Shown here piece by piece: positions 1 to 64,000 of a stretch of DNA of 64,000 nt; the first letter of the stretch is position 1; each line of letters begins with the position of its first letter. A program made the translations under genes and the position numbers. The stretch is taken from contig CP168152.1 of the NCBI GenBank assembly GCA_041545745.1, forward strand, positions 3,098,001 through 3,162,000. The letters are read 5' to 3'. The notes beneath the pieces were generated by a model. It saw only the letters and a list, made by a program, of their open reading frames with translations, was not told the DNA's origin and did not search any database. This stretch comes from Stenotrophomonas indicatrix. Lineage in GTDB: Bacteria; Pseudomonadota; Gammaproteobacteria; Xanthomonadales; Xanthomonadaceae.

Positions 1-1319
1 ACTCCGGCGTCGGCACTGGTGACCGGCAATCCGTTCTCCATCGGCATCGGCGGCAGTACCGCACCCCGCTCGGCACCGGCGGGCGATGCATACAGCGCAG
101 CATAGGCAGCGGGTGCGTCGGCCACCTGCAGGCCCAGCGGCTGCTGCGGGCGCCAACCGGAGAAGCCAGCGCCGCCGCCCTGCCCGGCACCGGGCGCCGG
201 GCCGCGCACGTAGCCGAAGCTGGCGGCCGTGGCCCCCGGCATCGCAGACGCGCTGCCGCCCTCGGCCGGATGCACGGCTCCTGCACCGATCTCCTGCGCG
301 CTCATGCCGGCGCGGGTGTCGGCCAGCGCGTCCTTCAAGGTGCGGTAGACGAAGTCATGCACCAGCCGCGAGTCACGGAAACGCACCTCGTGCTTGGCCG
401 GGTGCACGTTCACATCGACGCGGGTCGGGTCCAGTTCCAGGAACAGCACATAGGCTGGCTGCCGACCGTGATACAGCACGTCGCCGTAGGCCATCTTCAC
501 CGCGTGGGCAACACTGCGGTCACGCACCGAACGGCCGTTGACGTACAGGTACTGCTGATCGGTGCTGGCACGCGAATAATGCGGTTGCGCGATCCAGCCA
601 TGCAGGCGCAGGCCGGCACTGCTGTGGTCCACGCGCACGGCCTGGCTGGCGAAGTCTTCGCCCAGGGTCTCGGCCAGGCGCACGTCCGAATACAGATCCC
701 CCGGCTTGTAGCGACGCGAGGCCTTGCCATTGTGCGAGACACGCAGCTCGACATCGGGCCGGGCCAGTGCCAGCGAGCGCAGCCACTCTTCGATATGTCC
801 CAGTTCGGTGCGCTCGGCGCGCAGGAACTTGCGCCGCGCCGGCACGTTGTAGAACAACTCGCGCACTTCCACCGTAGTGCCGGGCGCATGCGCGCGCGGG
901 GTCACCTCGCCGATCTTGCCGCCTTCGATCTGCAGTGCCGAACCGTGCTCATCATGGGCACGGCGCGAGGACAGGGTGAAACGACTGACCGAGGCGATCG
1001 AGGGCAGCGCTTCGCCACGGAAACCCAGCGTGGCCACTGCTTCCAGCTCGTCCAGGTTGGCGATCTTGCTGGTGGCGTGACGCGAGACGGCCAGCGGCAA
1101 CTGTTCCGCGGCAATGCCGCTGCCGTTGTCGCGGATGCGGATCAGGCGCACACCGCCTTCTTCCAGTTCGATATCGACGCGGCTGGCGCCGGCATCGATC
1201 GCGTTTTCAACCAGCTCCTTGACCACCGATGCGGGCCGTTCGACCACCTCACCGGCGGCAATCTGGTTGATCAGGATTTCCGGCAACGGCCGGATCGGAC
1301 GCGGATCGGGCGCGTTCAT
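1..1319 (-). CDS. mutL: DNA mismatch repair protein MutL (partial, C-terminus outside window)
   Basis: MutL is the GHKL-ATPase matchmaker that links MutS recognition of mismatches to strand incision and helicase loading. About 439 N-terminal residues are visible. The ATPase motifs are clear: [12 protein letters not shown] with the catalytic Glu near residue 35, DNGSGI at 64-69, then RHATSKI and GFRGEAL. The transducer-type domain follows ([22 protein letters not shown]), and then the start of the Pro/Ala/Gly-rich linker, where the window cuts it. It lies downstream of the amidase on the same strand, as in the E. coli amiB-mutL order. The start ATG begins a conserved N-terminus that leads into the [15 protein letters not shown] motif. 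Confidence 0.97.
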
Positions 1320-1402
1320 GGGCAGGTCGGGCAGGCAGACGTCATGCCACGATGATAGCGGAGCGGCGCCAGGTAGAGTCGAGATCCACCTTACGCAGCG
1401 CC

Positions 1403-1421
1403 AGCCAGGCGTGGCCTGGCT
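1403..1421. terminator. 8-bp perfect hairpin between amidase and mutL
   Basis: AGCCAGGC-GTG-GCCTGGCT forms a perfect hairpin in the short gap between the amidase stop and the mutL start. There is no clear U-tract, so it may be an attenuating or processing hairpin or a degenerate repeat rather than a strong terminator. Confidence 0.35.
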
Positions 1422-1447
1422 CTAGCGGAAGCGGGCGATCCAGCGGG

Positions 1448-3019
1448 TTACTTGCTGCCGCCAGCCACGGTGCTTGCGGCGTCGATCTCGGCCTGCGCGC
1501 GTGCGGCGTACAACGTCCCCGGCGGCGGTTGGCGGCTGAAGAACGTATGCACGCCGTCCAGCACTGCACCGGCGACCTTGCGCTGGTAGGCGGGGTCGAT
1601 CAGCCGGCGCTCTTCATCCGGGTTCGAGATGAACGCGGTTTCCACCAGCATCGCCGGCATGTCCGAGGTGCGCAGCACGGCGAAGTTGGCGCGTTCGATA
1701 TTCGGCTTGTGATTGTTGCCGATCCGCTTCAGCCCGCCCAGCACGTGCCCGGCAGCATCCTCGGAGGATTTCATGTAACCACTCTGGGCCAAGTCCAGCA
1801 GGACGTTGGCCAACGTGCCTTCGGTCTGCTGCAGGCGCACGCCACCGACCAGATCGGCCGCGTTTTCCTTGTCCGCCAACCAACGCGCACGCTGCGAAGA
1901 TGCGCCCTTGGTCGACAGCACGTACACCGACGAACCGGTGGCTGAGCGGTTCTCGGCGGCATCGGCGTGGATCGAAATGAAGATGTCGGCCTTGTTCGCC
2001 CGCGCCTTCTGCGCACGCATCGGCAGCGGGATGAACACATCGCTGTCGCGGGTCAGGAAGGCTTTCAGGCCGGGCGTGGCATTGACCTGGCGGGCCAGTT
2101 CACGCGCCACCGCGAGGGTGACGTCCTTCTCGCGCTTACCGGTCGGACCGATGGCACCGGGGTCCTGGCCGCCATGGCCCGGATCGATCGCCACCACCAG
2201 GTGACGCATGCCCCGCTGCATGCGGATGCGCGAGGCATCGCTGGGCATGGTCGGACGCGGCGACTCGGCCGGCGCAACAGGTGTCGGCGCCGGCTTCGGC
2301 TGGGCGGCCACAACCGCAGTGGTGGCCTGACCGGCCAGGATCGCTGCCGGCGATGACGTGGGCGTGCTGCTGGCGGTGGTACCCGCTGCCGCCATCTGCA
2401 CCGGGGTGGTACTCGGCGCCGGCATCGGCGCGGCGGGTGTTGCAGCGCTGGCACTGGCCTGCTGTTGGACCTGCGCGGTCAACAGCGCAGTGGCTCGCGC
2501 GGCATCGCCGCGGGACTGTGCAGTTTGTGCCGGGGTCGGGTTCGGGTTCGGGGTAGAAGCCGGACTCACCGTAGATGCCGCTGGCGGTTGCGTCGCCGCA
2601 GGTCGGCTGGCAGCAACGGCCGGACCATCGCCCGGCCACTCGATCACCAGCTTGGATTCACTGCCTTCGCGCTGCATCTGCGGGCGGAAGGGGGCGACCG
2701 TCTCGGCCAGGTCGAATACGACACGGAAGGTTCCCGGCACCGGCTGCCCGGTACGCACCGCCGTGACCACGCCCTGCGGCGAGGGCATTTTCAGGTTGCG
2801 CACCGCGCTGGAATCGGGGAAATCGACCACCAGCCGGTTCGGGCCGGCCAAGGACAAGGTCTTGTAGCCGCCACTGCCGACCAGCGCGATTTCCGCACGG
2901 GTTCCGGTCGCACCGGTATTCAGCAGCACCTGACGGACCTCACCGGCCCACGCACTGACGCTCGCCAGACCAAGTCCGACGGCGGCACAGATGGCAATGA
3001 GTCGATTCCCCGGGCGCAT
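1448..3019 (-). CDS. amiB: N-acetylmuramoyl-L-alanine amidase with AMIN domain (AmiB/AmiC type)
   Basis: Periplasmic zinc amidase that cleaves the MurNAc-L-Ala bond of peptidoglycan during daughter-cell separation. It has a signal peptide ending near AWA-GE (residue ~25), an AMIN septum-targeting domain at about residues 27-130, a long Ala/Pro/Thr-rich linker (about 130-260), and an Amidase_3 catalytic domain from about 270. Zinc ligands are visible in DPGHGGQDPGA and SIHADA, and the catalytic Glu in MLVETAFISN. Length is 523 residues. No LysM domain is seen, unlike E. coli AmiB, so the symbol rests on synteny (tsaE-amiB-mutL); AmiC is the alternative name. Confidence 0.93.
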   Translation of the reverse strand: MRPGNRLIAICAAVGLGLASVSAWAGEVRQVLLNTGATGTRAEIALVGSGGYKTLSLAGPNRLVVDFPDSSAVRNLKMPSPQGVVTAVRTGQPVPGTFRVVFDLAETVAPFRPQMQREGSESKLVIEWPGDGPAVAASRPAATQPPAASTVSPASTPNPNPTPAQTAQSRGDAARATALLTAQVQQQASASAATPAAPMPAPSTTPVQMAAAGTTASSTPTSSPAAILAGQATTAVVAAQPKPAPTPVAPAESPRPTMPSDASRIRMQRGMRHLVVAIDPGHGGQDPGAIGPTGKREKDVTLAVARELARQVNATPGLKAFLTRDSDVFIPLPMRAQKARANKADIFISIHADAAENRSATGSSVYVLSTKGASSQRARWLADKENAADLVGGVRLQQTEGTLANVLLDLAQSGYMKSSEDAAGHVLGGLKRIGNNHKPNIERANFAVLRTSDMPAMLVETAFISNPDEERRLIDPAYQRKVAGAVLDGVHTFFSRQPPPGTLYAARAQAEIDAASTVAGGSK

Positions 3020-3101
3020 GACTCAGGATTCAATCACCGCACTGAACGGAATGCAACACCTTTTTCCTTAATAATCCGTAACCTGCCGGTGTTTGTTCTC
3101 G

Positions 3102-3584
3102 TCAGCCGACAGAAAGGGCCTGCAAGTCGCCACCGTCGGGAAGCCGCAACAGCCATTCACGACCCGCGTCGCTGATGCCAGTGAGACGCACGCGACGCCC
3201 CTGCCCTTCAATCTCCAGTGCCACGACCAGATCGGTGGGGGGCAATGCACCGGCACCGCGCTCGGGCCATTCGACCAGCCACAGCACGGCACTGCCCTCG
3301 TCCAGGCCGAGGAAATCCAGCTCGCCGGCCTGGCCGATGCGATACAGGTCCAGGTGCCAGGCTTCGCCGCCACTGGACAACGGATAGCGCTCGACCAGGG
3401 TATAGGTTGGGCTGCGGATCGCGCCCTGCACGCCCAGCGCCCGCAGCAGCGCGCGCGCCGTGGTCGATTTGCCAGCGCCAAGATCGCCGCGCAGCTCGAC
3501 CAGCGCCTGCGGTGGACGGGTGGCTGCCAGCCATTGCCCCAGCAGTTCGGTGGCGTCGCTGTCAGCAAGGAAGAATTCGGTCAT
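3102..3584 (-). CDS. tsaE: tRNA t6A biosynthesis ATPase TsaE
   Basis: TsaE is the ATPase of the TsaBCDE complex that installs threonylcarbamoyl on A37 of ANN-decoding tRNAs. The P-loop GDLGAGKST is at about residues 33-41, and the family signature SPTYTLVERY and the HLDLYR segment follow. The start is placed at the ATG overlapping the nnr stop as ATGA, which gives 160 residues, close to the family length. An ATG 9 bases upstream would overlap nnr more and looks less likely. The gene belongs to the nnr-tsaE-amiB-mutL unit. Confidence 0.95.
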   Translation of the reverse strand: MTEFFLADSDATELLGQWLAATRPPQALVELRGDLGAGKSTTARALLRALGVQGAIRSPTYTLVERYPLSSGGEAWHLDLYRIGQAGELDFLGLDEGSAVLWLVEWPERGAGALPPTDLVVALEIEGQGRRVRLTGISDAGREWLLRLPDGGDLQALSVG

Positions 3585-5065
3585 CGGGAACATTCCGGGT
3601 TGGCCAGCCGCCGCAGGGGCGCCAGCAGATCAGTGGGAAGCAGGCCACGGGCACCGTCGGCGGCGGCGACATCACCGGCCAGGGCATGCAGCAACGCACC
3701 GCCTGCCGCCGCATCGAACGCGGGCAGGCCCTGCGCGCGCAGGCTGGCGATGATGCCGGTCAACAGGTCACCCATGCCACCTACCGCCATTCCAGGGTTG
3801 CCCGCCGCAATCAGTCGAGGTGTCCGGCCGGGCGCGGCGACGACGCTGCCCGCCCCCTTCAGCACCACCACTGCGTGATAGCGCTCAGCCAGCGCCTGCG
3901 CGCTGCCGTAGCGATCAGCCTGGATTGCCCCCGTGGTGGTTTCCAGCAAACGCGCCGCTTCGCCGGGGTGCGGGGTGAGGATCGCATCGGTCATCGCATG
4001 CGCATCCTGCGCCAGCAGGTTCAGCGCATCGGCGTCGATCACCAGCGGCAGGCCCGACTGCAGCACACGCGCATACAACGCGCGTGCCCATTCGTCCTGG
4101 CCCAGGCCCGGGCCGATCGCCACGACCTTGGCTTTTGCCAGCAACGCGGGCAGCGCATCGCCATCTTCCAGCGCATGCGTCATCGCCTCAGGCAACCTGG
4201 CCAGCAGCGGGCCAACATGGTCCTGGCGCGTGCCGATGCTCAGCAGACCTGCACCAGTGCGCAACGCGGCTTCGGCGGCCATCGCGATGGCACCACCGCT
4301 GCCATGGTTGCCGCCCACGCACAGCACATGGCCGGACTCACCCTTGTGGCTGTTGGCACGGCGCGGCGGCAGCAGATCCGGCAGGCGCGACTGCGTCCAG
4401 CACTCTGCAGCGGCAACGACACCCTGCCAGGCCTCGTCGGGCAGCGTCAGCGGCGCCAGCTGTCTGCGCCCGGTGTATTCCAGCGCGTCGCCGGTGTACA
4501 GGCCACGATGGGCGACGATGAACTGCAACGTCAGGGCGGCCCGTACCGCTACGCCCGGTACGCAGCCATGGTCGGCGTCGACACCGCTGGGTACGTCCAA
4601 CGCCAACACCGGCGCCTGCTGCGCGTTCAGCGCCTCGATCAAGGCCAGGGTCGCACCCGCTGGGGCCCTGGAGAAGCCAAGGCCGAACAGGGCATCGACC
4701 CATATATCGGCCTGGGCCAGTTCGCCATTGAAATCAGTGACGGTTCCGCCGGCGGACTTAAAATCCGCTGCGGCGCGCTGCGCCAGCGCCGTGGAAGGCG
4801 GGCTGCCCGGCAGCGCGACCACCTGGACCAGCAGCCCCGCCTGCAGCGCATGGCGGGCCAGCACGTAACCATCTCCACCATTGTTGCCGCTGCCAACGAC
4901 CACGCCGATCCGTCGCGCCTGCGGCCAGTGCTGCAGCAGGCATTGCCAGGCCGCCTGCCCCGCCTGGGCCATCAAGCCCCAGCCACCATCACCCGCCAGC
5001 GCGGAGGCCTGGGCATCGAGCATGCGCGCGGCACGGGAATCGAACAGATCGGCAAGGTTGGCCAT
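3581..5065 (-). CDS. nnr: Bifunctional NAD(P)H-hydrate epimerase/dehydratase
   Basis: Repairs damaged NAD(P)H hydrates. The N-terminal YjeF_N-type epimerase (about residues 1-215) has the GSGNNGGDGYVLAR motif. The C-terminal ADP/ATP-dependent dehydratase with ribokinase fold (about 225-490) has NPGMAVGGMGDLLTG near its end. At 494 residues it is the full two-domain fusion. It overlaps tsaE by 4 bases, so translation is probably coupled. It is divergent from queG with under 25 bases between the start codons. Confidence 0.95.
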   Translation of the reverse strand: MANLADLFDSRAARMLDAQASALAGDGGWGLMAQAGQAAWQCLLQHWPQARRIGVVVGSGNNGGDGYVLARHALQAGLLVQVVALPGSPPSTALAQRAAADFKSAGGTVTDFNGELAQADIWVDALFGLGFSRAPAGATLALIEALNAQQAPVLALDVPSGVDADHGCVPGVAVRAALTLQFIVAHRGLYTGDALEYTGRRQLAPLTLPDEAWQGVVAAAECWTQSRLPDLLPPRRANSHKGESGHVLCVGGNHGSGGAIAMAAEAALRTGAGLLSIGTRQDHVGPLLARLPEAMTHALEDGDALPALLAKAKVVAIGPGLGQDEWARALYARVLQSGLPLVIDADALNLLAQDAHAMTDAILTPHPGEAARLLETTTGAIQADRYGSAQALAERYHAVVVLKGAGSVVAAPGRTPRLIAAGNPGMAVGGMGDLLTGIIASLRAQGLPAFDAAAGGALLHALAGDVAAADGARGLLPTDLLAPLRRLANPECSR

Positions 5066-5088
5066 GCGGGGATTTTATACTGGTGCAC

Positions 5089-6159
5089 ATGTCCCCCGTC
5101 CCTGCCCCCCTCGATCCGGCCCTGGCCGTACAGCGCATCCGCGACCTCGCGCGCGTGCATGGCTTCCAGCGCTGCGGTATCGCCGGTATTGAACTGGGCG
5201 AGGATGAGGCGCACCTGGCCGACTGGCTCGGCCAGGGCCTGTACGGCACGATGGACTGGATGGCCCGCCACGGCACCCTGCGCGCGCGACCTGCCGAGCT
5301 GCTGCCCGGCACGGTGCGGGTGATCTCGGTGGGCATGGACTACAGCCACAGGGATGACACCGAAGCGTGGGCGACCCTGGCCGATCCGGGACGCGCCTAC
5401 GTCGCCCGCTACGCGCTCGGCCGCGATTACCACAAGCTGATGCGCAACCGCCTGCAGAAGCTGGCCACGCAGATCAACGATGAGGTAGCGCCGCTGGGCT
5501 ACCGCGTCTTCGTCGACTCGGCGCCGGTGTTGGAGCGCGCACTGGCCCGCAACGCCGGGCTGGGCTGGATCGGCAAGCACACCTGCCTGATCGACCGCCA
5601 CGGCGGCTCGTGGTTCTTCATCGGCGAGATCTACATCGATATCCCGCTGCCGATCGACACGCCGGCCACCGCGCACTGCGGCACCTGCACGCGTTGCATC
5701 GATGTCTGCCCGACCAAGGCCATCACCGGCCCGCAGCGCCTGGATGCGCGCCGTTGCATCTCCTACCTGACCATCGAGCATGACGGCGCGATCCCCGTGG
5801 AGATGCGACCACTGATCGGCAACCGCATCTATGGCTGCGACGACTGCCAGCTGGTCTGCCCTTGGAACAAGTTCGCCAAGCGCACCGACGAGGCCGACTT
5901 CCGCGCACGCAACAACCTGGACACCGCACGTCTGGACCAATTGTTCGCGTGGGACGAGGATGAATTCCTGCGCCGCACCGAAGGCAGCCCGATCCGCCGT
6001 AGCGGCCACGAGCGCTGGCTGCGCAACATCGCCGTGGCACTGGGCAATGCGCCAACCACGGCAGAGACGCTGTCGGCGCTGCAGACGCGCGCCGAGGATG
6101 CTTCGCCCGTGGTCCGCGAACACGTGCACTGGGCACTGGCCCAGCACGGCCAGCGCTGA
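5089..6159 (+). CDS. queG: Epoxyqueuosine reductase QueG
   Basis: Cobalamin- and Fe4S4-dependent enzyme for the last step of queuosine synthesis in tRNA (epoxyqueuosine to queuosine). The ferredoxin-like clusters are visible as CGTCTRCIDVCPTKAI (about residues 190-205) and CDDCQLVCPWN (about 247-257). A HEAT-like C-terminal tail follows, rich in short helical segments. The start is the ATG at 5089; an in-frame GTG at 5083 is possible. It is divergent from nnr, so the promoters must overlap the nnr start region. Confidence 0.95.
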   Translation: MSPVPAPLDPALAVQRIRDLARVHGFQRCGIAGIELGEDEAHLADWLGQGLYGTMDWMARHGTLRARPAELLPGTVRVISVGMDYSHRDDTEAWATLADPGRAYVARYALGRDYHKLMRNRLQKLATQINDEVAPLGYRVFVDSAPVLERALARNAGLGWIGKHTCLIDRHGGSWFFIGEIYIDIPLPIDTPATAHCGTCTRCIDVCPTKAITGPQRLDARRCISYLTIEHDGAIPVEMRPLIGNRIYGCDDCQLVCPWNKFAKRTDEADFRARNNLDTARLDQLFAWDEDEFLRRTEGSPIRRSGHERWLRNIAVALGNAPTTAETLSALQTRAEDASPVVREHVHWALAQHGQR

Positions 6160-6204
6160 CGTGCGATCCTGAGCCCCCTGCTCCATCTGCCCCACGCCGT
6201 AACC

Positions 6205-7545
6205 ATGCAACCACGCAACAACGACGTCTTCACCCCCAGCCAGCTCAACACCCTGGCACGCGACCTGCTGGAAGGCAGCTTCCCGGCGATCTGGGTGGAA
6301 GCCGAACTGGGCAGCGTGGCGCGCCCGGCGTCCGGCCATCTGTACTTCACCCTGAAGGACGCGCGTGCGCAGTTGCGCGCTGCGATGTTCAGGATGAAGG
6401 CGCAGTACCTGAAGTTCGTGCCGCGCGAGGGCATGCGCGTGCTGGTGCGCGGCAAGGTGACCCTGTATGACGCCCGTGGCGAGTACCAGATGGTACTGGA
6501 CCACATGGAGGAGGCCGGCGAAGGCGCACTGCGTCGCGCGTTCGAGGAGCTGAAGACGCGGCTGGAGGCAGAGGGTCTGTTCGACCCCGCGCGCAAGCGG
6601 CCGATGCCAGCCCATGTGCAGCGCCTGGCGGTGATCACCTCGCCCACCGGTGCCGCCGTGCGCGACGTACTGAGCGTGCTCGGCCGCCGCTTCCCGTTGC
6701 TGGAGGTGGATCTGCTGCCGACGCTGGTACAGGGCGCGACCGCTGCCGCGCAGATCACCCGTCTGCTGCAGGCCGCCGATGCCAGTGGCCGCTACGACGT
6801 GATTCTGCTGACCCGCGGCGGTGGCTCGCTGGAAGACCTGTGGGCGTTCAACGATGAAGCCCTTGCCCGTGCAATCGCCGCCAGCGGCACGCCGGTGGTA
6901 TCGGCGGTGGGCCACGAAACCGACTTCAGTCTCAGCGATTTTGCCGCTGACCTGCGCGCACCGACGCCATCGGTAGCCGCAGAACTGCTGGTACCCGATC
7001 AGCGCGACCTGGCTCTGCGCCTGCGTCGCAATGCGGCCCGCATGGTGCAGCTGCAACGCCACGCCCTGCAGCAGGCCATGCAGCGCGCTGATCGTGCCTT
7101 GCTGCGCTTGAACGCACAGAGTCCGCAGGCACGACTGGATCTGCTTCGCCGTCGCCAGCTGGACCTTGGGCGACGACTGCATGCGGCGCACAACCAGCAG
7201 CAGGAGCGTCGCGCGGCCCGCCTGCGCCACGCCGCTGCAGTGTTGCGAGGTCACCATCCGCAACGGCAGATGGAAGCGCTGCGACGTCGCCTTGCCGCGC
7301 TGGGCGGACGCCCGCAAGCGGCACTGCAGCGCCTGCTGCAGCGTGATGCGCTTCGCCTGCGTGGCCTGGCGCGGTCGCTGGAAGCGGTCAGTCCACTGGC
7401 GACCGTCGCGCGTGGCTACAGCATCGTGACCCGTGCAGACGATGGCGCTCTGGTACGTCGGATCGAGCAGGTGCAACCGGGTGACGCACTACAGGCCCGG
7501 GTCGGTGACGGCGTGATCGACGTCCAGGTGACTGCGGTCAAGTAA
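6205..7545 (+). CDS. xseA: Exodeoxyribonuclease VII large subunit
   Basis: Large subunit of the single-strand-specific bidirectional exonuclease that trims DNA to oligonucleotides. It has an N-terminal OB-fold (about residues 8-105) with [16 protein letters not shown] and [15 protein letters not shown], then the catalytic core with [16 protein letters not shown] and [16 protein letters not shown] long Arg/Gln-rich helical region (about 270-380) precedes the conserved C-terminal barrel segment (LARGYSI-like [10 protein letters not shown]). It is 446 residues long, normal for the family. The small subunit xseB is not nearby. The downstream repeat element begins right after its stop. Confidence 0.96.
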
Positions 7546-8139
7546 GGGTTGTTCGGCAGGGCTGCGCCCTGCACCTGCAGACGCGGTAGTGCTGACCGCT
7601 GGCCGGCAACCTCAGCAGCAACAGCAACAGCTGGCATTCCGTGGAATGGCGGGGCGGTGTCGGATTGCGGGGACGCAGCAAGTACGTCCTTGCAGGCTTG
7701 TCCGCCGCTTGCCTCGGGCCCATGCCGCGGACACCCCGCAATCCGACACCGCCCCACCTTCGACAGTCTGCCGATGTCTGGTAGATCCACGCCATGCGTG
7801 GATGCTCCTCGTTCAATTGTCGAAATATTCGATCTCGATGGAGATCCATCCACGCATGGCGTGGATCTACGTGTCGACCAAGGTCGACACCCACCAAGAG
7901 CAGGCAACGCCATTCCAACCGATCGCGGAAATCTGTCGAAGGCGGGGTGGGTCCGGTTGCGGGGGCGTAAGCGCCATGGATGGCGCGACCGAGCTTACAG
8001 GGACGTATTTGCAGCGTCCCCCGCAACCGGACCCACCCCGCCATCCCACGGATAGCCCGCTGTTGCTGTTGCCGTTGAGGTTGCCGGCCAGCGGCCGGCA
8101 CTACCGCGGGTGCAGGGCGCAGCCCTGCCGAACCACCCT
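7546..8139. repeat. Inverted pair of ~210-bp repeat elements around a SMAG dimer
   Basis: The whole gap between the convergent xseA and M48 genes is repeat DNA. Copy A (about 7549-7765, plus) and copy B (about 7925-8139, minus) match over most of their length. Each starts 4-6 bases after a stop codon with the hairpin GCAGGGC-TGC-GCCCTGC. Then comes a GTAG-headed palindrome (7586-7608 and 8082-8104), a GCAACAGCAACAG tract, and a long internal inverted repeat whose arms carry GTCGGATTGCGGGG (A) or GGGTCCGGTTGCGGGGG (B). Between the copies lie two SMAG units in opposite orientation (7781-7803 and 7848-7870) and a 20-bp palindrome (7871-7890). A third copy lies at 32760-32940. No coding gene is seen. 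Confidence 0.8.
7556..7572. terminator. Hairpin just downstream of xseA
   Basis: GCAGGGC-TGC-GCCCTGC is a perfect 7-bp stem starting 11 bases after the xseA stop. The same hairpin occurs inverted at the other end of the gap next to the M48 gene stop, so the pair probably acts as 3' end structures for the two convergent genes. No U-tract is present. Confidence 0.4.
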
Positions 8140-9030
8140 TTACCTGGCCTGCTCGCAGAACTTCTGCCGGTACTCCAGTGCCTTCGGCATCAACGCCTGC
8201 AGGTTCTGGATACGGGTACCCGGATTGGGGTGGGTCGAAGAGAATTCCGGCGGCGACTGGCCACCACCGGCCTGGCCCATGCGCTGCCATAGCGGTATCG
8301 CCTCGCGTGGGTCGAAACACGCCGCGGCCGCCAGCATCAGGCCTACCTCATCAGCCTGCGTCTCGTGGCTGCGCGCATACGGCAACAGATAGCCGTAGCC
8401 CATCGCCGACATCATCATCTGTTGCTGCTGCGCATCCATGCCACTGGCGGCGCCGGCCACCTGGCCGATCTGGGTCAACTTCTGCTGGGCCATGCGCTGT
8501 GCACCGTGCCGCAGCAACGCGTGGGCGATTTCATGGCCCATCACCACCGCCATCGCATCGCGGGTGCGCGCGACCGGAATCAGCCCCGTGTACACGGCCA
8601 TCTTGCCGCCGGGCAGGCAGAACGCATTGGCCTGTTCGGACGGAATCACATTCACTTCCCACTCGAAGTCGCGTGCGAAGTGTGCCGGCTGCAGCCCGTG
8701 CTCCTGCGCCAGCGCGGTCTCGACCACGTCCACCTTGGCGATCAGTCGCTCAGCAATCGCCCGGACATCCCGTGAGACCGATTCGTTCGGGCCCAGCGGG
8801 CGTTCCTGGGACAGGATCTGCTGGTAGGCCTGCAGGCCCAATGCCTTCTCCTGGCTGGCATCAAGGCTGCTGTCGATCAGCACCTTCTCGCCGGTATAGG
8901 GGTCGACCGCACGGTTGGAGAACCAGTAGAACGCCGCATAACCGGCGGCCAGCAGCAGCACCCACCAGCGGATGTTGCCGAACAGGCCACGCCGCTGCTG
9001 CGGCGAGCGGGAAAAAGGATCGTTGCGCAT
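8140..9030 (-). CDS. M48 family membrane-anchored metalloprotease
   Basis: Zinc metallopeptidase of the M48 (Ste24/HtpX/BepA-like) superfamily. One transmembrane anchor is at about residues 18-37 (hydrophobic WWVLLLAAGYAAFYWF). The catalytic HEIAH (HExxH) is in the segment MGHEIAHALLRHG, and the third zinc ligand is in the downstream HETQADEVG motif. The start is the ATG giving MRNDPFSR, with GGAAG upstream; an ATG 13 codons earlier lacks support. It is 296 residues long. It is followed on the same strand orientation by the SUMF1-like lipoprotein gene upstream, so the two may form a cell-envelope quality-control unit (inference). Confidence 0.9.
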   Translation of the reverse strand: MRNDPFSRSPQQRRGLFGNIRWWVLLLAAGYAAFYWFSNRAVDPYTGEKVLIDSSLDASQEKALGLQAYQQILSQERPLGPNESVSRDVRAIAERLIAKVDVVETALAQEHGLQPAHFARDFEWEVNVIPSEQANAFCLPGGKMAVYTGLIPVARTRDAMAVVMGHEIAHALLRHGAQRMAQQKLTQIGQVAGAASGMDAQQQQMMMSAMGYGYLLPYARSHETQADEVGLMLAAAACFDPREAIPLWQRMGQAGGGQSPPEFSSTHPNPGTRIQNLQALMPKALEYRQKFCEQAR

Positions 9031-9132
9031 CGGCAGGTCTTCCGGCTGACCCCGCCGGCCGGCGGGCACGGCGCAATCTTAGTGCGACACTGCCTGCGGC
9101 GGGTGAAGCCGGCGCCGATCCAGGCGTGCCCG

Positions 9133-11016
9133 TCAGATCCCGCGGACCAGCCGGAAGCCGATGCGCGCGTTGGTGGTATCCGAATCCTGCGATTGCCGCC
9201 AGGCTGCCCGGGTCTGCTCCGGGGCATTGGCCCAGTTGCCACCCCGGATCACCCGTGAACGGCAGCCCGGGTTGAACCAGGCCACGCCATCGGCCGGTGC
9301 GCGCCGATAGCTGGCATGCCAGCAATCGGCCACCCACTCGCTCAGGTTGCCGCCCATGTCGTGCAGCCCGAAGCCGTTCGCCTGGAAACTGGCGACCGGT
9401 GCCGGCCCCCACCACCCATCGCCATAGCCGACGAAGGCGTTGTGCCAATGCCTGCCGGACGGTGAAACGTCCTTGCTGCCGGTGTAATTGCCACTGCCTT
9501 CCGGTGGCAGCCCGGCATCGCCCCACGGGTAACGGCCACTGCTGCCGGCACGCATCGCGTACTCGAACTCGGCCTCGCTGGGCAGGCGGTAACTGCGACC
9601 GGTCTGCTCGGAAAGCCAGGTCGCGTAGTTCTCTGCGTCACGCACGCTGACGTGCATCACCGGCGAATTGCCCAGTGCCCGCCCGCCGTCATAGTCGGAC
9701 CGCCAGTCCACGCCGCTGCGACGGATGAAATTGCCGCTGCGCTCGTCATAGACCACCGAATGTCCACGCCGGGTCGCGCGTGGGCGGGCATTGGTCGCCT
9801 TCACATAGCGCTCGAAATCACCCACGGTGATCTCGGTGATCGCCATCGCGTACCCCCGCTCGAAGCGCACATAGTGCGATGGTCGCTCTGCGTCGGTTGC
9901 GCCCGGCTCAGAATCACTGGCGCCCATCTGGAATCCGCCATGCGGCACCACGATCATCTGCGGTCCACGGCCGCCATCACGCAGCGCATCGCTGAACACC
10001 TGTCCCGGCCGGAAGCTGCCGTAATGGGTGGCCAGTTCGATGCGTTCGCGCAGCTGCGCCACCACCGCGTCGCCCGGCAAGGCGATGCGCAACGCTTCGG
10101 CCAGCTTCTCGCGCGCGGGCTTCAGCCCCTGCGGGGTGGTCAGATCATGCAGGCCGCCATCGCGCAGCCGGACCAGTGCCGCTGCACGGATCTGCTCGAT
10201 GCGCTCGAACGCATCGGCGATGGTCGGTGACGAATCCCGCACCTTGCTGGCTTCTGCCAACCACGCGCCGGCACTGGCGAAATCGCGGATGCGCGCGGCA
10301 TCCTCGGCACGCCGGATCAGCCCGCTTTCCGCAGCTGCCAGCCCCTGCCGCGCGCGACGATTCGCCGGATCCAGCGCAAGTGCTTCACGGAAGTTGCCAA
10401 TCGCACCATCACCGGCTTCACCTATCCGATCGGCACGCAGATCGTCTTCGCCCGCGCGGTTGTAGGCGACCACGCGCTGCGCCGTCTCCACCCGCCCCTG
10501 CAGCGCGCGCACCTTCTCATCCTTCGGCGCCAGGGTCAGCAGTACCAGCGCCTGGCGCCCGGCTTCGGCCAGCGCTTCACGCTGCTGCAATGGCCGTTGC
10601 AGCAACGCATCGGCCTGCTGCAGCAGGCGCTGCTTCGCACGTTGCAGGCCCAGACGCGCCTGGCGGTCGTCAGGTTCCTCTTCCTGCACCGCCAGCCACA
10701 GCGGCACGGCCGCATCGCCATCTTCGTACAGATGCCCCTGCGCGAAAGCCTGCTCGGCAGCCCGGCGCAGCTGTGCCAGCGTACGCCCCTGGCGATCGAC
10801 CCGCGGCGGCGTCCACTGCTGGATGTCCTCGGCCGCATCGTCACCGGCAATGGTCACCGTGCCCTGCCCGCTACCAGGTGCCGGACCGGCCTGCGGTGCA
10901 GGATCGGCCGGCTGGCCTGCAGTGCCACCGGAGGTCTGCGCAGGGGGCGATGGCGTGCAACCGGCCAGGCCCACGGCCAAGGCGGTACACAGCACGGGCG
11001 ACAGCAGAAAACGCAA
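9133..11016 (-). CDS. Lipoprotein with C-terminal SUMF1/formylglycine-generating-enzyme fold
   Basis: Predicted lipoprotein: the lipobox LAVGLAGC puts the lipidated Cys at residue 20. A helical, TPR-like Ala/Arg/Leu-rich region (about 90-330) leads to an FGE-sulfatase fold (about 340-627) with GGFQMGASD, YRLPSEAEFEYAMRAG, WEWV-like LSEWVADCW and RVIRGGNWANAPEQTRAAWR, ending GFRLVRG. The two active-site Cys that true formylglycine-generating enzymes carry after RGGSW are absent, so this is likely a binding or scaffold relative rather than a formylglycine synthase. The start is TTG, chosen because AAGGAGG lies 6 bases upstream. Confidence 0.85.
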   Translation of the reverse strand: MRFLLSPVLCTALAVGLAGCTPSPPAQTSGGTAGQPADPAPQAGPAPGSGQGTVTIAGDDAAEDIQQWTPPRVDRQGRTLAQLRRAAEQAFAQGHLYEDGDAAVPLWLAVQEEEPDDRQARLGLQRAKQRLLQQADALLQRPLQQREALAEAGRQALVLLTLAPKDEKVRALQGRVETAQRVVAYNRAGEDDLRADRIGEAGDGAIGNFREALALDPANRRARQGLAAAESGLIRRAEDAARIRDFASAGAWLAEASKVRDSSPTIADAFERIEQIRAAALVRLRDGGLHDLTTPQGLKPAREKLAEALRIALPGDAVVAQLRERIELATHYGSFRPGQVFSDALRDGGRGPQMIVVPHGGFQMGASDSEPGATDAERPSHYVRFERGYAMAITEITVGDFERYVKATNARPRATRRGHSVVYDERSGNFIRRSGVDWRSDYDGGRALGNSPVMHVSVRDAENYATWLSEQTGRSYRLPSEAEFEYAMRAGSSGRYPWGDAGLPPEGSGNYTGSKDVSPSGRHWHNAFVGYGDGWWGPAPVASFQANGFGLHDMGGNLSEWVADCWHASYRRAPADGVAWFNPGCRSRVIRGGNWANAPEQTRAAWRQSQDSDTTNARIGFRLVRGI

Positions 11017-11100
11017 GCAGGGCCTCCTTCGGCACGGATGCGGACCGACGTTAGGCTATTCTCCCCTGCCTGAGCAAACACGAGTAGTAGGCCCTGACCT

Positions 11101-12180
11101 GTGGCAATCTGGATCACCACCCCCGCCGAGCTGGACACATACCGCCAGCAACGGCCGACCCGCATCGGCCTGGATACCGAATTCATCCGTGAACGCACCT
11201 TCTGGCCGCAGCTGGCGCTGGTGCAGATGGCCGTCGGCGAGGACATCCTGCTGATCGACCCGTTGATTCCCGGCATGCCCGAGGCGTTGGCGCCGTGGCT
11301 GGCCGATGAATCCATCACCAAGGTGATGCACAGCGCCAGCGAAGACCTGGTGGCGTTCAAGTGGACCTGCGGCGTGCTGCCGCGCCCGTTGTTCGACACC
11401 CAGATCGGCGCCGCTTTGGCCGGCATTGGTGCTGGCATGGGCTACCAGAAACTGGTGCAGGAGATCACCGGCGTGGCACTGGAGAAGGGCGAAACCCGCT
11501 CGGACTGGATGCGCAGGCCGCTGTCGGACTCACAGCTGAAGTACGCTGCTGACGACGTCGAGCATCTGTTCGCGATGCATGACGCGATTTCCACCAAGCT
11601 GGAATCGCTGGGGCGCCAGCAGTGGCTGCACGACGACGGCGAGCGGCTCCTGGCCAGCGTCGCCAATGACGAAGACCGCTGGCCACACCTGGGCATGCGC
11701 TCGGCGCAGTTCCTGGACGCGCCAGCGCAGCGCCGCCTGCTGCGCCTGCTGCGCTGGCGCGATGTGCAGGCGCGCGCCAGCGACCGTCCGCGCAGCTGGA
11801 TCCTGGACAATGAACTGGCCGCGACCCTGGCACGCACCCCGCCAGCCGATGCCGCCGCATTGAGCAAGCTGTTCGAACAGTTCCCGAAGGCGCCGCGCAA
11901 GCTCGCCGCTGCGGTATGGGAGGCGCTGGATACGCCGTTGGCCGACGAAGCCGATGCGCCATTGGCGATGCAGGCCAGCGAGGCCAGCAAACAGCTGCTG
12001 AAGAAGCTGCAGGATGCAGTGGCCGAACGCAGCCGCGAGCTCGGCCTGGCCGACGGCGTACTGGCCTCACGCAAGCATCTGGAAAGCTATCTGGAGCATC
12101 GGCAGTGGCCTGCCGCATTGGCCGGATGGCGCCAGCAGGAACTGGAGCCGGTGCTCGCACCGCTGTTGCCCAGCGCTTGA
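11101..12180 (+). CDS. rnd: Ribonuclease D
   Basis: 3'-5' exoribonuclease of the DEDD superfamily that trims tRNA 3' ends. The first acidic motif is IGLDTEFIRE near residue 22. SASEDLVAFKW and SDSQLKYAADDVEHL (Asp/Tyr of ExoIII, DEDDy) follow, and an HRDC domain with DRPRSWILDNELAATLA starts near residue 215. It is 359 residues, normal length. The start is GTG, since no ATG lies in frame upstream before the presumed promoter. It is divergent from the SUMF1-like lipoprotein gene. Confidence 0.95.
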   Translation: MAIWITTPAELDTYRQQRPTRIGLDTEFIRERTFWPQLALVQMAVGEDILLIDPLIPGMPEALAPWLADESITKVMHSASEDLVAFKWTCGVLPRPLFDTQIGAALAGIGAGMGYQKLVQEITGVALEKGETRSDWMRRPLSDSQLKYAADDVEHLFAMHDAISTKLESLGRQQWLHDDGERLLASVANDEDRWPHLGMRSAQFLDAPAQRRLLRLLRWRDVQARASDRPRSWILDNELAATLARTPPADAAALSKLFEQFPKAPRKLAAAVWEALDTPLADEADAPLAMQASEASKQLLKKLQDAVAERSRELGLADGVLASRKHLESYLEHRQWPAALAGWRQQELEPVLAPLLPSA

Positions 12181-12528
12181 GCCCCCTGCCGTCGTCGCGC
12201 ATGCAGCGCGGCGACGGCTGACACGGGCATCGCGTTGAGATTCGGCGCGTGCCTGCAGCGCGCCACTTCGCGCCACTGTCCCCCGAAGCCAGCCCACCGC
12301 TGATTGCTGCACGCAGCGATGCCTGCCGCGATCCTGTACGTCCGCCAACAGGATCGCGCCGCTCGGTTCATGTACATGACTGCAGACACATACGCCTGCG
12401 TCGGCGGCGTGCAAGAGTGAATCGCACGTCACCTTGTACGCCTGTTCAAGGCACGAGTGGACGACGCACCCCGCAGGACCGATGCCGTCGGCGCAGGTCC
12501 TGCCCACGCTGCTGCGCAAAGGACTCCC
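12181..12528 (+). other. Gap between rnd and serine hydrolase
   Basis: No convincing gene is seen. Just after rnd there is an imperfect stem-loop (12188-12218, GCCGTCGTCGCGC against GCGCGGCGACGGC around ATGCA) that could end rnd transcription. The rest should hold the promoter and leader of the serine hydrolase, but I cannot fix a promoter. Confidence 0.4.
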
Positions 12529-13704
12529 ATGCACACGATCATCTCCGAACGGACCGCAGCTTCCCCCTCCCGCCCGATGCGCCACCTGCGCCGATGGCTG
12601 GGCGTTTCACTCCTGTGCGTCGCTGCCAGTGCAAGCGCCGCCGATAACCTGCAGGCACGCATCGCTCAGGCATTACAGGGCACGACGACGCCGGCCATGG
12701 GTGTGCTGGTGATCCGCGACGGCAAGATCGCCGAGCAGGCCGTCAGCGGCGTGCGCCGCAATGATGAAAAGATGGCCGCCAGCACCAGCGATGCCTGGAT
12801 GATCGGCTCGACCGGTAAACCGATCACCGTGGCGATGATCGCGCGCCTGGTCGAACAGGGCGTGCTGAAGTGGGATGCGCCGCTGTCGACGATGCTGCCC
12901 GACCTGGCCGCACAGATGCAGCCGGCCTACCGCAACGTCACGCTGGTGCAGCTGCTGTCGCACCGCGCGGGCCTGCCGGAAAACCTCACCGATGGCACCG
13001 CTCTGGATGCGTTCTTCACCGACACGCGTGCCCTGCCGGTGCAGCGCGAGGCCTACATCAAGGCCGCGCTGTCAGAGGCGCCGGTCCACCCGCCGGGAAC
13101 GGAATTCGCCTACAGCAACAGCGGCTTCCTGATCGCAGCCGTGATCGCCGAGCGCGCCACAGGCAAGGACGTGGAGACGCTGATCCAACGCGAGGTGTTC
13201 CAGCCACTGAAGATGACCGGTGCCGGCTTCGGGCCGACCACGGCAGGGCAGCCGTTGGGCCACCGCAGCGGCAAGCCGGTCACCCGCGCGCCGCAGAAAG
13301 CCGACGATGGCGTACCGCCGATCTACACCGCCGCCGGCAACCTGCACATGCGCCTGCAGGACCTGGCACTGTTCGCCATCGACCAGCTCGCCGGCAGCCA
13401 CGGCAAGGGCACGCTGTTGACGCCGGCGTCCTACACGCTGATGCAGAGCGCGCAACCGGGCAGCCCCTCAGGTCTGGACTGGGGCGTGCAGCCGTCCATC
13501 GCCGGTCGCCAGGGCCCGGTGCTGGTGCACGGTGGCTCCGATGGCAACTGGCTGGCCTGGGTGGTGCTGTTCCCCGCACAGAACAGTGGCGTGATCGCCA
13601 TTGCCAACGCCGCCGAAGACATGGGCGCCGACACGGCAACCATGGGTGTGCTCGGCGGCCTGTTCGCCGAGCTGGCCCCTGCTGTCACGCCCGCCGCCAA
13701 GTAG
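12529..13704 (+). CDS. Secreted serine hydrolase, beta-lactamase/esterase (class C) family
   Basis: Member of the class C beta-lactamase-like family (PF00144), which includes esterases, D-peptidases and beta-lactamases. A Sec signal peptide ends near ASASA-AD (residue ~37). The nucleophile motif SxxK is S94-T-G-K97, the Tyr motif is YSN in FAYSNSGF, and the third motif is HGG (HGGSDGNW) in place of KTG, which favours an esterase or peptidase over a true beta-lactamase. The ATG with AAAGGA 6 bases upstream gives 391 residues; an earlier in-frame ATG would add 24 residues without signal-like character. It stands alone, so the substrate is unknown. Confidence 0.9.
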   Translation: MHTIISERTAASPSRPMRHLRRWLGVSLLCVAASASAADNLQARIAQALQGTTTPAMGVLVIRDGKIAEQAVSGVRRNDEKMAASTSDAWMIGSTGKPITVAMIARLVEQGVLKWDAPLSTMLPDLAAQMQPAYRNVTLVQLLSHRAGLPENLTDGTALDAFFTDTRALPVQREAYIKAALSEAPVHPPGTEFAYSNSGFLIAAVIAERATGKDVETLIQREVFQPLKMTGAGFGPTTAGQPLGHRSGKPVTRAPQKADDGVPPIYTAAGNLHMRLQDLALFAIDQLAGSHGKGTLLTPASYTLMQSAQPGSPSGLDWGVQPSIAGRQGPVLVHGGSDGNWLAWVVLFPAQNSGVIAIANAAEDMGADTATMGVLGGLFAELAPAVTPAAK

Positions 13705-13713
13705 ACCCGTTAC

Positions 13714-13737
13714 GACGCCCTGCACCTGCGGGGCGTC
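13714..13737 (+). terminator. Stem-loop after serine hydrolase
   Basis: GACGCCC and GGGCGTC arms flank a 10-base loop, 10 bases after the stop codon. A second hairpin, ACGCCCTGC-ACAG-GCAGGGCGT, is at 13768-13789. Neither has a strong U-tract. Together they probably end the plus-strand gene. Confidence 0.45.
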
Positions 13738-13809
13738 GATTCCGCGTGTCAGTTCCCACAACGGCAAACGCCCTGCACAGGCAGGGCGTCTGGAAGGTAG
13801 TGCAAAGGT

Positions 13810-13833
13810 GTCGGTACCGCGTGCGGTACCGAC
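13810..13833. terminator. Perfect hairpin between convergent genes
   Basis: GTCGGTACC-GCGTGC-GGTACCGAC is a perfect 9-bp stem 9 bases beyond the stop of the minus-strand TonB receptor gene. It is likely part of the bidirectional 3' structure that separates the two convergent genes. Confidence 0.5.
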
Positions 13834-13842
13834 CGATGCGTC

Positions 13843-16173
13843 TTACCAGTTCATGTTCAGCGACACACCCACGGTGCGCGGTTCGTTGTAGACCGCCGCC
13901 ATGTAGTTCTCGATCACACCCTTGAGGTTCTTCTCGTTGGTGATGTTGCGCGCGAACAGCGCCACTTCGTAGGCACCGTAGTTGCCCGAGTAGCCGATCT
14001 TCAGGCCGCCCTCGAAATCACCCTTGGAGTTGAACTCCTGGCTGTCGTACAGCACGAAGCTGGTGTAGCCCTGCTTGTTCCAGTCGGTGGACACGAACAT
14101 CGTGCCTGCATCGCTGACCGGGAAGTCGTAGCGCGCGGCCAGGTTGATGTTGTACTTCGGCGCGTTCGGCAGCGGGTTGCCATCGATCTGGGCGAAGGTG
14201 TTGGCACCGACCTTGATGGTCGGGTCATCGACGGTGCACACCACCTTGCCGTTCAGGGCGCAGACCTGCGCATACACGCGCTTGTCCTTGATCTCGCTGT
14301 GCAGCAGGCTCAGACCGGCGCTCAGGGTCAGGTTCGGGATCGGGCGCAGTTCCATGTCCGCTTCGAACCCGTAGGCCTTGGCCTTGTCGGCGTTGAACAG
14401 CACGCCGTTGCCGTCCGAATCGTTGCCGTTGAGCTGGATGTCGTTGACGGTGTAGGTGAACGCGGTGGCATTCAAACGCAGGCGATTGTCCCACAGGCTG
14501 CTCTTCACGCCGGCTTCCCAGGACAGGATCGTCTCCGAATCGGCGGTGGTGAAGTCCGCATTGAACACTGCCGAACGGCCCTGGATGGTCGGGCCACGGA
14601 AGCCACGCGCGACCTTCGCATAGACGCTCACGTCCGGGGTGATCTGATACATCGCGCTCAGATCCCAGCTCGGGGTCGTGTCGGTCATCTTGACGTCGGT
14701 GCGCCCCTTGTAGGTGACTGCACCCGCGGCGGTGTCGGCGGTCTTCAACAGACGGGTATGCTTCTCATCACGGGTCTGGCGCAGGCCGGCGGTGACGGTG
14801 AACTTGTCGGTGAAGGCGTAGCTGAGCTGGCCGAAACCAGCCCACGAGGTGTTCTTGTTGCGCAGGCGCACCCAGTTGTTCGGGTTGCGCGCCGCGCCCT
14901 TCAGGAACCAGGCGCGCTGGTAGAAGTCGGTGGTATCGCTGCCGTTGAAATAGAACGCGCCGGCCTGCCACTGCAGAGCGCTGTCATCATGGCTGGCCAG
15001 GCGGAATTCCTGGGTCCACTGGTCCAGGTCACGGATCTGGCCCATCGACTGGCCGTAGCCGTTCGGCACGCCATTGACCGGGAAGTTGACCGCGGCGCCG
15101 CCGTCGGTGTCACCGCGGCTGTAACCTGACGTGGTCTCGTAAGCGGTGATCGAGGTGAAGTCGATCGCGCCGAAGTCATAACGCGCCTTCACCGAACCGC
15201 CGTAGGTCTTGTACGCCTGCGGGTTGTTGTCGGCCTCGTCGTAGGCGACCTGGTCACGCGGCACGTCGGTCTTGTTCGAACCCTTGGTCAGCGCGTTGCG
15301 CAGGAACAGGGTTGAGGTGCCTTCGTAGTCGCGGGCGTGGGCCGAAGCGAGGATCGAGAACTGGTCGCTCGGGGTCAGCAGCAGCTGCGCACGCACGTTG
15401 CGGTCGTCGAAGCCGCCCATGGCGTTCTTCTTCGGGCTGACCGTGCCGTCGGCGCTGGTGCCGGTGTAGGTGTTGTCGACGTAGTCGTCGCGGTGCTGGT
15501 AGAGGGCCGACACGCGGAACGAAGCGATGTCGTTGATCGGGCCGCCGAAGCCACCGTCGATCGACACGCTGTTGTAGGAGGCATAGCTGGCGCTGACGCG
15601 GCCACTGTAGTCCTGGGTCGGCTTGAGGGTGTCGAACTTGACGATGCCGGCGGTGGTGTTGCGACCGAACAGCGAGCCCTGCGGACCGCGAAGCACTTCC
15701 ACCTGGTCCACGTCATAGACCGGGTTGGACTTCAGTACCACGTGCTCCAGCACGACGTCGTCCTGGATGATCGACACCGGCTGCGAGGCACCCAGGTAGA
15801 AATCGATGTTGCCCAGGCCGCGGATGTAGAAGCGCGGGAAGATGCGGCCGGTGGTGGTTTCCGCATACAGGCTCGGCACGCGGCCGGACAGCGCCAGCAG
15901 GGTGTCGTCGCCGCCGGCAGTGAAGTCGCGCATGCGCTCGCCCTGCACCACGCCCACCGACACCGGCACTTCCTGCAGGTTCTGCTCGCGGTGCTCGGCG
16001 GTCACGGTGATGGTGTCCAGCCCGGTCGGGGTCGGCGCACTGTCCTGCGCGGCAGCACCGAAGCTGGCAGCCAGGGCCAGGCCTGCACAGGCCAGGGCCA
16101 GCGGATGGCGACGGAAGGAAACGAGGGAGGACGACATGCCCGACGAACGGCGGGAATCGGAATGGGAAGGCAT
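13843..16173 (-). CDS. TonB-dependent outer-membrane receptor
   Basis: Outer-membrane beta-barrel importer driven by TonB-ExbBD. A signal peptide (about 1-50, ending FGAAAQ-D) is followed by LDTITVTAEHREQN, the plug domain (VEVLRGPQGSLFGRNTT is the typical plug end) and a barrel ending in aromatic NMNW. It is about 776 residues if the first ATG is used; a second start at 16137 is equally possible, since neither has a clear Shine-Dalgarno. The downstream side of the adjacent TetR gene and the divergent isomerase/hydrolase operon suggest uptake of a carbohydrate or ester substrate, but the ligand cannot be read from sequence. Confidence 0.9.
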   Translation of the reverse strand: MPSHSDSRRSSGMSSSLVSFRRHPLALACAGLALAASFGAAAQDSAPTPTGLDTITVTAEHREQNLQEVPVSVGVVQGERMRDFTAGGDDTLLALSGRVPSLYAETTTGRIFPRFYIRGLGNIDFYLGASQPVSIIQDDVVLEHVVLKSNPVYDVDQVEVLRGPQGSLFGRNTTAGIVKFDTLKPTQDYSGRVSASYASYNSVSIDGGFGGPINDIASFRVSALYQHRDDYVDNTYTGTSADGTVSPKKNAMGGFDDRNVRAQLLLTPSDQFSILASAHARDYEGTSTLFLRNALTKGSNKTDVPRDQVAYDEADNNPQAYKTYGGSVKARYDFGAIDFTSITAYETTSGYSRGDTDGGAAVNFPVNGVPNGYGQSMGQIRDLDQWTQEFRLASHDDSALQWQAGAFYFNGSDTTDFYQRAWFLKGAARNPNNWVRLRNKNTSWAGFGQLSYAFTDKFTVTAGLRQTRDEKHTRLLKTADTAAGAVTYKGRTDVKMTDTTPSWDLSAMYQITPDVSVYAKVARGFRGPTIQGRSAVFNADFTTADSETILSWEAGVKSSLWDNRLRLNATAFTYTVNDIQLNGNDSDGNGVLFNADKAKAYGFEADMELRPIPNLTLSAGLSLLHSEIKDKRVYAQVCALNGKVVCTVDDPTIKVGANTFAQIDGNPLPNAPKYNINLAARYDFPVSDAGTMFVSTDWNKQGYTSFVLYDSQEFNSKGDFEGGLKIGYSGNYGAYEVALFARNITNEKNLKGVIENYMAAVYNEPRTVGVSLNMNW

Positions 16174-16333
16174 CGAAAGCTCTGAGGAGGCGTCCGTGCG
16201 GCCTGCGCTGACCGGGCGGCAAATAGGAGAAAAACTGCGCAAGCGGCCATTATCCTCCAAATTGTTACAATTTCGTTGCGCGGCACCCGAACCCGGTGAA
16301 ACAAGCGGTTTCGGCACAGTCAGCCAGCACCGC

Positions 16334-16378
16334 CCGGGGTCAGATCCGTTTCCCAAGGGGAAACGGATCTGACCCCGG
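16334..16378. repeat. Perfect 21-bp inverted repeat with 3-base loop
   Basis: The arms CCGGGGTCAGATCCGTTTCC(C) and their exact complement flank AAG. The hairpin lies 3 bases beyond the TetR gene stop on the minus strand and upstream of the TonB receptor. It is far longer than a normal terminator stem and lacks a U-tract, so it is probably a dispersed palindromic repeat that could also end transcription from either side. Confidence 0.75.
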
Positions 16379-16381
16379 ATC

Positions 16382-16963
16382 TCACGGCAACGGCGCCAGC
16401 GCAACCTCGACCATCGCCAGCAGGCGTTCGCGGCTGATGCCGTCTCGCGCCTGCACCGAGATGCCATGCAGCACCGTGGCGAAATGATCACCCAGGGCCT
16501 GCACGGACAGATCGGCCGCCAGCTCGCCTGCCGCCTGCGCCTGCTGCAGCCGCGCGATGATCGCCGCCGTGCGCTGGCGGCGGTGGCTGGCCAGCCAGTC
16601 GCGTACGCCCTCGCCATCCGGTGACACGCTGCTGGCCGAGGACACCACCAGGCAGCCATGCGGACGACCGCGACGGGTATAGGTCAGCACGGCATCACGC
16701 AGCATGCTGCCGATCGCATCGCGCAGTGACGCCTGTTCCAGCGCGCGCGGCGCGAAGCCGCCCTCGCCGTCCTCGTACAGCGCCACCGCTTCGCGGAACA
16801 GTTGCTCCTTGCTGCCGAACGCGGCGTAGATGCGCGCCGAGGCAATGCCAAGCGCTTCGACCAGGGCCGACATCGAGGTGCCCTCATAGCCGTGCTGCCA
16901 GAACAGCAGCATCGCCTTGCGCAATGCCTGGTCCCTGTCGAATTCGCGCGGTCGCCCTGCCAT
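16382..16963 (-). CDS. TetR/AcrR-family transcriptional regulator
   Basis: One-component repressor of 193 residues. The N-terminal helix-turn-helix is clear: ALRKAMLLFWQHGYEGTS, then MSALVEALGIASARIYAAFGSKEQLFREAV (about residues 10-55). The C-terminal ligand domain carries SPDGEGVRDWLASHR. The start MAGRPREFD is the usual start of this subfamily; 20 upstream codons were dropped. It is divergent from the isomerase/hydrolase operon, and a 24-bp dyad sits between them, so it probably controls that operon and itself. Confidence 0.9.
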   Translation of the reverse strand: MAGRPREFDRDQALRKAMLLFWQHGYEGTSMSALVEALGIASARIYAAFGSKEQLFREAVALYEDGEGGFAPRALEQASLRDAIGSMLRDAVLTYTRRGRPHGCLVVSSASSVSPDGEGVRDWLASHRRQRTAAIIARLQQAQAAGELAADLSVQALGDHFATVLHGISVQARDGISRERLLAMVEVALAPLP

Positions 16964-17005
16964 CTGCCTGCCTGCCGTTCTGAGGCGCGCAGTGTAACGC
17001 GGGTG

Positions 17006-17053
17006 TTGACCATCCCGATGCACGCGCCTATTCTTTGTCGATCAACAAATAAT
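17006..17053 (+). promoter_or_regulatory. Sigma70-like promoter with overlapping dyad operator
   Basis: TTGACC (17006-17011), 17 bases, then TATTCT (17029-17034) forms a good promoter for the isomerase gene. Overlapping and following the -10 is a dyad at 17030-17053, ATTCTTTGTCG-ATCAACAAATAAT, with 10 of 12 base pairs symmetric around GATC. Its position would block RNA polymerase, so it is the likely operator of the divergent TetR regulator (inference). Confidence 0.6.
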
Positions 17054-17064
17054 TGGAGCAACAC

Positions 17065-18120
17065 ATGCAAACCCTCAAAGGCCCCAGCCTGCATCTGGCG
17101 CAGTTCGCTGGCGACCAAGCGCCGTTCGACAGCCTGTCCGGCATCGCCGCTTGGGCCGCCGGCCATGGCTTCAAGGCCCTGCAGATTCCGGCATGGGACG
17201 CGCGCCTGTTCGACCTGGCCACCGCCGCCGACAGCCAGGACTACTGCGATGACCTGCGTGGCACCCTGGCCGAGCACGGCCTGCAGGTCAGCGAGCTGAC
17301 CACCCACATCCTGGGCCAGCTGGTGGCCGTGCACCCGGCCTACGATGAACTGTGCGATGGATTCGCACCGGAAGCACTGCGCGGCAACCCGAAGGCACGC
17401 AGCGAATGGGCGCAGCAGCAGCTGCACCTGGCCGCCCGCGCCTCGCGCCGGCTCGGCCTGCAGGACATGGGCACCTTCTCCGGCTCGTTCGCCTGGCCCT
17501 ACCTGTTCCCGTTCCCGCAGCGTCCGCCGGGCCTGATCGATGCCGCGTTCGATGAGCTGGCACGCCGCTGGCGGCCCATCCTCGATACCTGCGAGGACAA
17601 CGGCATCAACCTCTGCTACGAAATCCATCCCAGCGAAGACCTGCACGATGGCACCAGCTTCGAACGCTTCTTCGAGCGCGTGGGCCAGCACGAGCGCTGC
17701 CGCATCCTGTTCGATCCCAGCCACTTCGTGCTGCAGCAGCTGGACTATCTGCAGTTCCTGGACATCTACCATCCGCTGATCCGCATGTTCCACGTCAAGG
17801 ACGCGGAATTCCGTCCCACTGGCCGCCAGGGCATCTACGGTGGCTATGCCGACTGGACCGAACGCGCCGGCCGCTTCCGCTCGCTGGGCGATGGCCAGGT
17901 CGATTTCAAGTCGATCTTCTCCAAGCTGGCGCAGTACGACTACGCCGGCTGGGCAACATTGGAGTGGGAGTGCTGCCTGAAGGACCAGGAAGCCGGCGCG
18001 CGCGAAGGTGCCGCCTTCATCCGCGACCACATCATCCCGGTCACCGACAAGATCTTCGACGACTTCGCCGGCGCGCCGATCAGCAGCGCCCAGATGCAGC
18101 ACATGCTCGGCATCGCCTGA
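17065..18120 (+). CDS. Sugar phosphate isomerase/epimerase family protein
   Basis: Xylose-isomerase-like TIM barrel (AP_endonuc_2 superfamily), 351 residues. Metal-site motifs are visible: the Glu in CYEIHPSEDLHDG, the Asp/His in LFDPSHFVLQQ, MFHVKDAEF, and the late Glu in WATLEWECCLKD. GGAG lies 6 bases before the ATG, which rules out the TTG slightly upstream. It is the first gene of a three-gene plus-strand operon with two alpha/beta hydrolases. Members often act on sugars, inositols or keto-sugar intermediates; the actual substrate is unknown. Confidence 0.88.
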   Translation: MQTLKGPSLHLAQFAGDQAPFDSLSGIAAWAAGHGFKALQIPAWDARLFDLATAADSQDYCDDLRGTLAEHGLQVSELTTHILGQLVAVHPAYDELCDGFAPEALRGNPKARSEWAQQQLHLAARASRRLGLQDMGTFSGSFAWPYLFPFPQRPPGLIDAAFDELARRWRPILDTCEDNGINLCYEIHPSEDLHDGTSFERFFERVGQHERCRILFDPSHFVLQQLDYLQFLDIYHPLIRMFHVKDAEFRPTGRQGIYGGYADWTERAGRFRSLGDGQVDFKSIFSKLAQYDYAGWATLEWECCLKDQEAGAREGAAFIRDHIIPVTDKIFDDFAGAPISSAQMQHMLGIA

Positions 18121-18140
18121 GCCATCACAGGAACATCCCC

Positions 18141-19034
18141 ATGACGAACATCCCCACCGCTGGTACCCCCGGCGACGACACCCTGCGCCACCACTATCTG
18201 CGCATCGACGGCCAGCGCGTGCATTGCGTATCCGCTGGCAGCGGGCAACCGGTGCTGTTGATCCCAGGCTGGCCGCAGACCTGGTACGCCTGGCGCCACG
18301 TGCTGCACGCGCTGGCCGAGGCCGGATTCGAAGCGATCGCGGTCGACCCGCCCGGCATCGGCGAATCCGATCGTCCCGCGCACGGTTACGACACCGGCAG
18401 TGCCGCCGCGGTACTGCATCAAACCATGCAGGCTCTCGGCCACGAGCGCTACCAGGTGGTCGGCCATGACATCGGCATGTGGATCGGCTATGCGCTGGCC
18501 AGCGACCAGCCGCAGGCGGTACAGCGCCTGGCCGTGACCGAAGCGGTGATTCCCGGGCTGGCGCCTGAGCCGGGCATCTTCGCCGCGCCAGCCGACAACA
18601 TCTTCCTGTGGCACTTCATGTTCAACCAGGTGGCCGATCTGCCCGAGGCACTCATCAGCGGTCGCGAACGCGCCTACCTGGACTTCATGTTCGACCGCTG
18701 GTCGTACCGGCGCGACGCGGTAGCCAGCGAAACCTATATCGCTGCCTACAGCCGACCCGGCGCGTTGCGTGCAGGGTTTGCCTGGTACCGCGCGATCCCG
18801 GAAACCATCCGCCAGAACCAGATCCGCGCACAACGCCGGTTGACGATGCCGGTGCTGGCCATCGGCGCCGAGCACGCCACCGGCAACGCCCCGATGCTGA
18901 CCCTGCAACCGCATGCCGATGACCTGCGCGGCAGCGTCGTTCCGGGCTGTGGCCACTTCATCATGGAAGAAGCACCGCAGGCCTTCCTGGCGCAACTGCT
19001 GCCGTTCCTGCAGGAGGCTGACCATGCCGCTTGA
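18141..19034 (+). CDS. Alpha/beta hydrolase, epoxide hydrolase-like
   Basis: Single-domain alpha/beta hydrolase of 297 residues. The oxyanion region is LLIPGWPQTWYAW and the nucleophile elbow is VGHDIGMW, with Asp as nucleophile as in epoxide hydrolases and haloalkane dehalogenases rather than Ser. The catalytic His is in GCGHFIMEEAP. The ATG follows AGGAA by 8 bases. It begins 20 bases after the isomerase and overlaps the next hydrolase by 11 bases, so the three are probably co-translated. It probably opens an epoxide or cleaves an ester or halide in the same pathway (inference). Confidence 0.88.
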   Translation: MTNIPTAGTPGDDTLRHHYLRIDGQRVHCVSAGSGQPVLLIPGWPQTWYAWRHVLHALAEAGFEAIAVDPPGIGESDRPAHGYDTGSAAAVLHQTMQALGHERYQVVGHDIGMWIGYALASDQPQAVQRLAVTEAVIPGLAPEPGIFAAPADNIFLWHFMFNQVADLPEALISGRERAYLDFMFDRWSYRRDAVASETYIAAYSRPGALRAGFAWYRAIPETIRQNQIRAQRRLTMPVLAIGAEHATGNAPMLTLQPHADDLRGSVVPGCGHFIMEEAPQAFLAQLLPFLQEADHAA

Positions 19035-19938
19035 ACCTGCGTTGCGGTCGTTCGTGGATGCGGTGGCGGCGCAACCGCTGCCAGGCGATCTACTGGAACT
19101 GCGCGCACTGAGCGAGCAGGCGCTGCCCACGCTGCAGGGTGCCGCCGAGGCGGTATCGCATGTCGTGGAGCACGTCATCAGCGCGCGCGACGACCATGCG
19201 CTGGTCGTGCGCCTGTACACGCCCGCAGGCAGCGGCACGGATCCGCGCCCTGCCCTGTTGTTCGCCCACGGCGGTGGCTGGTTCCAGTGCTCGTTGGCGG
19301 TCTATGACGGCCCCTGCCGGGCCCTGGCCAATGCCAGCGGCCATGTCATCGCTGCCGTCGGCTATCGCCTGGCGCCCGAGCACCCGTTCCCGACGCCGCT
19401 GCACGACGTCGCCGATGCCTGGCTGTGGCTGCAGGCCAATGCCGCCGCGCTGGGTCTTGATCCGGCACGGCTGGTCATCGGTGGTGACAGCGCCGGCGGC
19501 AATCTCGCCGCCGCGTGCTGCCTGCTGCTGCGCGATCAGGGGCTGCCGTTGCCATCGCATCAACTGCTGCTGTACCCGGCACTGGATGCCACCATGGCCA
19601 GTAGCTCCTATCGCGAGTTCGCCGTCGGCTACTACCTCAGCGCCGAACTGATGCAGCGCTGTTGGCAGGCCTACCTGGGCGACGGTGACCGCCGGCAGCC
19701 GCTGGCTTCGCCCCTGCATGCCCGCGATCTGCGCGGGCTGCCAGCGGCCACGGTACTGAGCTGTGAGTTCGACCCGCTGCGCGACGAAGCTGAACAGTAC
19801 GCCGCGCACCTGCAGGAGGCGGGCGTGGACTGCACGCTGGAGCGCCTGCCGGGGATGATCCACGCCTGCATCCACCTGCAGGGCGTGTCGGCTGCGACCG
19901 ATATCGCGGTCCAGCGCGCGGCGGCCCTGCTGCCTTGA
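19024..19938 (+). CDS. Alpha/beta hydrolase of the hormone-sensitive lipase family
   Basis: Carboxylesterase of 304 residues. The family IV hallmarks are present: oxyanion HGGGWFQ (about residue 82), GYRLAPEHPFP, the nucleophile in GGDSAGGN, the Asp in SCEFDPLRDE and the His in GMIHACIHL. It starts inside the end of the epoxide-hydrolase-like gene. It is the last gene of the TetR-controlled operon, followed by the tRNA-Ala promoter. Confidence 0.93.
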   Translation: MPLEPALRSFVDAVAAQPLPGDLLELRALSEQALPTLQGAAEAVSHVVEHVISARDDHALVVRLYTPAGSGTDPRPALLFAHGGGWFQCSLAVYDGPCRALANASGHVIAAVGYRLAPEHPFPTPLHDVADAWLWLQANAAALGLDPARLVIGGDSAGGNLAAACCLLLRDQGLPLPSHQLLLYPALDATMASSSYREFAVGYYLSAELMQRCWQAYLGDGDRRQPLASPLHARDLRGLPAATVLSCEFDPLRDEAEQYAAHLQEAGVDCTLERLPGMIHACIHLQGVSAATDIAVQRAAALLP

Positions 19939-19991
19939 GCCGGGCCTGCAGTGGCGCAGGTCACCTGCGCCGCTATGTCCGGCCCGCCCCT

Positions 19992-20020
19992 TTGCAGCCG
20001 GCACCGGCCAGCGCTATGCT
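19992..20020 (+). promoter_or_regulatory. tRNA-Ala promoter
   Basis: TTGCAG (19992-19997), a 17-base spacer and TATGCT (20015-20020), followed by a GC-rich discriminator. It lies 55 bases upstream of the tRNA. The GC discriminator is typical of stringently controlled stable RNA promoters. Confidence 0.6.
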
Positions 20021-20075
20021 AGGGCCATCACGTGGTGTCAGCTCCGCTGCCCACGGGATGAAGCACCCCCCCCAT

Positions 20076-20151
<76 letters not shown>

Positions 20152-20161
20152 TATGAAGTAC

Positions 20162-20195
20162 AGAAAGCCCCGGCACTGCCGGGGCTTTCTGTTTT
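20162..20195 (+). terminator. Rho-independent terminator after tRNA-Ala
   Basis: A 14-bp stem, AGAAAGCCCCGGCA / TGCCGGGGCTTTCT with a one-base centre, followed by GTTTT. On the other strand it also ends near the small minus-strand gene. Confidence 0.9.
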
Positions 20196-20205
20196 GGCCA
20201 GCCGC

Positions 20206-20379
20206 TCAGGCCGGGTCCTGCCCGCCGTCCTTGCGCGCGGGTGCACGTGAATGTGCATCGCGCACCTTCTGGTCCTGCTGGCCGGGACGCTGCTTGGCCA
20301 CGTCATCCTGCCGCTTGTCCTGCCGACTCTCCTGCACACCTTCGCGTGCGTTGGAGGGCTTCTTGTCGTGTTCGGTCAT
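20206..20379 (-). CDS. Small hydrophilic protein of unknown function (57 aa)
   Basis: Highly charged, Lys/Arg/Gln/Asp-rich, no hydrophobic segment, so probably cytosolic and disordered. GGGAG lies 6 bases before the ATG ([10 protein letters not shown]), which supports translation. I do not recognise a family. It is convergent with the tRNA-Ala terminator and divergent from the lipoprotein gene at 20560. Confidence 0.6.
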
Positions 20380-20559
20380 GAATCGCTCCCACGTCGCCGG
20401 CAACAGGCCAGCGTGACGCAGACAACGCTAGCCGCGCCTGCGTGATGCAGTGGTCGGCTGCCTGCGAACGGCGCGTGCAGCCATCACGCTCCTGCAGTGC
20501 TTGTGATCGTCATCGTCGCGTGATCACAATCGGCTGATCACCTCGCACAAGGATGCGCC

Positions 20560-21024
20560 ATGTATCGCCCTGCCCTGATGTCTGCCCTGTTGATCCCACT
20601 GCTGCTCGCCACTGGCTGCGCGCATCGCCTTGACCGACAACCGATGCCGCCACCGGGCTATATCGGCAACTACGAAGCGGTGCGTGCGGCGCAGGATGAT
20701 CCCACTCGCGGCATCTCCGGCGTTTTCGTGCTGACCGTGCAGGCCATCGGTACCGAAGGCGGGCGCATCTACCTCAACAGCGAGCGCGATTACCGACATC
20801 CACTCAACATCACGCTCAACATCGATGCCGCGCTGCGCCCGGAACTGGAAAAAGCATTCGGCATGAAGCTCGAACAGCTGCAGAACCGGCGCCTGCTGGT
20901 GCGTGGTACCGCGGGTCGGGTACGCATCGCCTTCATCGATTCGAACGGCCAGCAAAGCGACAAGTACTACTACCAGACCCAGATCCAGATCCGCGACGCC
21001 AATCAGATCCGTTTCGCCCCCTGA
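20560..21024 (+). CDS. Putative lipoprotein of unknown function
   Basis: 154 residues with a lipobox LLLATGC (Cys near 20). The mature part looks like a small beta-rich domain (GISGVFVLTVQAIG, IYLNSERDYRHPLNITLNID, LVRGTAGRVRIAFID). AAGGA lies 8 bases before the ATG. It is convergent with the phospholipase gene and has no evident operon partner. Confidence 0.85.
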   Translation: MYRPALMSALLIPLLLATGCAHRLDRQPMPPPGYIGNYEAVRAAQDDPTRGISGVFVLTVQAIGTEGGRIYLNSERDYRHPLNITLNIDAALRPELEKAFGMKLEQLQNRRLLVRGTAGRVRIAFIDSNGQQSDKYYYQTQIQIRDANQIRFAP

Positions 21025-21102
21025 GCAGGCGCCTGCCGCGCCCGTTTGCAGCGGGCGCGGCTCGACCGCAAGGAAAGGCATCGCAATCGCCAGTCGGCAG
21101 CG

Positions 21103-22299
21103 CTATGGACGCGGCTGGGCGATGCCCGCAGCACCATTCACCGGGTTCGCCCGCAGCCCCTGGGCAAAGGGTTTCACCACATAGTCGTTGCCGAAGATGT
21201 TCGGCGTGAACGGGTAGTCGGTGGAAATGATCTGCGCACCACTGGCCAATGCCGCTTCCCGCCGCGACGTATCATTCGCACGCGCTTCGCCGGTATCGAT
21301 ATCGGCGCGACTACGCACCAGGTACCCCTCGCCCACCAGCGTGCGGATCTCATCACCGCGGGTCAGTGCGTTGTCGATCATCACAAAGGCCGTGTGGTCC
21401 ATGCCCGGCCGCCCCTGCACGAAGGCCATGCGTCCTTCCAGGTTCGGGTGCCCCTGCAGATACGGTTCGAACGTTTTCAGGTTCAGGCCCGGCACGATCA
21501 TCAGGAACACGAACTTGCCGCGTGCGGCCGAAAGTTTCGGCCACTGGCCCGCGCGCGCAGCCGCTTCCAGGGTAGGCTGCTGGCCGCGGACATCGTCTGG
21601 TGTGATGACCCGTTCCCGGCCGAGGATGCTGGCAATGGACGCGTCCATTTCAGAGAATGCGCGTGCATCGAAAGGCTGCACCGGCGTGGCACCGGTCACT
21701 GCGGTGGTGAAACTGGAGAACTTCGGTTCCAGCAGCACGAACACCGGCGTGTGGCCAGGGTTTGCGTCGGACCAGCCGCGCAGTTGCTGCAGGCACAGGC
21801 GGAAGGTCGGGCAGCTGCTGCGGAAATCGACATCAACCATGTGCAGCGTCTTCAATCCCGGCTCGCGCAACGCGGCATCGTGCAGGGGCTCCAGGTCATC
21901 TACGCCCTGCGCACGCAGCAGGCGATACGGAAGCGGATCACTGAAACGTCCACCCTCGTGGTCGACATTCAAGTCCAACTCCACACTGCGCAGACCGGAT
22001 CGAAGCTGTGTATCCAGGGTCGGGAAGCGATAGTCCAGCGCTGGCTGCAGGCCTCCATCGAAGGCATGCGGGTGCTCATCGGCAAAGGCCTGCCGCATCT
22101 GCTCGGGCATCTGCTTCATCATGCCGTCGATGACCGGCTTCAACAGCGGGTCCATCACCGTGAACACACGCGCATCGGCTGGCTGGCTGTAACTGTTGTG
22201 GGTGCCGATGACCTGGATCTGGTTCAAGCGCGGCTCCGACGCCAGTGCATTGAAGCCCAGCGTGTACAGCAGCGCCGCCGGCAACAGGAAACGGATCAT
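21103..22299 (-). CDS. Ca2+-dependent phosphoinositide-type phospholipase C
   Basis: Predicted exported PLC-like phosphodiesterase (TIM barrel, PI-PLC-C1 type), 398 residues. A signal peptide ends near ALAS-EP (residue ~21). The first catalytic His lies in VIGTHNSYSQP. Acid/metal residues follow in RSVELDLNVDHEGG, HMVDVDFRS and VFVLLEPKFS. Its start overlaps the TonB receptor stop as ATGA, so the two are probably translationally coupled. This links an extracytoplasmic phospholipid or phosphodiester hydrolase with an outer-membrane importer. Confidence 0.88.
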   Translation of the reverse strand: MIRFLLPAALLYTLGFNALASEPRLNQIQVIGTHNSYSQPADARVFTVMDPLLKPVIDGMMKQMPEQMRQAFADEHPHAFDGGLQPALDYRFPTLDTQLRSGLRSVELDLNVDHEGGRFSDPLPYRLLRAQGVDDLEPLHDAALREPGLKTLHMVDVDFRSSCPTFRLCLQQLRGWSDANPGHTPVFVLLEPKFSSFTTAVTGATPVQPFDARAFSEMDASIASILGRERVITPDDVRGQQPTLEAAARAGQWPKLSAARGKFVFLMIVPGLNLKTFEPYLQGHPNLEGRMAFVQGRPGMDHTAFVMIDNALTRGDEIRTLVGEGYLVRSRADIDTGEARANDTSRREAALASGAQIISTDYPFTPNIFGNDYVVKPFAQGLRANPVNGAAGIAQPRP

Positions 22300-24578
22300 C
22301 GCGCTTCTCCCCAGCCCTGCAGGCGGACACGGATGCCGAACATCCGCGGATTGGCGCGGATGGCGGTTGGCACGCCGAAGAACTTGCCACCGTTGCCGAC
22401 ATCGCGCACCCATTCGCGGTCCTGCGCATTTTCCACGTAGGCTTCGACCATCAGCGCACCATCGTTGCGTTCGAATCCAGCCCGCAGGTCGAGCAGGCCG
22501 AACGCCTTCTGGCTCTCGCTGTCCAGATTGTCGTTGTTTAGGTAGTAGCGAGACCGCCACGCATAGTTGCCGTTGGCGAACACTTCCCAACGACCGAACG
22601 CCGGCGCGCGCCAGTCCAGGCTGAGGCTGGCGGTATGCTTGGGCGCCATCCGGAACACGTTGCCGGAACGGTCCACCAGCACGCCGTTGACCACCTCGTT
22701 GAAGGTGTCATAGCGCGTATGCAGATAGGCATAGGCGGCCGAGAGGGTCAGCTCCGGCGTCAGCTGCAGCGCGCCACTGAGTTCCAGGCCCTGCGCGGAG
22801 GCTTTGCCGGCATTGACCATGCCAACGGTGATGTCGCTGGCGCGGGTCTGGAAGTCCTTGTAGTCGTAGGTGAACGCTGCTGCGTCGAAGTACAGGCGCT
22901 TGCCCAGCGTGCCCTTGGCACCGATTTCATAGTTGAGCACTTCCTCGGTACCCAGCTTGCCGAACACCGGGCGCGGTTGTCCGTTCACCGGTGCGGCGAA
23001 GCTGATCTGCGGGTAGCCCGAGCGCAGGCCTCGTGACACGCCAGCATACAAATTGATCTGCTCGCTGAGCTTCCACGTCAACGCTGCGCGCGGCTGCAGC
23101 AGATTGAAGTCGCCGTCGGTGCTGAACTCCTGTCCCAGCGAATTGCCCAGGCCGTTGGGCATGGCGATCGGCGCCACGCCGTCGATGGTGGACACTCTCG
23201 CCCAGTTGCGCACGCGGGCCTGGTCGCGGGTATAGCGCACGCCGGCGTCCAAGGTAACTACCGGCAGCAGGTCCCACGATACATTGGCGTAGGCCGAAGC
23301 ACTGCCGCGCCGGTTGCGGGTGGAGGTGCGGGTCGCCACGCCCTCGGTCACCGCACGTCCCAGGTAGCGTGTGACCGGTGTGGTCACGCGTGGAAAGCCG
23401 GCCAGCAGGTACTGCTCGTTGATCACCGTTTCGGCAAGGTTGTAGGTGCTGTCCTGGTAGTAGCCCGCACCGACGTTGGCACGGAACACGCCGCCATCAT
23501 CGAAGCCCAGGCGGAACTCCTGGCTGAGGATGCGCTGGTTGTCGGCCAGGTTGCGGCCGATCAGGAAGGGATAGGCGGTGCCGTCGATATCCCATGATTC
23601 GGAGAATTCCACCTTGCGCCAAGCGCTGATGGAACGCAGCTGCCAGGCATCTGACAGATTCCAGTCGGTCAGCAGGGTCACCCCGGTCTGGCGACGACGC
23701 TGCGGTGGATCGTAGCTGTTCTGCGCAGCGTCACTGAAGGGGCTGGTGTCGCCGCCCGGTGAGGCAACGTTGATCGCTTTGGTCATCACGAAGCCATCGT
23801 CGTCGGCCTGGTGGTCCACGATCAGATCCATCGAAAGGGCGTCGGAAGGCTGCCAGCGCAGCGACATGCGCGCCGCGCCCATGTCGTCGTCGTTCAACTT
23901 CGGGCCACCGGCCAGGTTGCTTGCGTAGCCATCGCGCTCCCGCTTGCGTACGGCCAGGCGCAGACCCAGCTCGTCCTTCACCAGCGGCGTGTTGTAGATG
24001 GCCGTAGCGCTGTACAGACCATGGTTGCCGAGCTGTCCTTCCAGCTGCCATTCCACGTTTGAGGGATCGGCCTTGCGCGTGTACACAGCGATGGCGCCGA
24101 TCTGCGCGCCGCGGCCGTACAGCGTGCCCTGCGGCCCCTTCGCCACTTCCACCCGCTCGATATCGAACAGTTCCTTCAGCATGCCGCGCGAGCGGCTGGT
24201 GTCCACATCATTGAGGAAGAAGGAAATGCTCGGCTCGGACACCGCACCGGAGTTGCCGGCCTCGATGCCACGCATCACGAAGCTGGCCGAACTGTCGGTC
24301 TGCTGCTGCACGAAGAAGCCGGGAATGCGGGTCGACAACCGCTCGAAGTCGGTGAAGTTCTGCTTCTCGATGTCCTGGCCGGTCACTGCCGCGATCGAGA
24401 TCGGCACATCCTTGATCGACTGCTCGCGCTTCTGCGCGGTCACGGTCACTGCATCGAGCTGGGTCGGCGTGGCCGCGGTATCGGTTGCCTGTGCAGACGC
24501 TTGTTCAGTACTCGACAGTCCAAGCGCGACTGCCAGGGCCAGGCTGAGGCCGCTGGGCTGGAACGGATGAAACGGCAT
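22296..24578 (-). CDS. TonB-dependent outer-membrane receptor coupled to phospholipase C
   Basis: 760-residue receptor. A signal peptide ends near ASAQA (residue ~30), LDAVTVTAQKREQ precedes the plug, VEVAKGPQGTLYGRGAQ ends the plug, and a barrel finishes in MFGIRVRLQGW followed by a short GEAR tail. The plug insertion with SRSRGMLKELFDIER is typical of the CirA/FepA-like Xanthomonadaceae set. It shares an ATGA junction with the phospholipase gene and lies 126 bases downstream of the tandem TetR gene on the same strand. Its ligand is probably a product or substrate of the phospholipase (inference). Confidence 0.9.
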   Translation of the reverse strand: MPFHPFQPSGLSLALAVALGLSSTEQASAQATDTAATPTQLDAVTVTAQKREQSIKDVPISIAAVTGQDIEKQNFTDFERLSTRIPGFFVQQQTDSSASFVMRGIEAGNSGAVSEPSISFFLNDVDTSRSRGMLKELFDIERVEVAKGPQGTLYGRGAQIGAIAVYTRKADPSNVEWQLEGQLGNHGLYSATAIYNTPLVKDELGLRLAVRKRERDGYASNLAGGPKLNDDDMGAARMSLRWQPSDALSMDLIVDHQADDDGFVMTKAINVASPGGDTSPFSDAAQNSYDPPQRRRQTGVTLLTDWNLSDAWQLRSISAWRKVEFSESWDIDGTAYPFLIGRNLADNQRILSQEFRLGFDDGGVFRANVGAGYYQDSTYNLAETVINEQYLLAGFPRVTTPVTRYLGRAVTEGVATRTSTRNRRGSASAYANVSWDLLPVVTLDAGVRYTRDQARVRNWARVSTIDGVAPIAMPNGLGNSLGQEFSTDGDFNLLQPRAALTWKLSEQINLYAGVSRGLRSGYPQISFAAPVNGQPRPVFGKLGTEEVLNYEIGAKGTLGKRLYFDAAAFTYDYKDFQTRASDITVGMVNAGKASAQGLELSGALQLTPELTLSAAYAYLHTRYDTFNEVVNGVLVDRSGNVFRMAPKHTASLSLDWRAPAFGRWEVFANGNYAWRSRYYLNNDNLDSESQKAFGLLDLRAGFERNDGALMVEAYVENAQDREWVRDVGNGGKFFGVPTAIRANPRMFGIRVRLQGWGEAR

Positions 24579-24704
24579 GGGTGGATCCCCTGGGTGGTAG
24601 GTTCAGGGCGCGATCCTAGGTGGGCGCAATGACAGCCGCATTACGCCTGTACGGAAAATACATCCACTTGTAATGCAGGAACAAAGGCCGCGCAGAACAC
24701 TTGT

Positions 24705-25940
24705 TCAGCCAACAAGGTTCCGCAGCAGCCAATCCAGAAGTGCGGCTGGCGCCGCCTGATCCGCACCCTCGGCATCCGTCAGCGCGGTTGCCCCGAGCCC
24801 GACGATCGCCGCCGCCTGCGCATCCAGGCGATCGGCCAGGGCATGCCCTCCATCGCGCAACAGCCGGGCCAGGTTCTCACCGCGCAATCTGCGCAGGTCC
24901 ACCGCCTGCGGACGCAACGCGGGATCACGTGCAGCGGCCAGGCTGATCGACAGCGTGCCGCGCATGGTCACCCGCTGCCGCTGTGCCGGCGAATCATCGC
25001 GTGGCGCCGGCATACGCCCCTGCGCCACCAGGTAGACCATTTCCTGCCCGGCAAACAACAGGTCGGCGCCGCTTCTGCAGTGATAGGCGACGCTGGACGC
25101 CGGAATGCCCAGGCGCTCACCAACCGCACGATGGGTCAGCGCCTGCGCGCCCTCCTCCAGGATCACTTCGCAGGCAGCCACGGCGATATCGCGGCGCCGG
25201 CCCGGCTCAAGCAGCGGCGTGACTCCCTCCGGCGTCGCCAGGCCCAGCACCGGATCCAGCCGTTGCACAAGCGCTTCGAACACCGCCGTGGTCTGCGTCA
25301 ATCCATGCCGATGCTGCGGATGCAGACCATGCACCAGGCGCTCGATCGCCAGCCGACGCAGCAAGCGATAGTCCTGCAGCGTACCGACGGCCAACGTGTG
25401 CACGCCTTCATCGCTGGCATAGGCGAACAGCACTTCGGCCCAACGGTCTGCATCCTCGATCCGGCCGGACAACAGCTGCTGCCAGAAAACACGACGTTCC
25501 TGCAGCCACGGCCGCAACAATCCGGCCGTAGCCCTATCGACGCCGGCATGCAGCGCCAGCTCCGCCCACACCAGCGCCGTCAGCCGCACGTCGTCGTCAA
25601 CATCGTCGGTCCGTGCAGCATCCAGATACTGTTCCAACATCGCAGCCAGTGCGGATGCGTCCCAGCGCGGCACCGCGGCCATGCGCTCCAGCCAACCGGC
25701 GTGCCAGCGGCGATCCCGCTCGCGCTCGGCATCCACCAGCGTCTGCATCAGCTGTGGCTTGCTGCCCAGGTGGTAGCTGAGGGTGGCCAGGGTGACCCCG
25801 GCGGCTGCCGCAAGACGGCGCAATCCCAGCGCGCGGGCACCGCCGGTTGCCAGCTCGCGCCGGGCGACCTGCAGCAGTCGCGCGGCTATCGGCAGCGTCT
25901 CTGCGTCGATGGCAGCTGCAACTCCACTTCGTTCACTCAT
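24705..25940 (-). CDS. Tandem TetR-like regulator with two DNA-binding domains
   Basis: 411 residues, twice the size of a normal TetR protein. The first helix-turn-helix is near residues 15-65 (LGLRRLAAAAGVTLATLSYHLGSKPQLMQTLVD). A second, recognisable copy begins near residue 240 (VAACEVILEEGAQALTH, then VGERLGIPASSVAYHC, SGADLLFAG). Each is followed by a helical ligand-like domain. It looks like an internal duplication or fusion of two TetR units. Its start overlaps the MFS transporter stop as ATGA, so it probably regulates the MFS/TonB/phospholipase locus. Confidence 0.85.
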   Translation of the reverse strand: MSERSGVAAAIDAETLPIAARLLQVARRELATGGARALGLRRLAAAAGVTLATLSYHLGSKPQLMQTLVDAERERDRRWHAGWLERMAAVPRWDASALAAMLEQYLDAARTDDVDDDVRLTALVWAELALHAGVDRATAGLLRPWLQERRVFWQQLLSGRIEDADRWAEVLFAYASDEGVHTLAVGTLQDYRLLRRLAIERLVHGLHPQHRHGLTQTTAVFEALVQRLDPVLGLATPEGVTPLLEPGRRRDIAVAACEVILEEGAQALTHRAVGERLGIPASSVAYHCRSGADLLFAGQEMVYLVAQGRMPAPRDDSPAQRQRVTMRGTLSISLAAARDPALRPQAVDLRRLRGENLARLLRDGGHALADRLDAQAAAIVGLGATALTDAEGADQAAPAALLDWLLRNLVG

Positions 25941-27229
25941 GCCTTCATTCCTTGCGTTCTGCGCAGCACCTGCCAACCCACGGTTACCAGCAGCAGGCAG
26001 GCCGCTGCCGCCGCTGCCGGCCCCATCGCCATCAGTTTCGGCAAGTGCACGCTGTCTTCGCCACGATAATCCAAACCCGCCAGCCATTGCCCCAGCAGCC
26101 ATGCACCGCAGGCCAGCGCTGACTTGCTGGTGGCGGTAAGCAGGCCAAAGGCCAGTCCAACCCGTGCCGGTGGCATACACGCGGCAGCATCAGCGAATGC
26201 TGCCCAGAGCGTCATGCCAAGCACGCCCCCCACCAATCCCATCATGGCAGCGCAGGCTACTGCGGCCCACGCGGCCGGCGCCAGCCACCACCACGCAAGC
26301 GCGGCCAGCATCAGCAACAGACTGCCCGCGAAGATCACCGGCGACCGTGGCTGCCGTGCAAGCACGATATGTACCAGTGGCTGCGCGGACAGCGTACCGA
26401 GCGCACCGGCCACCAGCAGCGCCCCGCCCCAAGCAGGCGAGCGCAGCACATGTGCCACGAAATACGGCTCCAGCTTGGCGAACAGGGGTGCGCCGGCCAG
26501 CAGCACGAAGAACATCGCCAGCAACAGCGGGATCGGCAATGGCGGCAGATGCCCTGACCGGTCCTGCGTCGCTGCGGTCATCAACGGCATCCGCGCATCA
26601 ATCAGCACATGCCGCAGGTGCGTCGCACTTGCGACCGCCACCACCGCCAGCAGCAGGGTCAGCAGCATGAAACGCATCGCCCGCTCATCGTGCCCCTGCG
26701 CCTTCAGCAGCGGAACGATAGCCAATGCCAGGCACAATCCTGCCAGGCTGCTCACCGCCACCCGCATGGCCGCAATACGGCTGCGCGCTGCAGCATCGAC
26801 GGTGGCAAGGCCAAGCAGCACGTTCTGCGGCGTGTCGTAGACGCTGTAACTGACACGGAACAGGAGCGCCATCGCCAACGCGAACGGCAACCTCGCGTCG
26901 AGCGGTAAATGCGCCGTGGAGAACAGACCGACCAGGGCCAATGCGGCCACCCATGCCCCCTGCCACTGCAATCGCGCGGCACCGCTGACTGAAGCCAGGG
27001 TATGTCGCCACAGCTGGCCCACCAGCAGATCACTGCCGGCGCTGGCCAGCAGGCTGATGGCGATCACCGCGCCCATCGCGATGGGCGGCAGCCCCGCAGC
27101 CTCGGTAAGGAAGAAGGCGAGCAGCAGTTCGCCGGCCTGCCAGAACAGGCTCTTGCCGAAGTGCGCGGCCGCGTAGGCACGATCCACGCCGGGCTGTCCG
27201 CCGGCAAGGAGGGGCGGCGCCATTTCCAT
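25937..27229 (-). CDS. MFS transporter (GPH/MelB-like)
   Basis: About 430 residues with 11-12 hydrophobic helices and the DTPQNVLLGL segment of the glycoside-pentoside-hexuronide type of MFS permeases. The ATG at 27229 is preferred because GGAGAG lies 7 bases upstream; the ATG at 27244 has none, and a third ATG at 27223 is possible. It is the first gene of the minus-strand locus MFS, tandem TetR, TonB receptor, phospholipase C. It is likely the inner-membrane partner for a solute imported by the TonB receptor. Confidence 0.87.
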   Translation of the reverse strand: MEMAPPLLAGGQPGVDRAYAAAHFGKSLFWQAGELLLAFFLTEAAGLPPIAMGAVIAISLLASAGSDLLVGQLWRHTLASVSGAARLQWQGAWVAALALVGLFSTAHLPLDARLPFALAMALLFRVSYSVYDTPQNVLLGLATVDAAARSRIAAMRVAVSSLAGLCLALAIVPLLKAQGHDERAMRFMLLTLLLAVVAVASATHLRHVLIDARMPLMTAATQDRSGHLPPLPIPLLLAMFFVLLAGAPLFAKLEPYFVAHVLRSPAWGGALLVAGALGTLSAQPLVHIVLARQPRSPVIFAGSLLLMLAALAWWWLAPAAWAAVACAAMMGLVGGVLGMTLWAAFADAAACMPPARVGLAFGLLTATSKSALACGAWLLGQWLAGLDYRGEDSVHLPKLMAMGPAAAAAACLLLVTVGWQVLRRTQGMKA

Positions 27230-27248
27230 CCGCCTTCTCTCCATGGCT

Positions 27249-27268
27249 CACTGCCGGGTACGGCAGTG
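27249..27268. promoter_or_regulatory. 20-bp dyad upstream of MFS gene
   Basis: CACTGCCG-GGTA-CGGCAGTG is a perfect 8-bp inverted repeat 19 bases before the chosen start of the MFS gene. It is a plausible operator for the TetR-like regulator of the same locus. A second, imperfect dyad (27266-27298, 11 of 13 pairs) follows and could be the curA 3' hairpin. Confidence 0.45.
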
Positions 27269-27362
27269 TCGACGGCGCAGATGGCGCGCCGATGACACTC
27301 CATCGAGGTGCCTCAGTGGCCGGCAGCATCTACGCGCCAGCCGGCCAGGTGCGCGCGCTGGC

Positions 27363-28382
27363 TCAATCCAGCTTCACCACCAGCTTGCCGAAGTTGCGCC
27401 CCTGCAGCAGGCCAAAGAAGGCTTCGGGTGCATTCTCAAGCCCCTGCACGACGTCTTCGCGGTACTGGATACGCCCATCGCGCAGCCACTGCGGCATGTC
27501 GCGCTCGAAATCCGGCCACAGATGCTTGAAGTCATGGACGATGAAACCACGCACGGTCAGCCGCTGGCGCAGGATCTGGCTGAACAGCGCCGGCAGCCGA
27601 TCCGGTCCGGGCTGCGCGACGCCGCGGGCGTTGTAGGTGGCGATGGTGCCGCACACCGGAATGCGCGCGAAATCATTGAGCAGCGGTAGCACGGCGTCGA
27701 GCACATGCCCACCCACGTTCTCGAAATACACGTCGATGCCATCCGCTACGGCGGCGCGCAGCTGTTCGGCAAAACCAGAGGCGCGATGGTCCAGCGCCAC
27801 GTCCACGCCCAGTGTTTCCAGATAGGCACGCTTGGCCTCACCGCCGGCGATGGCAACCACGCGCGCGCCCTGCAGCTTGGCCAGCTGCGCCACGGTGGCA
27901 CCGACCGGCCCACTGGCAGCAGCCACCACCAGGGTCTCACCGGGTTGCAGCTTGCCGATTTCGATCAGGCTGGAGTACGCGGTGAACCCCGGCATGCCGT
28001 ACACGCCCAGCGCCGTGCTCAGCGGCAGCCCGGCCGGATCCAGGCGCCGACTGATCGCATCACCCGCCACCACGGCGTGGGTCTGCCAGCCGCCAGGGGC
28101 CAGCACCAGTTCGCCCACCGCCAGGCCAGGCGCCTGTGACTGCAGCACTTCGGCCACGGTCTGGCCCTCCATCACCGCATCCACTGCCACCGGCGGTGCG
28201 TATGACGGGCCATCATCCATGCGTCCGCGCATGTACGGATCCAGCGACAGGTAGCGGTTGCGCAGCAGCACCTGGCCGGGGCCCAGCGCCGGAAGGGGCG
28301 CCTGTTCGTGGCGGAAATTGGCGGCGACCGGCGCACCTTGCGGACGCGAGGCAAGCACGATGCGGGTAGTTGAATCGGACAT
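27363..28382 (-). CDS. curA: NADP-dependent oxidoreductase, CurA/leukotriene-B4-dehydrogenase-like
   Basis: Zinc-free medium-chain reductase of 339 residues that reduces activated double bonds such as those of enones. The GroES-like N-terminus has YLSLDPYMRGRM. The NADP site is AASGPVGATVAQLAKLQGARVVAIAGG (shown in part). FENVGG and GTIATYN are typical of the family. The start MSDSTTRI has only a weak Shine-Dalgarno; 36 upstream codons have no family resemblance. The symbol is by family resemblance. Confidence 0.9.
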   Translation of the reverse strand: MSDSTTRIVLASRPQGAPVAANFRHEQAPLPALGPGQVLLRNRYLSLDPYMRGRMDDGPSYAPPVAVDAVMEGQTVAEVLQSQAPGLAVGELVLAPGGWQTHAVVAGDAISRRLDPAGLPLSTALGVYGMPGFTAYSSLIEIGKLQPGETLVVAAASGPVGATVAQLAKLQGARVVAIAGGEAKRAYLETLGVDVALDHRASGFAEQLRAAVADGIDVYFENVGGHVLDAVLPLLNDFARIPVCGTIATYNARGVAQPGPDRLPALFSQILRQRLTVRGFIVHDFKHLWPDFERDMPQWLRDGRIQYREDVVQGLENAPEAFFGLLQGRNFGKLVVKLD

Positions 28383-28650
28383 GTCCAATGGCTCTGCTGC
28401 GGGCAGCGTCGGGAAGAGAACCGCGACAGTACGCCGCGCCCCGCCCTCGTGGGCGCCATGAAAACAGCGTTCCATCGGTGCCTTCCCCACTCCGCCGCTG
28501 CATCGCTTGCGCCGTCAGCTTTGGCGCCAGCGACGGGCCGCTGTTTTCCGCGTCCGGCATTCCCGTCAAGCCGGCTCAACGCAGGATCAACCACTTGCAG
28601 GTACTTCCGCTGGCCGCAGACACCAATGTGAAGGTTTTTTTCCAAAACGC
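28383..28650. other. Gap between curA and tRNA-Phe promoter
   Basis: No gene is seen on either strand. It should contain the curA promoter on the minus strand, which I cannot place with confidence. Confidence 0.4.
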
Positions 28651-28679
28651 TTGCCGAACCTGTCCTACGTCCGTAATAT
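28651..28679 (+). promoter_or_regulatory. tRNA-Phe promoter
   Basis: TTGCCG (28651-28656), a 17-base spacer, TAATAT (28674-28679), then a GC-rich discriminator (CGCGTC). The first tRNA-Phe begins 39 bases after the -10. The second copy has no separate promoter of this quality, so it may depend on readthrough. Confidence 0.7.
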
Positions 28680-28718
28680 GCGCGTCCTCGGCAGCGACAT
28701 CGCTGCAACGAAACAAGT

Positions 28719-28794
28719 GGCCGAGTAGCTCAGTTGGTAGAGCAGGGGATTGAAAATCCCCGTGTCGGCGGTTCGATTCCGTCCTCGGCCACCA
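28719..28794 (+). tRNA. tRNA-Phe(GAA), copy 1
   Basis: 76 bases with encoded CCA. The acceptor GGCCGAG pairs with CTCGGCC. The anticodon stem GGGGA/TCCCC encloses TTGAAAA, giving GAA. Confidence 0.97.
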
Positions 28795-28801
28795 CTTTCG
28801 A

Positions 28802-28830
28802 AGACCTGCAGAAATGCAGGTCTTTTTTTT
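28802..28830 (+). terminator. Terminator after tRNA-Phe copy 1
   Basis: AGACCTGCA-GAAA-TGCAGGTCT followed by a 7-base T run. It is a perfect 9-bp stem with a GNRA-type loop. Confidence 0.93.
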
Positions 28831-28836
28831 CTACAT

Positions 28837-28912
28837 GGCCGAGTAGCTCAGTTGGTAGAGCAGGGGATTGAAAATCCCCGTGTCGGCGGTTCGATTCCGT
28901 CCTCGGCCACCA
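28837..28912 (+). tRNA. tRNA-Phe(GAA), copy 2
   Basis: Identical in sequence to copy 1, starting 118 bases further on. Confidence 0.97.
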
Positions 28913-28919
28913 TGTTCGA

Positions 28920-28948
28920 AGACCTGCAGAAATGCAGGTCTTTTTTTT
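28920..28948 (+). terminator. Terminator after tRNA-Phe copy 2
   Basis: The same stem, GAAA loop and T run as after copy 1, so the duplicated unit includes the terminator. Confidence 0.93.
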
Positions 28949-29011
28949 GGGCGTTCGTTGCCGCCTGCACTGTAGTACCGTCCCATGTTCACTGCATGGA
29001 GCACCAATGGC

Positions 29012-29587
29012 ATGGACGACACCCTGGCCCTGCCCCGCCTGCAGCAGTCACTGCGCCGCCTGCAATACCTTGTTGCCGCATTGGCCACCCTGCTTCTGGC
29101 ACTCGTCGGCGTGACTGGCGGGCTGCTGCTGCAGCGGAACGCCCCGCTGCACGCCGACAGCATCAGCACGCAAAGGCTGCAGGTGCTCGATGATCGCGGC
29201 GTGGTCCGTGTGCAGATCGGCCAGGATGCGGGCGACGACGATCGACTCAGCCGCGCCGCAGGCCTGCTCATCTTCGACCGCAGTGGTGTCGAGCGCGGCG
29301 GCCTGAGTACCTTTGAAGACGGCAGCGCTGCTCTCGCCCTGGACGCCCCGCTGGGCATGGGGGACGCCCGTTGGCGCGACCGCGCCGGGCTGCGCGTGGA
29401 CGCCGATGGCTCGGCCCAGCTGCTGCTGACCGACAACCTCACCCGTGGCGTGGTGCGCCTGCATTCGAAGGGCACCGGCGGCGGCGGCATGGACACTTTC
29501 AGATGGGACATGTCCAACAGTACGTTGCACACACGCACCCTTACCTACGATGGCGACGAGCGCAGCCAACGCGCCTTCGACCCGTAG
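29012..29587 (+). CDS. Membrane-anchored protein of unknown function
   Basis: 191 residues with one N-terminal transmembrane helix (about residues 20-42, LVAALATLLLALVGVTGGLLL) and a periplasmic beta-rich part (LQVLDDRGVVRVQIG, GLLIFDRSGVERGGLSTFEDG, GLRVDADGSAQLLLTDN). GGAG lies about 10 bases before the ATG. I do not recognise a named family. It is followed by blc on the same strand. Confidence 0.78.
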   Translation: MDDTLALPRLQQSLRRLQYLVAALATLLLALVGVTGGLLLQRNAPLHADSISTQRLQVLDDRGVVRVQIGQDAGDDDRLSRAAGLLIFDRSGVERGGLSTFEDGSAALALDAPLGMGDARWRDRAGLRVDADGSAQLLLTDNLTRGVVRLHSKGTGGGGMDTFRWDMSNSTLHTRTLTYDGDERSQRAFDP

Positions 29588-29687
29588 CTGACCGCCAGCG
29601 GCAGGCACGATCCGGCGCCGCATGGAACTTTTACACCGGCATGCCGCCGCTGGCCTAAGCTCCAATCCTCCTGCCCGGAGCCGACCC

Positions 29688-30239
29688 ATGCATCTGCGCC
29701 CTGCCCTGCTCGCCTGCCTGCTGCTTTTCGCCGCACCGGCACTCGCTGCCGAGCCCGTGCGCGCCGTCAGCGAACTGGACATCGATCGCTACGCCGGTCA
29801 GTGGCACGAGATCGCCCATCTGCCGGTGTCGTTCCAGAAGCAGTGCGTGGGCGAGATCACCGCCAACTACGGGCTGCGCCGCGATGGCCGCATCAGCGTC
29901 ACCAATGCCTGCCGCAAGGCCGATGGCGAGCGGATTGTCGCCGAGGGCGTGGCGCGGCCCGTTGCGGGACAGCCCGGCCAGCTGCAGGTGCGCTTCGTTC
30001 CCGACTGGCTGAGCTGGGTGCCGCTGGTCTGGGCCGACTACTGGGTGATCGCGCTGGATCCGGACTACCAGTGGGCGATGGTCGGTGAGCCCGGGCACAA
30101 GTACCTGTGGATCCTCGCGCGGCTGCCGGAGATGGACCGCGCCCTGTTCAACCGGCTCAAGGCCAAGGCCGAAGCGATGGGCTACGACCTCGCACCGCTG
30201 CGCATGATGGCGCCCCTGCGCGACACCCCCGCCGACTGA
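29688..30239 (+). CDS. blc: Lipocalin family protein (Blc-like)
   Basis: 183 residues with a signal peptide ending ALAA-EP (residue ~19). The lipocalin SCR1 is YAGQWHEIAHLP (G-x-W). The second and third conserved regions are in ADYWVIALDPDYQWAMVGEP and YLWILAR. Bacterial lipocalins of this kind bind lipids in the envelope. There is no lipobox, so it is probably periplasmic rather than lipid-anchored as E. coli Blc is. Confidence 0.92.
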   Translation: MHLRPALLACLLLFAAPALAAEPVRAVSELDIDRYAGQWHEIAHLPVSFQKQCVGEITANYGLRRDGRISVTNACRKADGERIVAEGVARPVAGQPGQLQVRFVPDWLSWVPLVWADYWVIALDPDYQWAMVGEPGHKYLWILARLPEMDRALFNRLKAKAEAMGYDLAPLRMMAPLRDTPAD

Positions 30240-30402
30240 GGCGCCGCCCAACCGGCGCACGCAACGTCCGCAATCCAGCATCGCGCACGCCTCGCGTGCA
30301 TCTTCACGCGCTACCCTCTGTGGCCGGTCGCCGCAGGCGCCCCATTCCACCATACGCCGTAGTATGCTTATTCCACGCACCGCCTTCAAAGGACCTGCGC
30401 CC

Positions 30403-30879
30403 ATGCTCCACCGCTTCCGTACCGCCTTGATCGTCCTGTGCACCCTGGCCCTGGTCGCTTGCGGCGATGGCATCGTCAAGCGTGTCTCGGAACCGGCCGC
30501 GAGCCTGCAGCAGCTGACCGTGCAGGCCAATGGCGACTGGACTGTCGCCCTGCGCCTGCAGAACTACAGTTCGATGCCGATGAGTTTCGACGACGTCGCA
30601 CTGGCCCTGACCATCGGCGACACCGAGGCCGGCCCCCTGTCAGCCAAGCCTGGCATCTCCATTGGCGGCGTCTCCGCCGATGTCATCAACGTGAACTTCA
30701 AGCCCAGCCCGGCCGCACGCCTGGTGATCGCCGATGCACTGGCCAGCAACCGTACCCTCGCCTACAGCCTGAAGGGCACGGTGTCGGCCACGCCGCAGGA
30801 AAAGAAGCAGCGCACCTTCGATATCAACAGCCGCAGCACGCTGAACCAGGCCCCCGGCCTGCCCGGCGTGCTGCGCTGA
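30403..30879 (+). CDS. LEA type 2-like lipoprotein
   Basis: 158 residues with lipobox LALVACG (Cys near 20). The mature domain has the immunoglobulin-like pattern of LEA14/WHy proteins (LQQLTVQANGDWTVALRLQNYSS, then FDDVALALTIGD). AAAGGA lies 9 bases before the ATG. It is probably a periplasmic-facing lipoprotein of unknown role. It is in tandem with the acyl-CoA dehydrogenase gene 65 bases downstream. Confidence 0.82.
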   Translation: MLHRFRTALIVLCTLALVACGDGIVKRVSEPAASLQQLTVQANGDWTVALRLQNYSSMPMSFDDVALALTIGDTEAGPLSAKPGISIGGVSADVINVNFKPSPAARLVIADALASNRTLAYSLKGTVSATPQEKKQRTFDINSRSTLNQAPGLPGVLR

Positions 30880-30944
30880 TCTCCGCTTTCCGCCGCGACG
30901 CATGGCGCCGCTCCCCCTGTTACTGATCAAATCGAGACGCACCG

Positions 30945-32735
30945 ATGAGCAGCTACACCGCCCCGCTTTCCGACCTTCGTTTCGGCCTGCACGATGTGCT
31001 GAAGGTCGAGCCGCTGTTCGCCCGCCTGGGCTTCACCGACGCCACCGCCGATGTAGTCGATGCCGTGCTGGAAGAAGCCGGCCGCTTCAGCGCCAGCGTG
31101 CTGGCCCCGCTCAACAGCGTGGGCGACGAGATCGGCTGCGTGCTCGACCAGGCCAGCGGCGAAGTGACCACGCCACCCGGCTTCAAGCAGGCCTACGATC
31201 AATTCGTCGACGGCGGCTGGACCGGCCTGACCGCGTCACCGGAACTGGGCGGCCAGGGCCTGCCGCATACCCTGGGCGTGCCGCTCAATGAAATGATCAA
31301 CGCCGCCAACCTCGCCTGGGGCAACTTCCCGTTGCTGTCGCACGGCGCCATCGAAGCGCTGAAGCAGCACGGCGAAGCCTGGCAGCACGAGGCGTTCCTG
31401 AAGCCGCTGATCGAAGGCCGCTGGACCGGCACCATGTGCCTGACCGAGCCGCATTGCGGCACCGACCTGGGCCTGCTCAAGACCAAGGCCGAGCCGAACG
31501 CCGATGGCAGCTATTCGATCACCGGTACCAAGATCTTCATCACCGCCGGCGAGCACGACCTGACCGGCAACATCGTGCACCTGGTGCTGGCCAAGCTGCC
31601 CGACGCTCCGCCAGGCGCCAAGGGCATCTCGCTGTTCGTCACCCCGAAGTTCAAGGTCGACCGCGACGGCAACGTCGGTGACCGCAACGCGCTGCGCTGC
31701 GGCTCCATCGAGCACAAGATGGGCATCAAGGGCTCGGTCACCTGCGTGATGAATTTCGATGGCGCACAGGGCTACCTGGTCGGCCAGCCACACAAGGGCC
31801 TGCAGGCGATGTTCACCATGATGAACACCGCTCGGCTGGGCGTGGGCCTGCAGGGCATCGGCCTGTCCGAACGCGCATACCAGAATGCGCTGAAGTACAG
31901 CCGTGAGCGCCTGCAGTCGCGTTCGCTCAGCGGCGCCAAGTTCCCGGACAAGCCGGCCGACCCGATCCTGGTGCATCCGGACGTGCGCCGCATGCTGCTG
32001 ACGATCAAGTCGCTGGTGGAAGGCAGCCGTCTGCTGGCCCTGCATGCCGCCACCCTGATCGACGTCGCCCACCATGCAGAAGATGCCGGCGAACGCGAGC
32101 GCGCCGACACCCTGGTGAGCTTCCTGACCCCGATCTCGAAGGCCTGCCAGACCGAATGGGGCATCGAGAACACCTACAACGCGCTGCAGTGCTTCGGTGG
32201 CCATGGCTACATCCGCGAGCACGGCATGGAACAGCTGGCCCGCGATGCCCGCATCACCACGCTGTATGAAGGCACCACCGGCATCCAGGCGCTGGACCTG
32301 ATCGGCCGCAAGACCGCGTCCAGCCAGGGCGCCGGCCTGAAGCTGATGCTGGCCGAGATCGAAGCGTTCGCCAAGGCCAATGAAGGCAACGAAAGCCTGG
32401 CCGAGTTCATCGGCCCGCTGCGCGCCAAGGCCGCCGAGTGGGGCAAGCTGACGATGGACGTGCTGCAGCGTTCGGCCGCCAACCCGGACGAACTGGGCGC
32501 AGCCAGCTACGACTACCTGTTCTATTCGGGTTATGTGGTGCTGGCCTACTGGTGGGCGCGCAGCGTTGCCGCCGCCGATGCCAGCGCGCACGGCGCAGCA
32601 TTCGCCCAGGGCAAGCGCGAGACTGCGCGCTTCTACTTCGCCCGCGTGCTGCCGCGCACCCTCAGCCACGCCGCCGCCATCCAGGCAGGCGCCGCACCGC
32701 TGATGGCAATGGACGACGAACGCTTCGGGGCCTGA
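30945..32735 (+). CDS. Acyl-CoA dehydrogenase (DmdC-like, long C-terminal domain)
   Basis: FAD enzyme of 596 residues that introduces the alpha-beta double bond in an acyl-CoA. The family segments are MCLTEPHCGTDLG, ITGTKIFITAGEHD, the ALQCFGGHGYIREHGMEQL region and the catalytic Glu of YEGTTGIQALDL. The long C-terminal four-helix extension places it with 3-methylmercaptopropionyl-CoA dehydrogenase DmdC and similar large ACADs. Its own substrate may be a medium- or long-chain acyl-CoA; sequence alone does not decide this. A repeat-rich gap follows. Confidence 0.92.
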   Translation: MSSYTAPLSDLRFGLHDVLKVEPLFARLGFTDATADVVDAVLEEAGRFSASVLAPLNSVGDEIGCVLDQASGEVTTPPGFKQAYDQFVDGGWTGLTASPELGGQGLPHTLGVPLNEMINAANLAWGNFPLLSHGAIEALKQHGEAWQHEAFLKPLIEGRWTGTMCLTEPHCGTDLGLLKTKAEPNADGSYSITGTKIFITAGEHDLTGNIVHLVLAKLPDAPPGAKGISLFVTPKFKVDRDGNVGDRNALRCGSIEHKMGIKGSVTCVMNFDGAQGYLVGQPHKGLQAMFTMMNTARLGVGLQGIGLSERAYQNALKYSRERLQSRSLSGAKFPDKPADPILVHPDVRRMLLTIKSLVEGSRLLALHAATLIDVAHHAEDAGERERADTLVSFLTPISKACQTEWGIENTYNALQCFGGHGYIREHGMEQLARDARITTLYEGTTGIQALDLIGRKTASSQGAGLKLMLAEIEAFAKANEGNESLAEFIGPLRAKAAEWGKLTMDVLQRSAANPDELGAASYDYLFYSGYVVLAYWWARSVAAADASAHGAAFAQGKRETARFYFARVLPRTLSHAAAIQAGAAPLMAMDDERFGA

Positions 32736-33209
32736 GCCGGGCGGCGCCCGGCACCCGCGGTAGTGCCGGCCGCTGGCCGGCCATCGCGACAGCTGGAGCA
32801 ACAGCAACAGCTGGTTTACTGCGGGATGGCAGGGTGAGTCCAATTGCGGGGGACGGCGCAAGTACGTCCCTGTAGCCTCAGTCGCGCCATCCATGGCGCT
32901 CACGCCCCCGCAACCGGACCCACCCCGCCTTCGACAATTCCCCGAGGCTGTTGGTAGGTGTCGACCTTGGCCGACACGTAGATCCACGCCACGCGCTGAT
33001 GCAATCCCCCGAAATCCATCTGGAGAAAAGCCCCCTTTTGTTAAAGGGGGCGCGCCAACGGCGCGGGGAATAGGAGGAATGCGTGGGCATCCCAACCCGC
33101 CATCGGCGGGCTGGGATGCGGAATGCGCGGACCTGAATGTTGACGATTTGTGTATCGCCCGCTGGGCGATACACAAATCGTCAACATTCAGGTATAAGCT
33201 GTTTTCCCG
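32736..33209. repeat. Repeat-rich gap (third composite element, SMAG, hairpins)
   Basis: No gene is seen. It holds a third copy of the ~200-bp element found at 7.5-8.1 kb (about 32760-32940), which begins with a GTAG palindrome (32760-32782), has the GCAACAGCAACAG tract and ends CCACCCCGCCTTCGACA. A degenerate SMAG-like unit is at 32978-33000. A perfect hairpin GCCCCCTTT-TGTT-AAAGGGGGC is at 33030-33051. The 30-bp inverted repeat at 33131-33193 follows. Confidence 0.75.
33131..33193. repeat. Perfect 30-bp inverted repeat with 3-base loop
   Basis: Arms of 30 bases (first bases ACCTGAATGTTGACGATTTG, then TGTATCGCCC) flank GCT with no mismatch. The repeat ends 16 bases before the HNH gene. The last arm base is the first T of a TATAAG -10-like hexamer (33193-33198). 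It could form a very stable cruciform or RNA hairpin. It is much longer than a terminator and has no U-tract. Confidence 0.85.
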
Positions 33210-33875
33210 ATGGAGACAGACACTACACGCTTGGGTCTGATCGAAGCCGGAGCTCCGTTTTCTGCTCCGGGCGCCGAAGCATCGCCCAACGCCACGACGC
33301 TGCATCGCCCCGGCACGGTCCGGTTGCTCTCACTTGATGGTCACGGGCGGGTCCTGGACTGGATCACCTGGCAGGACGCCGCCTGCCTCTACGCCCGCGA
33401 TGCCGTCGCCTGGACACTCGGCGACCCCTGTCTGCACATCCACGGTGGGACAAATCGTCGCAGTGGCATGCAGAGCGGGATGGACCTGCACCCGATCATC
33501 GCCGCGCGCGGCCATGCCCGATCACGCGCACTGGACCCGACGCCGAACCTGACCAACCCGGCCCTGTTCGCCCGCGATGCCCATCTCTGCCTTTACTGCG
33601 GGCAGCAGTTCGGACGCCCCACCCTGACCCGCGACCATGTCATGCCCTTGTCCAAAGGCGGCCTGGATACCTGGGAAAACGTAGTCACCGCCTGCTTCCA
33701 CTGCAATTCGCGCAAGAGCGACCGCACCCCGCAACAGGCCGGCATGCCACTGTTGGCGGTGCCCTACCGGCCGAGCTGGATCGAGCACCTGATCCTGTCC
33801 AACCGCAACATCCTGGCCGACCAGATGGCGTTCCTGAGGGCCCAGCTGCCCAAGCGTTCCAAGCTCTGCACCTGA
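33210..33875 (+). CDS. HNH endonuclease
   Basis: 221 residues with a C-terminal HNH domain: CLYCG ... LTRDHVMPLSKGG ... NVVTACFHCNSRKSD (about residues 128-175). The two CxxC pairs bind zinc, and the DH and N residues are catalytic. The first ~100 residues (VLDWITWQDAACLYARDAVAW) have the pattern of the HNH family found beside metabolic genes in many gammaproteobacteria. There is no Shine-Dalgarno, and the TATAAG -10-like box is only 11 bases upstream, so the mRNA may be leaderless or nearly so. Its biological role is unknown. Confidence 0.88.
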   Translation: METDTTRLGLIEAGAPFSAPGAEASPNATTLHRPGTVRLLSLDGHGRVLDWITWQDAACLYARDAVAWTLGDPCLHIHGGTNRRSGMQSGMDLHPIIAARGHARSRALDPTPNLTNPALFARDAHLCLYCGQQFGRPTLTRDHVMPLSKGGLDTWENVVTACFHCNSRKSDRTPQQAGMPLLAVPYRPSWIEHLILSNRNILADQMAFLRAQLPKRSKLCT

Positions 33876-33977
33876 ACATCCGGGAATGCAACCCTCACCG
33901 TCCTGTCACGGACGGCGGCGTTTGCTTGCCCCACCCCCGTTTGAGGGCGAAAATGGTCGTTCAGAACAAGTGCGAAC

Positions 33978-35888
33978 ATGATGATCGACTCTGCCCGCTA
34001 TCCCCGCCTCGCGCGCATCCAGACACCGGATGACCTGCGCACGTTCGACGAATCCGAACTGACAGCGGTTGCCGATGAACTGCGTGCCTACCTGATCGAA
34101 TCGGTTGGCAAAAGCGGCGGCCATTTCGCCGCCGGCCTGGGCGTGATCGAGCTCACCGTGGCCCTGCACTACCTGTACCAGACCCCGGTCGACCAGCTGG
34201 TCTGGGACGTCGGCCACCAGACGTATCCGCACAAGATCCTCACCGGTCGCCGCGACGAGATCCATACCGTCAAGCAGAAGGATGGCGTCGCGCCGTTCCC
34301 CAAGCGCGAAGAAAGCGAATACGACACCTTCGGTGTCGGCCACTCCTCGACCTCGATCTCGGCAGCGCTGGGCATGGCCATCGCGCGCCAGACCGAAGGT
34401 GACGATCGCAAGGTCGTGGCTGTGATCGGCGACGGCGCGATGACCGCAGGCATGGCGTTCGAAGCGCTGATGCACGCCGGTGGCATGGAACCGGAACCAA
34501 ACCTGCTGGTGATCCTCAACGACAACAACATGTCGATCTCCGAGGCAGTGGGCGGGCTGACCAAGATGCTCGGCCGCGCCACCGGTAGCCGCACGCTCAA
34601 TGCGCTGCGCGAAGGCGGCAAGAAGATCCTCGGCGACAAGAAGAACAACCCCGCTCGTTTCGTGAAGCGCTGGGAAGAACACTGGAAGGGCATGTTCGTG
34701 CCGTCCACGATGTTCGAGGAAATGGGCTTCCATTACACCGGCCCGATCGATGGCCACGACCTGCCGGCGCTGCTGTCCGCGCTGAAGACGCTGCGTGCCT
34801 CCAAGGGCCCGAAGCTGCTGCATGTGATGACCACCAAGGGCAAGGGCTACGAGCCGGCCGAAGGCGACCAGATCGGTTACCACGCGGTGGGCCCGTTCGA
34901 TCCGGACAAGGGCCTGGTGGCCAAGACCGGCGCGAAGAAGCCGACCTATACCGACGTGTTTGGCGACTGGCTGTGTGACGCCGCTGCGGCCGAGCCACGC
35001 CTGTATGGCATCACCCCGGCGATGCGCGAAGGCTCCGGCCTGGTGCGCTTCAGCCGGGAATATCCGCAGCGCTACTTCGATGTGGCCATCGCCGAGCAGC
35101 ATGCGGTGACCCTGGCCGCGGGCATGGCCACCCAGGGCGGCAAGCCGGTGGTGGCGATCTATTCCACCTTCCTGCAGCGCGCGTACGACCAGCTGGTGCA
35201 CGACGTGGCCATCCAGGACCTGGATGTCCTGTTCGCGATCGACCGCGCCGGCGTCGTCGGCCCTGATGGTGCAACCCACGCCGGCAACCTCGACCTCAGC
35301 TTCCTGCGCTGCGTGCCGAACATGGTGGTGATGGCCCCGTCCAACGAGGCCGAGTGCCGGCAGATGCTCAGCACCGGCCTGCAGCATCCCGGCCCGGCTG
35401 CAGTGCGCTACCCGCGCGGCAGCGGTACCGGCGTGGATGCCGGCAGCGATCTGTCGACCCTGCCGATCGGCAAGGGCGAGCTGCGCCTGCAGGGCAACCG
35501 TGTCGCCCTGCTCGCCTTCGGCAGCACCGTCGCCGCCGCCGAACTGGTGGGTCGCGAACTGGGTTTGAGCGTGGTCAACATGCGTTTCATCAAGCCACTG
35601 GATCGCGAACTGGTACTGGCGATGGCCAACCAGCACGACGCACTGGTGACGATCGAGGACAACGTGGTGGCCGGCGGCGCCGGTTCGGCCGTGGCCGAAC
35701 TGCTCAATGCCGAGGACGTGCTGCGCCCGATCCTGCACCTGGGCCTGCCCGATGCCTTCCAGCATCACGCCAGCCGCGAAGACCTGCTGGCCGAGGCCGG
35801 CATCGATGCCGCCGGCATCCGTGTGGCCCTGCTCAAGCGCTGGCCGCAACTGGCCGCTGGTAACCCGCCGCTGAGCGCGGCGGGCTGA
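33978..35888 (+). CDS. dxs: 1-deoxy-D-xylulose-5-phosphate synthase
   Basis: First enzyme of the MEP isoprenoid pathway, joining pyruvate and glyceraldehyde 3-phosphate with thiamine diphosphate. It is 636 residues. Visible motifs are [14 protein letters not shown] (catalytic-region His), [18 protein letters not shown] with the ThDP/Mg motif ending [10 protein letters not shown], and the transketolase middle domain [16 protein letters not shown] with the conserved Glu. The start is one of two adjacent ATG codons. It stands alone, and the 3' side runs into SMAG repeats. Confidence 0.97.
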
Positions 35889-35957
35889 GCGCCGCCGGGG
35901 TTATGGGGCCACGTCATGCGTGGCTCCCCAGGCCCCTCATCCACGCGTGGCGCGGAC

Positions 35958-36047
35958 AGGTACTGGTGGCGCAGAAATACATCCACGCATGGCGTGGATC
36001 TACCAAGGTACTGGTGGCGCAAAAGTAGATCCACGCCATGCGTGGAT
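35958..36047. repeat. Inverted SMAG pair with duplicated flanks
   Basis: Two GTAG-headed palindromes with stem ATCCACGC-CAT-GCGTGGAT lie in opposite orientation (35981-36003 minus, 36025-36047 plus). The flank AGGTACTGGTGGCGCA is repeated directly at 35958 and 36007. The arrangement resembles a BIME-like dimer downstream of dxs. The facing small gene ends 30 bases further on. Confidence 0.8.
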
Positions 36048-36076
36048 GCCGCAAACCCTGCCGGCGAACGGCGCTG

Positions 36077-36280
36077 TCAGCCGTAGCTGATCGCTTCGAC
36101 AAAAGCACCGCTGGACTCCACCCGCACCGAGGCGCGTTGGCCGGTATCGGTGAAATGCAGGCGGGCCAGGGTTTCGGCGAAGTCAAAGGCACGGACGCCA
36201 TCGCGGAACTCGATCGGTTCCGGCTTGTCCGGGTGCAGCACGCGCCATTGGCGCTGCTCACATTGCAGTCGGATCAACAT
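36077..36280 (-). CDS. Small protein, paralogue of the gene at 37145
   Basis: 67 residues, no signal peptide. It aligns by eye with the 68-residue product of 37145-37351: a start M-[L/V]-I-x-[L/V]-Q-C, a W-x-V-L-x-P segment, an AFD motif, a TGQ-x-[A/S]-x-V-R-V-E-x-x-G-x-x-V motif, and a final aromatic-Gly. The start is supported by AGGAG 10 bases upstream. I do not recognise a named family. Two paralogues flank a DUF3011 gene on the same strand. Confidence 0.75.
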   Translation of the reverse strand: MLIRLQCEQRQWRVLHPDKPEPIEFRDGVRAFDFAETLARLHFTDTGQRASVRVESSGAFVEAISYG

Positions 36281-36454
36281 GCGTTGCTCACTCCTTGAAC
36301 AGCGTATCGACGACGAGAGAATGGCCGCACCAGGCGCGACAGGGATGGCCAGTGCGAACCGGGACGCGCCAAGCGTCCCGGGAGTCGACAATACGAGGAA
36401 AGAAGTGTGATCGCTATCAGATTTCTCTGATCTTGAGCCGATTGCGTCGGCCGC

Positions 36455-37015
36455 TCAGTTCACTTGGAACTGGCCCCGGCAGCCATTGCTGACCCAGATG
36501 CCACGGCGGTCCCAGCCCCAGTTCTGGCCTTCGATGCAGACAGTGCGCGATTCCTGCCGTACCAGACGCACGCCGCGACGAACCTGCGCATCACAGTACT
36601 GCTGGCGCCGGTCATTGGAATGGCAGGCAATCACCTGGCCGCCACCACCCCACTGGCTTCCGCCCCAGCCGTTGCCGCCACCGCCGCCCCATCCGCCGCC
36701 GCCGCCCGGCCGCCGGTACTCACCGACGAATTCGGCACGACAGCCCTGGGTAACCCAGACACCGTAACGGGACTGGCCCCAGGTCTCACCTTCCACGCAG
36801 GGGGAGCCGGACAACTGGCGGATCATGCGCGCGCGCCCTTCCAGACGGCACTCGTTGCTGCGGTTCTTGATCGATTCACAGCGCACGATGCCATTGCTGC
36901 CACGATCATCGTAGCGATCGTCGTAGCCATAGTTCTGCGCCTGCGCGCCGCCAGCGGCAGCCATCATCGGCAACAGGGTGCACGCCACGGTGCGCCAAGT
37001 GAGTCCCTTGCCCAT
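36455..37015 (-). CDS. DUF3011 secreted protein with Gly-rich linker
   Basis: 186 residues with a signal peptide ending GAQA-QN (residue ~27). It holds two copies of the same DUF3011 unit: a first with RCESIKNRSNECRLEG, then SPCVEGETWGQSRYGVWVTQGC, and a second with ACHSNDRRQQYCDAQ, then RTVCIEGQNWGWDRRGIWVSNGC. They are joined by a Gly-rich spacer. Each unit has four Cys, probably in two disulfides. GGAG/GAGGG lies before the ATG. The function of the domain is not known to me; it is a periplasmic or extracellular Cys-rich domain. A paralogue is at 43320. Confidence 0.87.
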   Translation of the reverse strand: MGKGLTWRTVACTLLPMMAAAGGAQAQNYGYDDRYDDRGSNGIVRCESIKNRSNECRLEGRARMIRQLSGSPCVEGETWGQSRYGVWVTQGCRAEFVGEYRRPGGGGGWGGGGGNGWGGSQWGGGGQVIACHSNDRRQQYCDAQVRRGVRLVRQESRTVCIEGQNWGWDRRGIWVSNGCRGQFQVN

Positions 37016-37144
37016 CCCTCGTCTCCAGGTGAATACGGTGGAGGCAAGCATCGGGGATTCCGGGCGTGGCGCACAGAGGGAGCTGCGACGGCGGTTTTCC
37101 CCCATTCAACCAACCCAACCGCAACTGACTGCGGCTGCGACGGC

Positions 37145-37351
37145 TCAGCGGCCGAAGTGCAGTGCGTCGACCGCGGTGCCCAGTGCTTCCACGCGCACGG
37201 TGCTGTGCTGGCCGGTACGGCAGTGATGTTCGCTGGCCCGCGAGGCAGCGGCATCGAAGGCGGCCGCACCGGTGCTGAACACTTCGGTCGCGCGTGTCTG
37301 CGGATCCAGGACGGACCAGCGCTGGGCATTGCATTGGACAGTGATGACCAT
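37145..37351 (-). CDS. Small protein, paralogue of the gene at 36077
   Basis: 68 residues, cytosolic by sequence (no signal or TM). It shares the pattern described for the gene at 36077, with RWSVLDPQTRA and TGQHSTVRVEALG. A strong AGGAG lies 6 bases before the ATG. It precedes the DUF3011 gene on the minus strand by 129 bases. Confidence 0.78.
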   Translation of the reverse strand: MVITVQCNAQRWSVLDPQTRATEVFSTGAAAFDAAASRASEHHCRTGQHSTVRVEALGTAVDALHFGR

Positions 37352-37589
37352 GGTGGGCTCCTGCGTTTCTGGGAAATCCGGGACCGGCGCAAGGCCGATC
37401 TCCGATGCCCGACCAGCCTAGCCATGCCCTCGGGGAAGACCTATCGGATTTATCCGAAAACTCCCCACCGACACCTCAGAAAGCGCCGCCCATCACATCC
37501 CTGAGGCCATTTAGGAAATCCATTCCGTGACCCTTGTCACGAAGTCAGCCGCGCTTCACACTATCGTCATCAACAGGGGCCCCTTCCAC

Positions 37590-37694
37590 ATGCGCACCTC
37601 GCTTCCAGTGCAGCGTTCGACGCTGCTGAAGTTCTATTTCGCCGCCAGCTACGTGGTACTGATCGAGGAACTGGTGCGCGCGTCGCTGAGTTGA
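37590..37694 (+). CDS. Possible 34-residue small protein
   Basis: Open frame beginning MRTSLPVQRSTLLKF and ending VRASLS. The middle YFAASYVVLIEEL forms an amphipathic or weakly hydrophobic helix. AGGGG lies about 10 bases before the ATG, and the frame ends 73 bases before the lipoprotein gene. The peptide looks protein-like rather than random (no Arg/Pro-rich shadow composition), but length alone does not prove it. Confidence 0.4.
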   Translation: MRTSLPVQRSTLLKFYFAASYVVLIEELVRASLS

Positions 37695-37767
37695 GGCTTG
37701 GCCAGCGATGCTTGCCGCCGCTGCGGGGACCACACAGACTGTCGGTTTACGGCACGGAGCCGCACCC

Positions 37768-38031
37768 ATGAAAGTCCTGTTCCTGATCCCACTGCTGGCC
37801 CTGACCGCGTGTGCCAGCCCGGAAAAACCGGTCACCCGTGACGCCGCCACACCCGTGGTCGGTGGCGACCGCGATGCACACGGATGCATCGGTTCGGCCG
37901 GCTATCAGTGGTGCGAGCACAGCCAGCGCTGCGAGCGCCCGTGGGAACTGGCGCAAGCGCAGGGCCTGGCCAACACCGCCGAAGCCATCGACGCCTACTG
38001 CGCCACCCCGGCAACGCCGGCGCGCAGGTAA
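37768..38031 (+). CDS. Small lipoprotein of unknown function
   Basis: 87 residues with lipobox LLALTAC (Cys at 15). The mature part contains DAHGCIGSAGYQWCEHSQRC, a three-Cys segment, then RPWELAQAQGL. It starts with KVLFLIP after the ATG; an upstream in-frame ATG would hide the signal. The next gene (DUF1653) follows after 12 bases, so they are likely co-transcribed. Confidence 0.85.
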   Translation: MKVLFLIPLLALTACASPEKPVTRDAATPVVGGDRDAHGCIGSAGYQWCEHSQRCERPWELAQAQGLANTAEAIDAYCATPATPARR

Positions 38032-38043
38032 CGGGTGCTGCCG

Positions 38044-38277
38044 ATGACCGACCTGACCCCACTGCCCGCGCTGACACCTGGCCGCTACCGCCACTTCAAG
38101 GGTGGCGAGTACGAGGTGATCGACATCGTCCGCAGCAGTGAAACGCTGCAGCCGATGGTGCTCTATCGCGCCCTGTACGGCGAAGGCGGACTGTGGGTGC
38201 GTCCCTATCCGATGTTCATTGAACAGGTGCCCGGCGAGCACGGCCCGCAGGCACGCTTCGCCCGCATCAGCGACTGA
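38044..38277 (+). CDS. DUF1653 domain protein
   Basis: 77 residues, almost all one DUF1653 domain: PGRYRHFKGGEYEVIDI, VLYRALYG, LWVRPYPMFIEQV. The family is widespread and of unknown function, probably a small beta-barrel-like cytosolic protein. It follows the small lipoprotein gene by 12 bases. Confidence 0.9.
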   Translation: MTDLTPLPALTPGRYRHFKGGEYEVIDIVRSSETLQPMVLYRALYGEGGLWVRPYPMFIEQVPGEHGPQARFARISD

Positions 38278-38347
38278 ACGGTGCGGCTCACGCCGTGCGC
38301 ACGGCATCGCCGCGCATGCTGAAGCATCCCTGCGAGACGGAGCCCGC

Positions 38348-39103
38348 ATGCGCCACACCCTGTTGATCACCCTGTCGCTGGCCAGCACCCCGGTGCTGGC
38401 CGCAGACCCTCCCAGCTTCGACCGACCCGGCATCGGCTTCGGCACCTACACGGTGCCGCGTGGAGGCCTTGCCGTCGAAGTGGGCCTGCCCAGTTATCAA
38501 CGCGATCGTGATCGCGACAGCCTGCGTACGACATCGCTTTCCAGCGACCTGTTGCTGCGCACCGGGCTGGCGCCGGGCTGGGAACTGCAGCTGGCGTCCA
38601 CGCCGTGGCAGCGCCAGCGCGAACGTGGCCCTGGCATGCCACGCACGCAGCAGCGCGGCGCCGGCGACAGCACCGTCGGAGTGAAATGGGCAGGTCCCGG
38701 CAGTACCGAGCGCACGGCCTGGGCGCTGCTGGTAAGCGGTGTGATCGCGCGTGGCGATGCCGCCTTCAGCGATGGCCGCCAGTACGCACTGGCCGCCAGC
38801 GTCGAGCACACCTTCAACGACCGCTGGAGCGGTGCGCTGTATGGCAGTCATCAGCGCGGCGCAGGCCAGCGCAGCACGACCTGGTCGCCAAGTCTCGCGC
38901 TGAGCGTGACCGAGCGGCTGGGCACCTATCTCGAAGCCGGTTTTACCCATGCCAACCAGCAACCCGACCAGGCCATCGCCGGCGCAGGCCTGACCTGGAT
39001 GCTGCGGCCGAACGTGCAGTTGGACGCCTCTTTCGATCTCGGCCTCAATCGCAACAGCCCCGACCTGCAGTTCGGCACCGGCATCGCGTTCTATCTGCAG
39101 TGA
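38348..39103 (+). CDS. Putative outer-membrane beta-barrel protein (transporter-like)
   Basis: 251 residues with a signal peptide ending VLA-AD (residue ~19). Alternating hydrophobic strands and a C-terminus GIAFYLQ suggest an outer-membrane barrel. The GDSTVGVKWAG and WSPSLALSVTERLGTYLEAGFTH segments resemble the MetA-pathway/transporter DUF family. CGGAG lies upstream of the ATG. Its substrate is unknown. The TetR/SMR pair follows on the same strand. Confidence 0.8.
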   Translation: MRHTLLITLSLASTPVLAADPPSFDRPGIGFGTYTVPRGGLAVEVGLPSYQRDRDRDSLRTTSLSSDLLLRTGLAPGWELQLASTPWQRQRERGPGMPRTQQRGAGDSTVGVKWAGPGSTERTAWALLVSGVIARGDAAFSDGRQYALAASVEHTFNDRWSGALYGSHQRGAGQRSTTWSPSLALSVTERLGTYLEAGFTHANQQPDQAIAGAGLTWMLRPNVQLDASFDLGLNRNSPDLQFGTGIAFYLQ

Positions 39104-39153
39104 GGTCCTGAACTGACTGGCGAGGCGACTGCATCGCCCCGCGCTACAATCAT

Positions 39154-39167
39154 ACCGTCCAGTCGGT
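39154..39167. promoter_or_regulatory. Dyad near the TetR start, downstream of a TACAAT box
   Basis: A -10-like TACAAT at 39145-39150 is followed by ACCG-TCCAGT-CGGT (39154-39167), a 4-bp-arm dyad 12 bases before the TetR start. It is a candidate autoregulatory operator for the TetR/SMR pair. The -35 is not clear. Confidence 0.4.
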
Positions 39168-39179
39168 TTCGTCCCCCTC

Positions 39180-39752
39180 ATGCCAGAATCCCCTCCCCGC
39201 TCCCGCCGCAAGGCGCCCGACACCGTGCGCCAGGCGCTGCTGCACGCGACCGCCCATACCCTCGGCCAGAATGGGCTGGCGGCCCTCACCGTGCAGGACG
39301 TCGCCGACGCGGCCGGTGTCAGCAAGGGCGCGCTGTTCCATCATTTCGGCAGCAAGCAGGACCTGATCGAGGCGACGCTGACCTCGCTCATTGCCGACTT
39401 CGAGGACAGGGTCCGCGAGGTGCTGCGGCAGTCCCCGCCGCGCCATGGCGGCTTCAGCCGTGCCTATGTGCAGGTGAATTTCGAACATCTGCTGCAGCAG
39501 GAACAGATCAACGACATCGGGCTCACGATGGGCAACATGCTGGAGCCGGCGCTGCTGGTCTACTGGCGCACGTGGCTGCGCGGCATGATGGCCGAGTTTC
39601 CGGATGAAGCCTGCGATCCGCGCCTGTACGCCGCGCGTTGCGTTGCAGATGGTTACTGGGCCACCGCCTACGGGCGGCCCTTGGACGAGAACGAACGCCA
39701 GAACGCCCAGGCCATGGCCCTAGAGGCACTGAAGCTGTGCGAACCGGCATGA
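39180..39752 (+). CDS. TetR/AcrR-family regulator of SMR efflux gene
   Basis: 190 residues. The helix-turn-helix is LTVQDVADAAGVSKGALFHHFGSKQDLIEATL (about residues 35-66, quoted in part). The C-terminal ligand domain follows. It sits 13 bases before the SMR gene, so it probably represses its own operon and responds to a cationic drug (inference, QacR/EmrE-type arrangement). Confidence 0.92.
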   Translation: MPESPPRSRRKAPDTVRQALLHATAHTLGQNGLAALTVQDVADAAGVSKGALFHHFGSKQDLIEATLTSLIADFEDRVREVLRQSPPRHGGFSRAYVQVNFEHLLQQEQINDIGLTMGNMLEPALLVYWRTWLRGMMAEFPDEACDPRLYAARCVADGYWATAYGRPLDENERQNAQAMALEALKLCEPA

Positions 39753-39765
39753 GCAGGAGACGGCG

Positions 39766-40098
39766 ATGAACCCCTATTTCTACCTGGCCGGTGCGATCGT
39801 GCTGGAAGTGATCGCCACGTCCCTGCTCAAGGCATCGGAAGGCATGACCCGCCTCGGCCCCACGCTGGGCGCGCTCGCCGGTTACGGTGTGTGCTTCTAC
39901 CTGCTGTCGCTGACGATGAAGTCGATCCCCACCGGCATTACCTATGCCATCTGGTCCGGCGTCGGCATCGTGCTGATCTCGCTGATCGGCCTGCTGGTGT
40001 TCAAGCAACGCCTGGACACGCCGGCGCTGATCGGCATCGGCCTGATCTGTGCCGGGGTACTGGTCATCAACCTGTTCTCGCACAGCAGCGCGCATTGA
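39766..40098 (+). CDS. SMR-family multidrug efflux protein (EmrE-like)
   Basis: 110 residues with four transmembrane helices. The essential membrane Glu is at position 14 (FYLAGAIVLEVIATSLLK), and the second-half signature is AYAIWSGVGI-like ITYAIWSGVGIVLISLIG. It exports quaternary ammonium and similar cations in exchange for protons. It is the second gene of the TetR operon. Confidence 0.95.
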   Translation: MNPYFYLAGAIVLEVIATSLLKASEGMTRLGPTLGALAGYGVCFYLLSLTMKSIPTGITYAIWSGVGIVLISLIGLLVFKQRLDTPALIGIGLICAGVLVINLFSHSSAH

Positions 40099-40123
40099 GC
40101 GCGCCGCTGCACGAACTGCCAGG

Positions 40124-40297
40124 CTAGGCGACCTTCTTCGCGACGGTCATGCCAAGCACGAAAAGTACGACGGCGATGATGATGCCGGCCCAGAACAGGA
40201 ACTTGGCGATCCCCACCGCGGCGCCGGCAATACCGCCGAAACCCAGCGCACCGGCGATCAGGCCGATGACGGCGAAAATGATGGCCCACTTGATCAT
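40124..40297 (-). CDS. DUF1328 small membrane protein
   Basis: 57 residues, two transmembrane helices joined by a Gly-rich turn ([22 protein letters not shown] and [16 protein letters not shown], quoted in part), ending KKVA. This is the DUF1328/YtjA family. GAGAGG lies 6 bases before the ATG. It is convergent with the SMR gene, their stops being 25 bases apart. Confidence 0.9.
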
Positions 40298-40401
40298 GTC
40301 GATCCTCTCCCTGACGGGAATACCGAAGGTGCGATCAGGTTAGGCAGGCCGCGATGCCACACGCGTGAACAGGTCGCAGGCGCGGCGTGAAACGATCCGG
40401 C

Positions 40402-41052
40402 TCAGCGCGGTCGGAAGCGCAGCAGCGCCACCGCGAAGGCGAGAAAGACGCTGCCGACCAGGCGTTCGAACCAGCGTTGGGCAAATGGCTTTGCCAGCCA
40501 ACGGCGCAGCCCGTGTCCGCCTGCGGCGTACATCACATACCAGAACAGCTCGCAGCTGGCGAAGGTGGCCACAAGCACCGTGTACTGCACGGCCTGGCCA
40601 CGCGCAGGATCGACGAACTGCGGCAGGAACGCGGCGGCGAACAGCAGCAGCTTGGGATTGCTCAGCCCCACCAGCAGGCCACCACGGAACACTGCCCAGG
40701 CACCGTGCACCGGCGCCAGCGCTGCATCGGCCTCTGTCGCCACCGGTGCCTGCCGGTAGCTGTCCCGCCACGCCTTGATGCCCAACCAGGCCAGGTAGGC
40801 CACACCCAGATAACGCAGTACATCGAACAGCAGCGGCGACGAGCGCAGCACCGCGCTCAGGCCGGCCGCGGATGCAGCGAGCACCAGCAGCATCGCCAGC
40901 AGGCAACCGGCCATGGCGGGCACGCTGCGACGGAAGCCCAGGCCGACACTGCGCCCCAGGATGTGCAGCATGTTCGGACCCGGCGTGCCACACAGCACGA
41001 ACACTGTCGCCAGGAACCACCACCAGGTATGCAGGGCCATCACTTCGTCCAC
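40402..41052 (-). CDS. LysE/RhtB-family amino acid exporter
   Basis: 216 residues with about six transmembrane helices. The family signature is at the start: ATVFVLCGTPGPNMLHILGRSVGLG, with LLVGLSNPKLLLFAAAFLPQFV in the middle. It exports amino acids or homoserine-like compounds. Two ATG codons near the start (41052, 41040) cannot be separated. Confidence 0.93.
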   Translation of the reverse strand: MDEVMALHTWWWFLATVFVLCGTPGPNMLHILGRSVGLGFRRSVPAMAGCLLAMLLVLAASAAGLSAVLRSSPLLFDVLRYLGVAYLAWLGIKAWRDSYRQAPVATEADAALAPVHGAWAVFRGGLLVGLSNPKLLLFAAAFLPQFVDPARGQAVQYTVLVATFASCELFWYVMYAAGGHGLRRWLAKPFAQRWFERLVGSVFLAFAVALLRFRPR

Positions 41053-41139
41053 CGGAACAATCCCTGCAAGGATAGTGCGCAGCGGCTGTCACCACCATGC
41101 ACAGTCCAAGGTCGATTTGACGGTTACAGCTGCTGCGGC

Positions 41140-41772
41140 TCAGCCGCTGGCAACACGCGAGGCGCGCAGCTCGGCCATCGCAATGCGCAGCACCCGCAGC
41201 GCCGAGCGCAGGAACACGACCAGCAGTGCGACCGCGACCAGCAGGTCCGGCCAACCGGCACCGAACAGCGCCACCAGCGCTGCCGCCAGCACCACCGAAA
41301 TGCCCTCGAAGATATCGTTGCGCGCGCATTCCCAGGCCGATGCCAGGTTCACGTCGTCATTGCGATACGGCGTCAGCAGCCACAGGCAGAAGCCATTCGC
41401 GGCAAGATTCAGCAGCGCGGCCAGGCCCATGCTTTCGAACAGGGGAACCTGCGGATGCGCCAGCCGCCATCCGATCTGTACCGCCACTGCCACCGCCGCC
41501 GCCAGGATCAGCGCGCCCTTGAACAACGCGACCCGCGCCTTGGCCGCCACGCCAGCGCCCACCACCAGCAGGCTCAGCAGGTAGGTGGCGGCGTCCCCCA
41601 GGTTGTCCAGCGCACCGGAGAGCAGCGCGGACGAGTGGCTGTACCACGACGCGCCGACCATCATCAGGAACGTCGCCAGGTTGATCAGCAGCACGATCCA
41701 CAGCACTCGCCGGTGGCGCGCCCGCATGGCTGCCACATCCAGTGTCTTGCCGCAGCCACAGCATTCGCCCAT
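41140..41772 (-). CDS. Cation diffusion facilitator (metal efflux) protein
   Basis: 210 residues. The start MGECCGCGKTLD carries a Cys-rich metal-binding patch. Helix II has ALLSGALDNLGDAATY, with Asp residues of the metal site, and helix V has the SAWECARNDIFEG segment. There is no long C-terminal cytoplasmic domain, so it is shorter than CzcD-like proteins. The start is the ATG that begins the Cys patch. It is divergent from the racemase gene. Confidence 0.88.
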   Translation of the reverse strand: MGECCGCGKTLDVAAMRARHRRVLWIVLLINLATFLMMVGASWYSHSSALLSGALDNLGDAATYLLSLLVVGAGVAAKARVALFKGALILAAAVAVAVQIGWRLAHPQVPLFESMGLAALLNLAANGFCLWLLTPYRNDDVNLASAWECARNDIFEGISVVLAAALVALFGAGWPDLLVAVALLVVFLRSALRVLRIAMAELRASRVASG

Positions 41773-41933
41773 CGCCCTGCCCTCTGCCTGTCGTGGCCCA
41801 TTATCACGCCGATCAGGCGTGCCGGCAGCGGCTGCGACGGGCCCACCTGCGATTGCGCGCCCCGGCCAGGCCGACACGCGGCATCCTGCCCTCGGTTGTG
41901 CTGCAATGACTCTTCCCCGGCACGGAGAGACCC

Positions 41934-42626
41934 ATGAAGACGCTTGGCCTGATCGGTGGCATGAGCTGGGAAAGTTCGGCGCAGTACTACCGCCTCATCA
42001 ACGAAGAGGTACGCACACGGCTGGGCGGCGCGCACTCGGCGCAGCTGCTGATGTGGTCGCTGGATTTCGCCCGCATCAAGCAGCTGCAGCACGACGGCGA
42101 CTGGGATGCGTTGGGCAACGAGATGGTCGATGCTGCACAGCGGCTGCAGGCCGGTGGCGCCGAACTGCTGCTGATCTGCACCAACACCATGCACAAGCTC
42201 GTTGGTGAGATCGAGGCGGCCTGCCCGCTACCGCTGCTGCACATCGCCGACCCGACCGCCACGGCGGTCGTGCAGGCCGGTCTGCAGCGTGTGGGCCTGC
42301 TCGGCACGGCCTTCACCATGGAGGAAGACTTCTACCGTGGCCGGCTGAGCGAGCGCTTCGGCCTGGACGTACTGGTTCCGGAGGCCGACGACCGCCGCGA
42401 TGTGCACGCGATCATCTACCAGGAGTTGATCGCCGGCGTGGTCAGCGAGCGATCACGGCAGGTGTACGTCGAAGTGATTGAACGCCTCGTTGCCCGCGGT
42501 GCCCAGGCGATCATCCTCGGCTGTACCGAGATCATGCTGCTGGTACGTGCCGAAGACAGCCCGGTACCGCTGTTCGACACCACGACCCTGCATGCGCGCG
42601 CGGCAGTGGACGCAGCGTTGGCGTAA
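41934..42626 (+). CDS. Aspartate/glutamate racemase family protein
   Basis: 230-residue cofactor-independent racemase of the YgeA/aspartate racemase type. The start KTLGLIGGMSWESSAQYY is typical. The two catalytic Cys are in LICTNTMHKL (about 82) and LGCTEIMLL (about 194). It interconverts L- and D-amino acids, most likely Asp/Glu or a related acid. Confidence 0.94.
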   Translation: MKTLGLIGGMSWESSAQYYRLINEEVRTRLGGAHSAQLLMWSLDFARIKQLQHDGDWDALGNEMVDAAQRLQAGGAELLLICTNTMHKLVGEIEAACPLPLLHIADPTATAVVQAGLQRVGLLGTAFTMEEDFYRGRLSERFGLDVLVPEADDRRDVHAIIYQELIAGVVSERSRQVYVEVIERLVARGAQAIILGCTEIMLLVRAEDSPVPLFDTTTLHARAAVDAALA

Positions 42627-42677
42627 CCCACGGCGGGGTGCAGTCGAGCAGGCTCGACTGCACGGTGAGGCGTCCGG

Positions 42678-43046
42678 TCACGCAGGCGATTCGGGCTGCA
42701 CTTCCAGCGAAGTGACCAGCCATTCCACCACCGGTGGCGAATCGCACAGGAAGAACACGGCGTCGCCGCTGCGGGCTTCGGTCAGCATCCGGTAGACACT
42801 GATGGCCACGCCCGATTGGCTGGCAATGAAAATCTCGCTGCTGCGCGGCCCGTCGGCCTGGCGCGAAACCCGCCGCAGCGCATCGCGGGCCGCAACCGTA
42901 TCTTCCGGCTCGGCTTCGCGGGTCAATTCCAGGCCACGCAGGCCCCAGGCAACAAAAACACGCTTGCCCTTGAACGTCGTGTCCAGGACCTGCACTCCGG
43001 CAGCGCTTGCGCCGGCCGACCGATGAATGACGATACTGCTGATCAA
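42678..43046 (-). CDS. Hypothetical protein, probable TTG start
   Basis: 122 residues, no signal peptide. The conserved-looking part is FKGKRVFVAWGLRGLELTRE, IFIASQSGVAISVYRMLTEA and GDAVFFLCDSP. TTG at 43046 is preferred because AGGGGG lies 6 bases upstream; the nearest ATG (43079) has AAGG directly against it. I do not recognise the family. It is convergent with the racemase gene and divergent from the DUF3011 gene at 43320. Confidence 0.65.
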   Translation of the reverse strand: MISSIVIHRSAGASAAGVQVLDTTFKGKRVFVAWGLRGLELTREAEPEDTVAARDALRRVSRQADGPRSSEIFIASQSGVAISVYRMLTEARSGDAVFFLCDSPPVVEWLVTSLEVQPESPA

Positions 43047-43319
43047 CGCAACCCCCTGTGGTCGTCGTGGTCCGCACATCCTTGTCGGCACCCGCGCCAG
43101 CGGCCACAGGCGCTGCCCGAAGGCCGCGTCCGAAAGCGCTGGAACGTGTAAAAAACTGTAACCCGATGCAATCGGATGTGCCGGGGATGATACGGGATGT
43201 AACACCCTGCATGCGCCGCCGGACACTTATAAATCCGTCCTGAGCCAGCGCAGGCCCTGGTCGCCGCAGAGTGCTGCACGTGCGCCATTCTTGCGTCCCA
43301 TTCCCAACCCGAGGTTTCA

Positions 43320-43835
43320 ATGAGCCTTCGCCTGCTACTGCCCTTGGGCGGTTCTGCGCTTGCCCTGCTGCTGGCCGCAACCACCGTCTCGGCCCAGGAT
43401 TACGACAGCGGATCGTCGCCGCGCACGACCTGCGAATCACACTTCAACAAGACCCAGCAGTGCCCGTTCGAAGGACGCGCGCGACTGGCGCGACAACTGT
43501 CGGTGACGCGATGCGTGGAAGATGACAACTGGGGACAGCGCCGCGGCATGCTGTGGGTCAGCGACGGCTGTCGTGCCGAATTCGTTGCTGATGAACGCGG
43601 GCGAGGCCGTTGGCCCGGACGTGACCGTGACCGTGATCGCGATCGCGATGGCGAGCGCCTGGTCTGCGAATCCTATGAAAAGAAGGAGAAACAGTGCCGC
43701 ATCCGCGTCCGTCATGACGTGCGGCTGGTCAAGCAGAAGTCGGTCACCACCTGCACCGAGGACCGCAACTGGGGCTGGGACCGACGCGGCGTATGGGTCA
43801 GCGACGGCTGCCGCGCCGAATTCCGCGTCTACTGA
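43320..43835 (+). CDS. DUF3011 secreted protein (paralogue of 36455)
   Basis: 171 residues with a signal peptide ending VSA-QD (residue ~25). Two DUF3011 units: TTCESHFNKTQQCPFEG, then TRCVEDDNWGQRRGMLWVSDGC, and LVCESYEKKEKQCRIR, then TTCTEDRNWGWDRRGVWVSDGC. They are joined by an Asp-Arg repeat linker (RDRDRDRDRDG). Shared spacing with the gene at 36455 shows common origin. GAGG lies 6 bases before the ATG. Confidence 0.9.
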   Translation: MSLRLLLPLGGSALALLLAATTVSAQDYDSGSSPRTTCESHFNKTQQCPFEGRARLARQLSVTRCVEDDNWGQRRGMLWVSDGCRAEFVADERGRGRWPGRDRDRDRDRDGERLVCESYEKKEKQCRIRVRHDVRLVKQKSVTTCTEDRNWGWDRRGVWVSDGCRAEFRVY

Positions 43836-43894
43836 GTGCGATGGCGGCGCGCCCATCCTCGCTAGAATGAGGCTCTCACAGCAGGAAACACCGC

Positions 43895-43954
43895 ATGGAA
43901 CGCTGGTATCTGGCAACGATGATGTCCTTGCTGCTGCGCAGCCGTCCGCGATGA
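43895..43954 (+). CDS. Possible 19-residue leader peptide (MERWYLATMMSLLLRSRPR)
   Basis: Short frame with AGGA 8 bases before its ATG. Its TGA stop overlaps the GNAT start as ATGA. The GNAT gene itself has no Shine-Dalgarno, so translation of this peptide probably delivers ribosomes to it. A TAGAAT -10-like box lies at 43863-43868. Confidence 0.45.
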   Translation: MERWYLATMMSLLLRSRPR

Positions 43955-44400
43955 CCCGGCAGGCTCCAGCACCTCAGATACGCGCGGCCGAGTGCACGGA
44001 TCTTCCTGCACTGATCGCCCTGGACAGCGTTGCGGCCGATGACCCACGGCGTGCCGTACAGATCGGCCAGTGGCTGGCGGACGGCCATATGCACGTCGCC
44101 GAGCTCGATGGCACGCCGGTCGGCTACCGGGTCCAACATCGGCACTTCTTCGGTGAGGCCTTCATCGAGATGCTGATGGTCGCCGTGCCGCTGCGCGGGC
44201 ACGGTATCGGTCGTGCGTTGCTTCTGCATGCCACATCGATCAGCGCGGGCACCCGACTTTTCACCTCGACCAACCAGTCCAATGCCAGCATGCAGCGGCT
44301 GCTGGCAGCCGCAGGCTTCGTGCAGTGCGGGATCGTGCATGGCCTTGACGACGGTGATCCGGAGCTGATCTACCGCTTCGCCATTGACGATGTGAGGTAA
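43951..44400 (+). CDS. GNAT-family N-acetyltransferase
   Basis: 149 residues. The acetyl-CoA site motif A is MVAVPLRGHGIGRALLLHA, and motif B-like NQSNASMQRLLAAAGFVQCG follows. It is a small cytosolic acetyltransferase with unknown acceptor. The start is placed at the ATG overlapping the leader peptide stop; an in-frame ATG at 43867 would add 28 residues without family resemblance. Its 3' end overlaps the phosphatase-like gene on the other strand by 31 bases. Confidence 0.88.
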   Translation: MTRQAPAPQIRAAECTDLPALIALDSVAADDPRRAVQIGQWLADGHMHVAELDGTPVGYRVQHRHFFGEAFIEMLMVAVPLRGHGIGRALLLHATSISAGTRLFTSTNQSNASMQRLLAAAGFVQCGIVHGLDDGDPELIYRFAIDDVR

Positions 44401-44711
44401 GGGGCGATCTTCGCTTCCAGCAGGGCCATCAACGCCGGATCCATGCAGCGATAGTCGTCGGGGATATCCAGGCAGTGCAGCGGCGTGTGCTCAAGCAGGC
44501 GCGCGAAATTCGCCTGCAGCCGATGCTGGTGCTTGGGCTCCATCACGAAGATGACATCAGCCCAGCGGATATCCGCTGAGCTGATGGGCCGGCGCGCATG
44601 CGGGCTGGTGCCGGCAGAGCGCGCACTGATACCTGGCCGGCGCTGCCACATCGCTTCGGCGGTAGGGCTGCGCAGCTGGTTGCGGCTGCAGACAAACAAC
44701 AGGTTCAACAT
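44370..44711 (-). CDS. Short low-molecular-weight protein-tyrosine-phosphatase-like protein
   Basis: 113 residues. The phosphate loop C-x5-R-S is near the N-terminus (FVCSRNQLRSPTAEAMW). The late DIPDDYRCMD carries an Asp pair that may serve as general acid. It is shorter than typical LMW phosphatases (~150 residues) and lacks the usual DPYY-type motif, so activity is uncertain. It overlaps the upstream 67-residue gene by 7 bases and the convergent GNAT gene by 31. Confidence 0.82.
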   Translation of the reverse strand: MLNLLFVCSRNQLRSPTAEAMWQRRPGISARSAGTSPHARRPISSADIRWADVIFVMEPKHQHRLQANFARLLEHTPLHCLDIPDDYRCMDPALMALLEAKIAPYLTSSMAKR

Positions 44712-44908
44712 TCCTGATCCAGCAGTTGCCGCGGGCTCAGGACCGGATAGGTGAAACCCAGCTGGCGCGCCCGCAGCAGCTTGTCGCCACGCGTATACAT
44801 CAGCTTCCAGTTCTTTTCCGGCTTGAAGATCGGCAGTGGTGCCGTGTGGTCGCCGCCGTGGTGGCGCGACTGCGAGCGCCTCCAGGCGCGGTTCCTTTGC
44901 GTTTCCAT
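44705..44908 (-). CDS. Small basic protein upstream of phosphatase-like gene
   Basis: 67 residues, rich in Arg and His near the start (RAWRRSQSRHHGGDH), with a later KNWKLMYTRGDKLLRARQLGF segment. There is no signal peptide. The start METQRNR follows the presumed promoter region; an in-frame upstream extension lacks support. It overlaps the phosphatase-like gene, suggesting coupled expression. I do not recognise a family. Confidence 0.65.
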   Translation of the reverse strand: METQRNRAWRRSQSRHHGGDHTAPLPIFKPEKNWKLMYTRGDKLLRARQLGFTYPVLSPRQLLDQEC

Positions 44909-45026
44909 GATCGTATTCTCGTGGGTACCGGGTTCAGCAGCCGCGGTAGTACGAGTGCGCGCAGGATACAACGCCGCAACAAAAAAGCCCACGCATTGCT
45001 GCGTAGGCTTGTCTGTTACATCACAG

Positions 45027-45103
45027 TGGTCGGGACGGCCGGATTCGAACCGACGACCCTCTGCCCCCCAGGCAGATGCGCTACCAGGCTGCGCTACGCC
45101 CCG
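45027..45103 (-). tRNA. tRNA-Pro(GGG)
   Basis: 77 bases with encoded CCA. The acceptor CGGGGCG pairs with CGTCCCG. The anticodon stem TCTGC/GCAGA encloses CTGGGGG, giving GGG (reads CCC). Confidence 0.95.
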
Positions 45104-45170
45104 ACTGATGCTGCGATGTGCCCGCCAGTGCGGCGGGCCGTGAAGTATAGCGGATTACGGCGGAAATGGG

Positions 45171-45527
45171 TCAGCGACGCAGCAGTTGCAGCACTTCTTC
45201 CAGTTCCATACGCACCTGCTTGATGATCTGGTTGCTCAAGGCCGATTCCTCGCGCGCATCCGGACCATCCAGGCGCAGGCGCGCGCCACCGATGGTGTAG
45301 CCCTGTTCGTACAACAGGCTGCGGATCTGCCGCACCATCAGCACGTCGTGGCGCTGGTAGTAACGACGGTTGCCACGGCGCTTGGCCGGCTCGAGACTGG
45401 GAAATTCGGTTTCCCAGTAGCGCAGCACGTGCGGCTTGACGTCGCACAGTTCGCTGACTTCACCGATGGTGAAGTAGCGCTTGGCCGGAATCGGCGGAAG
45501 TTCGCGGTTACTGCCCGGATCCAGCAT
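45171..45527 (-). CDS. MerR-family transcriptional regulator
   Basis: 118 residues. The winged helix-turn-helix is [23 protein letters not shown] (about 17-39, quoted in part), followed by the [28 protein letters not shown] wing/linker region. There are no effector Cys, so it is not a classical metal sensor. It overlaps ihfA by 20 bases and follows it, a widely conserved gene order in gammaproteobacteria. The start MLDPGS has GGTGGAAG upstream. Confidence 0.92.
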
Positions 45528-45807
45528 AAGCTTCCACCCTCTCCTTGAGCTTCTGGCCCGGACGGAAGGTAACCACCGTACGGGCGGAAATCGGAATTTC
45601 CTCGCCGGTCTTGGGGTTGCGACCCGGGCGCTGGTTCTTGCGCCGCAGGTCGAAATTGCCAAAGCCCGACAGCTTCACCTGACGTCCCTGTTCCAATGCT
45701 TCACGCAGCACATCGAAGAACGCGTCGACGAATTCCTTGGCTTCCCGCTTGTTCAGACCGACTTCGTCGAACAGCTTTTCCGCCATCTCCGCCTTGGTCA
45801 ATGCCAT
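45508..45807 (-). CDS. ihfA: Integration host factor subunit alpha
   Basis: 99-residue DNA-bending subunit that pairs with IhfB. The typical segments are [20 protein letters not shown], the [11 protein letters not shown] turn and the beta-ribbon [21 protein letters not shown] with the intercalating Pro. It sits after pheT, as in E. coli. Confidence 0.97.
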
Positions 45808-45834
45808 TGCCTGCTACCCCCGAGTGCTGCCCGC

Positions 45835-48216
45835 TCAGCCGCGGATCCGGGCGTGGTGTTCACGCTCGATGGCAGTGACCACCTCGGCCACTACCGCTTC
45901 CACGTCGCGGTCCGTCAGAGTGCGCGACTTGTCCTGCAAAATCAAGCCCATAGCGAGACTCTTGAATCCCGGCTCGACGCCTTGGCCGACGTAGCGGTCG
46001 AACAGGTTCAGCTCGCGCAGCAACGGGCCGGCAGCCTGGCGGATGGTCGCGGCCAGGTCACTCCAGGCCACCTGTTCAGGCACCAGGAAGGCCAGGTCGC
46101 GGCGCACCGCCGGGTAGCGCGACAGTTCACCGGCGCGCGGCAGCGCACGGGCGGACAGCGCTTCCAGATCCAGCTCGAAGGCGTACACGTCCACGTCGAT
46201 GTCCATCGCCTTGGCCAGACGCGGGTGGATCTGACCGATCCAGCCGATCGTCAGGCCGTCGCGGAAGACCTCGGCCGAACGCACCGGATGGCCGTAGGCA
46301 CGGGTGGACGGGCGGAACTCCAGTACCGCGCCACTGGCAGCGGCCAGCGATTCCAGGTCGCCCTTCAGGTCGTGGAAATCGACCTTGCGGGTCGGCAGGC
46401 CCCACTGCACCGCCTGCCCTTCACCGCAGACCGCAGCGGCTACGCGCGAGGTCTCCAGCGGTGCCGGTTGCCCGTCACCGGTCTGCCGGGCGAACACGCG
46501 GCCGATCTCGAACAGGCGCACGCGGCCCAGCTGGCGGGCGGCATTGCGGCCCAGGGTAGCGACCAGGCCCGGCAGCAGCGCCGGACGCATCACCGCCAGC
46601 TCGGCCGACAGTGGGTTGGCCAGCGGCACCAGGTTGTCGCGCAGCTGCCACTGGCTCAGCAGTGCGTCGTCGACGAAGGCGAAATTGACGGTTTCCTGCA
46701 GGTCGCGGGCAACCAGCTGGCGCCGCACGCTGAGCGTGTCCAGCTGGGTCTCGGTCGGCATCGCAACACGCGATGCACCACCCGGCAGCGTGGTCGGGAT
46801 CTGCTCGTAACCGTGGATCCGGGCCAGCTCCTCGATCAGGTCTTCTTCGATGGCGATGTCGAAGCGGCGGCTCGGCGCAGTGACCTGCCAGCCTTCGCCA
46901 GCGATCGCCACCTGCATGCCCAGCGCGCGCAGGATGCGCTCGACTTCGGCGTCTTCGATGGTGATGCCCAGCACGCGGGTGATGCGTGCGCGGCGCAGCA
47001 GGATCGTGGCCGGCTGCGGCAGGTCAGCCGCATGTACCGCCTCGGTCACCGGCGCCGGGGTGCCACCGGCCAGGTCCAGCACCAGGCGGGTGGCGTATTC
47101 GATGGCGGTACGCGGCAGCGCCGGGTCGACGCCACGCTCGAAGCGGTGGCCGGCATCGGTATGCAGGCCCAGCTTGCGGCCACGGCCCATGATCGCGGCC
47201 GGCGCGAAGTGCGCCGCTTCCAGGAACACGGCGGTGGTGGCATCGGTGACGCGTGTATCGAAGCCGCCCATCAGGCCGGCCAGGCCGACCGCGCGATCAG
47301 CGTCGGTGACCACCAGGAAGCTGTCGTCCAGCGCAGCGTCACGGCCGTCCAGCAGCTTCAGGCTTTCGCCGGCGCGCGAACGACGCACACCGATCGTGCC
47401 CTGCAGGGTGCCCAGATCGTAGGCGTGCATCGGCTGGCCCAGCTCGAGCATCACGTACTGGGTGATGTCGACCAGCAGCGATACCGGGCGCACGCCACTG
47501 CGGCGCAGGCGCTCGGCCATCCACAACGGGGTCTTCGCCGCGGCGTTGACACCTTCGATGACACGACCAAGATAGCGCGGTGCTTCGGCACCGGCATCGA
47601 GCTGGATCGCCAGCTCGCGGCTGCCATGGGCAGCGATCGGCTCTGCGATGAAATCCACTACTTCGCTGCGCGTGGCTGCAGCAACGTCATAGGCGATGCC
47701 GCGGATGCTGAAGCAGTCGGCGCGGTTGGGGGTCAGCTTGATCTCGATGCTGGCGTCCGGCAGGCCGAGGTACTCCACCAGGGTCTGGCCGACCGGCGCG
47801 TCATCCGGCAGTTCCAGCAGGCCGGAGGCATCGTTGTCCAGGCCCAGCTCCTTGGCCGAGCACAGCATGCCGTTGGATTCGACGCCGCGCAGCTTGGCCG
47901 GCTTGATCTTCAATTCACCGATCTGCGCACCGACCATCGCCAGCGGCGCGACCAGGCCAGGGCGCGCATTCGGCGCACCACAGACGATCTGCAGCAGCTC
48001 AGCCTGTCCCGCATCAACCTTGCACACCTGCAGGCGGTCGGCTTCGGGATGGCGTTCGGCTTCGACGATACGCGCGACGACCACGTGCTGCAGGCCGTCG
48101 CCAAGCGCGGTCACGTCTTCCACTTCCAGGCCGATGGCGGTCAGCACCGCGCTCAGCTCATCGCGCGAGGCAGTGGTCGGGACGTGGCTGCGCAGCCAGT
48201 TTTCGGAGAATTTCAT
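45835..48216 (-). CDS. pheT: Phenylalanyl-tRNA synthetase beta subunit
   Basis: 793-residue beta subunit of the (alpha-beta)2 class II synthetase. It starts MKFSENWLRSHVPT, and has the OB-like EMAP domain, B3/B4 editing domain (LGRVIEGVNAAAKTPLWMAERLRRSG region), B5 region and C-terminal anticodon-recognition FDX-ACB domain (AFELDLEALSA, SRYPAVRRDLAFLVP). The start is the ATG of MKFSENW; upstream codons are non-family. Confidence 0.97.
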   Translation of the reverse strand: MKFSENWLRSHVPTTASRDELSAVLTAIGLEVEDVTALGDGLQHVVVARIVEAERHPEADRLQVCKVDAGQAELLQIVCGAPNARPGLVAPLAMVGAQIGELKIKPAKLRGVESNGMLCSAKELGLDNDASGLLELPDDAPVGQTLVEYLGLPDASIEIKLTPNRADCFSIRGIAYDVAAATRSEVVDFIAEPIAAHGSRELAIQLDAGAEAPRYLGRVIEGVNAAAKTPLWMAERLRRSGVRPVSLLVDITQYVMLELGQPMHAYDLGTLQGTIGVRRSRAGESLKLLDGRDAALDDSFLVVTDADRAVGLAGLMGGFDTRVTDATTAVFLEAAHFAPAAIMGRGRKLGLHTDAGHRFERGVDPALPRTAIEYATRLVLDLAGGTPAPVTEAVHAADLPQPATILLRRARITRVLGITIEDAEVERILRALGMQVAIAGEGWQVTAPSRRFDIAIEEDLIEELARIHGYEQIPTTLPGGASRVAMPTETQLDTLSVRRQLVARDLQETVNFAFVDDALLSQWQLRDNLVPLANPLSAELAVMRPALLPGLVATLGRNAARQLGRVRLFEIGRVFARQTGDGQPAPLETSRVAAAVCGEGQAVQWGLPTRKVDFHDLKGDLESLAAASGAVLEFRPSTRAYGHPVRSAEVFRDGLTIGWIGQIHPRLAKAMDIDVDVYAFELDLEALSARALPRAGELSRYPAVRRDLAFLVPEQVAWSDLAATIRQAAGPLLRELNLFDRYVGQGVEPGFKSLAMGLILQDKSRTLTDRDVEAVVAEVVTAIEREHHARIRG

Positions 48217-48302
48217 GGGGTCACCCTGGTGGGCCCGGCGCATGCGCCTGGGCTTCGGATTCAAGTGCAGCCGGGCATGGCCCGGCACGACATGGTTGTG
48301 GC

Positions 48303-49852
<1,550 letters not shown>

Positions 49853-49863
49853 TTTTCAGTTCC

Positions 49864-50061
49864 TCAGAGGTAAGGGAGCATGCGGTCCAGACGGCCTGCG
49901 TCTTCTGCGCGGACGTGATTCGTCTGACGCAGGTTACGCTTACGCTTGGTCGCTTTCTTCGTGAGGATGTGGCTACGGTTGGCGTGGCCGCACTTGTACT
50001 TGCCCGAGGCGGTCTTGCGGAAACGCTTGGCCGCCGCCCGGTTGGTCTTGATCTTGGGCAT
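49864..50061 (-). CDS. rpmI: 50S ribosomal protein L35
   Basis: 65 residues, basic: [20 protein letters not shown] and [22 protein letters not shown]. The start is the ATG of MPKIKT. The gap back to infC is 274 bases, larger than in E. coli, and may hold the L20-type leader. Confidence 0.97.
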
Positions 50062-50335
50062 TGCAATGTCCTTGATGGGATATGACCCTGGTTTCTGACT
50101 GATCTGGCGGCGGCCTGGGCCGCTCTTTCCGTCCTGCCATGATCGGCGTACGACCCGTCCTGGGTGGGTCGAGCCGGGCATGATACAGGCAAAACCGCCC
50201 TGTAACCAGCCCCCATACAGCTTTTCATCCGCAACCCGGCTGCGCCGGTCCCGGAAAAGCAAAAGGACGCCAGCGGCGCCCCTTCACCTTCATCCATTCA
50301 GCCGCCAGGCGCCCCGCGAGGCAGCCCGTCAGGCC
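50062..50335 (-). promoter_or_regulatory. infC-rpmI gap, candidate L20 autoregulatory leader
   Basis: No gene is seen. On the minus strand a long hairpin has GCTTTTC and GAAAAGC outer arms (50220-50226 and 50254-50260) with CCGGCGCAGCCGG-like inner pairing. In E. coli this operon is repressed by L20 binding near rpmI; equivalent function here is an inference from position only. Confidence 0.35.
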
Positions 50336-50863
50336 TCAGGTCTTCTTCTTCGGCGCGATCATCATCACCATCTGACGCCCTTCCAGGCGCGGACGGGATT
50401 CGATGACGATGTCCTCGCCCAGATCACCCTCGATCCGGCTGGCCATCTCGCGACCCAGTTCCTGGTGGCTCATTTCACGGCCACGGAAACGGATGTTGAC
50501 CTTGATCTTGTCGCCTTCTTCAAGGAAACCGCGCATCTTGCGCAGCTTGATCTGGTAGTCGCCCTCGTCCGTAACCGGACGGAACTTCACTTCCTTGATC
50601 TCGACCTGCTTGGTCTTCTTCTTGGCCTCGCTGGCCTTCTTCTGGGCTTCGAACTTGAACTTGCCGAAGTCCATGATCTTGCACACCGGCGGGTCTGCCT
50701 GCGGCTGGATCTCGACCAGGTCCAGGCCTTCATCTTCGGCCATGGACAACGCTTCGTCTCGCGTCAACACGCCGATCATTTCTCCGTCACTGCCGATCAC
50801 GCGGACGCGCGGCACACGGATTTCCTGATTCTTGCGGTTCTGTTTGTTGTCAGGGGTACTGAT
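50336..50863 (-). CDS. infC: Translation initiation factor IF-3 (ATC start)
   Basis: 175 residues: linker-joined N domain ([23 protein letters not shown]) and C domain ([30 protein letters not shown], in part). The only start that matches the family N-terminus and has a Shine-Dalgarno (GGGAG, 8 bases) is ATC (ISTPDNKQ). Noncanonical starts here are a known basis for IF-3 self-repression. An upstream in-frame GTG or ATG would add non-family residues. Confidence 0.93.
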
Positions 50864-50927
50864 ATTGCGATCTCCCAAGGGTGTCGAACCCGGCCCGGGC
50901 GCCAATGCGCACGGGCCGGACCTTTGT

Positions 50928-52829
50928 TTACGCGCCCTCGGCCTGGAGCCGCTCGGTGAAAGCCTGGAGGCTCATGCTGCCGAGATCTTCGCCAGAACGC
51001 GTACGCACCGCCACAGCGCCGTTTTCCTTCTCGCGGTCACCAATGACCAGCAGGTACGGCACGCGCTGCAGCGTGTGCTCGCGAATCTTATAGCCGATCT
51101 TCTCGTTACGCAAATCGGCGCTGACGCGGAAGCCTTGATCCGCAAGGCTTTTGGTCACGGCAGACACGTATTCAGCCTGCGCATCGGTGATATTGGCCAC
51201 CACCACCTGGGTCGGCGCCAGCCAAGCCGGGAACTGGCCGGCATGGTGCTCGATCAGGATGCCCAGGAAACGCTCCATCGAGCCTACGATGGCCCGGTGC
51301 AGCATCACCGGATGCTTCTTCTGGCTGTTCTCGTCCACGTATTCAGCGCCCAGACGGCCAGGCATCATGAAATCGACCTGCATGGTGCCCAGCTGCCAGG
51401 TGCGGCCGATGGCGTCCTTCAGGTGGTATTCGATCTTCGGGCCGTAGAAGGCGCCCTCGCCCGGCAGCTCCTGCCATTCCACCCCGCAGCTGGACAATGC
51501 CGAGCGCAGCGCGCCCTCCGCCTTGTCCCAGGTGGCATCATCGCCCAGACGCGATTCGGGGCGCAGCGCGATCTTGACCTGGATCTCCTCGAAGCCGAAG
51601 TGCTGGTACACCGCCAGCGCCTGCTGGTGGAACGCGGTCACTTCCGCCTCGACCTGGTCTTCGGTGCAGAACACGTGACCGTCGTCCTGGGTGAAGCCAC
51701 GCACGCGCAGGATGCCGTGCAGCGCACCGGAAGGCTCGTTGCGGTGGCAGGCGCCAAACTCGCCGTAGCGGATCGGCAGATCACGGTAGCTGTGCAGCCC
51801 CTGGTTGAACACCTGCACGTGGCCCGGGCAGTTCATCGGCTTCAGCGCGTAGGTACGCTTCTCCGACTCGGTGAAGAACATCGCGTCCTGGTAGTTGTCC
51901 CAGTGGCCCGATTTCTGCCACAGCGACACGTCCAGGATCTGCGGGCAGCGCACTTCGCCGTAGCCGGTGCTGCGGTACACCTTGCGCATGTACTGCTCGA
52001 CCACCTGCCACAGCGCCCAGCCCTTCGGGTGCCAGAACACCAGGCCCGGGGCCTCTTCCTGCAGGTGGAACAGGTCCTGCTGCTTGCCGATGCGACGGTG
52101 GTCGCGCATCTCCGCTTCTTCGATGCGCTTGATGTACGCATCGAGCTGCTTCTTGTCGGCCCAGGCGGTGCCGTAGACGCGCTGCAGCTGCTCGTTCTGC
52201 GCGTCGCCACGCCAATAGGCGCCGGAAATGCGGGTCAGTTTGAAGGCCTTCAGGAAGCGCGTGTTGGGCACGTGCGGGCCGCGGCACATGTCCACGTACT
52301 CTTGGTGGTAGTACATGCCCATCGCCTGGATCTCCGGGGACATGTCCTCGATCAGGCGCAGCTTGTAGTCCTCGCCACGGGCCTTGAAGATCTCGATGAC
52401 TTCCGCACGCGGCGTCACTTTCTTGATGACGTCGTAGTCCTGTGCGATCAGCTCGCCCATGCGCTTTTCGATCACCGCCATGTCCTCCGGGGTGAACGGG
52501 CGCTCGGAATAGATGTCGTAGTAGAAGCCCTCGGCGATCACCGGGCCGATCACCATCTTCACGTCCGGATAGAGCTGCTTGACCGCGTGGCCGACCAGGT
52601 GGGCGCTGGAGTGGCGGATGATTTCCACGCCCTCCTCGTCCTTGGCGGTGATGATGCGCAGGGAGGCATCGTGGTCGATGACGTCACTGGCATCGACCAG
52701 CACGCCATCCACCGAACCGGCGATGGTGGCCTTGGCCAGGCCGGCGCCGATCGACTGGGCGACGTCCATGACGCTGACAGGATGTTCGAATTCGCGGCGG
52801 CTGCCGTCGGGAAGGGTAATCGTGATCAT
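50928..52829 (-). CDS. thrS: Threonyl-tRNA synthetase
   Basis: 633 residues: TGS domain ([18 protein letters not shown]), editing domain ([18 protein letters not shown] with HxxxH, plus the later Cys of [13 protein letters not shown]), class II catalytic core ([31 protein letters not shown]) and anticodon-binding domain. The first gene of the minus-strand translation cluster. Its leader carries a Thr-codon peptide and a small terminator (52897-52917). Confidence 0.98.
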
Positions 52830-52896
52830 TTCAATGGCTTCATGCGGGGCCCGCCGGGCGGGCTGGAAAGCGCTCCCGGGCCAACGCCCGGGCAAT

Positions 52897-52917
52897 AAAA
52901 AAGCGCCACTAGGGCGC
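52897..52917 (-). terminator. thrS leader terminator
   Basis: On the minus strand GCGCC-CUAGU-GGCGC is followed by UUUUUU (52897-52902). The stem is short (5 bp), but the T run is good. No minus-strand gene lies upstream, so it can only act on the thrS transcript, as an attenuator. Confidence 0.65.
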
Positions 52918-52943
52918 CTGGAATGCAGGGCCTTCGGGGCAGG

Positions 52944-52970
52944 TCAACAGTGGGCGGTGGTAGTGCTCAT
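52944..52970 (-). CDS. Thr-rich leader peptide MSTTTAHC of thrS
   Basis: Nine codons on the minus strand: ATG AGC ACT ACC ACC GCC CAC TGT TGA. Three adjacent Thr codons lie in an 8-residue peptide that ends 27 bases before the thrS leader terminator. This fits ribosome-stalling attenuation by Thr-tRNA shortage. The Shine-Dalgarno is weak (GAG about 9 bases upstream). Confidence 0.6.
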   Translation of the reverse strand: MSTTTAHC

Positions 52971-53031
52971 GTCGCACGCTCGGCCGGCGCAGTGCGCGGG
53001 CCACCTTGGTTCCAGGATGTGGTTGCCCACG

Positions 53032-53060
53032 ATCTTAAACCAGTGGCCGACAAAGCCCAA
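53032..53060 (-). promoter_or_regulatory. Candidate thrS promoter
   Basis: On the minus strand TTGGGC (53055-53060), a 17-base spacer and TAAGAT (53032-53037). Transcription would start near 53025, just before the Thr leader peptide and terminator. Confidence 0.5.
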
Positions 53061-53094
53061 GCGGCGCCTGAATGGCGCTCGCTGGCGGCGTGAA

Positions 53095-53115
53095 AACGCA
53101 ATGATTACCATGTGC
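53095..53115. promoter_or_regulatory. Weak Fur-box-like site
   Basis: GCAATGATTACCATG resembles part of the Fur consensus (AATGAT arms). It lies upstream of the DUF3325/DUF3649/PepSY operon, whose predicted role in iron uptake makes it plausible. The match is partial. The rest of the 52971-53247 gap shows no gene. Confidence 0.3.
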
Positions 53116-53247
53116 GCGCAGCCAGCCTCCGTGCCGACCTGCCCGCTTCCCCCAGGACCCTGCAATGCGCCACCCGCCCCGACCGGCGCCTGCCGGTCCC
53201 GCCCGTGCCCCGCGTTCACCGGCCGAGTGCCGGGCTCGGAGCCCGCA

Positions 53248-53544
53248 ATGATCACCGTTGGCCTGTCGACCCTTGGCTTCTGCAGCCTAGGCATGCTGTC
53301 GGCGATGTTCTCCGCGCTGGCGTTCTATGCCGCCTCCCCGCACTGCCGTTGGCCACGTCTGCGCCGTGCCGGGCGCCTGGGCCGGCAGATCGGCCTGGTC
53401 GCTGCTGTGGCCGCGCTGTGGCTGTGGATGGCCGAGCTGGGCTTTGCCGCCGGCCTGGTGGCGATGCTGTGCACCTGGATGCTGGCCGCCATGCTGCTGC
53501 CGGCACTGGCCGCGTGGCACCGCCCTGATGTGGAGCCGCGCTGA
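53248..53544 (+). CDS. DUF3325 membrane protein, probable siderophore-iron system
   Basis: 98 residues with three hydrophobic helices: ITVGLSTLGFCSLGMLSAMF, an LGRQIGLVAAVAALWLWMAE segment and GLVAMLCTWMLAAMLLP. It overlaps the next gene as TGATG. This is the DUF3325 family, usually found with DUF3649 and a PepSY protein in iron-uptake loci. An in-frame ATG at 53101 would add a Pro/Cys-rich stretch that looks non-coding. Confidence 0.85.
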   Translation: MITVGLSTLGFCSLGMLSAMFSALAFYAASPHCRWPRLRRAGRLGRQIGLVAAVAALWLWMAELGFAAGLVAMLCTWMLAAMLLPALAAWHRPDVEPR

Positions 53545-53807
53545 TGTGGCCGCGCGCACTGGCCGGCATCTTCGCCGGCTTCTTCCTTGCCGCTGCGGCA
53601 ACCGGCCTGGTGGCATGGCTGCCGCCGGGCCCCTGGCAGAAGGCCCTGGTGCCGAGCCTGATCGCATTCGTCCCGTTGTGGATGCTGGCCGCGCTGTGGG
53701 CCTTCAGTTTCCGCAGCCCGCTGCGCGCCTGGCTGACCCTGGCCGGTTGCGCGGCCCTTGGCTTCGCCGTACTCGGCCTGCTGCGCCTGACCGGCGCGGT
53801 GCAATGA
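53544..53807 (+). CDS. DUF3649 membrane protein, probable siderophore-iron system
   Basis: 87 residues with two or three transmembrane helices (RALAGIFAGFFLAAAATGLVAW and LVPSLIAFVPLWMLAALWAF, quoted in part). It overlaps DUF3325 by one base and precedes the PepSY gene by 10, so one operon. DUF3649 proteins pair with PepSY reductases in many proteobacteria. Confidence 0.87.
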   Translation: MWPRALAGIFAGFFLAAAATGLVAWLPPGPWQKALVPSLIAFVPLWMLAALWAFSFRSPLRAWLTLAGCAALGFAVLGLLRLTGAVQ

Positions 53808-53817
53808 GATCGACCGC

Positions 53818-55377
53818 ATGAAATTCAGTTCCCAGACCCTGCGCACGTTCACCACCCTGCACACCTGGGTTGGCCTGGTCGCCGGCTTCGGGCTGTTCGT
53901 GGCGTTCTATGCCGGCGCGCTGACCCTGTTCCACCACGACCTCCCGCTGTGGCAGACACCAGGCGCGGCAACCGCGCTGCCGGCCGGCCTGGATGATGCG
54001 CAGTACCTGCTCGACGACGTGCTGGCCACGCACGCCGAAGCGCGTCGCCACGTTGGCATGACCTTCCCGGGCACCGATCATCCGCAGCCGCTGGCCTACT
54101 GGCAGGCCGAAGACGGCAGCTGGCGCTATGCATGGCCGGGACAGACCGGCGGCAGCCCCACGCCACCGCAGACCGGGCTGGCCGAACTGGTCAACGAACT
54201 GCATTACAGCCTGGGCCTGCCGGTCGCCGGCGTCTACGTGATGGGCATCGTCAGCCTGCTGTACGGCATGGCCCTGCTCAGCGGCCTGGTGATCCACCTG
54301 CCCAAGCTGCTGGGCGATCTGTTCGCGCTGCGCCCGGGCCGCAATCTCAAGCAGCAGTGGCAGGACGCGCACAACGTGATCGGCGTGCTCAGCCTGCCGT
54401 TCCATCTGATGTTCGCGGTGACCGGCGCCCTGCTCTGCCTGGTGTTCATGCAGATGGCCGTACTCAATCCCCTGATCTACGACGGCAAGGCGCTGCAGGC
54501 GGTACCGACGGCGATGGACACCGCGCCGCTGCGCGAGGCCAGTGGCATCCCTGCTGCACCGGGCAGTCTGCGCGAACTGCACGCACGGGCGCTGGAAGTG
54601 GCACGCGCGCAGGGTGTGGCAAATTTCGAACCGGCCTACCTGAAACTGGCCAATGGCGGTGATGCCAACGCGACCATCGAGATCACCGGCGAGGCCAGCG
54701 GCACGCTTGGCCCGCTCGGCGCCGTCGCGCTGGATGTCGAAAGCGGCCGCGTGCTGGCCAGCCAGCTGCCCGGCCAACGCGATGCCAACCACGCCACGCT
54801 CAGTGCCGCCTATGCCCTCCATTTCGGCGAGTTCGGCAACGGCGTGGTGGTCTGGCTGTATTTCCTGCTCGGCCTCGGCGGCGCCTTCCTGTTCTATTCG
54901 GGCAACCTGCTGTGGATCGAGTCGCGGCGCAAACGCCGTCAGCCGCAGCAGTCACGCGCTGCCGTCAACATGGCGCGGGCCACTGTGGGTGTCTGCATCG
55001 GCCTGTGCGTGGCGATCTCGGTGGCCTTCGTGGCCGCGCTGGTGCTGGAGCGGGTAGCACCTGCACAGGTCGACCATGGCATCCGCTGGGCCTGCTTTGT
55101 GACCTGGGCGGCGTGTGCGCTGTGGGCAGCCCTGCGCCGCCCGGCGCAGGCGGCGCGCGAGCTGCTGTGGGCCGCGGCGATCAGCACCGCACTGGTGCCG
55201 GTGGCGCACGGCGCCCTCAACGGTGACTGGCTGTGGCTGGCCGCCACACGCGGCCACTGGCCGTTGTTCTGGATCGATGCGATGGCACTGGCGATGGCCT
55301 TTGGCTTTGCTCGCCTGGCGTATGCGAGCCAGCGGCGGGCCCGCAACGGTGACCCCAACAGCGTGTGGGCAAACTGA
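53818..55377 (+). CDS. PepSY-associated TM protein (siderophore-iron reductase-like, FpvG-type)
   Basis: 519 residues with four or five N- and C-terminal helix groups around a periplasmic PepSY region. His residues typical of b-type heme sites are present in LHTWVGLVAGFGLFVAFYAG and AHNVIGVLSLPFHLMF (in part), and HFGEFGNGVVVWLYFLLGLGG in the second membrane block. By family resemblance it reduces ferric siderophore in the periplasm or inner membrane, as FpvG does in Pseudomonas. The DUF3325/DUF3649 partners support this. Confidence 0.85.
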   Translation: MKFSSQTLRTFTTLHTWVGLVAGFGLFVAFYAGALTLFHHDLPLWQTPGAATALPAGLDDAQYLLDDVLATHAEARRHVGMTFPGTDHPQPLAYWQAEDGSWRYAWPGQTGGSPTPPQTGLAELVNELHYSLGLPVAGVYVMGIVSLLYGMALLSGLVIHLPKLLGDLFALRPGRNLKQQWQDAHNVIGVLSLPFHLMFAVTGALLCLVFMQMAVLNPLIYDGKALQAVPTAMDTAPLREASGIPAAPGSLRELHARALEVARAQGVANFEPAYLKLANGGDANATIEITGEASGTLGPLGAVALDVESGRVLASQLPGQRDANHATLSAAYALHFGEFGNGVVVWLYFLLGLGGAFLFYSGNLLWIESRRKRRQPQQSRAAVNMARATVGVCIGLCVAISVAFVAALVLERVAPAQVDHGIRWACFVTWAACALWAALRRPAQAARELLWAAAISTALVPVAHGALNGDWLWLAATRGHWPLFWIDAMALAMAFGFARLAYASQRRARNGDPNSVWAN

Positions 55378-55436
55378 CGACTCGCCATCGATGATCGGAT
55401 TGCAGCGTCGGTCCTGGCCCGGTGCTGCCAGCACGG

Positions 55437-56627
55437 TCAGTCGCCGACGCGGGCCTTCTGCCACGGAGCAAGCATCGCGTTGAGCAGGCTGGCCTGCTCG
55501 TCGTCACCGGTCAGCTCCCACATGAACACACCGGCCAGGCCCTGCTCACGCGCGAACTGTGCACGCAGCCCGATCGAACGCGGGTCTTCATAACTGATGA
55601 AAATCTTCTCGGTCGGGTTGTACAGCCACGGGCTCTGCGCCTGCGGCTGCCAGTGTTTGTTCCAGCCCGGCTGGTCGAGATAGCGCGCCTTGATCACCCG
55701 CCAGTCGCCGGCATCGGCCGGAGCGCTGTAGGCCTGGTACAGGCCATCCACCGACTCGCCGTTGACCTTGAAACCACGCCCGTAGAACGGCACGCCCAGC
55801 ACCAGCTTGGCCGCCGGCACGCCATGCTCGCGGTAGTACTGCACGGCACCGGCCACGTTGTTCCAGCGCCGCAGTTCCGGCGCCAACGGGTCGGCAGGCA
55901 CTTCATGCAGGGGGGCATTGAAGGTCGACACCGCCGAGAAGCCGGTGCCCATGTCGTAGCTCATCAGGTTGATGAAATCGAACACCTTGGCCAACGCCGG
56001 CAGATCGTAGCTGGCGGCGGGGTCATAGGGTCCATCGGTCTGCAGGCGGCCGGCGGCGAGCGCGGCGGTCAGCAGCATCGGCTGCCCCGTCTTCCTGCTA
56101 CGAGCATCCAGCGCCACGCGGAAGGCCTGCGCAAGCCTGGTCAGGTTGGCACGATCCTGCGGGCGGTGCGCCAGCTCTTTCGGGCCTCCGCTGACCGGGA
56201 ATTCCCAGTCGATGTCCACGCCATCGAAACTGCCGGCATGGCGCTCGAAGAACAACGCCATGCACGAATCGACCAAGCGCCTGCGGCTGACCTCGGTCAG
56301 CGCAGCGTCGGAAAATCCGCCCGCACCCCAGCCCCCGATCGAAATCAACGTGCGCAGATGTGGGTGTCGGCGCTTGAGCTCGGCCAACGCCGCGAAGTTG
56401 GCAGGCGCCTCGGCACCGATCGCACAGCGTCCCTCCTCGATGGTGGAGAACGCATAGAACAGATGGGTGAGTCGTTCGGCCGGGATGCTCGATACCGGAT
56501 AGCGCTCGGCCGAACCGCCGGGGTAGTACGCGCCGAAGATCGGCGGTTGCGCCGGTTGCGCCTGCGCGGCAATGGACAGGGTGCCGGCAATCAGCACAGC
56601 AAGTGCGGCCAAGGTCTGGCGGAACAT
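55437..56627 (-). CDS. Glycoside hydrolase family 18 chitinase
   Basis: 396 residues, secreted: signal ends near IAAQA-QP (residue ~23). The catalytic motif DxxDxDxE is DGVDIDWEFP with the acid Glu. The fold strands LTHLFYAFST, LISIGGWG, FDFINLMSYDMG and VFMWELTGDD match GH18. No chitin-binding domain is seen. It hydrolyses chitin or chitooligosaccharides outside the cytoplasm. It is convergent with the PepSY gene and divergent from the TPR gene. Confidence 0.94.
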   Translation of the reverse strand: MFRQTLAALAVLIAGTLSIAAQAQPAQPPIFGAYYPGGSAERYPVSSIPAERLTHLFYAFSTIEEGRCAIGAEAPANFAALAELKRRHPHLRTLISIGGWGAGGFSDAALTEVSRRRLVDSCMALFFERHAGSFDGVDIDWEFPVSGGPKELAHRPQDRANLTRLAQAFRVALDARSRKTGQPMLLTAALAAGRLQTDGPYDPAASYDLPALAKVFDFINLMSYDMGTGFSAVSTFNAPLHEVPADPLAPELRRWNNVAGAVQYYREHGVPAAKLVLGVPFYGRGFKVNGESVDGLYQAYSAPADAGDWRVIKARYLDQPGWNKHWQPQAQSPWLYNPTEKIFISYEDPRSIGLRAQFAREQGLAGVFMWELTGDDEQASLLNAMLAPWQKARVGD

Positions 56628-56832
56628 GGGAACTCCCGGGTCGAAGGCGTCGCCACGTTAGCAAACAGATCGCTCCATGGTGCGGATGTCCACGCATGTC
56701 GTCCGTCGGACAGGTTCGGGGTGATTGAAGATGACATCGACGTGGCCGATCTGCATGCGCAGCAGTTCGCAACAGGACAACACACGACCTACCTGAGCTA
56801 AGGTGGCGCTGGAATTTCTCTGGCACACGGAC

Positions 56833-57825
56833 ATGACCACAGACCACGACGCAGACGGCACGCTGCTAGACGACGACACCCTGGAAAAGCTGCAAGCACT
56901 GGAGGCGAGTGCCTATGCGGCCTTCGATGCGGGTGAACTGGTTGACGCAGCAGCCCTGTTCGGCCAGCTCGTCGAATGGACGCCCGACATCCCCCACCTG
57001 CACTACATGCGCGGGCTTGCGCACAAGTACCTGCGCGATTGGCCGAAGTCACTGCAGGACAACCTGCGCTCGGAGCAGCTGCGCGATGACATCGACGAGG
57101 CCACCGCATGGAATGCCGGCATTGCCGCGACCGGCGCCGGCGACTGGGCCGAGGCACGCCGGCAATGGACCCGTTGCGGCATTACGCTTGCCGAAAGCGA
57201 AGGCCCGATCGATGGCAATTTCGGCGTTGCCTGTGTTCGCCTGAACCCGTGGTCCAGCGGCGAGACCGTGTACATGCGTCGGCTGGATCCGGTGCGCGCA
57301 CGGCTGGAGAACGTGCCGCTTCCGGAGAGCGGGTTCCGCTTCGGTGACATCGTGCTGCACGACGGTGCATCCACCGGGCGTCGCACCTACGGCGAGCGCG
57401 AAGTGCCGGTATTCAATGCGATGCAGCGCCTGCAGCAGTCGGACATGGCGACCTACGCCGTGTTCGTGCAGTGCGATGGGCCGGAGGACATTGCCGCGCT
57501 GCGCGCAATGACGTTGCCCGGCATCGGCCTGGTCGAAGACTGGACCCATTCGGTACGTCACCTGTGCCTGCGTTGCAGCTATGGCGCACCGCACCAGCAC
57601 TATGACGACAGCCACGAGGATGACGAGGGCTGGGCGCGCGAACGCAATCTCGGCATTGCCGCGCAGGGCCGCGTCGCAGTGGAGAAGCTGATAGCGGCAT
57701 GGATGACAGCTGGCAGTGGGCGCGTGCTGGAGGCGATTGAACAGCGCGAGCATCCGCTTACGGACCCGGAGCCGGGCCAGGTGTGGTGGCTGGGGCAGGA
57801 AGATGCAGAGGAACCGTCGCCGTAG
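56833..57825 (+). CDS. TPR-containing hypothetical protein
   Basis: 330 residues. TPR-like pairs are near the start: AYAAFDAGELVDAAALFGQLVEWTPDIPHLHYMRGLAHKYL (in part), and AWNAGIAATGAGDWAEARRQWTR. The middle has a beta-rich NPWSSGETVYMRRLDPVRARL segment and a His/Asp-rich stretch HQHYDDSHEDDEG. There is no signal peptide. The start MTTDHDAD has a weak Shine-Dalgarno, and GTG at 56803 is an alternative. I do not know its role; an immunity-type function is only a guess. Confidence 0.7.
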   Translation: MTTDHDADGTLLDDDTLEKLQALEASAYAAFDAGELVDAAALFGQLVEWTPDIPHLHYMRGLAHKYLRDWPKSLQDNLRSEQLRDDIDEATAWNAGIAATGAGDWAEARRQWTRCGITLAESEGPIDGNFGVACVRLNPWSSGETVYMRRLDPVRARLENVPLPESGFRFGDIVLHDGASTGRRTYGEREVPVFNAMQRLQQSDMATYAVFVQCDGPEDIAALRAMTLPGIGLVEDWTHSVRHLCLRCSYGAPHQHYDDSHEDDEGWARERNLGIAAQGRVAVEKLIAAWMTAGSGRVLEAIEQREHPLTDPEPGQVWWLGQEDAEEPSP

Positions 57826-57855
57826 CGTCTTGCCTGGCGGGTGTTGCAGGCAAAG

Positions 57856-57881
57856 AAAAAGCGGGCCGAAGCCCGCTTTTT
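57856..57881. terminator. Bidirectional terminator between TPR gene and pnp
   Basis: AAAAAGCGGGC-CGAA-GCCCGCTTTTT. A perfect 11-bp stem with A and T runs on both sides serves the convergent TPR gene and pnp. Confidence 0.92.
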
Positions 57882-57890
57882 CATTTTGGT

Positions 57891-57947
57891 GTGTCAACCA
57901 AGGTTGACACCTACCGGAATCGAGGCGTGCCAACCAAGGTTGACACC
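57891..57947. repeat. Two 20-bp palindromes (GTGTCAACC family)
   Basis: GTGTCAACC-AA-GGTTGACAC at 57891-57910 and GTGCCAACC-AA-GGTTGACAC at 57928-57947, separated by 17 bases. Relatives with G/C changes occur at 7871-7890 and 32957-32976, so this is a dispersed family in the genome. Confidence 0.75.
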
Positions 57948-57956
57948 CACCGTCGA

Positions 57957-60065
57957 TTACTCGGCGGTGGTGCCTTCGCCTTCCTCGACGGCCTTCATCG
58001 ACAGGCGGATACGGCCCTGCTTGTCGACTTCCAGCACCTTGACCTTGACCACATCGCCTTCCTTCAGCACGTCACCGACCTTCTCGACGCGGTCGCTGGA
58101 GATCTGCGACACGTGGACCAGACCGTCCTTGCCCGGCAGGATGGTGACGAACGCACCGAAGTCCATGATCTTGGCGACCTTGCCTTCGTAGATGCGGCCC
58201 GGCTCGACGTCCGAGGTGATCTGCTCGATGCGGGCCTTGGCGGCCTGGGCAGCGATGGCGTTGACCGAAGCGATGACGATGGTGCCGTCATCCTGGATGT
58301 CGATCTGGGTGCCGGTTTCCTTGGTGATGGCCTGGATGGTCGAACCACCCTTGCCGATCACTTCGCGGATCTTGTCCGGGTGGATCTTGATGGTCAGCAG
58401 ACGCGGCGCGTAGTCCGACAACTCTTCGCGCGGAGCGGTCAGGCCGTGGGCCATTTCGCCCAGGATGTGCAGACGGCCAGCCTTGGCCTGCTGCAGAGCC
58501 TGCTTCATGATCTCTTCGGTGATGCCTTCGATCTTGATGTCCATCTGCAGGGCGGAGATGCCCTCAGCGGTACCGGCAACCTTGAAGTCCATGTCGCCCA
58601 GGTGATCTTCGTCACCCAGGATGTCGGACAGGACGACGAAGCGATCGCCTTCCTTGACCAGACCCATGGCGATACCGGCAACCGGTGCCTTCACCGGCAC
58701 GCCGGCATCCATCAGGGCCAGCGACGAGCCGCAGACCGATGCCATCGACGAGGAGCCGTTGGATTCGGTGATTTCCGACACGACACGGATGGTGTACGGG
58801 AAGGATTCCAGCGACGGCATCACTGCCAGCACGCCGCGCTTGGCCAGACGGCCGTGGCCGATCTCGCGACGCTTCGGGCCCATCATGCGGCCGGTCTCAC
58901 CCACCGAGTAGGGGGGGAAGTTGTAATGGAACAGGAAGTTCTCTTTGTACTCACCGGAGACGGCATCGATGACCTGGCCATCACGGGCGGTGCCCAGGGT
59001 GATGGTCACGATGGCCTGCGTTTCGCCGCGGGTGAACAGCGAGGAACCGTGGGTACGCGGCAGGATGCCGGTCTTCACTGCGATCGGGCGGACGGTGTCC
59101 AGCGCACGGCCGTCGATGCGGACCTTGGTGTCCAGCACCGAGTTGCGCATGGTGCTGTATTCCAGCTCGCCGAATTCCTTCGACAGCTCGGCCGGGTTCC
59201 AGCCTTCAGCGGCCACGCGGCCAGCCAGCGACTCGACCACGTCCTTCTTGATCGCCGAGATGGCGTCGCGGCGCTGCAGCTTGTCGCGCACCTGGAAGGC
59301 TTCGCCCAGACGCGGGCCGATGGCTTCCTGCAGGGCGCTGATCAGCACGTCGTTCTTGGCCGGGGCGACCCAGGTCGACGGCTTGGTGCCGGCTTCCACG
59401 GTCAGTTCGTTGATCGCGTTGATGACCTTCTGCATTTCGCGGTGACCGAAGGTCACGGCGCCCAGCATCACGTCTTCGGACAGCAACGCGGCTTCGGATT
59501 CCACCATCAGCACAGCGTTGGCGGTACCGGCAACGACCAGCTCCAGCTCCGAATCCTTCAGTTCGGTCACGGTCGGGTTGAGGATGTACTCACCGTTCTT
59601 GTAACCCACCTTGGCGGCGGCGATCGGACCCTTGAACGGGGTGCCGGCCAGCGACAGCGCAGCCGAGGCACCGATCAGGGCAGCGATGTCACCATCGATG
59701 TCCGGGTTCAGCGACATCACCGTGGCGATGATCTGGACTTCGTTCTTGTAGTCTTCCGGGAACAGCGGACGGATCGGTCGATCGATCAGACGCGAGATCA
59801 GGGTTTCCTTCTCGGTCGCGCGGCCTTCGCGCTTGAAGAAGCCACCCGGGATACGGCCACCGGCGTAGAACTTCTCCTGGTAGTCACAGGTCAGGGGGAA
59901 GAAGTCCTGGCCCTCACGCGCGCTCTTGGCGGCAACGGCGGAGACCAGCAGCACGGTGTCGTCGAACTTGACGATGACGGCGCCACCGGCCTGGCGGGCG
60001 ATTTCGCCGGTCTCAAGCGTGACGGTGTGCTTGCCGTACTGGAAGGTTTTGGTGATTTTTGCCAC
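57957..60065 (-). CDS. pnp: Polyribonucleotide nucleotidyltransferase
   Basis: 702 residues: two RNase PH domains ([40 protein letters not shown]), the [12 protein letters not shown] motif and [15 protein letters not shown], then KH ([16 protein letters not shown]) and S1 ([20 protein letters not shown]) domains. It is the 3'-5' phosphorolytic exoribonuclease of the degradosome. rpsO lies upstream with a terminator between, as in other gammaproteobacteria. Confidence 0.98.
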
Positions 60066-60168
60066 GGAGGGTGTCCTTGGGGATGCTGTCTGCGAATGGA
60101 CCGAGGGCGACCCTTGCCGCCAACGGATGACCGGTCGTTCCGATCTGAAAAAGGTATTGCGGTGCTAC

Positions 60169-60201
60169 AAAACAAAACCGCGGCGCATCGCTGCGCCGCG
60201 G
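60169..60201 (-). terminator. rpsO-pnp terminator
   Basis: On the minus strand CCGCGGCGCA-GCGA-TGCGCCGCGG is followed by TTTTGTTTT. It lies between rpsO and pnp and probably ends much of the rpsO transcript, allowing partial readthrough into pnp. Confidence 0.9.
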
Positions 60202-60213
60202 GGGATTCGTTGC

Positions 60214-60474
60214 TTAGCGACGCAGGCCAAGCTTCTCGATCAGGGCCTTGTAACGCTCGACGTCCTTCTTCTTCAGGTAGTCGAGCAGGCTGCGGCGGCG
60301 GTTGACCATCTGCAGCAGACCACGGCGGCTGTGGTGATCCTTCTTGTGGGTCTTGAAGTGGCCGGTCAGCAGTTCGATGCGGGCGGTCAGCAGTGCAACC
60401 TGGACTTCCGGGGAGCCGGTGTCAGCCGAGCTGCGCTTGTTGTCTTCAATGACCTTCTGGGTGTCGATCGACAT
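60214..60474 (-). CDS. rpsO: 30S ribosomal protein S15
   Basis: 86 residues: [20 protein letters not shown] and [19 protein letters not shown] are the S15 signatures. The start MSIDTQK is the family start. Confidence 0.98.
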
Positions 60475-60652
60475 GTCTTTTTTCTCTGTGATGCGTGGCC
60501 GGCAGAAACGCGCTTTCGCGCACCGCCTGGCTCGCCGTGAACCAACAAATGGATGAAACCCGCCTTCGGCAGGCTGCCGTAAAACGGCCGCGGAATTGTA
60601 ACGGCCAGGGGGCTTTGGAACAAGGTCCGGGGCTGAACCGGGCCTCCCCCGT

Positions 60653-61561
60653 TCAGAGGTTGAAGCGGCGTTGCGGAGCCAGCAGGCCGCCATCGTCGAC
60701 CTGGCCGAGGCCCTGCACCGCCGATCCGGGGCCGAACACGACCACCAGGCCGCGCGGCCAGGAAGGGTCGCGCTGGCGCTGGCCCACGCAGAAGCGCTGG
60801 ACCTGCTCGGCGTCCAGGTCGACCCGGGGATACTCGGAGAGGCCCGCCGCCAGCGGCAGCAGCAGCGCGTCCATGGCGGCCTCGTCCTGCGCTTCCACCA
60901 GGGCCCTCAGCTGTTCCAGGGTGACCATCGCCGGTTCGTGGAACGGTTCCACCCACAAGCGACGCAGGGCACTGATGTGCGCCCCGCAGCCCAGCGTTTC
61001 ACCAAGATCACGGGCCAGACTGCGGATATAGGTGCCCGAGCCGCAGGTGACCCGCAGCCGCAGCCGCTCCGGCTGCTGCTCCAGTATCTCGATGGCATGG
61101 ACCTTGACCTGGCGCTCGGGCGCTTCGATGGCGTCGCCACGTCGGGCCTTCACATAAAGCGGCTCCCCGCCCTGCTTGAGCGCGGAATAGATCGGCGCAC
61201 GCTGCAGGATGTCGCCGAGCAACGGCGCGATCGCCGCCTGCAGGGCCTCGGGACTGATCGCCGGCACCGGCCGCTCAAGCAGCACCTGGCCCTCGGCGTC
61301 GTCGGTATCGGTGGTCTGGCCCAGCACGATCTCCGCGTCGTATGCCTTGGCCGAGCCCAGCAGCAGGCCGGCGATCTTGGTCGCCTCGCCGAAGCACAGC
61401 GGCAACAGGCCGGTAGCCAGCGGGTCAAGGCTGCCGGTGTGGCCGCCCTTTTCCGCCCGGAACAGGCGGCGGGCGACCTGCAGCGCGGCGTTGGAGCTCA
61501 TGCCGGTCGGCTTGTCGAGCAGCAGGATGCCATCCAGGCGACGGAACTGAATTCGGGTCAT
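60653..61561 (-). CDS. truB: tRNA pseudouridine(55) synthase
   Basis: 302 residues. The catalytic Asp is in [20 protein letters not shown], and [14 protein letters not shown] begins the protein. [18 protein letters not shown] is the second motif. It modifies U55 of the T loop. It is in the infB-rbfA-truB-rpsO order. Confidence 0.97.
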
Positions 61562-61572
61562 GACAGGTACGG

Positions 61573-61663
61573 GTAGCGCCAGGCCATGCCCGGCGAGCGC
61601 GCAGCGCGGTCTGTATCAGACATCGCGCAGCCGGAATGCAGCAACGCCGGGCATCCCCGGCGT
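61573..61663. repeat. SMAG-like unit and hairpin between truB and rbfA
   Basis: A degenerate GTAG-headed palindrome starts at 61573 (GTAGCGCCAGGCCATGCCCG...). ACGCCGGG-CATC-CCCGGCGT at 61644-61663 is a perfect 8-bp hairpin near the rbfA stop. Either may affect truB expression. Confidence 0.55.
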
Positions 61664-61670
61664 CGCGCGG

Positions 61671-62054
61671 TTATTCTTCGTCGCCTTCGCGACGCTTTTC
61701 GGCGGCCACGGTATCAGGCAGGTCGCGCAGCAGGTTGTCGATGCGCTCGCCACGATCGACCGAGTCGTCGTAGTGGAAATGCAGCTCCGGCACATGCCGC
61801 AGCTTCATCGCGCGCGCCAGTTCCATGCGCAGGCCCCAGGCCAGTTCCTTCAGGCCCTTCATGGCTTCAACCGAACGTTCCGGCATCAGCGCGGTGACGA
61901 ACACCTTGGCGTGGGCCATGTCGCGGGTGATTTCCACGTCGGACACGCTCACCGAGGGCAACCCGTGCTCGCGCACGGCGTTGTGCACCAGGGTGCCGAG
62001 TTCACGGCGCAGCTGGGCGGAGACACGGTCGGTTCGATGGAAAGTCTTGGGCAC
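61671..62054 (-). CDS. rbfA: Ribosome-binding factor A
   Basis: 127 residues with the KH-like fold: HRTDRVSAQLRRELGTLV, GLPSVSVSDVEITRDMAHAKVFVT and RHVPELHFHYDDSVDRGERID (in part). It is a 30S maturation factor. The start GTG (VPKTFHRTD) is preferred because the ORF further upstream is non-family; AAGAAGAG lies before it. Confidence 0.93.
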   Translation of the reverse strand: MPKTFHRTDRVSAQLRRELGTLVHNAVREHGLPSVSVSDVEITRDMAHAKVFVTALMPERSVEAMKGLKELAWGLRMELARAMKLRHVPELHFHYDDSVDRGERIDNLLRDLPDTVAAEKRREGDEE

Positions 62055-62104
62055 GCGGCAGGCTCTTCTTGGGGTTCGTTGTTGCAGTTTACGGGTTGAA
62101 ACAG

Positions 62105-62126
62105 GACCGGCCCGTGAGGGCCGGTC
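62105..62126. terminator. Hairpin between infB and rbfA
   Basis: GACCGGCCC-GTGA-GGGCCGGTC is a perfect 9-bp stem. It has no strong U-tract, so readthrough into rbfA is likely. Confidence 0.5.
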
Positions 62127-62136
62127 CGTTGCAGCA

Positions 62137-64000
62137 TTACAGGGTGCGCGGCACTTCGATACGCTCGAAGCACTCGATCTGGTCACCCGGCTTGACATCG
62201 TTGTAAGCCTTCACCGCGATACCGCACTCGGTACCGTTGCGGACTTCCTCGACGTTTTCCTTGAAGCGGCGCAGCGATTCCAGCTCGCCTTCGAAGATCA
62301 CCACGCTGTCGCGCAGGACGCGGATCGGCTTGTTGCGCTTGACCACACCCTCGATGACCATGCTGCCGGCGACGGCACCCAGCTTGGAGCTGCGGAAGAC
62401 GTCGCGGACCTCGGCGATACCGATGATCTCTTCGCGGATCTCCACGCCCAGCAGACCGGAGGCCACCTGCTTCACCTGATCGATCACGTCATAGATGATC
62501 GAGAAGTAACGCAGGTCCACGCCGTTGGATTCGATGATGCGACGGGCCGAAGCATCCGCACGCACGTTGAAGCCGATGACGGTGGCCTTCGAAGCGGCGG
62601 CCGAATTGGCGTCCGACTCGGTGATGCCGCCCACGCCGGAGTGGATCACGTTGATGCGGATGTCGTCGTTGGACAGCGCCACCAGGGCCTGGCTCAACGC
62701 CTGCACCGAACCCTGCACGTCGGCCTTGATGACCAGGTTGAGGACCTGCTGGCCCTCGCCCTTGCCCAGGGTCGCCATGATGTCTTCCATGCGGCTGCCA
62801 GCGGTGGCGACCAGGCGCGATTCACGGCGCTTGGTCTCACGCTGCTGGGCAACGTCCTTGGCCAGACGCTCGTCGTCGACGACGACGAAGTCGTCACCGG
62901 CTTCCGGCACGCCGGACAGGCCCAGGACCTGCACCGGAATGGACGGGCCAGCGAACTCCGGCTGCTTGCCGGTTTCGTCGAACAGCGCACGCACGCGACC
63001 GTACTGGATGCCGCACACCAGGTAATCGCCCTTCTTCAGGCGGCCCTGCTGCACCAGCACCGTCGCAATCGGGCCACGCCCCTTGTCCAGCGACGATTCG
63101 ATGACCACGCCGTTGGCACGACCCTCGTCGACCGCCTTCAGTTCGAGCAGCTCAGCCTGGACCGAAACAGCTTCCAGCAGATCGTCGATGCCGAGGCCGG
63201 TCTTGGCCGAGATCTCTACCATCTGGGTGTCGCCACCGAAGTCTTCGGCCACGACCTGCTCGGAGAGCAGCTCGTTCTTGACCCGCATCGGGTCGGCGCC
63301 GGACTTGTCGATCTTGTTGATCGCAACGATCAGCGGCACACCCGCCGAACGGGCGTGCTGGATCGCTTCCTTGGTCTGCGGCATGACGCCGTCATCGGCG
63401 GCCACGACCAGCACCACGATGTCGGTCAGCTTGGCACCGCGGGCACGCATCGAGGTGAACGCGGCGTGGCCCGGGGTATCCAGGAAGCTGATGACGCCCT
63501 TCGGCGTTTCAACGTGGTACGCACCGATGTGCTGGGTGATGCCGCCGGCTTCGCCGGTGGCGACCTTGGTGCGACGGATGTAATCCAGCAGCGAGGTCTT
63601 GCCGTGGTCGACGTGGCCCATGATGGTGACCACCGGCGGACGCTGCACGGCCTCGCCCTTGTTCTCACCCGCCGATGCCAACAGCGCGTCTTCGGCGTCG
63701 TTGTCGCTGGCGCGGATCGCCTTGTGACCCAGCTCTTCGGTGACCAGTGCGGCGGTGTCGTGATCGATGGACTGGGTGATGGTGGCCATCACGCCCATCT
63801 TGAACAGCGCCTTCACCACTTCGCCGCCCTTCAGCGCGAGCTTCTGCGCCAGGTCGGCCACGGTGATGGTGTCGCCGATCGCCACTTCACGCACGACCGG
63901 TGCGGTCGGACGTTCGAAGGCGTGCGGGCCGGAGTTGCCACCGCCGCGCGACATGTCGCGACGGCCGGACGTCGGACGGCTGCCCGGGCGACCACGGTTG
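62137..64000 (-). CDS. infB: Translation initiation factor IF-2 (partial, N-terminus outside window)
   Basis: About 621 C-terminal residues are visible. The G1 motif is GHVDHGKT in [20 protein letters not shown], followed by [10 protein letters not shown] and [12 protein letters not shown] (NKxD). The C1/C2 fMet-tRNA-binding part ends with [13 protein letters not shown]. The 5' end continues beyond the window. It starts the visible infB-rbfA-truB-rpsO-pnp run. Confidence 0.97.

Follow-up and report, generated by a model that had tools for sequence, protein, structure and literature searches.

Organization of the thrS leader region

On the minus strand of the window (the whole 64,000-nucleotide stretch of Stenotrophomonas indicatrix DNA analysed here), a promoter-like site is followed by a short frame encoding MSTTTAHC, an intrinsic terminator and thrS, as read directly from the sequence (Table 1). 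A preliminary description of the locus had listed a promoter-like TTGGGC-N17-TAAGAT, a threonine-containing leader frame, a terminator and thrS, and all of them were recovered in that order, with 17 bases separating the -35-like and -10-like sites. The frame, given as nine codons, reaches that number if the stop is counted (eight sense codons plus stop). One detail had to be adjusted: the gap between the leader stop and the terminator stem is 26 bases, not 27. The Shine-Dalgarno (SD)-like sequence of the leader, the conserved hairpin in its ribosome-binding site (RBS) and the breadth of the feature were not part of that description and are added here.

Table 1. Features of the thrS leader region in the window, in minus-strand order.
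Feature	Position	Strand	Basis or remark
-35-like TTGGGC	53055..53060	-	present in 29/32 distinct genus rows (by reading)
-10-like TAAGAT, inside GGTTTAAGATC	53032..53037	-	kept in 31/32 distinct genus rows (by reading)
Shine-Dalgarno-like AAGGUGG of the leader peptide	53001..53007	-	last two G are the first two stem bases of the hairpin
Hairpin GGCC-C-GCGC-ACU-GCGC-C-GGCC, between SD and start codon	52982..53002	-	covariation
Conserved unpaired GAGCGUGCGAC, directly before AUG	52971..52981	-	GTGYGAC in 30/30 (best 30 of 68 model-found loci)
Leader peptide MSTTTAHC plus stop, Thr at codons 3-5	52944..52970	-	ATG AGC ACT ACC ACC GCC CAC TGT TGA
Spacer holding the proposed antiterminator 5' arm (CCGAAGGCCCUG, 52937-52926)	52918..52943	-	CCGA.GGCCC invariant in genus alignment
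Intrinsic terminator GCGCC-CUAGU-GGCGC-U6	52897..52917	-	sequence reading and terminator scan
thrS, threonyl-tRNA synthetase, 633 aa, putative controlled gene	50928..52829	-	named by sequence and by position before infC and pheS

A terminator scan of 1.1 kb on both strands returned two terminator-like sites (0.5 +/- 0.8 in shuffled sequences), the leader terminator among them, while a strict sigma-70 scan of the leader region returned no promoter. The stability of the whole folded leader is not unusual (z -1.17). Scanned against Rfam, the window yielded four tRNAs as its only matches above threshold, with no T-box and no other family; at a loose cut-off the leader region gave five weak matches (E 0.26-9.6), far below the gathering scores and none of them a T-box. 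In agreement with the earlier claim that no minus-strand gene precedes the leader, the nearest upstream gene-like frames in the list of open reading frames (53544-53807 and 53818-55377) are both on the plus strand. In the window the reading frame of the leader is open upstream as well. The leader is therefore also the last part of a longer frame of 116 codons (52944-53294), called mechanically, which would cross the promoter-like site.

Two more GC-rich palindromes (CCCGGGCGTTGGCCCGGG; GCCCGCCCGGCGGGC) lie at 52849-52892 of the minus strand, between the terminator and thrS, and look alike in genus relatives by eye. Elsewhere in the window, a conserved terminator-like palindrome, GGGGAAGGGCGCAAGTCCTTCCCC, is found between rplT and pheS (49370-49520, minus strand); 27 of 30 family genomes match an rplT-pheS query, mostly over this palindrome alone. 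A Phe leader upstream of pheS was considered and set aside: although the palindrome is conserved, visual inspection showed no conserved frame rich in Phe codons.

Conservation of the leader peptide and its threonine codons

The genus set comprised 34 loci (30 of the 61 sampled genomes plus L032-L034 and L045), and the leader frame with its Thr codons is kept in every one of them. The encoded peptides are MSTTTAHC (24 loci), MSTTTAHR (6), MSTTTAPC (2), MSTTIAPC (1) and MSTTPAHC (1); codon 3 is invariably ACT, codon 4 is ACC in 33 loci and ACG in one, and the stop falls at index 8 throughout. Downstream of the leader, all 34 loci have GGCGC and directly after it a run of five or more T, a condition set by the extraction script. 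An alignment of the 32 distinct genus sequences, which begins at the predicted start and ends with the U-tract, has invariant blocks within the RBS, the Thr codons, the post-stop CCGA.GGCCC and the terminator. Loss of the Thr codons or of the terminator in close relatives had been named beforehand as evidence against control by a leader peptide; both are kept within the genus. Across Stenotrophomonas and Xanthomonas, joint conservation holds for the Thr codons and for the genus terminators; outside the genus it is weakened in three Xanthomonas loci (L036, L037, L043), where the U-tract is interrupted by eye.

For a wider comparison, we defined a core form by the sequence up to the ATG (GTGYGACATG or GTGCGTACATG), codon 3 playing no part in the selection. 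This form occurs in 88 of 136 loci of the order. Their leaders stop after 6-9 codons and diverge at other residues, yet codon 3 encodes Thr in 88/88, as ACT in 85, giving the short conserved frame with cognate codons that marks an attenuator. The 54 core-type loci outside the genus, all distinct, encode 49 different peptides. Codon 3 is again always Thr (51 ACT, 2 ACC, 1 ACG), codon 4 is Thr in 46 (ACC 40, ACG 5, ACA 1) and the stop lies at index 6-9 in all 54. By comparison, frame +2 stops within 12 codons in 2/54, and frame +1 is uninformative because ATGA itself contains a stop in 32. Seven of the 54 peptides have a single Thr, and codon 3 is the sole position that is always Thr. Such a pattern would be expected of a translated frame in which a Thr codon is required. 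ACT is scarce in the window: it accounts for 29 of the 580 Thr codons counted in 24 long frames, and for 0/24 in thrS. Against this scarcity its near-fixation at codon 3 is notable.

A probable hairpin-bridged start site

The core layout consists of AGGUGG, a hairpin and AGYGUGYGAC-AUG. AGGUGG is swapped for AGGAG, AGGA or AGAGGAAG in L053, L086 and L104, which points to a Shine-Dalgarno site. In 55 sequences the hairpin has 8 pairs, 7 of which changed on both sides, and 95.4% of cells are paired; none of 500 shuffles did as well, and slid versions pair at most 43.6%. Folding of the hairpin cuts the distance between SD and AUG from about 32 to about 11 bases. The two are thus linearly too distant with a conserved hairpin between them, the arrangement of a hairpin-bridged SD.

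GTGYGAC was itself the selection criterion of alignment A1, and its invariance there is uninformative for that reason. Among the best 30 of 68 model-found loci, GTGYGAC is present in 30/30 and ACT ACC forms codons 3-4 in 30/30, the model having been built on such sequences and favouring them. L173 is alone among the non-core loci of the order in coming within one mismatch of GTGYGAC (AGGAGTGTGGGACATG), and it has no hairpin; since it resembles the core with the hairpin excised, it suggests that the hairpin was placed inside an SD.

These features allow a more speculative reading, which we regard as possible though doubtful, in which the leader RBS is itself a regulatory device. Reading of the leader would require the SD-splitting hairpin (AGG-[hairpin]-AG) to be folded. 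In combination with GUGYGAC, the hairpin would serve as a timing element or second sensor, coupling polymerase to ribosome on a leader that is too short for attenuation of the classical type. The device would have replaced the ThrRS operator in this lineage, with form B (below) perhaps retaining operator remnants.

Three other pairings were considered and set aside. A switch in which the SD (GGUGG) would pair with the Thr codons (CUACC) is feasible in 92.4% of cells, shows no compensatory change and is no better than in shuffles, leaving it unsupported. CUGGAAC before the SD pairs by eye with GUUCCAG before the terminator in many genus rows and fails in several (L005, L021, L022, L026, L033 and L034). 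The GUGC/GCAC pairing around the AUG predicted by RNAalifold hinges on codon 2, which differs from one family to the next.

Distribution of the core element

A model of the core element (R1) matched 61 of 61 sampled genus genomes with E <= 6e-14. The host genome itself has one strong match (E 1.5e-16); the next is at E 0.93, and we treated its four further matches (E 0.9-7.1) as noise. Across 200 genomes of the order, 68 matches fell below 1e-6, covering 36/36 genomes of the host's own family, 31/33 of family f12 and one of f3, with none in other families. All 68 are placed 83-234 nt upstream of thrS on the same strand; order matches at E 0.004-0.1 were treated as noise. With stricter filters on 143 class genomes, only two members of the host's family scored well, and three other genomes at E 0.001-0.005 were treated as noise.

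Other leader forms across the order

Leaders of other kinds were sought in 136 upstream regions assigned to the order (97 + 39, with six identical pairs kept unmerged). A script requiring a frame that holds two or more Thr codons, then a terminator, before thrS was positive in 109/136 order loci as against 5/49 outside the order. Several top frames among the 109 differ from the leader, though the leader has two Thr codons by eye, and only L178 looks like a chance positive; four of the five outside positives (L196, L200, L211, L222) overlap a tRNA gene by eye. The 27 misses include six leaders with one Thr codon (L035, L074, L078, L080, L091, L152) and ten loci in which a leader is seen by eye and the script found no terminator: seven of core type (L040, L049, L053, L056, L060, L066, L070) and L075, L183 and L184. 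By eye, no leader was found in 12 of the 136 loci (L071, L099, L159, L163, L166-L169, L176-L178, L185), of which L178 is the chance positive and the rest are script misses. An intrinsic terminator, expected between an attenuator leader and its gene, precedes thrS in 117/136 order loci, a feature also common in the outside control (21/49).

Outside the core form, other families appear to follow the same logic with different ribosome-binding sites, with peptides such as MKTTTIN, MNTRTRTIV, MCQQATTTTTP and MTRT.... Form B (17 loci, 14 distinct) consists of an SD, a hairpin CGU-A-GUUC-loop-GAAC-ACG, AUCACC and ATG ACG CGA/CGC, usually continuing with ACC (MTRT...). Its hairpin is paired in 100% of cells, with 2/7 pairs changed on both sides; 24/500 shuffles reach that number of pairs and 0/500 reach the covariation score. 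Form C has a plain SD, GAGGTGGCAC ATG, in 5/6 f11 loci. In form D (loci of f4, f7, f8 and f10, e.g. MKTTTIN and MNTRTRTIV), a -10-like site of the TATAAT/TACAAT/TAAAAT type lies 6-7 bases before the ATG, and the leaders are apparently leaderless. Frames starting 6-7 bases after such a site were noted in L157, L161, L162, L179-L181, L183 and L184, where this suggests leaderless translation of an attenuator peptide.

CGA-ACT (Arg-Thr) recurs in dissimilar leaders of several families, Burkholderiales included (L157, L161, L162, L165, L179-L181; L270, L277, L278); in the window, CGA is an infrequent Arg codon (73/988). By a strict rule, Thr leaders are found in 5/38 Burkholderiales loci (e.g. MTPRTTTTICERR) and in 0/89 class loci; L073 and L235 are further Burkholderiales Thr leaders by eye. 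Because some Burkholderiales carry them too, the feature may predate the order. Farther downstream in L235, AGUUCGCG matches CGCGAACU. In several families (L055, L061, L097, L100, L107, L147-L149, L152-L154, L156, L170, L171 and L173-L175), thrS and its leader are immediately preceded by a tRNA gene, tRNA-Val by eye. As the adjacency of tRNA and thrS is also found in many other gammaproteobacteria, the leader apparently emerged inside a gene order that was already old.

Apparent replacement of the ThrRS operator

Control by a leader peptide, and not by an operator of the E. coli type, had been proposed from the window alone. We searched the last 75 nt before thrS for an operator-like motif using a narrow pattern, an anticodon-like hairpin with a CGUA loop. 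The pattern was found in 29/89 class loci outside the order, where by eye more loci bear operator-like hairpins. The same narrow pattern had no match in Burkholderiales (0/38 loci) or within the order (0/136), the unplaced MAG L096 having been assigned to the outside set because it carries the motif. The proposal is supported in this respect, and the leader appears to take the place that an operator bound by ThrRS has in other gammaproteobacteria. E. coli thrS is the textbook case of a synthetase that represses its own translation; much of the order appears to use direct sensing of charged tRNA-Thr instead.

An operator sequence, CGTAGCGATCACCA (L192, L194), resembles the form B stretch CGTAG...CGATCACCATG (or CACGATG; L146-L154, L156, L164). 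By this resemblance, the form B stretch is a possible remnant of the ThrRS operator.

Proposed mechanism and alternative explanations

From the conserved frame, Thr codons, RBS hairpin, terminator and gene, we infer a ribosome-mediated transcription attenuator with a hairpin-bridged RBS that senses charged tRNA-Thr, an assignment we consider very likely. Mechanistically, transcription would start about 20 bases upstream of the SD-like AAGGUGG, judging from the -10-like site. The hairpin would then shorten the gap between SD and AUG, so that a ribosome could load onto the leader frame despite its very small size. When Thr-tRNA is scarce, the translating ribosome would wait at codon 3 (ACU) and at any Thr codons that follow. 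The post-stop spacer would then be available for pairing with the terminator's 5' arm and loop, and thrS would be transcribed. With plentiful Thr-tRNA, the ribosome would reach the stop codon and crowd the spacer, and the terminator would form. A ribosome at a stop codon, given the size of its footprint, reaches the edge of the spacer. The difference between this position and that of a ribosome at codon 3-4, which leaves the spacer free, makes attenuation that senses charged tRNA-Thr the likely function. More ThrRS would thus probably be made when charged tRNA-Thr runs short, in the host and in most relatives examined.

The stalling attenuation put forward in the preliminary description gains support from the comparison, in which Thr is kept while the rest of the peptide diverges, the attenuation step itself being deduced. 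A putative mutually exclusive antiterminator, in which the spacer would pair with the loop and 5' arm of the terminator, has only moderate support. By eye, the post-stop spacer is complementary to these elements in several versions (CCGAGG/CCUCG, CCAGG/CCUGG, CCAAGG/CUUGG). Compared with shuffled spacers, the duplex energy gave a mean z of -1.08 over 67 distinct related loci, with 11/67 at p <= 0.05; the test left out the seven core-type loci without a scripted terminator, and in a few loci (L022, L035, L051) the scripted terminator is apparently misplaced. The relatedness of the sequences and the few misplaced terminators keep this support moderate. In the window the spacer duplex is weak (p 0.225), the terminator loop being CUAGU instead of CUCGU, and in the genus fold 0/24 predicted pairs covary. 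Also counting against attenuation are the single Thr of seven core leaders outside the genus, few codons for a classical sensor; the position of a ribosome at the stop codon, which in the window would only abut the GGCCCUG arm; the seven core-type loci without a scripted terminator and the interrupted U-tracts of three Xanthomonas loci; the frequency of terminators before thrS outside the order; and the 12 order loci in which no leader was seen.

The strong covariation of the RBS hairpin and the adjoining GTGYGAC (30/30 among the best 30 of the 68 model-found loci) could also be explained if ThrRS, another protein or a ligand bound the hairpin and controlled leader translation or termination, the Thr codons being secondary. 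We consider this improbable: leaders in other families have a different hairpin or none, leaving Thr codons as the common denominator, and neither the length nor the sequence of the hairpin loop is constant, so that a fixed anticodon mimic is lacking. Still less credit goes to the idea that frame and terminator yield a short RNA, a small RNA or terminated transcript, instead of a thrS sensor. Both views predict a terminated transcript of roughly 125-135 nt; yet all 68 strong model matches lie just upstream of thrS, and a small RNA would have no need of a conserved frame with Thr and a stop. Slimmer again is the chance that leader translation acts on thrS translation or on Rho access and not on intrinsic termination, as the same seven core-type loci without a scripted terminator might indicate; the frequency of terminators in the order speaks against it, though they are also found in 21/49 loci of the outside control.

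For the proposed attenuator sensing charged tRNA-Thr, the core form offers a leader of 6-9 codons, a sensing codon two codons past the start and a covarying hairpin inside the RBS. The natural series of hairpin A, hairpin B, plain SD and apparently leaderless forms bears on the minimum needs of an attenuator, and on how the regulation of a gene gets swapped in evolution.

Comparison with known systems

The E. coli pheST attenuator resembles the system described here in placing a synthetase gene under a leader peptide with many residues of the cognate amino acid; its peptide, PheM, is longer, contains Phe codons and has an ordinary RBS. The E. coli thrS operator has, to our knowledge, neither a leader peptide nor a terminator. 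There, ThrRS represses thrS translation and a hairpin interrupts the ribosome-binding site, as outlined in the passages on thrS in PMC3858243. The gene and the RBS interrupted by a hairpin are thus the same; however, the E. coli hairpin described in that source separates a U-rich stretch from the SD (PMC3858243), and here the hairpin separates the SD from the AUG. A hairpin in the latter position is reported for T4 genes 38 and 25, shortening the spacing of gene 25 from 27 to 11 nt, much as here (about 32 to 11); these are phage genes, and the relevant passages of PMC3014915 do not mention attenuation for them.

The closest parallel is thrL of Streptomyces lividans, a Thr-containing leader peptide upstream of thrS that its authors list as an attenuator (PMC8079986). 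According to that source, thrL encodes the 18-residue MKRVRPFLETTPGFVPAR on a leaderless transcript, with a hairpin but without a U-rich tract; it belongs to another phylum, and the passages on thrL describe no hairpin-bridged RBS. In the passages found in PubMed Central (including PMC2965389, PMC4833913, PMC10272879 and PMC8079986), this was the sole thrS leader, with none in Xanthomonadales or Betaproteobacteria. The 2010 study of synthetase-operon attenuation by Lopatovskaya et al., cited by PMC4833913 and PMC10272879, might hold an earlier prediction. The kind of system, a Thr leader of thrS, is therefore known from S. lividans, and what appears to be new is that a very early Thr codon is combined with a hairpin-bridged start site.
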